IMG/VR virus record: IMGVR_UViG_3300029319_000111
Location: 9,723 to 39,667 of that record
DNA length: 29,945 nucleotides
Source of the DNA: a virus
Direction: 5' to 3' (one strand)
The notes beneath the pieces are model-generated. The model worked only from the letters and a program-made list of their open reading frames with translations, did no database searches and was not told the origin of the DNA. A program made the position numbers and the translations under genes. Each line of letters opens with the position of its first letter. The first letter of the stretch is position 1. This document shows positions 1-29,945 of this stretch, one piece after another.

Positions 1-244
1 TTTCTAAGTCCACGTAGAACAAACAAGGATGTAATTCTTCTTCAACGAGATAAGAATAATATTGGTACATATCATCATCATTAAATGTTCGTGACTCATC
101 CGCTTCCTTTATTAAATCTGCATCTCTTAGATGTCCATCAGGTAGTTCATCAAAAGTAAATGGCATGCCATTGATGAAGTACATCTTGACAATCATACTA
201 CCACCACGAAACCAGCAGCATTTTGTGGATATCTTATACTTCAT
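1..244 (-). CDS. Hypothetical protein, 3' end outside window
   Basis: An open frame runs from an ATG at 244 off the left edge without a stop, giving the first 81 residues. The product begins MKYKISTKCCWFRGG and is rich in Tyr and acidic residues further on (DDDMYQYYSYLVEEEL). I do not recognise a family. A second in-frame ATG (MIVKMYF) lies 16 codons in and could be the true start. It is the last gene of the short minus-strand set that begins at 457. A GATAAATA late-promoter-like motif lies about 20 bases upstream, inside the end of the preceding gene. It is supported by the long open frame and by its continuity with neighbouring minus-strand genes; the function is unknown. Confidence 0.6.
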   Translation of the reverse strand, partial: MKYKISTKCCWFRGGSMIVKMYFINGMPFTFDELPDGHLRDADLIKEADESRTFNDDDMYQYYSYLVEEELHPCLFYVDLE

Positions 245-262
245 AATAAAATACTGAATGTT

Positions 263-457
263 TTATTTATCAGTAGTCAACGCTAATTCTTTGTAAACGA
301 TCATACACGGTTCAAGCATTTGATCACAAACTTCTAATACTCTCATAAATTCATCAATATTTTCACATGCGATTATTTTGTGATCACCGTCCTCACTTTT
401 TAATTTAAAAGTTCTAGCACAAATGTCTACTACAACCTCGAATATGAAATCATCCAT
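263..457 (-). CDS. Small hypothetical phage protein (64 aa)
   Basis: A 64-residue acidic protein beginning MDDFIFEVVVDICARTFKL, with three cysteines (13, 44 and 51) and no recognised domain. The alternating hydrophobic start followed by a helical middle suggests a small folded cytoplasmic protein. It is preceded by the best bacterial-type promoter in the window (TTGACA, 16 bases, TATAAT at 505-478), with the likely transcript start about 14 bases before the ATG. That suggests early expression by unmodified host RNA polymerase, unlike the structural genes. It probably shares a transcript with the gene that runs off the left edge. Function unknown. Confidence 0.6.
   Translation of the reverse strand: MDDFIFEVVVDICARTFKLKSEDGDHKIIACENIDEFMRVLEVCDQMLEPCMIVYKELALTTDK
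264..271 (-). promoter_or_regulatory. Late-promoter-like motif GATAAATA
   Basis: The minus strand reads GATAAATA 19 bases before the ATG at 244, overlapping the stop region of the upstream gene. T4-type late promoters are a single -10-like octamer TATAAATA, so this is a one-mismatch candidate. In AT-rich DNA such octamers also arise by chance. Confidence 0.3.
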
Positions 458-477
458 GTTCTGATAATAATGATATT

Positions 478-505
478 ATTATAGTATATGTATGAAATTT
501 GTCAA
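478..505 (-). promoter_or_regulatory. Sigma-70-type promoter, consensus -35 and -10
   Basis: On the minus strand TTGACA (505-500) is followed after 16 bases by TATAAT (483-478), a perfect match to both bacterial consensus hexamers. It lies in the gap between a 2OG oxygenase gene and a small gene starting at 457, so transcription would begin near 471. The spacer end plus -10 (16 bases, 478-493) recurs exactly at 1004-1019. This is the form expected of T4-type early promoters. Confidence 0.75.
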
Positions 506-509
506 ATGA

Positions 510-1001
510 TCAAACTTCATAATTAAAATTAATTAAAACTCTTCTGTTTGCATCAGTGCAAGTTACTCCTCGATGTTCTAAATTAGAATCAAAAATAACA
601 GCTCTGTTTGCTACACTCTTTACTCTACCACGTTTCTTAAATTCTGTCCATCCATTATTAGTATTCATATAAAGAATAGCAGTTGTAGAGCAAGGGAAAC
701 TATCTATATGCCAAGCAGACTCTTTATGAAAAACAGTTCGTGGAGCTAGATTTGCTTTAATTCTATAAGCCTCTTTTACCTCGAAGAAAGGTAGATAAGA
801 TTCTATCTGATAGAAAGATGGAGTAGGACCAACTCCACTCCTATAAAACAAGTGAATGAAAGTCATCATTCCATCACCCTGAATGGCAGTGGAATCATTA
901 TAATACCAATCAAATTCGTCACCTAGAATAATATTGGAAAGAAACTTAAAATCAGAGTCAGGTAAAAAATTATCAAAAACTCTAATGTCGCTGTAATTCA
1001 T
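510..1001 (-). CDS. Putative Fe(II)/2-oxoglutarate oxygenase
   Basis: A 163-residue protein with the sparse signature of the Fe(II)/2OG dioxygenase fold. It has an HxD pair (His98-Ile-Asp100, in AWHIDSF), a distal iron-binding histidine (His143, in NLEHRGV) and arginines 153/154 ten residues later, placed to hold the 2-oxoglutarate carboxylate. The stretch VANRAVIFDSNLEHRG matches the usual 'G-x-lv-F-p-s...H-G' strand pair. Such enzymes hydroxylate proteins, nucleic acids or small molecules; the substrate cannot be read here. It is one of four such genes clustered around two giant tail-fibre genes, which suggests modification of virion proteins or lipopolysaccharide-related targets. A bacterial-type promoter lies directly upstream, but its -10 box almost abuts the ATG. 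Confidence 0.8.
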   Translation of the reverse strand: MNYSDIRVFDNFLPDSDFKFLSNIILGDEFDWYYNDSTAIQGDGMMTFIHLFYRSGVGPTPSFYQIESYLPFFEVKEAYRIKANLAPRTVFHKESAWHIDSFPCSTTAILYMNTNNGWTEFKKRGRVKSVANRAVIFDSNLEHRGVTCTDANRRVLINFNYEV

Positions 1002-1003
1002 TT

Positions 1004-1031
1004 ATTATAGTATATGTATAAAAACAATCAA
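1004..1031 (-). promoter_or_regulatory. Sigma-70-type promoter abutting a start codon
   Basis: TTGATT (1031-1026), a 16-base spacer and TATAAT (1009-1004) on the minus strand. The last 16 bases (1004-1019) are identical to those of the promoter at 478-493. The ATG of the oxygenase gene at 1001 begins only 2 bases after the -10 box, so initiation 6-7 bases downstream would fall inside the start codon. Either transcription starts unusually close, or the real start codon is internal. Confidence 0.5.
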
Positions 1032-1035
1032 GTTT

Positions 1036-1263
1036 TTACTGTGGAATCCACATACAATCTGTATCAGTTGATGTTGACCCAATTCCAACTCCAGAACTAT
1101 TATACTTATCTCCAATAATACCTTGAACACCGTACTCTGTACAAATACCTGCTTGAACTGCATAATATCCAGATGGTGGAGACCAAACACTAGTATCACC
1201 ATCCCAGTCTATGGTATTTTCTACGATATTGTCAGATGTTTTAATTATGTGATAAGTTGCCAT
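1036..1263 (-). CDS. Small hypothetical protein (75 aa) in fibre island
   Basis: A 75-residue protein starting MATYHIIKTSDNIVENTIDWDG, with a central SPPSGYYAV segment and a Gly/Ser/Thr-rich end terminating in CMWIPQ. No domain is recognised. The beta-strand-like, Gly/Ser-rich composition resembles the small structural or fibre-associated proteins that T4-like marine phages carry near tail-fibre genes; that is an inference from style and position. It lies between two putative 2OG oxygenases on the same strand. An AATAAATA late-type motif is placed 14 bases upstream of its ATG. A longer antisense frame over the same bases is a shadow. Confidence 0.6.
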   Translation of the reverse strand: MATYHIIKTSDNIVENTIDWDGDTSVWSPPSGYYAVQAGICTEYGVQGIIGDKYNSSGVGIGSTSTDTDCMWIPQ

Positions 1264-1276
1264 ATTTCTAAAAAAA

Positions 1277-1810
1277 TTATTTATTATAAGTCATAAAAGT
1301 CGCAACCAAAACAATTCTTCTTTCCTTTTTTGGTAATTGTAAATAGTGCTGTCCAGAAAATAAAATTGATTGATCTTCTTCTGGTTTATGCTCAATACCC
1401 TCAATATAAGTGCTACCACCAGAATTTGTCAAGTACGTGAGGAAATTAAAATGTGGAAATTTATGATCCACATGTGGCATTGAAAATTGTGTTCCTTCAC
1501 TTGGAAACGTACAATTAGTTGCTAATCTTAATATGAAATAGTTTTCAGGATAAAAATTGTTTTCAAATAAAATTTCTCTCACAACATCAACTGCTATTTG
1601 ATGTATTTCAGAATCTTGTTTTGACCATCCAAATTTCTCTGGTCTTGCAATAAAAGTATGAGCTAGTTGAGGCACATTTGCAAAACCATTCATCTCAACT
1701 TGTTCTGCAGTAGTATTTTTGTAATAAAACCAAGGAAAATATTGTCCTAAAATATTTTTTTTAAGAAGTTTATAATTTTCACTTTGTGAGTTTTGTAGAA
1801 TTTGTATCAT
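1277..1810 (-). CDS. Putative Fe(II)/2-oxoglutarate oxygenase
   Basis: A 177-residue protein. The iron triad is His113 and Asp115 (in MPHVDHKF) plus a distal His155 (in FSGQHYLQL), followed by Arg164/Arg165 (KKERRIVLVATF) as 2OG ligand candidates. Between them runs the typical strand FNFLTYLTNSGGSTYIEG, corresponding to 'YLN..w.GG.t.f' in this superfamily. N-terminal residues 1-90 are helical and unlike the other three oxygenases nearby, so this is a diverged paralogue and not a recent copy. It sits directly downstream of the collagen-containing 1686-residue fibre gene on the same strand, separated by an A-rich 20-base gap. The substrate is unknown; the fibre is a reasonable suspect by position only. 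Confidence 0.8.
   Translation of the reverse strand: MIQILQNSQSENYKLLKKNILGQYFPWFYYKNTTAEQVEMNGFANVPQLAHTFIARPEKFGWSKQDSEIHQIAVDVVREILFENNFYPENYFILRLATNCTFPSEGTQFSMPHVDHKFPHFNFLTYLTNSGGSTYIEGIEHKPEEDQSILFSGQHYLQLPKKERRIVLVATFMTYNK
1278..1285 (-). promoter_or_regulatory. Late-promoter-like motif AATAAATA
   Basis: The minus strand reads AATAAATA 14 bases before the ATG at 1263 and overlaps the final codons of the upstream oxygenase gene. It differs from the T4 late consensus TATAAATA only in the first base, the position reported as variable in marine T4-like phages (NATAAATA). Confidence 0.4.
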
Positions 1811-1830
1811 GATAAAAAAAAAAATAATAA

Positions 1831-4800
1831 TTAAAATTCGTAAATGATTACGACACCACCGTTTCCTGCTGTGCCTTCTCTAGCATATCCACCGAAGGTA
1901 GTCAATGTACCTGCTCCACCAAGACCGTATTGACCATATCCTCCATATGCAGCAGCTGAATTTTTTCTACTTCTGTAAAAACCACTACTACCTTGATCCT
2001 TATTAGGATCATCTTCATCACTTTCATGACCCTGTTCGGAAGTTAAATTTATTTTACCGCCATTTCCAGTGATACCATTACCACCAGCACTTGAAGAACT
2101 ATTTGCATATGAAGTACCTTGACCTCCGTTTCCAGTTAACGTTGAACCAGTTCCATTTGGATTAAAAACTGTATTTCCACCATTACCACCGTTTGAACCA
2201 CTACAATATCCACATCCAGCACCTCCTCCAGCACCAACAGTTACGGATGCTGATGTACCCATTTGATTTAAATTATATGATCTTATGGCGACACCTCCAC
2301 CACTTCCTCCTCCAGAAAATCCCCCATTCCTTGAACTTCCAGATCCACCTCCTCCACCAACAGCATGAACTATGATTGAAGTTGTTCCATTAGTTGGAGT
2401 GTATGTTCCTGAATTTGTGAAGACTTGCATTTTACCAAGTCCACCACCAGCAGGACCTGGTGGTCCTTGATTACCTTGGTTTCCTTGATTACCTGGTGGT
2501 CCTTGGTTTCCTTGATTTCCCTGATTACCTGGTGGTCCTGGTGGTCCTGGTGGTCCTTGATTTCCTTGATTACCAGGTGGTCCTGGTGGACCTGCAACAT
2601 TACTTGGTGGTCCTGGTGGTCCTGCAACATTACTTGGTGGTCCTGGTGGTCCTGCCTCATTTGATGGAGTTCCTGGTGTGCCAGGTGTTCCAGGTGTTCC
2701 ATCTGAACCATCATTACCAGGTGGTCCTGGTGTTCCAGGTGTTCCAGGTGTTCCATCTGAACCATCTGAACCATCATTACCAGGTGGTCCTGGTGGTCCT
2801 GAACCTGCTGGAACCCAATTTGTTTGGTTTCCAGTTGATGATAATACTTGTCCACTATTTCCCTTTTGACCATCTTTATCTTCAAGACCTGCATTTAAAC
2901 GAACATCTCTTGCCATATAGAGTTCTGATCGTCTCAATTTCATCCATTGTGTAAAAGTGCCTGTTATATCATTACTGGCATAATCACCTAATTCGATATA
3001 TTCTGTACCATTATCATCGGATGTTGAAATTCTTAGATAACCAGCATTACTACCACCCAACCATTCAATATTTGCATCATCATTGAGAGCGTTACCTGGA
3101 CCAAATCGAATACGATTTAGATTTAATTGTGTTATGTCAATTTCAGCAGAAGAAGCAATAGTCAACTCAGTAGAACTAGTTCTGGAAACAGTTATATTAC
3201 TACCACCAGTAATTGTAACATCATCATTTACATTTCCAGATTCTGTATTACCTTCCAATCTTATCGCTGTAGTTCCTGATGGAACTAACAAGTCATATTT
3301 TGTATCTGTTGATGAAAACGTAATTTGTCCATCATTATTTCTAGTTACTGTTGCATTTGTTCCACCAACTAATCTAACTGTATCGTCAGTGCCTGATCCT
3401 GAAGCATCTAATAATAAATTAGGGTTATTATTTGAACCAGAGACTTGCTGTGCTTTTAATAGATAAGTTGTATCTACTTCTGTATCTGGTGTTGTCCATG
3501 TGGGAGCAGATCCAGAACCTTGACTTGTTAGAACTTGCCCTGATGTTCCATAATTAGCACCATTTATTCCAAATGCACCACTGGTCTTGATGCGAAATCT
3601 TTCTTCAACTAATGAGAGATCTGAATTAGTAGCATCATCTACATGAAATACTAAATCACCTTTACTACTACCTGCGTCTTCAACATTTATTGATGCTACG
3701 TAATTGTTTCCAGAATTTTGGAATGCAATTCCACGATCAGCTGTATTATCTGTTGTTCTTAATGTAAGTAATGCTTGTCCAGTACCATTAATTTTTAATA
3801 CACTTCCATCATAAGTTAAGTTTGTTTCAGCGTTCAATGTATTTGCAGCGTCTGATCCTGTTATTATACGATTATCAGCATTGTTATTAACTGTTACTGT
3901 CGTATCAGTATCTGTAGAATCAAATGTAATTTGTCCATCATTATTTCTTGTGATGGTCATATTTAAACCACCAACTAATCTTATTGAATCGTCTGTGCCA
4001 GATGAAGCATCTAAGAATAAATCAGGGTCATTATTAGAACCAGCGACTTGTCGTGCTTTTAATAGATAAGTTGTATCATTATCATCAGCAAAAATAACAG
4101 CATTTCCAGCACTATTAACTTTAAGAGTTTTATTAGCAGTATATGATGAAGGGGTATCAGTAAGACCTATAAAAGTATTAGTGCCAGAACCAGGATCCGT
4201 ATTTGTAAATGTAATCTTATCACCGCTTCGTGCAATACTTAATCCTGTACCAGCCTCAAAGACTACATCATCATCAGTAGCATCAGACCCTGTTAATCTT
4301 AACTTTTCTTGATTAGACGAGTCACCATCAACCGTTGAAATAGTATAGGTTGTATTGTTATCGCTAGTCATATCATCCACAACTAAATCAATAGTTCCAT
4401 CACTATCCTGATAAGTTGCAGCAATTCTTGTTTCAGTATTACCACTGAACATTGCACCAACAATATCTTGCACTTCTTCTGCAGTTAACATATCATCTGT
4501 AAGAGATACCCAAGTTGGTGCACTAGTTCCACCTTGACTTGCTAATACTTGACCTGATGTTCCATAATTTGCACCAGAAATTCCCAATTGTCCCTGAGAT
4601 CCTATTCTAAATCTTTCTGTAAAAGTAGAAGAAGTTCTATTCCAATGACCCATTTGCAAGTGTTGACCACTTTCTACGGTTAAGTCACCGCTAGTTGGAG
4701 TTCCTCCTGATAAATTCAGAACAGGTACATTTAAACTAGTAAGTTTTATTATGTCTAAAGTTGCTGTAGCATTATCAGTATTAATTCCAACTTTTTTATT

Positions 4801-6891
4801 ACCTTGTATGCGTAAAACTTCTTCTTGATTTGTAAATGGATTACCAGAACCATCATGAAGTTTAAAATTAATAAAATTACTTGCAGCAGTTGCAGAGTGT
4901 CTTGATTTAATTGAATGATATCTAATATCGTCATTGTCAGTTCTTCCTATTCTTATAACCTCTCCTTCAGTATCAATATTTGAGTGATGAAGTGACAGCA
5001 GTGGGTTAATACCACTTGAGTTTCTTACATCCAGTGCAGAATTTGGTGATGTTGCATTGATACCTAATTTACCTGCTTCAATTCTTAATGTCTCAGTTCC
5101 ACCAGCGGTGAAACCTAATTTATTACTAGCTGGATGATTGAAGAAAGTATCAGTATCATCCATCATTATAATTCGAGCATCATTATTAATGGTGTTCACA
5201 TCAAATTCAAACATCAAGGTAGTATTATCACTTTCAAAGAATTTTATTGATCCATCTGCGTAAAGATTTAAGTTACCATCACCGTTTATTTTAGCAATGT
5301 TTGTATTTTGTGAATATAAAAATAAATCATTTCCGATTACAACATCATTTGTGAACGTTGCTATACCTGCTGTGAATGTTGCTATACCTGCATTATTAAT
5401 TCTTAATCTCTCTGTGCCATTTGTATCAACAGTAAATGTATCATTTTCAGGGAAACCAAAGCGAGTATTTAAATCACCAATATGTTTAATATAATCTTTT
5501 ATAGCAAAATCGCCACCTGTTACCTGAACACCATTTCTTGCTGTTATGATACCTATAGCGTCTACATTCGTAACATCTTCGTAAGTAAGAACTCCACCTA
5601 CAGAAAGATTACCACTTATGGTAACGTTACCTGTAAAATCAGAACCAGTTGCTTGAACAGATCCAACAAACTTTGAGGCAGTGACAATTCCAGTCAATCC
5701 ATCCAATGTGATAGTTGAAACGTTACCCACATGTAAACTATTACGAACAGTAGTGATTCCTGCTTCTGGATCTATTTTTAGAATACCAAATGTAGAAGCA
5801 GAAGCACCACCAATTATTATTTCACTACCAACACCACATTGAATATTTAAACCAGTATCTTTTGCTCTAATGACGACACCATTTCCTGCAGTGGGAGCTG
5901 GTGCTGCACTAGTTGTTGAAAATATTGTTAGATGTCTACCGAATGGATCATCGGCACCGAATTGAATGTCTGCTGTGCCATTAAATTTTAGTGATGCATC
6001 TGATGCATCATAAAAAACTCCACTTAATCTTTCAAATCCTGAAGCACCCTGCACTTTTTGAGGGAAAAATACATCATCAAAGAATGACGTTACACCTACA
6101 ACATTTACGTCACCTTTGATATCTACTTCTTTAGATGGATTAGTGCTGCCGATACCAACTTTGCCATCACCTTTAATATGAACTCTTTCTAAACCATTTG
6201 TTGAAAAAACTACACTACGATTCAATTCATGTCCCAGAACAATATTATTTGGTCCGCCAACTGACTGATATCCAGAACTATTCAACTGTAGAAATGCACT
6301 ATTTAAATTTTCATCATTTCCAAATCGCAACATGCTAGTTGAATCTGTATTAACATTACGATTTAATATTCTTATTCCATCCTCTCCACCACTATAATCT
6401 ACATCAACTTTAAATCCTGGATTATCGGTTCCAATACCAACTTTACCATCAGATGTGATGCGAAGTCTCTCAACATTATTAGTTCTTGCGACTATTCTTC
6501 CATTAGTTCCAGTATCGATAGTTTCAACGTCAGTATCACCCTCAAAAATTTTATCAGAGGATCCTCCTCCACCACCACCTGTTTGATTTTGCCATGTTGG
6601 TTGTGCAGAAGGTCCTTGACTAGTTAAAACTTGACCTTGAGTTCCATAATTTGTTCCTGGCAATCCAATCTGACCAACAGGACCTATACGAATTCTCTCA
6701 CTTCCATTCGTATCTATTTGAACAAATCCATTTGTACCAGTATCAATACACTCAACCTTTGTATCTTGAGCTTGAATTTTTTCTGAAGGTTCGGGGACTT
6801 TCTTCCACGCATATCCATTCCATCGCCAGGTAATAAAACCTACGACGTGTACATCTCCGATACTGGGATTATTTGGAAAATTAACTGCCAT
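1831..6891 (-). CDS. Giant tail fibre, collagen-like and Gly-rich tip
   Basis: A 1686-residue modular fibre. Residues 1-35 (starting [14 protein letters not shown], then WRWNGYAW) look like the baseplate- or fibre-anchoring end seen in marine T4-like fibres. Residues about 75-1350 are shaft modules with repeated units such as GKVGIG(T/S)x[11 protein letters not shown](T/A)SQG...PTW (near 80, 770 and 1115) and [13 protein letters not shown]. Residues about 1365-1482 are collagen-like, roughly 35 Gly-X-Y triplets broken by three 4-residue SN(V/E)A interruptions. The tip (about 1484-1686) starts with [20 protein letters not shown] and becomes very Gly-rich, as in phage glycine-rich fibre tips and gp38-type adhesins. 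It probably trimerises and binds the host surface. A GATAAATA motif lies 5 bases before the ATG, too close to be a convincing promoter. A prolyl-4-hydroxylase-like gene lies immediately upstream. Confidence 0.88.
2448..2800 (-). repeat. Collagen-like Gly-X-Y coding repeat (fibre 1)
   Basis: This stretch encodes about 35 Gly-X-Y triplets, mostly [12 protein letters not shown] and GNQ. About 20 have proline in the Y position, the position hydroxylated in animal collagen. Four-residue interruptions SNEA and SNVA split it into four blocks. At the DNA level it is a mosaic of GGTCCTGGT-like 9-mers, which explains the long open frames on the opposite strand. Confidence 0.9.
2786..2955 (-). repeat. 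170-bp direct repeat, copy 1
   Basis: This segment of the 1686-residue fibre gene matches 9362-9531 in the 1222-residue fibre gene in the same orientation, with a constant offset of 6576. I count three mismatches, all between 2881 and 2886. It encodes the end of the shaft ([18 protein letters not shown], then [18 protein letters not shown]) and the first collagen triplets. Lower similarity continues beyond it to about 3130 / 9700. Confidence 0.9.
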
Positions 6892-6895
6892 AAAT

Positions 6896-7489
6896 TTATT
6901 TATCAGGTTCTGAGAAATACCAAGTAACAGCTACTCTTTTTTTTCCTTTGGTAACAGCTTCTCCTCGATGTGGAAAACACCAATTTGATGGAAAAATAAT
7001 TGCACTACCAACAGGAGGTTTGAAGGATTCATGTGTAAAGATTGTCCTGCCTCCCTCAAAATCATTTGTAAGATATAGAATAATTGATAATATTCTATTA
7101 TGAGCTGGTTGATTTTTATAAGCAGATGTATCTTGGTGCATTTTATATTCTTGACCACCTGAATATTCAAGTAACTGTACAGGTTCTCTCCAAGAGCGTA
7201 CATTTACCCCACCAGGCACTGGAGCATATCCATATATAAAACTAATCTTTTCTAATCTTCTTTTATATTCATCTAATGCTAAATTTAATTTTGTGTGTAA
7301 TTTTTTAACGATTTTGTCATTTTCATTTACAGAAACACCCGTACTACTTCTTACTGATGAATCAATTCTTGTCCCTTCACCTTTATTAATTACTAATGAT
7401 GGTTCAAATTGTAAGTCATCTGCATATTGATTGAGTTGACGAACTTCGTCATCATCAATAACTTTAATAATTTGGATCAAATCATTCAT
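6896..7489 (-). CDS. Prolyl-4-hydroxylase-like Fe(II)/2OG oxygenase
   Basis: A 197-residue protein that follows the prolyl 4-hydroxylase catalytic-domain pattern closely. It has Y-S-G-G-Q-E-Y-K-M-His118-x-Asp120, then [20 protein letters not shown] (residues 132-151), then [20 protein letters not shown] with the distal His174. Next come [14 protein letters not shown], with Lys184/Arg185 as 2OG carboxylate ligand candidates, and the final W-Y-F strand. Enzymes of this type hydroxylate proline in peptides using O2, Fe(II) and 2OG. The gene lies between two collagen-like fibre genes and its stop codon is 4 bases from the 1686-residue fibre start, so fibre proline residues are plausible substrates; that link is inference. 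Start: ATG at 7489 with AAGG about 13 bases upstream. An anti-restriction or LPS-related role is the alternative. Confidence 0.87.
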
Positions 7490-7505
7490 AATAAAATATT
7501 AGACC

Positions 7506-7733
7506 TTACGATGGCATCGTTGGAAAGGTTGCATTTTCGGGATCAGATTCAGTAGCTGGCAAATCTCTTAAATTTTGACGATAAATTTTCCACTCATTCT
7601 TCTTTGATTCAGATAAAGGAGAGTCAGTAAATTGAGTCCAATCACTTTCTCTCAATAAAATATCTCGATAATGTCGAAGAGCACCGATATAATCGGTTCC
7701 AAAATTTTCTTTTATTAACGAATAGACAGACAT
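7506..7733 (-). CDS. Tail-fibre assembly chaperone-like protein
   Basis: A 75-residue protein with the pattern RDILLRESDWTQFTDSPLSE, W.IYRQNLRDLP, then a C-terminal PENATFPTMPS. This matches the short C-terminal domain of the 'phage tail assembly chaperone' family, which has R-x-x-L-L-x-x-S-D-W-T-Q-x-x-D-x-P-L, W-x-x-Y-R-Q-x-L-R-D-L-P and a final W-P-x-x-P. In that family the proteins help fold or trimerise tail fibres and are usually encoded beside them, as here between two fibre genes. It has its own consensus late promoter TATAAATA 16 bases upstream of the ATG, so it is expected to be made with the fibres. The role is inferred from family and position. Confidence 0.75.
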   Translation of the reverse strand: MSVYSLIKENFGTDYIGALRHYRDILLRESDWTQFTDSPLSESKKNEWKIYRQNLRDLPATESDPENATFPTMPS

Positions 7734-7749
7734 TATATCAGTTTCTAGA

Positions 7750-7757
7750 TATTTATA
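7750..7757 (-). promoter_or_regulatory. T4-type late promoter TATAAATA
   Basis: An exact match to the T4 late promoter octamer on the minus strand. It fills the gap between the stop of the upstream oxygenase gene (7758) and the ATG at 7733, leaving a 16-base interval. Position and exact match make it one of the two best late promoters in the window. Confidence 0.65.
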
Positions 7758-8339
7758 TTATAATAAGAAATTAGTTTGATCATTACTTGCCAACCATCCA
7801 GTTGCAATATATTTTGCTTCGTATGGTGGATTTCCTCTATGCAAGTGAGTAAAAGAACTAGGAAAAATTAATACTCTACCTGCTTTTGGTTTTACCTTCT
7901 TTTTTTGATATAAAAACTCTGTTTCACCACTATCCTCCAAGTCATTAAAATATACAGACCAAACTAAAGTTCTGTTTGCATTAGCAATATTATTTGACTC
8001 TGAGTGCCAACTATGATATCCCTCTGTTGGCATTGTTTTTTGTAGAATACAGGTAGTGCTATGATATTGAAAATATTTTAAATATGGATACCAATTAAAA
8101 TATTGTTCACAACAAGTTCTGACTGCATTCATAATATGATCAGATATCATAGGATTAAATGCTGCAATATCTAATTGTGCATCTTTAACACCTGCATTAC
8201 TTCTTGGAACAATTTGAGTTGATTCATCTAATAAATTGATTACATAATTATTAAAATCATCTAATGTAACATTGTCCCATACTCCGATAAAGTCTTCATT
8301 TAAGAAAACTTCTGGAGAATTGATCACTTCTTGAAACAT
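7758..8339 (-). CDS. Putative Fe(II)/2OG oxygenase with HxE iron site
   Basis: A 193-residue protein. The pattern runs GYHSWHSES (His112-Ser-Glu114 as the likely iron pair), RTLVWSVYFNDLEDSGETEF (residues 123-142, the 'YLN....GGeT.F' strand), then KPKAGRVLIFPSSFTHLHRGN with His167 as distal iron ligand and Lys176 as possible 2OG ligand, ending IATGW. The fold signature is strong, but the usual aspartate of HxD is glutamate, a permitted but rarer variant. N-terminal residues 1-100 have two adjacent cysteines (76, 77). It lies between a Cys-rich small gene and the fibre-chaperone gene on the same strand. The substrate is unknown; it could act on fibre proteins or on cell-surface material. Confidence 0.8.
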   Translation of the reverse strand: MFQEVINSPEVFLNEDFIGVWDNVTLDDFNNYVINLLDESTQIVPRSNAGVKDAQLDIAAFNPMISDHIMNAVRTCCEQYFNWYPYLKYFQYHSTTCILQKTMPTEGYHSWHSESNNIANANRTLVWSVYFNDLEDSGETEFLYQKKKVKPKAGRVLIFPSSFTHLHRGNPPYEAKYIATGWLASNDQTNFLL

Positions 8340-8346
8340 AATTAAT

Positions 8347-8643
8347 TTAATTAGTATTTCCTTCTAATCTATCAATCGGTTCGTTGATTGTTTTCATATT
8401 AATTGTTTGTGATATTCTATTTAAAGTTTCATTTCTAAAATTTTGTACAGTATCATTTGTCTCTCTTTGTTTGTTAGAATTTTCTACCAGTAAGATAGGC
8501 ATCCATGATACTGCACATCCCCACTCATCGATGTCCTCACCAGTTTGAGGATGCATTCCTCTAAGTTGAGTAAACCAACAACATTTTAATTTAAGACAAT
8601 CCTCACCTATAAGTGGGCAAAATTCTCCCTGTTCTAGTTTCAT
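8347..8643 (-). CDS. Cys-rich small conserved-type phage protein (98 aa)
   Basis: A 98-residue protein with cysteines at 9, 16, 21, 22 and 43 in the first half (CPLIGEDC, KLKCCWF, WGCAVSW) and a helical, Asn/Gln-rich second half. The Cys spacing suggests a metal or iron-sulphur site; no named family is assigned with confidence, though the pattern looks conserved and not random. It starts the minus-strand set 8643-7506 and is preceded by a bacterial-type promoter (TTTACA, 16 bases, TATAAT). That suggests expression before the late structural genes. Its neighbour is an Fe(II)-dependent oxygenase gene, so a role linked to iron handling is a guess from context only. Confidence 0.65.
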   Translation of the reverse strand: MKLEQGEFCPLIGEDCLKLKCCWFTQLRGMHPQTGEDIDEWGCAVSWMPILLVENSNKQRETNDTVQNFRNETLNRISQTINMKTINEPIDRLEGNTN

Positions 8644-8659
8644 ATTGTATTTTATTCTT

Positions 8660-8687
8660 ATTATAACATATTTTTGTAATTTGTAAA
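8660..8687 (-). promoter_or_regulatory. Sigma-70-type promoter before Cys-rich gene
   Basis: TTTACA (8687-8682), a 16-base spacer and TATAAT (8665-8660) on the minus strand match the bacterial consensus in 11 of 12 positions. The predicted start near 8653 leaves about a 10-base leader to the ATG at 8643. It occupies the short gap after the 1222-residue fibre gene. Confidence 0.65.
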
Positions 8688-8691
8688 CTAA

Positions 8692-11600
8692 TTAATTCTT
8701 TGTACACATTTTAACATTTATGTATTTAATATCCATACTTAAATTATGACTGTGACCTTGACTGCTACCGATTTCTTGGGATCTACCAACGTTTGGTTGA
8801 TTGTTTGCAGCAACAATATTATATGTCTCATATTTATTACCCGCACCAGTACCCCAAGCAGGATAGTTGTTAGCAGTCAAGTTAGATTGATGTTGTTGTT
8901 GTCCACCATTTTGATTTCTAAAAACATAGTGGAAGTGAGCTGGTATTTGTGCTGTTGTTAGTGTATGATTACTAGTGCTTTTACCACTACCAAAAACAGA
9001 ACTAAAATTAGAGGAACCAGATTTACTACCACCACTACTAGCAGTTCTAAGTGCGTGATTATTTTGGTTGTTATCGTTAGACCATCCTGAAGGACAGGAT
9101 GAATTGTAAAATAACATCTTTGATCCACTTGGTACATCTGTAGCACCTGGTCCTGGTGGTCCTGGTGGTCCTTGATTACCAGGTGGTCCTTGATTACCCT
9201 GATTACCTTGATTACCTGGATTACCAGGTGGTCCTGGTGGTCCATCATCACCATCTGTACCAGGAGGACCTGCCACATTAGAAGGTGTTCCAGGAGGACC
9301 TGCCACATTAGAAGGTGTACCATCTGAACCATCATTACCAGGAGTTCCATCCGCACCAGGCGGTCCTGGTGGTCCTGAACCTGCTGGAACCCAATTTGTT
9401 TGGTTTCCAGTTGATGATAATACTTGTCCACTATTTCCCTTTTGACCATCTTTATCCTCCAAACCTGCATTTAAACGAACATCTCTTGCCATATAGAGTT
9501 CTGATCGTCTCAATTTCATCCATTGTGTAAATGCACCAGATACATCTACATTATCATAGTCACCTATTTCAATATATTCTGTACCATTATCATCAGATGT
9601 AGAAATTCTTAGATAACCATCATTAGAACCACCCAACCATTCGATATTTGCATCATCATTAACAGCGTTACCAGGACCAAATCGAATACGATTTAGATTT
9701 AATTGTGTTACATCAATTTCAGCATTTGTACTTATCGTGATGGTATCAGCAGTGGTGCTGTGTGCTAATGTAACATTGGAACCAGCTATTAATCTAACAT
9801 CATCATTATCCCCTACTGCTGGATTTAATCTTATGATCGCATCATTTCCACTTCCAGCACCTGTTGATTGACCATGATTAATAACTTCTAAATCATATTG
9901 GTCATCTAAATCTGCAAATACTACTCCGTTTCCAGAAGTGTTTACTTTAAGAATTTTATTAGCAGAATAAGAACTGGGTGTATCTGTTAAACCTATGAAA
10001 GTATTACTACCCGAACCAGTGTCAGTATTTGTAAAAGTGATCTTATCACCAGATCTAGAAATACTCAATCCCGTACCAGCCTCAAAGACTACATCATCTG
10101 TTGAATTTGGATTAGTTCCTGTTAATCTTAACTTTTCTTGAGTAGAAGAGTCACCATTAACAGCTGATATACTAAAACTTCTAGCAGCAAAATTTAATTT
10201 TCCATTTGTATCATTATAGGTAACTGATATATTCGTTTCAGTGTTTCCAGTAATCATTGCTCCAACAATATCTTCTACCTGCTCATCGGATATATCTAAA
10301 TCACCTGGACTGACCCAATCAAGTGATGATCCTGTTGAGGTAAGAACTTGTCCAGATGCTCCAATTTGTCCATCCTTATCTTGTAAACCACCATAAATTC
10401 TAACACCATTGTCAGTTGTTTGAAATCTTAAAGTACCATCTTCATATAAATCAACTGTCCCACCAACATTTGCCTTGATCATTTCCTCATTAACACCCAC
10501 TCCATGTTGATCTATTGCCCTTAATTCAATTGGACTACTAGCACTCTGTAATACTAACCCGCCAGTGCCATTATCCCATATCTTACTCTCACCATCATGA
10601 AATATTCTTAAATCGCCATTTGGAGACTGACTCCCTAATTGTAATTCGACATTATCTGGTAAGCGTAATTTAGAACCATCAAATGTTAAATTAGGTTCAC
10701 CGTTTAATGTATTAATAGTATTTGAACCTGTAATTAAACGATTATCAGCATTATTATTAATTGTTATTGCATCAATATCAGTTGGATCTTTCCAATCTAA
10801 TTGTGATCCAGTAGATGTTAATACTTGTCCAGATGTTCCGTATTGTCCATCCTTATCCTGCAATCCCCCTGTAATTGATATCCCACCTGTTTGTGTGGTT
10901 AATTTGATATTATTGTTGTGATATAAATTGACATTGTTACCTTCAGTTGCACCAATCATTGTTTTAGATCCATCGGCACTCTGAAGATTGAATAAATTAG
11001 TTCTTATTCTTAATTCACCTGTTCCAATATCTTCAATATAAGAATGATCTCCTGCGTGATATATTCTAAGATCTGGAGTTGCTCCAGCATTTCCAAATGT
11101 GATTTTTGCATTATCTGCAAATTCTAATTCATTATCACTTTTATTCCATTGGGCATTATAATTATCACCAGTAAAAATTGCATCACCATTAATTGTTAAA
11201 GTGCTGCCATCAAATGTTAGATTTGACTCTCCATTTAATTCATCTTCAGTATCCGAACCTGTAATAACCCTATTATCTGCATTATTATTAACTGTTGTCG
11301 AAGTTGGGGAATTTACCCAATTTAATTGTGATCCTGTTGAAGCAAGCAACTGTCCCGAATTACCTGTTTGTCCATCTTTATCTTGCAGTCCACCAGTAAT
11401 TTTTACACCATCAGTAGTTGTTTCAAATTTTTTATTTCCACTAAAATTTAATGATACTGTACCATTCCTGGTAAATAATGCCATGTTTTGATGATTAGCA
11501 TCACCACCAGCAGTGCCTCTTATGGTTAAAGTGTTAGTACCTAATGCTGCGTCAATATATCTGTCGGAATCAGAACCAAGAGTTAAATTTAATTCACCAC

Positions 11601-12360
11601 CGATATAAACATCTGAATTTAAATTTGCATTGTTTGTAACTGTCAATGTATTACTAATTGTCTGAGATCCAGTTACAGCTAATGTAGTGCCATTAAAAGT
11701 TAAGTTTGATTCCGCATTTAATACGTGTGTGGTATCTGAACCTGTTATAACTCGATTATCTGCATTATTATTAATTGTAGCTTGCTCACCTTTCACCCCT
11801 TGTGGTCCTGGCAGACCAGCAGCTCCATCTAAACCTTTGTCTCCCTTTATACCTCCAGATGCTCCTGCATTTGCTATAACCCATTGAGCACTATCTCCAT
11901 CTTGATAATAAACGAACAAATCTCCTGTGTCGCTTTCCCACCATAATTCACCATTTCTTGCCCCAGTTGGAGGATCATCTGAAATTGATACGGGATTTAT
12001 GGAAATTGTTGCAGCGATACCAGGATGTCCAGAGGGACTTTGAACACTTACATTTGCAGTAACAGCAGCACCGACAAAATTTAATTGCGTGATACTACTC
12101 GCTGCAGAAACAATACTTCCTTCATCAAAAATACTTATTGCACCAGGTATCAATCCACCTCCAATTGGCACCCAATATCTTTTGCCAGGAAAACCAGGAA
12201 CCGCAACAAGTTGAAATTGATTTCCCGCAGGAACTGGAGGACTCGTATCAGGATCTGCTAAATTAGGTTCAGCTTGATCTAATCCAAGATACCTATATCT
12301 GTCTTCAGATAATTTATCTTGAGATCTTCTTCTAGTTCTACCACTTAAATACTTTGGCAT
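8692..12360 (-). CDS. Giant tail fibre, collagen-like and collar-type tip
   Basis: A 1222-residue modular fibre. Residues 1-160 (starting [16 protein letters not shown], then [12 protein letters not shown] and [16 protein letters not shown]) form the virion-proximal end. Short collagen-like triplets (GPQGVKGEQ) occur near 185. The shaft contains three modules starting with NNNADNR(V/L)ITGS (near 196, 356 and 532), each paired with a GLQDKDGQ...SGQ(V/L)L unit (near 324, 500 and 658), plus a fourth [10 protein letters not shown] near 963. Residues about 998-1073 hold some 23 Gly-X-Y triplets with SNVA interruptions. The tip (1075-1222) is collar-like: a PSGW segment, then [15 protein letters not shown] and a final GHSHNLSM. 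The HxH motifs recall the metal-coordinating tips of T4 gp12 and gp37. Its ATG overlaps the preceding stop (TAATG), so it is translationally coupled. Confidence 0.88.
9362..9531 (-). repeat. 170-bp direct repeat, copy 2
   Basis: This is the partner of 2786-2955, in the same orientation and frame, with three differences by my alignment. It spans the last shaft unit and the first Gly-X-Y triplets of the 1222-residue fibre. The near identity, next to clearly diverged flanks (for example [12 protein letters not shown] against [12 protein letters not shown]), suggests recent duplication or gene conversion. Confidence 0.9.
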
Positions 12361-13709
12361 TATGCAGTACTATTCTCTAGGATACTAGCTACAAGTTCCA
12401 TCTGAAGAGGAGCAAAAAATCCACCAGAAGAACTTGCACCAACATTAACAGCAAGTGAAGTTGGTGATTGTATTGATGCATTTATTTCTTTTCCATACTT
12501 TGCCTGATCACTTTTTCTAGGATAGGGGTGCTCAGATAAACGATCATCCATTGTGCAGGTGAATACGATGGAATTTAAAACTATTCTTATTTTATTACTT
12601 GTCCCTGTTAAGTTATGAGGAGTTGTGAAAAATAATCTTAACTCACCTGCTGTTAGTGAAATTCCATGAATTGTTTGAGTTCCTGGTCCGCCATTGTAAA
12701 CCGCATTTAATACATCTAATTGCACATTAATTTTCTTAACACTATTTGCTACAGCAGATACAAAATTGTGAGTTGTTGTATTTGAAGATTTTCCAACAAA
12801 CATAGTAAATGTATTAGTTGTTTTTGATGATATCTCTAAAATTTTATCACTAGCATAATCAGTTGGTCTTGGATATGGATGAGTAGTTGCATTATTATCC
12901 TCAGAACAAGTAAACGTGATTCCACCATCATCAATTCTTATTTTGTCACCAACGCTAAAACCATGACTATTAACTGTCAATGTTATGAATCCTGTGGTTG
13001 GATTATAAGAAGCATTTGTAGGAGTAACTTTGTTATATCCACCATTTCCATCTACAATTTCTACAGCGTTATCCTTTGCCCTCTCAAAATAATGAATCGC
13101 TGATTTGTAAATATGTGGATAACCCTTAGATGTTCCAACAATCGCAGAAAATGTTTTTGATGTACCTACATTCAGTGGTCCTTCATCAATGACACTATCC
13201 ACTACAAATGATTGTTGAGGATCAGGAAAAATATTTGTAGTGATACCTGTGCTTCCAGTACATTCAAAGAATATCCCTCGAAGTGTAATTGGATCAGAAA
13301 CACTTAGATTATGATTTTCTTTAGTTGTAATGGTTGCTATTCCAGATGGTTCATGATAAGTGACATTTTGTATTATACCCACTCCTTCTTGTGCACCCTG
13401 TACGTAAATCTCATCTAATATTAGAGGTGTTTTTTCTAATACTAATCTACCATCAACTATAATTGCTGCATCATTTGGTGGAACTTCTATATCTTTAATT
13501 ACTCTTACATCTCTTGTATTTCCTGTACTTCTTGATGTTCTCCTTTGCAGAAATGTAACAGTTGGGTAAGTTACAGCAATACCAACATTTGTCACCTGCG
13601 TATAAAGAAGAAGTGCAGAAGTTCCTGTAGGAACCTCATACAACTTTTGCAGACCTGGTGCAACAGGAACAGCTACAGATATAAATTTATTTACTGGTGC
13701 TATTGCCAT
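12360..13709 (-). CDS. Structural protein with three internal repeats
   Basis: A 449-residue protein, [19 protein letters not shown] onwards. The first 110 residues resemble a small beta domain common in marine T4-like virion proteins ([18 protein letters not shown]). Then a unit of roughly 80-110 residues occurs three times. It opens with N(V/A)xY near 114, 232 and 333, contains an 'H(G/N)(F/L)...I.(L/I)' strand pair and a (I/V)xFTC or FECTG segment, and in the second and third copies is followed by HPYPR. This is probably a baseplate- or fibre-associated structural protein; I cannot name a T4 counterpart. It sits between a beta-helix structural gene and a fibre gene, touching both: its start is directly beside the stop at 13710, and its stop overlaps the next ATG. 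Confidence 0.7.
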
Positions 13710-16700
13710 TTAATTCAACGCTAATATTAATGGAGTAAGTTGTGCTTGTATTGCTCTGTTAAAGTCTCTTCCTCTAATTGTAGATGTAGTTTGATCGATT
13801 GTCAATCCATCACCTATTCTAAAGTTACCTTTTTGATCAGTGCTAGTGAAAGGCACCTGCCCACCATTTATGGCAACAACCTCCTGTTCAGGAATAGGAG
13901 AACCTGCCTGGAATGGGTTAGCTGTATTTATGTCTGTACCAGCACCGATATATTCAAATGAATGTGAACTAGTTATAATACGACTTAATCTAACAAATTC
14001 AACTTTTTTTCCAGAAGGTATCGAGTATGGTATAAATTCATTAAAAGTCACTGTTGAAAAACCTGTAACAGATGATGCATCTGAGGCTTCACTTACAGTA
14101 AACAATATCGGATCCATATCTACCACAGCTGTTGCAGCACCACCTCCTGATATAGTCACAACTAAATTTTGAGATGGTAAAAAGTTTCTACCACTATTGA
14201 TAATATCAACAGAGGTAATTGTGCCAGCAGCACTCACATTAGGAGAAAATTCTGGTAGAATACCTTCAGGTCCTAGTGGATCTGGAAGATTACTATTATC
14301 TGCATCAACCACAGTGATAATTGGAGGTGATGAAGCAGAATAATCACCATCATTACCACCATTTGTAATCTTTATTCCTCTTACTAATTCAAGAGGAGCA
14401 GTTACAGAATCAGTTGAAGGTGTATCTGCATAATCATTCATATTCAAATGAAAATACGCTCCTTGCCCATCAAACGGTGTTCTTATTCTTCTTGATGGAG
14501 TATTAAAATCTCTCGTATCTTTTGATATTATTGAATCACTACCTGCTGGAATTTCATTTAAAATTTCCCCATCAAACTCCACAATACCAAATCCATCTGC
14601 TTTTAGACCTACATTTCCAAATGAACTATTTGAGTTTGTTAGATCACATTGTCCACCAGAGGTAGCCGCTATGCCAACGTCACAACAGATAGTAAAAATT
14701 GAAACTAATTGTGCGTATGCATTATTTGATAAAGATACACCTATACCAGCCTCATTGTATTGTGTAAATGAATCGCAAACCATCGACTTTAAATCTTGAC
14801 CTAGATTATTTGTTCCCGAAGCATCAGCATTTGCATAATCACCATTAATTTTCATACCAATACTCTTTGTCATAAAGTTTGTACAATTACGAATGTATGG
14901 TGATCTCCATCTTAAATCATCACCTTCATCTGCTGGTCCAAATTCTATAAAACCAGTCTCTGCTTTAAAATCTATACCAGCATTAATTGCCTGTTGTGTT
15001 GGTGGAAAAGCAACTGCACCACAATTTGAATGATCATCAGCGAGTGCTGCTCCAGTGAAACTTAAATGCTCAATTAAACATCCTCTTCTAACATGGAAAA
15101 AATCTTTATTTTTATTTTCTGGAATTAACAACACTAATCTCAAATCTTCACCACTTATGGCAACATCCTCACGAAGACCGATTGGATTATTTTCAATATA
15201 GGTTCCTGATCTAATTCTTATAGTGTCACCTTTTTGAGCAATTGCAGCAGCAGCACCGATAGTATATTTTGCATCACCTTCAAGTAATCCACTGTTAGTA
15301 TCACATCCATTTTTTGTTACCCAAATAGTTCTTTTTGTTTGTACACCAGATGGTCTCCAAGAAACACCTATACCAACTCCAGTTACATCAAAAGATGATA
15401 AACGATAATCAGTCTTACATACACCTACACCACTATTATTGAAGAAATCAAGTATTTTTGACTCTAATTCTAGATTACCTCCTACTTTAACATTTTCCCC
15501 TACGTTCATATTTTTAGCAACTCCAACTCCTCCATCTATAACAACAGAACCAGTAGTTGGACTCGATGACTGGTTTGTATCATTTACATCCAATCTTCCA
15601 GCAATTACTCCTGAACCACCAACATGAATATTTTTAGCTAGACCAAGACCACCATCAATAACAGCCGCACCAGATGTTATGTTCGTTGATTCTGTTGTAT
15701 CATTTACATCTAATCTACCCTCTATTACTCCTGAACCGCCAATATTAATATTTTTATCAACACCCACACCACCTTCGACAACTAATGCTCCTGTATCTTT
15801 ATCTGAGCTTTGAGTTGTTCCATTAATTTTTGTGTCATCACCAACAAATAATTTCTTAACTATTCCAACTCCACCATCTATCTGAACTGAACCTGAAGTG
15901 GTATTTGTTGCATCAGTTGTATTATTAAAAGTTGCTAGTCCATCAACGTCAAGAGTGTTATTGAGAGTGGTTGCTCCATCAACATCTAAAGTATCTTTGA
16001 GTGTTGTTGTACCATCAACGTTTAAAGCAGAGTCAAAATCAACATCACCTGTTGCATGAACTGTTCCAGTAATATCAAGTGCAGCAGATGGATTACTATT
16101 ATTGATACCAACGTTTGATAATCTATAGATATTATTTCCATTATATCCCCAAAAATCTTTTGATTGTATATCTGCAATCAGAGTGGGGTTTGAGGCATTT
16201 GGAACCGCAACTATGTTATCAACACCAGTACCTCCACTGTTTATTTGAGTAAAATTTAATACGGTAAATGATTGAGCAGCACCAACAGTAGGAATATAGG
16301 TACCATTTTCTTGTACAAAAACACCTTCTGAAAAATCAGGTTCAAATGATACCCAACGAATACCATTTTCATCTCGATTCATAAAGAAACCGTTTTGACC
16401 TGGCGAACCAGCTGAATCATAAATATTTCTTGCTACTCTTATGCTTCCATCAACATCTAATTTGAGAGGTCCGTTTGTAGCATCATTATATAATCCACTA
16501 GTTACTGCCCAATCGCCACCAACTCTGGTAGTTCCGATTCCAACAGAACCAAGTCCAGAAACAACAAATGTCGATTTCGGAAGTTCGCTTTCTTTATCAA
16601 TGTATGTTCCTACCTGTAAAGCGTCATCTGGTTGAGTGGTTCCAATACCAACTCTTCCAGAATCGGTGACTACAAAAGAGGTATCTTCTGTATTATTTAC

Positions 16701-17174
16701 TTGAAATTTAGCATCTGGTTGAGTAGTTCCAATACCAACTAAACCAAACTCATCTACAACAAAAGAAGTATCTGTATCATTTACTTGAAATTTAGAAACT
16801 GGTTGAGTGGTTCCAATACCAACTCGACCACTTATAAGTCCATTCTCATTACTCGTAGAGGAAATTGCAACAAAAACTGTACCAGAGGTGCCAACATTAT
16901 GTTGTTGATAAACAGTCAGATAATCAGTGTTTATATCATAATTAAAAGTTGTGCCTATAAAAGTTGAAATACCATTTACAAATAAATTTTGAGAGAGAGT
17001 CAAACTTGTAAGTTCGACATTATCTGCCCATAATAAATTCTCACTCTTTATATCAGCATAAACATCACCATAGATGTATACATCGTTATAAAATTCAACT
17101 TTTTGATTAAAATTACGTGTATCTGACGAATCATAATCAGGTATCGGAATATCACCCCCCTCAAATCTTGACAT
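13710..17174 (-). CDS. Large beta-helix structural or fibre protein
   Basis: A 1154-residue protein. Residues 1-300 hold a short N-terminal region and four VGIGTTQP- or VGIGTTRV-type units typical of fibre shafts. Residues about 425-565 consist of four tandem units of about 35 residues (IDGGVGxxKNxxVGG type, each with an xVNDTxxS linker). From about 615 (IWVTKNGCDTNSG, then YTIGAAAAIAQKGDTIRIR) to about 880 the pattern is that of a right-handed pectate-lyase-like beta-helix. Near 930-1020 is a 'NGGNDGDYSASSPPIITV' segment also found in the gp5-like protein. The C-terminus (FRIGDGLTIDQTTSTIRG) is a common end of baseplate-attached proteins in this phage group. It probably forms a wedge or fibre-connector structure. 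Exact T4 equivalence (gp9/gp10/gp12 region) is not claimed. Confidence 0.75.
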   Translation of the reverse strand: MSRFEGGDIPIPDYDSSDTRNFNQKVEFYNDVYIYGDVYADIKSENLLWADNVELTSLTLSQNLFVNGISTFIGTTFNYDINTDYLTVYQQHNVGTSGTVFVAISSTSNENGLISGRVGIGTTQPVSKFQVNDTDTSFVVDEFGLVGIGTTQPDAKFQVNNTEDTSFVVTDSGRVGIGTTQPDDALQVGTYIDKESELPKSTFVVSGLGSVGIGTTRVGGDWAVTSGLYNDATNGPLKLDVDGSIRVARNIYDSAGSPGQNGFFMNRDENGIRWVSFEPDFSEGVFVQENGTYIPTVGAAQSFTVLNFTQINSGGTGVDNIVAVPNASNPTLIADIQSKDFWGYNGNNIYRLSNVGINNSNPSAALDITGTVHATGDVDFDSALNVDGTTTLKDTLDVDGATTLNNTLDVDGLATFNNTTDATNTTSGSVQIDGGVGIVKKLFVGDDTKINGTTQSSDKDTGALVVEGGVGVDKNINIGGSGVIEGRLDVNDTTESTNITSGAAVIDGGLGLAKNIHVGGSGVIAGRLDVNDTNQSSSPTTGSVVIDGGVGVAKNMNVGENVKVGGNLELESKILDFFNNSGVGVCKTDYRLSSFDVTGVGIGVSWRPSGVQTKRTIWVTKNGCDTNSGLLEGDAKYTIGAAAAIAQKGDTIRIRSGTYIENNPIGLREDVAISGEDLRLVLLIPENKNKDFFHVRRGCLIEHLSFTGAALADDHSNCGAVAFPPTQQAINAGIDFKAETGFIEFGPADEGDDLRWRSPYIRNCTNFMTKSIGMKINGDYANADASGTNNLGQDLKSMVCDSFTQYNEAGIGVSLSNNAYAQLVSIFTICCDVGIAATSGGQCDLTNSNSSFGNVGLKADGFGIVEFDGEILNEIPAGSDSIISKDTRDFNTPSRRIRTPFDGQGAYFHLNMNDYADTPSTDSVTAPLELVRGIKITNGGNDGDYSASSPPIITVVDADNSNLPDPLGPEGILPEFSPNVSAAGTITSVDIINSGRNFLPSQNLVVTISGGGAATAVVDMDPILFTVSEASDASSVTGFSTVTFNEFIPYSIPSGKKVEFVRLSRIITSSHSFEYIGAGTDINTANPFQAGSPIPEQEVVAINGGQVPFTSTDQKGNFRIGDGLTIDQTTSTIRGRDFNRAIQAQLTPLILALN

Positions 17175-17701
17175 TATGCTTTACTCCATAAGTCTTCAGA
17201 TACAGTAGTACCAGATAAAACACTGCCAAGCCAAGCAACTTCACGAACTCGTATTTTTCCATAAGGTGCAGAAATATAACAAGTATTTGAACTCATGTTT
17301 ATTGAATCTGCTGTAACTTTAAATTTACCACCAGCCTTAACTTCAACGTTTTTATCAGCATCTAAAATTATATTTTGACCTGTTACTTTTACATCACCAT
17401 TACTCATTGCAGTAATAGTGACATCTCCATTTGCTCCTATAATATTAACGCATACACCCCCTCCTCCAACTTTATTTCCACCTACAACTTCAATACACTG
17501 ATCATTATATATGTGGTACAGTCCACCTTCTGTCATTCCAACTGCACTAGAATTTCCATCTTTACCAGAACCTAATAAATCATACACTACTGTTCCATTA
17601 TATCCCATCTGGGGATTACCAGTATCAATTCTAAAGTGTGGACCAAACGAATCGTACTGTCTTAATTGCCAATTTTGTTGTTCTTCGGGTCTTTCTGACA
17701 T
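17174..17701 (-). CDS. Small beta-helix spike protein, gp5 C-terminus-like
   Basis: A 175-residue protein. Residues about 85-150 show dyad-repeat beta structure: GDVTITAMSNGDVKVTG, then NIILDADKNVEVKAGGKFKV. This matches the repeating V-x-x-x-A-x-G-x-V-x-V style of the T4 gp5 C-terminal triple-stranded needle and of VgrG-like spikes. The N-terminal part (YDSFGPHFRIDTGNPQMGYNG) may bind the hub. It follows the gp5-like gene, which lacks such a helix, so the two probably form the split equivalent of T4 gp5. An AATAAATA late motif lies 19 bases upstream. The ATG of the downstream gene overlaps its reading frame end. The spike role is inferred from pattern and position. Confidence 0.68.
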   Translation of the reverse strand: MSERPEEQQNWQLRQYDSFGPHFRIDTGNPQMGYNGTVVYDLLGSGKDGNSSAVGMTEGGLYHIYNDQCIEVVGGNKVGGGGVCVNIIGANGDVTITAMSNGDVKVTGQNIILDADKNVEVKAGGKFKVTADSINMSSNTCYISAPYGKIRVREVAWLGSVLSGTTVSEDLWSKA

Positions 17702-17720
17702 GGTTTTTTTATTATGTTAA

Positions 17721-17728
17721 TATTTATT
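17721..17728 (-). promoter_or_regulatory. Late-promoter-like motif AATAAATA
   Basis: AATAAATA on the minus strand lies 19 bases before the ATG of the spike gene (17701), in the only non-coding gap of the hub operon, overlapping the gp5-like stop. It could provide extra late transcription of the spike and fibre genes. Confidence 0.45.
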
Positions 17729-20183
17729 AGTAGTAACCACCACTAGGAGGACTTGGTGGACTTGGTGGACTAGGAGGACTAGGAGGGCTTGGTGGACTGG
17801 GAGGACTTGGTGGACTAGGAGGACTTGGTGGACTAGGAGGACTTGGTGGACTAGCAGGACTTGGTGTAGTCGAATCTGAATTCATACTGCTTGTTGAAGG
17901 TGTAGAAGACGTAGGATTATATGTCATGGAAGGTGAAGAAACAGTTGTATATGAAGTTGTTGATGCAACAACAGATCTTGAACTTCTACTTTCTTGAGGT
18001 GTATCATAAATTATAGAATCACTAGCACTATGTGTTGATCCTGTCATTTTTACTCCATTTGTCATAATATGGAATGCACCGTAATATGGTTCTCCATTTA
18101 CAAACCCAACAATTCCATCACGAGGTGTAACACAATCAATTACTTGTTTGATTTCACCTTGATATTCGGGTCTTGGTTTTATTTGAGCTTTTAATACAGC
18201 ACCTGTCCCTGTAGAAGTTTCTATAGTCATCTCAGGTAACTCAGTAACTAATTCTATGTTTTTAATTTCAGGATTTGGTGGAATTACATTTAATATTCTA
18301 CCTCTTTCATCAAGGAATTTATCATAAACATTTCCTTTATCATCTCTTATGACATCTTCATTTTTATAATTCCTACCTGGATTTGCCACTACAACATGAT
18401 CAACAGTATATTGACCATCATCGTCATCATCACGTTCAATAACAGGATAATTCTCACCAGGAGTCACAACATAAATGTCAACTACTTGTTGATATGTTGG
18501 TGATTCAGGATCGTAGTCAACAACTGCTTCGGCAACAGCACCATAACCCTTATTACAAGTATCTGTAATTTCAATAAATGGTGGAGTAGTATATCCTGAC
18601 CCACCATTTGTCATCTCTATACCAATCAAACTTCCTGTTTGTTCTGCGAATGTATCTCCAACAATCGCTCCGATAATTGGAGCAGCTGATGCACCTTCTC
18701 CTCCACCACCAAAAATATTTACTTTGATTCCATTACAATTTAAAGGTGGTCCTGTATAACAATCACTTAGTTGACTGCTAAAACCAGGTGTGCTAACATC
18801 AGGTCTCATAAAGTCAAATATACCAAGATTACCTAAAATACCACCAGGACTTGCTGCTGCTTCTTCTAACTCTTGAGCAGCGTTTGCTACATCTAAAATT
18901 CTCTCAGCTATATTTTCTAAATTTATATTTTTAGGACCTGCTCCTATAATCCATCCATTTGTTTTTGATCCTAAATTAGTATCAGGTAAATCACAATTAA
19001 AAGCATTTGCTAAACCTAATAAACCCTCTGCTTTTGATCTTAAAATATCTACTAAATTACCATTAAATATTTTTGAAACTCCTTTCATGAGTCCTCCAAG
19101 CTGATTGTTAATACCGTTTATGATATCATTAAATATAGCTCCGACAAATTGATCACCAATACAATCAGTAAAATTTTTTACATTATCTAAAAAACTAACT
19201 AGAATATTACGAATAGATCCAAGTAGATTATCTGTAATAGCTTTTACAGCACATGGTAAGAAATTTTGTATTGCCTTTAGTGGACCGACCATCGCAACTT
19301 GAGCAGCATTTCCTGCTTTTTTTGCTATTGCAGTATTTTGAGTCGCTAATAAAATTTTACCATATACATCCTTATAAAGATCATGCATGCCTTGATTTAG
19401 TTGCGGTGCTAGATCTGAATATGTTTTATTAAGTATACTAGAAGATAAACCTTGAGATATTCCCGAAATTTTACCACTCATGTTACTTATTATTGCATTT
19501 TTTTGTGCAGGAGTTGCATTTTGATAATCTTTTATTCCATTTGATAATTCATTCTTTATCTTTGAAGTGGGTGAATTAGGATTATTTCCAGCAAAGTTAA
19601 CTGTTTTTCCAATCGCAGAACTTGCTGATACTTCAGGAAGTCCAGTTTTTTGTGATATTTCTTCTGCTAAATTTTGATCTACTTGTCTAGGTGATCTTTG
19701 AGAAAATTTACCTGATTGATCTCCACCCTCACCTTTGATCATATAATCACTTGCTTTAATTTTACTGGTATATCCTGTAAATGGCATGAAGGGAGATGTA
19801 TATTCTTCATCGCCACCATATGCTGGATTACCAGGTTTTGCAAATATTCCCATGACAACAGGAAGTTGTGCATCATCACCATCAAGGAAAAATCCCATGA
19901 CTGTATCACCTGGTGAAACTCGCACAGATTTACCACGATTCGCCTTTCCTGATCCACCTTGTGGAGATAATAAAATTTGTGCCCAAGGTAGATTTTCATT
20001 TGGTAATTCAGTTATATCAGCAGGATGATAACCATATATACGAACCTTAACCCTTGTTCCCCAAGCATCACCAATTTCTTGTATTTGATTAGATTGAGCA
20101 TCCTCTGGTGCTACTTGTCCTATCCACCATCTGAATCCATCTTTACCTAAAAAATTAGTTTTTAATAAATTATTTTCAATCAT
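17727..20183 (-). CDS. 5: Baseplate hub protein, gp5-like OB-fold, no lysozyme seen
   Basis: An 818-residue protein. Residues 1-135 match the gp5 OB-fold domain: FRWWIGQVAPEDA, then GTRVKVRIYGYHP, NLPWAQILLSP, GDTVMGFFLDGDDAQLPVVMG. T4 gp5 next has a lysozyme; here residues about 190-410 are helical (SNMSGKISGISQGLSSSI and similar), and I see no lysozyme catalytic pattern. Residues about 525-620 hold 'NGGSGYTTPPFIEI' and 'NPGRNYKNEDVI' beta units and an acidic ERDDDDDG loop. The C-terminus (about 779-814) is twelve PPS repeats ending GGYY. The protein would trimerise beneath gp27 and carry the spike encoded by the next gene. Its start overlaps the gp27-like stop (ATGA). T4 equivalence is firm for the OB domain only. 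Confidence 0.8.
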   Translation of the reverse strand: MIENNLLKTNFLGKDGFRWWIGQVAPEDAQSNQIQEIGDAWGTRVKVRIYGYHPADITELPNENLPWAQILLSPQGGSGKANRGKSVRVSPGDTVMGFFLDGDDAQLPVVMGIFAKPGNPAYGGDEEYTSPFMPFTGYTSKIKASDYMIKGEGGDQSGKFSQRSPRQVDQNLAEEISQKTGLPEVSASSAIGKTVNFAGNNPNSPTSKIKNELSNGIKDYQNATPAQKNAIISNMSGKISGISQGLSSSILNKTYSDLAPQLNQGMHDLYKDVYGKILLATQNTAIAKKAGNAAQVAMVGPLKAIQNFLPCAVKAITDNLLGSIRNILVSFLDNVKNFTDCIGDQFVGAIFNDIINGINNQLGGLMKGVSKIFNGNLVDILRSKAEGLLGLANAFNCDLPDTNLGSKTNGWIIGAGPKNINLENIAERILDVANAAQELEEAAASPGGILGNLGIFDFMRPDVSTPGFSSQLSDCYTGPPLNCNGIKVNIFGGGGEGASAAPIIGAIVGDTFAEQTGSLIGIEMTNGGSGYTTPPFIEITDTCNKGYGAVAEAVVDYDPESPTYQQVVDIYVVTPGENYPVIERDDDDDGQYTVDHVVVANPGRNYKNEDVIRDDKGNVYDKFLDERGRILNVIPPNPEIKNIELVTELPEMTIETSTGTGAVLKAQIKPRPEYQGEIKQVIDCVTPRDGIVGFVNGEPYYGAFHIMTNGVKMTGSTHSASDSIIYDTPQESRSSRSVVASTTSYTTVSSPSMTYNPTSSTPSTSSMNSDSTTPSPASPPSPPSPPSPPSPPSPPSPPSPPSPPSPPSPPSPPSGGYY
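17742..17849 (-). repeat. 9-bp tandem repeat encoding (Pro-Pro-Ser)12
   Basis: Twelve 9-base units with third-position variation (act-agg-agg, act-tgg-tgg, gct-tgg-tgg and act-ggg-agg on the plus strand) encode the Pro-Pro-Ser tail of the gp5-like protein. Synonymous variation shows that the peptide, not only the DNA, has been kept. Length variation by slippage is likely. Confidence 0.9.
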
Positions 20184-21514
20184 TTTCTTCCGTATGAATC
20201 TCTTACTAACTTTAGTTGAGAGTATGAACCCTTAGAATCAAAGTAATGAGCTAACTCCTTTATCATATATAGACCACTTGTCTCTGGATCAGATGTTTTT
20301 CTTTTAGTGGTTGAAAGTTGAGGGAATTCACATCTTATAATTGATCCTGCGTTTAGATTAGTATTCAGAGGAATTTGTGCTTCTACTACTTGAGTGAAAA
20401 TTTGATTATATCTCATCATCGCTTGAGCATGAATTTTTTCTGGATCTGCATTTCTTTCAACTGAACTATCCCATCCAGTATTTACAGCATCTTTTTCTAC
20501 TGTTCCAATATCCAACATACCTACAAATATTCTGCTCGGTAAATCTCCAAGTGTTTTATCACTATTTTGATCAATTTTTGGTAATTGTATTTCCTGATCT
20601 CCTAAATTATTCGCTTTCCCTTGATAATTATCAGATGTAAAAACTGATATTGATGGTTTGAATGATACAGGATTAATATAATATCTTTGACTACTATAAG
20701 CACCTCTTTCAAGTTTACCTATTAAATCCTGATTTCTATTAATAGCATATTTTGTTATTTTAAAATCTTTATCAGGATCATCTGAGGAAATAACGCCTGG
20801 TGTAAATTTAAAATCTTTCTCATAGGGATCCTGTTCCATTAATTTATCTATTGATTTAAAATTAAATCCACCTTTAGTTTCATAAAAAACAAAACCAGCT
20901 GTAGAGTCCTCGCTTGGTTTTGCACTACCAGAAACTGACTTAGATGCCAACCATGTCAAAATTGTAAATGGTTTTTTCATGTTACCTAAGAATCCATATG
21001 GATTTTGAGTTTCATCAATATCACTGGATTTAGCAGTTCTTAAATAATTTTTGAGTATATCAGAAACAGAATCAGAAATTTTTTGTGACGTTGGAAATTT
21101 TTTACCAACTCTCATCGTTTCATTAGTTATTGCCTCTCTCGACACTAAATTTAAAGTAAATGATTCAGTTCCCTCATCAATTAATACATTAGTCACAGAT
21201 GCAACATAGAAATAATTTTCCACACTTTCACTAAAATCCAAACCTTTATTAATACTTGAATTACCTGCCACCTTAATTATAAGTCTCTCTCCACCACGAA
21301 GTGGAAGTCCATTATAAACTGATTGTAATACTCCATCTTTTCCTTTTATTGACCCTCCAGTATTTGTAACTATTACTCTTGCAGTTAAATATGGTGAAAA
21401 TATGTTCTCAAAATAAGTGAACGCAATCACACCACTTGATATATCAACAGTTTTTGATTGATCTGCCGATTCAATAATAAATTTTTCGTAAATTGATTTG
21501 TTTATTGCTGCCAT
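20180..21514 (-). CDS. 27: Baseplate hub protein, gp27-like
   Basis: A 444-residue protein (T4 gp27 is 391). It begins MAAINKSIYEKFIIESADQSK and has paired beta-barrel-like segments (DISSGVIAFTYFENIFSPYL, then ESFTLNLVSREAITNETMRV), as in the hub domains of gp27 and gpD-type proteins. A helical middle (SDSVSDILKNYLRT) and a final small barrel follow (GSIIRCEFPQLST, then GLYMIKELAHYF). The gp27 trimer forms the ring between the tail tube and the gp5 spike and is the adaptor from six-fold to three-fold symmetry. It is followed at once by the gp5-like gene with an ATGA overlap and preceded by tape-measure-like genes with a TAATG overlap, which fits the role. Assignment is by pattern and gene order. 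Confidence 0.78.
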   Translation of the reverse strand: MAAINKSIYEKFIIESADQSKTVDISSGVIAFTYFENIFSPYLTARVIVTNTGGSIKGKDGVLQSVYNGLPLRGGERLIIKVAGNSSINKGLDFSESVENYFYVASVTNVLIDEGTESFTLNLVSREAITNETMRVGKKFPTSQKISDSVSDILKNYLRTAKSSDIDETQNPYGFLGNMKKPFTILTWLASKSVSGSAKPSEDSTAGFVFYETKGGFNFKSIDKLMEQDPYEKDFKFTPGVISSDDPDKDFKITKYAINRNQDLIGKLERGAYSSQRYYINPVSFKPSISVFTSDNYQGKANNLGDQEIQLPKIDQNSDKTLGDLPSRIFVGMLDIGTVEKDAVNTGWDSSVERNADPEKIHAQAMMRYNQIFTQVVEAQIPLNTNLNAGSIIRCEFPQLSTTKRKTSDPETSGLYMIKELAHYFDSKGSYSQLKLVRDSYGRK

Positions 21515-22884
21515 TATGTGTTAAGAACTACTGATTGTATTTTTTTAACGACCCTTTTTTCATTATCAATATTAAATTCACCAAGGTTATTCAGTCCTTT
21601 ACTACCACCACCATTACTTACGTTCATAGATGGTGTGTTCACAGCGACTGCCTTTTCCATAATAACAATTTTATTACGATTAGATCTTGATTTTTGCATA
21701 TTAATTCTTTGTCTTCTTCTGGGGGTTACTTTTTTCTCCACTTCTGGTTCTTGTGATAAAGTTACTAAGTTTTTTATTTTTGATAATCCAGAATTTACAT
21801 TAGAACTATTATCTTTTTTATCTTCTGTTTCTACATTTAATTTGTCAGTTTGTTGTCTAGCTTCATTTCCAAAGAAAGACTGTGAAAAATTTTTAATAGA
21901 TGATAAAAATTTATTATCATCCTTTTTATTTTCCTCTTGTTGTTCATTTTCTAAATTTTTACTATCAATAGTCTCTCCTTTTTCTCTTGATTGATTAGAT
22001 TTTATTTGATTCAACTCTCTTTCATTTCCTATACCTTTTATAATTTCTTCATCAGCATTACCACTAAGTTTTGTTGTTGTGGGTCTGACTTGAAATGCTT
22101 TTGATTCATCATCTAAATCTGTAACCTCATCTTGCCTCTTTTTAGCAGCAGATCTACCCCTCTGTTGATTAGTATCATCTTTTTCCTCCTTTTTATCATC
22201 ACCAACCAATCCGTCTATATCATAGTCGCCATCAACAGTTTGAAGTCCAACAGCAATTCCTCCTGTGCTACCTACTTTTCCAATGTCTATTAAATCTCTG
22301 TTTAATCTTCTTAAATTTATATCAGCAGATTCAAGTTGCTCTGTATTTTTTGATCTCAAAGCAAATAAATCAACTTTTGGAAGTTTTGAAAACGCTTCAG
22401 CAATTCCTCTACCAAATCCTACAATAAAATCCTTTATACCGCCAATATACCCTGTTAGCACACCAATAGTTTTTCTAATAATGTTTATCAATCCACTGAG
22501 TGATTCTAGAATTTTGGGTAAATTAGTTACAAACCATCCTATTAATATTATTCCAAAGAAATCAAGTATTCTTCCAAGAAATCCTTTTGTACTTCTTGTC
22601 ACTACATTTCCCTGTTTTTTTGTAACACCAGATACAGTCGAGGATTCAAGTTCATCCTCTCTCTGCTTTCTTCTTACATTTTCTCTTCTTTTTCTAAAAA
22701 ATTCATTATCCTTGCCAATCAGCGTTCGTTTAAAGTTATTACTCTCTCTTGTTTGTTTTATGATATTTGAGGCTATATCTCTTGATTTTGATAATCCCTT
22801 TGTAAAACTAGTGACTGAATCTTTAATCGAATTAATACTAATCGATGATTTAAGTAATGAATTTCTTCTTGATCTAATAGACAT
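21514..22884 (-). CDS. Tape-measure-like / hub-associated protein 2
   Basis: A 456-residue, highly charged protein. The N-terminal third is helical and basic (FFRKRRENVRRKQREDELES). A hydrophobic segment at 100-121 (KGFLGRILDFFGIILIGWFV) is followed by more hydrophobic, Gly-rich helices to about 165. The rest is polar, Lys/Glu/Asn/Gln-rich and probably extended. Length, composition and position, next to the gp27-like gene, suit a tape-measure or hub-core protein in the place of T4 gp28/gp29. It resembles the protein encoded just upstream around the hydrophobic segment, so the pair may be tandem paralogues. The start overlaps the preceding stop (TAATG). The function is inferred from context, and I cannot say which of the two sets tail length. 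Confidence 0.6.
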   Translation of the reverse strand: MSIRSRRNSLLKSSISINSIKDSVTSFTKGLSKSRDIASNIIKQTRESNNFKRTLIGKDNEFFRKRRENVRRKQREDELESSTVSGVTKKQGNVVTRSTKGFLGRILDFFGIILIGWFVTNLPKILESLSGLINIIRKTIGVLTGYIGGIKDFIVGFGRGIAEAFSKLPKVDLFALRSKNTEQLESADINLRRLNRDLIDIGKVGSTGGIAVGLQTVDGDYDIDGLVGDDKKEEKDDTNQQRGRSAAKKRQDEVTDLDDESKAFQVRPTTTKLSGNADEEIIKGIGNERELNQIKSNQSREKGETIDSKNLENEQQEENKKDDNKFLSSIKNFSQSFFGNEARQQTDKLNVETEDKKDNSSNVNSGLSKIKNLVTLSQEPEVEKKVTPRRRQRINMQKSRSNRNKIVIMEKAVAVNTPSMNVSNGGGSKGLNNLGEFNIDNEKRVVKKIQSVVLNT

Positions 22885-24569
22885 TATACCACCACGTTAA
22901 ACAATGACTCTGTAAGAGCGATAGATGAATTAGCAAAATCTGATGTAGGTATGGTTGGTAAAGAATCACTTGGTGATGAAGAACTCGTTCCACCTGTAGC
23001 AGCAGTTGCAGGAACACCATTATTAGCACTTGCCATAGGAATATAACTTATTTCAGGAGATTGATCCATATTGGATACAGCACTCGCTATGTTCAGTTCT
23101 TTTTTAACATTTATAGGTGTTACGTTCTCAGATGAAGAAAAACTAGTTCGAGTTGGTCTTACTCTTGATACCTGTGCATCTGAATTAGAAACTTCTTCAC
23201 TTTCTACTCTTGTATCATTTGTTTGTCCTTCATTTTGCTTTTTTCTTAAACCCGATACTGTATCACCAATATATTCACCACTTATTGCACCAAAAATTGA
23301 TAGAATAGATAATCCAACGACTCCTGCAACTGATGAAGCGGGTTCGGGAATAACAGCCATACCAACTAAAAATGGTATAAGTCCCCCAAGCGTTTTTCCA
23401 CCTGCACCTAAAGCAGCTTCTTTTTTAGTTTGATCTGGTTTTCCATCACCATCTCTATCCGATCTCCTTTCAAGGAAATTACCGACTCCAAATCCAATTT
23501 CAATTAAAGATCCTATGACTGGTATATTTCTTAAAAATCCTTTTGCTCCTTCTTTTGCAACTGTTTTAGAACCTGCTTTTGCAACATCATCAACTGCACC
23601 TGTTATAATTTTTTTACCAGTGACTGATTGTATAAATTTTGTTATTTTATCAGCAAAAAATCCTGGAGCCAGAGCAAGTGGCCCAAGCACAGCTGCTCCT
23701 GCACCCTTTAAAATTTTACCAGGTGCATTCTTAACAAAATTACCAAATTGTTTACTAACTAATTTGGTAAAATTAGCAAGATTTCTTGCAACAAATCTAA
23801 AAGCAGCCTTAAATGGTGCTGCTATTAGACCTGAAAAAGCAAGTTTTAGTCCCAGTCCTGACAGTCTTCCAACAGTGCTGACTATTTTTCCGACACCTAT
23901 TGTTAAACCTAAACCTATGCCACCTAATATTGCTAAATCAGTAAGGAATTTATTTCTAAATTCTTTTAATGCATCAATATTATCTCCTGATGATAATCTT
24001 AAAAATGTAAGAGTTTTATCTACTAACCATCCTCCAGCGAGAATGAGTAAAAAATCAGTTAACCTAGATAAAATTCCTTTAGCAAAAGTTGACACTCTGC
24101 GAACAGGAGTTAGTAATGCATTTTGTACTTTTTTCTCTAATTCAGATTCTTTTCCTTCACGAAGTCCTTGCTCAGCTAATATTGCATCTCTTCTTCTTTT
24201 TTCATTTTCACGATTTCTATCTAATTCATCACTTATTTGTAAATTATCTTTTATAACGGTTAACGATGTATTTAATCCTCTTACTTGATCTGCAATATTA
24301 TCTAATTGACTTGATACTGTGCTTAATGTTAATGAATTTTTATTTAATAAACTAGTTGTTTGAGGATCTGGTTGTGGAGGTGGAGGTGGAACAGGACGAC
24401 CTACAAAAACACTAGGATTTATTTGAGGAGCAACAGGACGGCCTGTAAAAACACTAGGATTTATTTGAGGAGCAACAGGACGGCCTGTGAAGATACTAGG
24501 AGAAAAACTTCTTCTAATTCCCCTTATGCCCCCTGCTATTGGCGATGATAAATTTTGTTCCTCATCCAT
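22884..24569 (-). CDS. Probable tape-measure protein (gp29-position)
   Basis: A 561-residue protein (T4 gp29, the tail-length ruler, is 590). Residues 25-66 are three copies of a 14-residue Pro-rich unit (SVFTGRPVAPQINP). Residues 72-155 are a long charged coiled-coil-like helix. From 164 (KGILSRLTDFLLILAGGWLV) to about 430 it is mostly hydrophobic, Gly/Ala-rich helices, as in many tape-measure proteins whose segments may enter the host membrane during DNA delivery. The C-terminal 120 residues are Ser/Thr/Asn-rich. A SDRDGDGKPDQTK loop near 370 looks like a calcium-binding DxDGDG motif. It lies directly downstream of the gp26/gp51-like pair, where tailed phages place the tape measure after its chaperones. 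The start overlaps the gp51-like stop region by 8 bases. Confidence 0.65.
   Translation of the reverse strand: MDEEQNLSSPIAGGIRGIRRSFSPSIFTGRPVAPQINPSVFTGRPVAPQINPSVFVGRPVPPPPPQPDPQTTSLLNKNSLTLSTVSSQLDNIADQVRGLNTSLTVIKDNLQISDELDRNRENEKRRRDAILAEQGLREGKESELEKKVQNALLTPVRRVSTFAKGILSRLTDFLLILAGGWLVDKTLTFLRLSSGDNIDALKEFRNKFLTDLAILGGIGLGLTIGVGKIVSTVGRLSGLGLKLAFSGLIAAPFKAAFRFVARNLANFTKLVSKQFGNFVKNAPGKILKGAGAAVLGPLALAPGFFADKITKFIQSVTGKKIITGAVDDVAKAGSKTVAKEGAKGFLRNIPVIGSLIEIGFGVGNFLERRSDRDGDGKPDQTKKEAALGAGGKTLGGLIPFLVGMAVIPEPASSVAGVVGLSILSIFGAISGEYIGDTVSGLRKKQNEGQTNDTRVESEEVSNSDAQVSRVRPTRTSFSSSENVTPINVKKELNIASAVSNMDQSPEISYIPMASANNGVPATAATGGTSSSSPSDSLPTIPTSDFANSSIALTESLFNVVV
24372..24497 (-). repeat. 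Three 42-bp tandem repeats in tape-measure gene
   Basis: Three successive 42-base units encode S(I/V)F(T/V)GRPV(A/P)P..., a 14-residue Pro-rich repeat near the N-terminus of the 561-residue protein. The first two copies are nearly identical at DNA level; the third has drifted into a PPPPPQ run. This suggests recent tandem duplication of a short linker or binding motif. Confidence 0.85.
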
Positions 24570-24741
24570 TCTTTTCTTGTTGTGCTTTTAAATTTTCCTC
24601 TTCAATATATTGTTGTAAGAGTGAAACATATATTTCTCTCTCCCAAGGAATCATGTTTTCAAGTTCAGTTAAGCTATATTTATGGTGCTGCATCAGAGCA
24701 AAATTTAACTTATAGTATGACACAAGATCTTCATGTGCCAT
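24562..24741 (-). CDS. 51: gp51-like small hub / tail-assembly chaperone domain
   Basis: A 59-residue frame, MAHEDLVSYYKLNFALMQHH then KYSLTELENMIPWEREIYVS, ending in a charged helix (EEENLKAQQEKNG). The motif EL..M.PWERE.Y...L is typical of the small protein encoded between gp26 and the tape-measure region in T4-like phages, often labelled gp51; T4 gp51 itself is much longer, so the symbol is tentative. The ATG is 2 bases beyond the gp26 stop and lies inside a hairpin, with no clear ribosome site. It is in the -1 frame relative to gp26, so it is probably translated mainly as the C-terminal part of a frameshift fusion (about 300 residues). Its stop overlaps the start of the 561-residue gene by 8 bases. 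Confidence 0.72.
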   Translation of the reverse strand: MAHEDLVSYYKLNFALMQHHKYSLTELENMIPWEREIYVSLLQQYIEEENLKAQQEKNG

Positions 24742-24756
24742 ACTTATCCGAAAAAA
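24714..24756 (-). promoter_or_regulatory. Programmed -1 frameshift site, gp26 to gp51-like
   Basis: On the minus strand the heptamer T TTT TTC (24756-24750) lies in the correct phase (agT TTT TTC), two codons before the gp26 stop. After a 5-base spacer a hairpin follows: 5' arm 24744-24734, 9-base loop, 3' arm 24724-24714, giving 11 pairs with one G-U. Slipping back one base reads F-F-R-I-S and then enters the gp51-like frame exactly at its ATG, giving a fusion of about 300 residues. All three standard elements of a -1 frameshift site are present. Lambda gpG/gpGT and most long-tailed phages use the same arrangement upstream of the tape-measure gene. Confidence 0.78.
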
Positions 24757-25463
24757 CTCTGCAGCCCCTCTAATTTAATCTCACTTTCAACATTTGTATT
24801 TGGATTGGTAACTTTCACAAGGTGTGATAACTTAGGCATTGTTGTAAAGAAATTTTCAACCTTTTTAAATTGACTAGAATTAAGTGATTCAACAAAATCA
24901 GATAATTCTTTCTTCGTACAATCCTGATGTGACCATGATTCTTCTTCAGAATATACTTGATCTATACAAGAAGAAATTAAATCAAAAGTATCATCCACAT
25001 TCATATCATTCATATTATCAAAATTATTCTTGATAAATTCATCTAAAGATGGATACTTCATTCTTAACGTATACGTTTCATCTAATTTTATGTCTATTGA
25101 ATGATTTTCATCGGTTTGCACTTTTATATCATCAATGTTAATAGACATTGGAACCTGTGTTTTTCCATCATCTGGGCATGTTACCATGACCTCTATATGT
25201 TCACCCACAGATTTACCACGAATATTCAGAAACAAATACTCAATATCAAATGTTGATAATTTTTCAACTTTAGTTCCTTTTGTCATTATACATTTTGACA
25301 GAACATCTTTGACTGCTCTGGCAATTTGTTTCACATCCTGTGACTCCATCGCTATAATTAAAATTTTCTCCTCTTTTACTAAAAAGGGTCTGTATTTTAT
25401 TTTTCGATTAGACGATGGTAAAGTCAACTCATAAGTCGGAGTTGAAATGGTTGGTAAAGGCAT
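24744..25463 (-). CDS. 26: Baseplate hub subunit gp26-like
   Basis: A 239-residue protein (T4 gp26 is 208). It begins MPLPTISTPTYELTLPSSNR, then KIKYRPFLVKEEKILIIAM, then DVKQIARAVKDVLSKCI, the conserved opening of the T4 gp26-type baseplate family. It continues with FDIEYLFLNIRGKSVGE and a Cys-Pro-Asp-Asp-Gly turn (VTCPDDGKTQVP). In T4 it is needed to build the central hub. The C-terminal codons carry a slippery heptamer, so two products are expected: gp26 and a longer gp26-gp51-like fusion. This would make it a counterpart of lambda gpG, a tail-assembly chaperone. A perfect TATAAATA late promoter lies 25 bases upstream of the ATG. It starts the minus-strand hub operon that runs to 12360 and beyond. 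Confidence 0.85.
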   Translation of the reverse strand: MPLPTISTPTYELTLPSSNRKIKYRPFLVKEEKILIIAMESQDVKQIARAVKDVLSKCIMTKGTKVEKLSTFDIEYLFLNIRGKSVGEHIEVMVTCPDDGKTQVPMSINIDDIKVQTDENHSIDIKLDETYTLRMKYPSLDEFIKNNFDNMNDMNVDDTFDLISSCIDQVYSEEESWSHQDCTKKELSDFVESLNSSQFKKVENFFTTMPKLSHLVKVTNPNTNVESEIKLEGLQSFFG

Positions 25464-25488
25464 AATATTCTAAGCACTTCAGTGTGAC

Positions 25489-25496
25489 TATTTATA
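25489..25496 (-). promoter_or_regulatory. T4-type late promoter TATAAATA (gp26)
   Basis: An exact TATAAATA on the minus strand in the 42-base gap between the gp54 stop and the gp26 start, 25 bases before the ATG. It is well placed to drive the long hub/tape-measure operon. Confidence 0.7.
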
Positions 25497-25505
25497 GCAG
25501 TTTCT

Positions 25506-26360
25506 CTAAACTCTTTGGCCAACTGATATAGTTTGTCCATGTGAATATGTACTTCCATATGTACCTATTTGTGAACTTCCTGTTCTAACTTGACCAGCAA
25601 TCTCTCTATAACGTGTTCCATCATTTAGCATTTGTAAACTACCATTCATCACTCTAGATAATTCACCATTAGGATCTGATGCATACTTATATGCTTTCTC
25701 TCGTGCTGTAGCAGCAGCAGTTGCATTTTTATTTAAATCAATACCTAAAAATCTTGCCAATGATGAGGACTCTCCACAAATGTAACGATCAAAACTAAAT
25801 GATGCGGTTGCTTTGAGCACAGTGGAATTCTGATATGAAACTCTTGTTGAATTAAGACTTATAGGGAATAAACCTACAAATCTATATTCTATAAACTGAA
25901 AATGATTTTTCTCAAATTTAACTATTCTCGTATCATTTGATTTATATTCATCAGGATATTTCATCTTAAAGTAATAAGTATCACTAGATGGATCTGAAAC
26001 TGAACCACTTGAAATAAACTCCATCCAATTTTCTAAAAATCTGAGAGATTTATATTCATTATCTACATAAAAATCAAAACTTATTTGAGTAAAATTTCTT
26101 GTATGAGCAAATCTTTCAATTACACCTTGATAATCTCCTGCAGTGTTAACAGTTGCCATTGCACTACCAGGCAGAACTGCATCACTGCATAATAAACCCA
26201 CATCATCCGAAATAAATCTATCATTAATTCCTTTTCTTCTCATATATGATCTGCATGCTCCACTTGGCAAAACAAACTTTACAAGAAACTGTGATGTCTG
26301 AGCTACATTCTGTAACTTAGGCATTATGTCTGATATTCCTCTTGGTCTTGGTGCTGGCAC
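25506..26360 (-). CDS. 54: Tail-tube initiator / baseplate protein gp54
   Basis: A 284-residue protein (T4 gp54 is 320). The segments FLVKFVLPSGACRSYMRRK, LLCSDAVLPGSAMATVNTA, FTQISFDFYVDNEYKSLRFL and YRFVGLFPISLNSTRVSY follow the tail-tube-like fold shared by gp19, gp54 and gp48. In T4, gp54 binds gp48 on the completed baseplate and starts tube polymerisation. The start is a GTG at 26360 with AGAAG 8 bases upstream; an alternative ATG lies 12 codons in (MPKLQN). I prefer the GTG because PAPRPRGISDI looks protein-coding and the ribosome site is good. It is transcribed divergently from gp4 through a shared 30-bp promoter region. Confidence 0.85.
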   Translation of the reverse strand: MPAPRPRGISDIMPKLQNVAQTSQFLVKFVLPSGACRSYMRRKGINDRFISDDVGLLCSDAVLPGSAMATVNTAGDYQGVIERFAHTRNFTQISFDFYVDNEYKSLRFLENWMEFISSGSVSDPSSDTYYFKMKYPDEYKSNDTRIVKFEKNHFQFIEYRFVGLFPISLNSTRVSYQNSTVLKATASFSFDRYICGESSSLARFLGIDLNKNATAAATAREKAYKYASDPNGELSRVMNGSLQMLNDGTRYREIAGQVRTGSSQIGTYGSTYSHGQTISVGQRV

Positions 26361-26368
26361 TCTAAATA
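26361..26368 (+). promoter_or_regulatory. TCTAAATA late-type motif, gp4 operon
   Basis: TCTAAATA on the plus strand, 22 bases before the gp4 ATG, differs from the T4 late octamer only at position 2. The same octamer, inverted, lies at 26391-26384, so the two face each other across the divergent gap. A third copy precedes gp48. Confidence 0.5.
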
Positions 26369-26383
26369 CTTCTATAGTATAGT

Positions 26384-26391
26384 TATTTAGA
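26384..26391 (-). promoter_or_regulatory. TCTAAATA late-type motif, gp54
   Basis: The inverted copy of TCTAAATA, on the minus strand, 23 bases before the gp54 GTG. It overlaps the first base of the gp4 ATG, so the two promoters are interlocked within 31 bases and transcripts would overlap at their 5' ends. Confidence 0.5.
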
Positions 26392-26825
26392 TGGCTTATA
26401 GGGGAAAATACTATCCATCATTTCCCAAAAAGTATAAAGGTGATCCTACAAATATAATTTATAGGTCACTATGGGAAAGAAAGTTTATGGTGTATTGTGA
26501 TAAAAATGAAAAAATTCTTGAATGGGGTAGTGAGGAAATTGCACTTCCATATATTTCACCGCATGATAGTCGAGTTCATCGTTACTTTCCAGATTTTTAT
26601 ATTAAAGTTCAAGAAAATACAGGTAGAATAAAAAGGTACTTGATTGAAGTGAAACCACTCAAACAAACAACAAAACCGAAAAAACCAAAAAGACAAACAA
26701 AGGGTTACATTCGTGAAGCATTTGAGTATGCTAGAAATCAAGCAAAATGGAAAGCAGCAAGAGAGTTTTGTGCTGATCGAATGTGGGAATTTAAAGTAAT
26801 AACAGAAAAAGAGTTAGATATATGA
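26391..26825 (+). CDS. 4: Head completion protein gp4 (nuclease-like)
   Basis: A 144-residue protein (T4 gp4 is 150). The order MAYRGKYYPSFPKKYKGDP, YRSLWERKFMVYCD, YFPDFYIK, YLIEVKPLKQ is that of T4 gp4 homologues and of PD-(D/E)xK nucleases of the TnsA type: Pro67-Asp68, then Glu86-Val-Lys88, with an upstream Arg/Glu pair (Arg25, Glu29). In T4, gp4 acts at head completion, when the packaged DNA is cut from the terminase and the portal is closed before tail joining. It starts a plus-strand operon with three baseplate genes and overlaps the next gene by ATGA. There is no clear ribosome site; the TCTAAATA promoter lies 22 bases upstream. Confidence 0.88.
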   Translation: MAYRGKYYPSFPKKYKGDPTNIIYRSLWERKFMVYCDKNEKILEWGSEEIALPYISPHDSRVHRYFPDFYIKVQENTGRIKRYLIEVKPLKQTTKPKKPKRQTKGYIREAFEYARNQAKWKAAREFCADRMWEFKVITEKELDI

Positions 26826-27169
26826 GTCGTTTAGATCCCATAATGAAAAATTTTGTTGGTACAGAAAGTGCTGATGATTTAGCAACTGATATACTAGGTG
26901 TATTAACTGAAGGAAGTAATGTTCCTCAAGCAGGTAATTTTTATGTTTTTGTATATCAAGCAAAGACACCAGGTATTGCATATGACTCACATCCTCTTGT
27001 TGCAGTAACTGATGTATTTTCTTGGGGATTTCGTGGACTTAACTATCACTGGGGTGAAATGAGACAATATACATTTCCAGAAGTGGTAGGTGGACTATAT
27101 CAAGTAGATGAAATGGAGTTGAGAGATTTAAGAACTTTACCTTTTGTCAAAATCCTTCTAAATAGTTAA
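26822..27169 (+). CDS. Conserved T4-like phage protein of unknown role
   Basis: A 115-residue protein. The core NFYVFVYQAKTPGIAYDSHP then LVAVTDVFSWGFRGLNYHW resembles a recurrent phage pattern (aromatic-rich 'F.Y.a.......yDs.Pl......gf.GLN.H'), found in virion or assembly genes of many marine phages. The remainder (MRQYTFPEVVGGLYQVDEME) has no motif I can name. It is coupled to gp4 by an ATGA overlap and is followed by gp48, so a role in head-tail or baseplate assembly is likely. Its last codons carry the TCTAAATA promoter for gp48. A 12-A run begins at its stop codon. Confidence 0.72.
   Translation: MSRLDPIMKNFVGTESADDLATDILGVLTEGSNVPQAGNFYVFVYQAKTPGIAYDSHPLVAVTDVFSWGFRGLNYHWGEMRQYTFPEVVGGLYQVDEMELRDLRTLPFVKILLNS
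27157..27164 (+). promoter_or_regulatory. TCTAAATA late-type motif, gp48
   Basis: The third copy of the TCTAAATA octamer, embedded in the last codons of the small gene and 18 bases before the gp48 ATG. Its spacing matches the copies before gp4 (22) and gp54 (23), which supports a functional promoter motif. Confidence 0.5.
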
Positions 27170-27182
27170 AAAAAAAAAATAT

Positions 27183-28370
27183 ATGCCTAATTATCCCACC
27201 GACATGGCAGCTCAAGAGACATATTATGCTTCACAAGAGTATAAGGATAAAGTCACTGAAGCTATCAAAAATAATACGTCTCTTAAAGATACAGTATATA
27301 AAAAACCTAGTAGAAAATTTGGGGGAAGTGGTCGAAAATTTCTTAAATATCCGATTGAGAACTCAATGGGTGAGAAAACAGGAGATCGTTTATTAATAAA
27401 ATGTGTGGAATTTGAACCTCCAACTGGAACTAACGCTGGATTATCAGTAACAACAGAAAATTTGTATAAGTATGATAGTGATAAAAATAAAGAGATTCTT
27501 AAGGCTGGTGAAAAAGCAATAAATGAGAAGGGTGAAACTATAATTGGTGGTAAAGATAAAATAAAATTAGGTTTTGAGACCAGTGATGCTAATTCAAGAC
27601 TTAGTAAAGATATGAATAGCAGAACAAAATATATGATTGAACTTCCAATACCTCAAGATATCACCGACTCAAATTCTGTAACTTGGGGTGAGGATCGTAT
27701 CAATGTATTAGAACTTGCTGCACTCAATGTTGCACAAACAGCTATGGCAGGTAATATTGGTGAAGGTGTAGTGCAATCAGCAGAGGCAGCAGTTACTGCG
27801 TTAAACACTGGTGTTGAAATTCCAGGATTGACATCTGATACTCAAGCTGCGGTAAGGGCAGCATTGTCTGGTGCTGCAATAGGAGCTCTTGGTTCTAATG
27901 TAAGTGCTCGAAGTGTTATCTCACGTTCTACTGGTCAAATATTAAATAATAATCTTGAATTACTATTTCAAGGTGTTAACTTAAGAAGTTTTCCGTTTAG
28001 TATTACTTTTTCACCTCGTGGTCCTGAAGAATCAAAAGTTGTAAAAGATATTATAAGAAGTCTTAAAATGTCGATGTCTCCAAAGGCAGGAGAATTTGAT
28101 GGAAGTGGAGCTCAAGGAATATTTCTAAAATCACCAGATGTTTTTCAATTAAGGTATATGAAAGATGATGTCGATCATCCATTCTTAAATGCATTCAAAC
28201 TGTGTGCTTTGACAGGTATGTCAGTTAATTATACAAACGCAGGAACTTATACCACATATGAGGATGGAACACCCGTAAATATACGAATGAATTTAACATT
28301 TAAAGAATTAAATCCAATATATCATGAAGATTATTTACAACCAGCAGCAGGATTTGGAGTTGGATACTAA
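27183..28370 (+). CDS. 48: Baseplate tail-tube cap protein gp48
   Basis: A 395-residue protein (T4 gp48 is 364). It has gp48-type segments: RLLIKCVEFEPPTGT near 75, MIELPIPQDITDSNSVTWGE near 155, a Gly/Ala-rich helical stretch (NVAQTAMAGNIGEG) and a tube-like C-terminal half (LELLFQGVNLRSFPFSITFS, then FKLCALTGMSVNYTNAGTY). In T4, gp48 sits on the baseplate hub and, with gp54, forms the platform for the first tube ring. The C-terminal part shows the tube-protein fold shared with gp54 and gp19. It is followed by gp53 with a TAATG overlap. The A-rich leader lacks a strong ribosome site. Confidence 0.87.
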   Translation: MPNYPTDMAAQETYYASQEYKDKVTEAIKNNTSLKDTVYKKPSRKFGGSGRKFLKYPIENSMGEKTGDRLLIKCVEFEPPTGTNAGLSVTTENLYKYDSDKNKEILKAGEKAINEKGETIIGGKDKIKLGFETSDANSRLSKDMNSRTKYMIELPIPQDITDSNSVTWGEDRINVLELAALNVAQTAMAGNIGEGVVQSAEAAVTALNTGVEIPGLTSDTQAAVRAALSGAAIGALGSNVSARSVISRSTGQILNNNLELLFQGVNLRSFPFSITFSPRGPEESKVVKDIIRSLKMSMSPKAGEFDGSGAQGIFLKSPDVFQLRYMKDDVDHPFLNAFKLCALTGMSVNYTNAGTYTTYEDGTPVNIRMNLTFKELNPIYHEDYLQPAAGFGVGY

Positions 28371-29098
28371 TGGGATATTTTAGAGAATTACCAAATATAT
28401 TATATCAATCACCACTACTTGATAAAAACTCGTCAAGAGATTATATCATCATTAAAAATATTTTTCGCAGGGCAAAATTACTTGATTATCTGACTGGATC
28501 CGCTACTGCACTAAATCAATATACAATTGGTGATGGAGAAAGACCTGATACAATAGCAGAGGCACTTTATGGAGATGCAAGATTAGATTATGTTGTTGTA
28601 TTAATCGCAGGTATAACTAATATCCATCATGAATGGCCACTTCAAGATTATCAAGTATATGATTATGCTTTACAAAAATATGGATCTGAATCTGAAATGC
28701 TCCTTACTCACCATTATGAAACATTTGAAATCAGAGATAATCTAGATCGTCAAATCTTACCACCAAAATTAATTGTAGACGAAGAATTTAAGATTTACGG
28801 GTCAAGATCAAAATATCCTAGTGATACAAGATATACGTTAAGAGCACAAACAGGTTATAGACAACTAGATGATAAAGATGAATATACTGTTAAAACTGAT
28901 AATATTGCACATGCTGTATCAAATATTGAATATGAAGTTGAACAAAATAATAAACGAAGAGAAATAGATATATTAAAAACTGGTTATTTACAAACTTTCT
29001 TAAATGATTTTAGAGATGTTGTTAGATATGATAAAAATTCTTCATATATTACCTCGTCATTAGTTTCAACAGAAAATACTGAAACTGTAAATCCATAA
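28370..29098 (+). CDS. 53: Baseplate wedge protein gp53
   Basis: A 242-residue protein (T4 gp53 is 196). It begins MGYFRELPNILYQSPLLDKN, then YIIIKNIFRRAKLLDYL, the conserved opening of gp53. Residues about 50-105 have a LysM-like module: YTIGDGERPDTIAEALYGDA, then a hydrophobic strand and WPLQDYQVYDYALQKYG. In T4, gp53 joins neighbouring wedges around the hub and contains a LysM-like domain. The extra C-terminal 50 or so residues are helical and charged. It ends the plus-strand operon and converges on gp32, with only the terminator hairpin between. Confidence 0.87.
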   Translation: MGYFRELPNILYQSPLLDKNSSRDYIIIKNIFRRAKLLDYLTGSATALNQYTIGDGERPDTIAEALYGDARLDYVVVLIAGITNIHHEWPLQDYQVYDYALQKYGSESEMLLTHHYETFEIRDNLDRQILPPKLIVDEEFKIYGSRSKYPSDTRYTLRAQTGYRQLDDKDEYTVKTDNIAHAVSNIEYEVEQNNKRREIDILKTGYLQTFLNDFRDVVRYDKNSSYITSSLVSTENTETVNP

Positions 29099-29120
29099 AA
29101 AAAGGGGGTCGTTGACCCCC
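29097..29120 (-). terminator. Intrinsic terminator after gp32
   Basis: A perfect 7-bp G+C-rich stem (GGGGGTC / GACCCCC, 29104-29110 with 29114-29120) with a 3-base loop. On the minus strand it is followed by a U run from the 7 As at 29103-29097. It starts 6 bases after the gp32 stop. The plus-strand side lacks a U run, so it should act mainly on gp32 transcripts. Confidence 0.85.
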
Positions 29121-29126
29121 ATATGA

Positions 29127-29945
29127 TTATTCTTCTGCAAGTTTTGCAAAATAGGATAATGCATCATCGTCTTCTTCTGCAGCAGCAGGAGTTGGTTTTG
29201 ATACAGCAGCAGTTACTAATTCTTCTGCTTCTCCACGATCTGTGTCCTCTTCCTCAAACTGTGGTGCAGCGGACTTCTTATTTCCAAGAACATAATCTAG
29301 ACGAGTTTTTAACTCATCATATGTCTTGAACTGATCTGGTGCAACAATCTCAGCGAGTGAGAACTGTTTTTTCCAGAGTGATTCCATTGCATCATCATCA
29401 CTAAGTAAAGGACTTGGTGCTGCAAATTCAGAACTATCATAGTTTCTGTAACCTGCAACGTTCTTTGCTTTTAACTTGAAGTTTGCACCTTGCCAAAAAT
29501 CAAATGGATCAATTGCCTCCTCATCCTCAAACTCAGGTTGCATTGCTGCAGTAAGTTTGTCAAAGATTTTCTTTCCATACTTGTATAGAAATACTTTACC
29601 TTCGTTCTCAGGATTTGCAGGATCTTTAACAACATAGATGTTACTAACGTAAGTTAACTTACGCTTCTGTTTTCTTGCTGTTTCTTTTCCAGCATCAGTA
29701 CCGTTATTCCAGAGTAAAGAGTTATACTCAGAAACAGGATCTTTTTGTCCAAGTGTAGTGAGTGAGTTCTCAATGAACCATCCACCAGGACCTTGGAATG
29801 CGTGAGAATATAGTTTTACAAATGGTAAATCTTCACCTTCGGGTGCAGGTAGAAATCTGATAACAGCGTAACCGTTACCTCCTTTGTCTACATCTAACTT
29901 CCAGATACGGTCATCAGCGTTACCGCCCGTGTTGTTCATCTTCTC
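29127..29945 (-). CDS. 32: Single-stranded DNA-binding protein gp32, 5' truncated
   Basis: The frame is open at the right edge, so the N-terminal cooperativity region (the T4 KRKST-type segment) lies outside. The 272 residues seen match the T4 gp32 core: DRIWKLDVDKGGNGYAVIRF, LPFVKLYSHAFQGPGGWFIE, ANPENEGKVFLYKYGKKIFD and WQGANFKLKAKNVAGYRNYD. An acidic C-terminal tail rich in Glu/Asp recruits replication partners in T4. Of the T4 zinc ligands (His64, Cys77, Cys87, Cys90) only the histidine is kept; the CPVC region reads KDPVSEY. gp32 coats single-stranded DNA in replication, recombination and repair. The ATG at 29939 is internal, not the start. Confidence 0.93.
   Translation of the reverse strand, partial: EKMNNTGGNADDRIWKLDVDKGGNGYAVIRFLPAPEGEDLPFVKLYSHAFQGPGGWFIENSLTTLGQKDPVSEYNSLLWNNGTDAGKETARKQKRKLTYVSNIYVVKDPANPENEGKVFLYKYGKKIFDKLTAAMQPEFEDEEAIDPFDFWQGANFKLKAKNVAGYRNYDSSEFAAPSPLLSDDDAMESLWKKQFSLAEIVAPDQFKTYDELKTRLDYVLGNKKSAAPQFEEEDTDRGEAEELVTAAVSKPTPAAAEEDDDALSYFAKLAEE

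Follow-up and report, generated by a model that had tools for sequence, protein, structure and literature searches.

Putative interlocked late promoter elements with A or C at –12 upstream of gp4 in T4-like cyanophages

Introduction

The late promoter of T4 occupies positions –13 to –6, and the late promoter of phage Aeh1 reads CTAAATA (PMC1524935). A review of T4 late transcription names the change in Aeh1 at –13/–12 and calls it undetermined how consensus and variant late promoters compare in rate in vivo (PMC2988020). In cyanophages the late promoter has been given as NATAAATA, which was described in S-PM2 and also occurs before Syn9 genes (PMC2984593). A survey of cyanophage genomes used TATAAAT as the seed of its search and admitted mismatches in the round that followed (PMC3037559), so sites with C at –12 could be under-called there. 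Late-promoter prediction is reported to have failed in pelagimyophages (PMC7029224). CTAAATA does occur in one cyanophage paper, as an entry in a table listing sequences matched by CRISPRs (PMC6129581). In one open library of the literature we found no report of an interlocked pair of late promoters or of CTAAATA late promoters in cyanophages.

Results

Layout of elements and genes at the gp4 junction

The DNA analysed here, called the window, is a stretch of 29,945 nucleotides from the IMG/VR virus record IMGVR_UViG_3300029319_000111 and belongs to a contig of 43,840 bases. The source is a marine T4-like virus of cyanobacteria with P-SSM2-type cyanomyoviruses as nearest named relatives. Gene order around gp4 agrees with P-SSM2, and among annotated phage records the closest gp4 genes are those of the single-cell virus AG-345-E02 (76.4% identity) and of the Prochlorococcus phages P-SSM5 and P-SSM2 (75.7%). 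The features of the window that concern us are:

7750..7757, minus strand: A-type late element TATAAATA before a tail-fibre-assembly-like gene (PHROG), from the window scan
24744..25463, minus strand: gp26-like baseplate gene (PF12322, E 1.4e-74; PHROG_150, baseplate hub)
25489..25496, minus strand: A-type late element TATAAATA before gp26, from the window scan
25506..26360, minus strand: gp54-like tail-tube-family gene (PHROG_45, E 2.4e-31; PF23849, E 1.1e-13), heading the left late gene run
26361..26368, plus strand: putative C-type late promoter element TCTAAATA directed to gp4, adjoining the GTG start of the opposite gene
26369..26383, no strand: AT-rich middle between the octamers, 15 bases (15–26 in relatives), putative shared melting region
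26384..26391, minus strand: putative C-type late promoter element TCTAAATA directed to the gp54-like gene, with one base in common with the gp4 ATG
26391..26825, plus strand: gp4 head completion/closure gene (PHROG_218, E 1.3e-60), heading the right late gene run
27157..27164, plus strand: C-type late element TCTAAATA before gp48, within the last codons of a gp2-like gene (26822–27169)
27183..28370, plus strand: gp48 baseplate tail tube cap (PHROG_230, E 7.9e-72)

The initial annotation had described an inverted TCTAAATA pair, and we reproduced both its coordinates and its gaps. Within the 30 bases that separate the divergent gp4 and gp54-like genes, the plus octamer (26361–26368) ends 22 bases from the gp4 ATG at 26391 and the minus octamer (26391–26384) ends 23 bases from the GTG of the left gene at 26360. 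The third copy was likewise found 18 bases before gp48 (27157–27164, gene start 27183), and the exact TATAAATA reported before gp26 and the fibre-chaperone gene corresponds to the two copies in the window, at 25496–25489 (–) and 7757–7750 (–). A run of 12 A at window positions 27168–27179, between the late element and gp48, varies in length in relatives.

The left gene starts with GTG and has an in-frame ATG at 26324. Its family (PHROG_45, PF23849) is that of the gp19/gp54 tail-tube proteins, and PHROG_45 also takes P-SSM2 gp19 and AsFcp_4 gp54, so the name gp54, which its position makes plausible, is reasonable but unproven. A sequence search of the left gene against the PDB gave no match up to E 1.

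Position of the motif in the source virus

The number of TCTAAATA copies is what chance would give in the window (3 versus 2.95 expected) and near that of a reversed control pattern in the contig (4 versus 3), so that any signal is carried by position only. Each of the four contig copies is followed, 18–23 bases on, by the start of an ORF on its own strand. Three are in the window; the fourth lies beyond it and stands before a gene of 82 residues assigned to a PHROG ‘transcriptional regulator’ family. The shorter CTAAATA was found five times in the contig, each time 8–45 bases before an ORF start (0.1 expected), although one of the five, at contig positions 40183–40176 and 42 bases from the start, sits inside the upstream ORF. 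Half of the ATAAATA copies (6/12) lie in the same zone. A face-to-face TCTAAATA pair appeared in none of 300 first-order resamplings of the window.

In a general promoter scan of 26200–26600, matches to sigma-70-like promoters were at chance level (2 versus a mean of 2.0), and no terminator-like site was found. gp55 was not found among the called genes of this partial contig; its ortholog group covers 12 of the 13 genomes compared, that is, all but this one. Elsewhere on the minus strand (window 458–517 and 1002–1061), two genes have the upstream stretch ATACATATACTATAATAA in common, possibly a host-type early promoter.

A and C forms of the element in cyanophage genomes

We pooled this contig with 11 cyanophage genomes, leaving AsFcp_4 out of the pool, and counted motifs 8–45 bases before ORF starts. 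Starts in the genome scans were our own calls (the longest ATG/GTG ORF of at least 45 codons) and some element-to-start gaps are therefore wrong. The last bases were not scanned in P-SSM2 (2401), S-T4 (1082), S-SRM01 (842), and AsFcp_4 (450), and the element directed to the left gene of P-SSM2 (record 5573–5580) is missing from the P-SSM2 motif count because no start was called there.

The initial annotation had suggested comparing the motif inside genes and at gene starts. These frequencies were not equal, and there was a strong excess before starts for ATAAATA (321/567 versus 14.6 expected, about 22-fold) and for CTAAATA (158/339 versus 8.8 expected, about 18-fold). The corresponding values were 2.0 times expectation for GTAAATA (23/439) and 2.5 times for TTAAATA (33/509). 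Next came ATATATA (26/152, 3.8 expected) and ATACATA (32/289, 7.4 expected), the latter weakly enriched, and no one-base variant apart from the A and C forms was above 7 times expectation. Both the A and the C form were enriched upstream in each of nine cyanophage genomes (every P ≤ 1.1e-6); counts of ATAAATA and CTAAATA in the two further genomes were 35/56 and 7/22 in one and 22/43 and 15/27 in the other. Within single genomes the G and T forms were at or slightly above expectation, as with TTAAATA in S-SKS1 (6/72 versus 2.0). In the 250 kb of P-SSM2 that were scanned, 36 of 66 NATAAATA copies and 16 of 28 NCTAAATA copies fell in the upstream zone, compared with 1/42 and 2/19 for TTTAAATA and TGTAAATA. 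The C form is favoured in the Aeromonas phage AsFcp_4 (Angelvirus), which we take to be close to Aeh1 (CTAAATA 17/33 versus ATAAATA 5/26).

The modal distance from element to start was 20–24 bases. The element is an 8-bp TATA-like sequence with a TAAATA core and lies on the coding strand just upstream of late genes, not mainly within genes or before early and middle genes. Orthologs of gp43, uvsX, nrdA, gp44, gp55, hsp20, and uvsY were without it, as were the late genes gp6, gp14, gp16, gp17, and gp51, which had no element of their own; cobS of P-SSM2 is the one non-late gene with an element. Because only the A and C forms are strongly enriched before ORF starts, C at –12 is a regular alternative to A in the T4-type late promoter, and either base is accepted in these phages.

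Conservation of the face-to-face pair

Two IMG/VR searches supplied 160 loci, the best-scoring part of at least 596 relatives and of 98 relatives; this contig, P-SSM2, and two single-cell viruses brought the set to 164. A gp4 match was present in 155, from which we dropped one with too little upstream sequence and three in which the gene was too short. When compared by gp4 and the 50 bases before it, the 151 usable loci fell into 133 distinct sequences (107 with a slightly different key) and 39 clusters at 85% gp4 DNA identity. The gp4-directed element was sought 12–40 bases before the ATG and the opposed element in the last 14 bases before it.

Among these best-scoring close relatives, the gp4-directed element was of the C type in all 133 distinct sequences. 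An exact opposed element was present in 129 of the 133, with C in 120 of them and A in the other 9. By cluster the combinations were C/C in 32, C/A in 4, and C/none in 4, with one of the 39 clusters counted twice. The four relatives that lack the exact opposed element carry, by eye, ATACATA in its place, perhaps a weaker form of late promoter. By eye, ATACATA stands at the site of the missing second exact element of the gp4 junction in loci L052, L053, L055, L059, L182, L187, L304, L306, and L310.

We also examined 21 named phages (P-SSM2 and sets of 12 and 8 loci), using for S-SM1 the gp4 start from tblastn; the annotated start lies 54 bases upstream. Eleven of them have an exact face-to-face pair: C/C in P-SSM2, S-SRM01, S-SKS1, and Sinorhizobium phage phiM12; mixed A/C in Syn33, S-CAM3, Syn9, and ACG-2014f; and A/A in S-CRM01, P-HM1, and S-SM1. 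In phiM12, a rhizobial T4-like phage, the pair lies between gp48 and gp4 (L308:202–250). The partner gene is gp54-like in some phages and gp48 in others (Syn9, S-SM1, phiM12). Since both the partner and the A/C base vary among phages with the pair, the layout outlives each of them. Three of the 11 pairs have a long distance between the annotated left start and the opposed element (51 bases in S-CRM01, 96 in Syn33, 156 in S-CAM3), and the role of that element there is therefore doubtful. An ORF is annotated between gp4 and the junction in ACG-2014f (L183:584–1449, group I intron endonuclease) and S-SKS1 (L181:685–1460).

The remaining ten named phages lack the exact pair. Seven have one exact element only (S-T4, S-H68, S-SCSM1, S-SM2, S-SSM7, S-CAM1, and S-B43), the gp4 and gp48 elements of AsFcp_4 are arranged back to back, and P-TIM40 and S-SZBM1 have no late element within 40 bases of the junction, so that their gp48 and gp4 promoters must lie elsewhere. 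The start codons of the divergent gp48 and gp4 genes overlap (CATG) in P-TIM40 (L179:1500–1503) and S-SZBM1 (L178:1500–1503).

Across 11 genomes, face-to-face pairs occurred once in seven and never in four; the gp4 junction accounts for six of these pairs, and the one in P-TIM40 falls within an ORF. The G/T control form gave two pairs and shuffled genomes gave 0.0–0.9 pairs each, so the meaning of the pair rests on its place and conservation rather than on number. Such scarcity, like the copy number of TCTAAATA at expectation or control, is what one would see if the octamers were chance matches in an AT-rich gap. We regard this as hardly credible in view of the place and strand of TCTAAATA, the absence of the pair from resampled windows, and its conservation in 39 clusters. 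The sequence comparisons thus indicate that the pair is a real, conserved feature, new as an interlocked, A/C-tolerant form of a known late promoter. They also support the view of the initial annotation that two T4-type late promoter elements are interlocked here, and extend it beyond the source phage.

Two identical octamers in inverted orientation could instead form an operator for a dimeric regulator, and single-stranded DNA of this stretch (26355–26396) folds more stably than shuffled sequences (–5 kcal/mol, z –2.63), as expected of such a repeat. The inferred gp4 leader and gene start (26374–26420) have an ordinary fold (z –0.67). The spacing between paired elements, however, takes 11 values from 15 to 26 bases in close relatives, so helical phase is not kept, and we rejected the operator reading on this basis. 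In addition, the element is found singly before many late genes, A and C forms are mixed within pairs, and S-T4, S-H68, S-CAM1, and S-B43 retain the gp4-directed exact element alone. An operator in place of two promoters is very unlikely.

While spacing varies, the opposed element, sought within 14 bases of the gp4 ATG, adjoins that codon in 120 sequences and overlaps it by two bases in nine, and the distance between the gp4-directed element and a CAC or CAT (a possible GTG or ATG start) is –2 to +1 bases in 129/129. All 8 of the TATTTAG sites located at start codons belong to the gp4 junction. All this could be taken to mean that TATTTAG is a translation-initiation element common to both genes and not part of a promoter. 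Yet in 11 genomes only 13 TATTTA[GT] sites are at start codons (2.9 expected, summed), nine of them at the junction and the other four all TATTTAT; on these counts we rejected TATTTAG as a general translation signal. S-T4 has TATTTAG before the left GTG and not before gp4, as expected if the gp4 promoter alone survives, and the gp4-directed element is apart from the left start in Syn33, S-CAM3, S-CAM1, and S-CRM01. A purely translational role of the motif therefore seems unlikely.

Identity of the –12 base gene by gene

The initial annotation proposed that the change from A to C marks a subset of baseplate and head genes. Part of this idea holds: orthologous genes agree in their –12 base more than expected. 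Agreement in 20 groups was 0.816, compared with 0.665 (sd 0.025) when sites were re-dealt within genomes, and none of 5000 permutations reached 0.816. With 31 groups and 177 sites, the excess agreement at –12 was 0.34 (0/1000 permutations as high), compared with 0.06 at –13, 0.10–0.14 at –18 to –14, and 0.23 at –1; relatedness was controlled solely through these neighbouring positions. Sites not inside an upstream ORF gave an excess of 0.31 at –12; once the gp20 and gp4 groups were removed, this fell to 0.21 (reached by 1/1000 permutations), and –1 gave 0.24 in the same set. Sequence comparison thus suggests that a given gene tends to keep its A or C across phages, and the base may carry gene-specific meaning.

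No baseplate/head class emerged. C precedes uvsW (4/5), a NAD-synthetase-like gene (4/5), and the portal gene gp20 (9/10, despite the occurrence of all four letters at –13), and A precedes the baseplate genes gp8 (11/11) and gp25 (4/6). A is also the usual base before gp22 (8/10), gp18 (9/11), and gp26 (9/13), and C before gp4 (7/9). Moreover, A and C switch among phages at gp26, gp48, and the gp4 pair. Before gp26, 89 of 122 distinct regions have TATAAATA and 15 have the C type. Before gp48, 13 of 17 distinct regions, including the source virus, have the C type and no element was found in four; the gp48 element has C in the window versus A (TATAAATA) in P-SSM2. We also considered a copy-number rule, with A for abundant and C for scarce proteins. 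The copy numbers of gp8 and gp20 are similar in T4 but their A/C types are opposite, and this rule was dropped.

Discussion

We consider it very likely that two T4-type late promoters, both dependent on gp55, stand face to face in the 30-base gap, with open complexes that would be mutually exclusive and with C accepted at –12. Promoter activity, gp55 dependence, start sites, and mutual exclusion of the pair are predictions of this model. Each –10-like element adjoins the start codon of the opposite gene, across the gap from the gene that it would drive about 22 bases downstream. With gp55 as the phage sigma factor, late RNA polymerase would open the AT-rich middle from either side, and by analogy with T4 positions 26369–26383 may be the melting region of both promoters. 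Given T4 spacing (element at –13 to –6), transcription would start near 26374 (+) and 26378 (–), with leaders of about 17 and 18 bases, the last of which, next to the start codon, would read UAUUUAG or UAUUUAGA.

With T4 start spacing assumed, each promoter is within the initial transcribed region of the other, and since the predicted starts lie inside each other's footprint, two open complexes would exclude each other. The initial annotation's idea of polymerases competing for one site fits this geometry, which suggests that probably only one promoter fires at a time; one site would then feed two late gene runs in turn. The same bases possibly serve translation as a second role, which would explain why the elements stay beside opposite start codons in close relatives.

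It is an even call whether, with both promoters real, their overlap is a mere by-product of genome compaction without regulatory effect. At the usual element-to-start distance of 20–24 bases, both elements must fall at the ends of a gap of 30 bases, and some phages have just one exact element or lack both. Against this, the layout recurs with different partners (gp54-like, gp48) and in phiM12, and in close relatives the elements remain at the gap ends when the gap grows.

A further proposal, by analogy with T4, is that the pair reads polarity: the direction of clamp arrival would pick the promoter and the A/C base at –12 would set the strength of each side. For activation of late promoters in T4, the sliding clamp must be loaded from a break in the non-transcribed strand, and a break in the other strand switches the direction of activation (PMC2988020). 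We think such a switch improbable. If it exists, replication polarity would split the site between the head completion/baseplate cap run and the tail-tube-like/hub run. The gp4 pair would be a natural test site for the choice of direction by late RNA polymerase and a replication-derived clamp, and the gene-by-gene A/C sites make it possible to test the relative in vivo rates of the consensus and variant forms.

The cyanophage late promoter can be broadened from NATAAATA to N[A/C]TAAATA. The C type makes up about one third of the sites found (158/479), and predictions of operons and timing would therefore change.

Compared with known systems, the elements described here are like the T4 late promoter (TATAAATA, gp55/gp33/gp45) in their TAAATA core and in their place before late-gene orthologs, but differ in having A or C at –12 and in that two of them are interlocked face to face over one gap. 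C at –12 is common to this virus and Aeh1, whose late promoter is CTAAATA (PMC1524935). In AsFcp_4, another Aeromonas phage, C prevails and the elements are back to back, whereas A and C occur at about 2:1 in cyanophages. The NATAAATA promoter of S-PM2 and Syn9 belongs to the same kind of phage and genes, but the published consensus fixes A at –12 (PMC2984593). The overlapping divergent promoters of plasmid pLS20 are likewise two opposed promoters sharing DNA; that pair is part of a regulated genetic switch, whereas here both are putative phage late promoters (PMC4207663).
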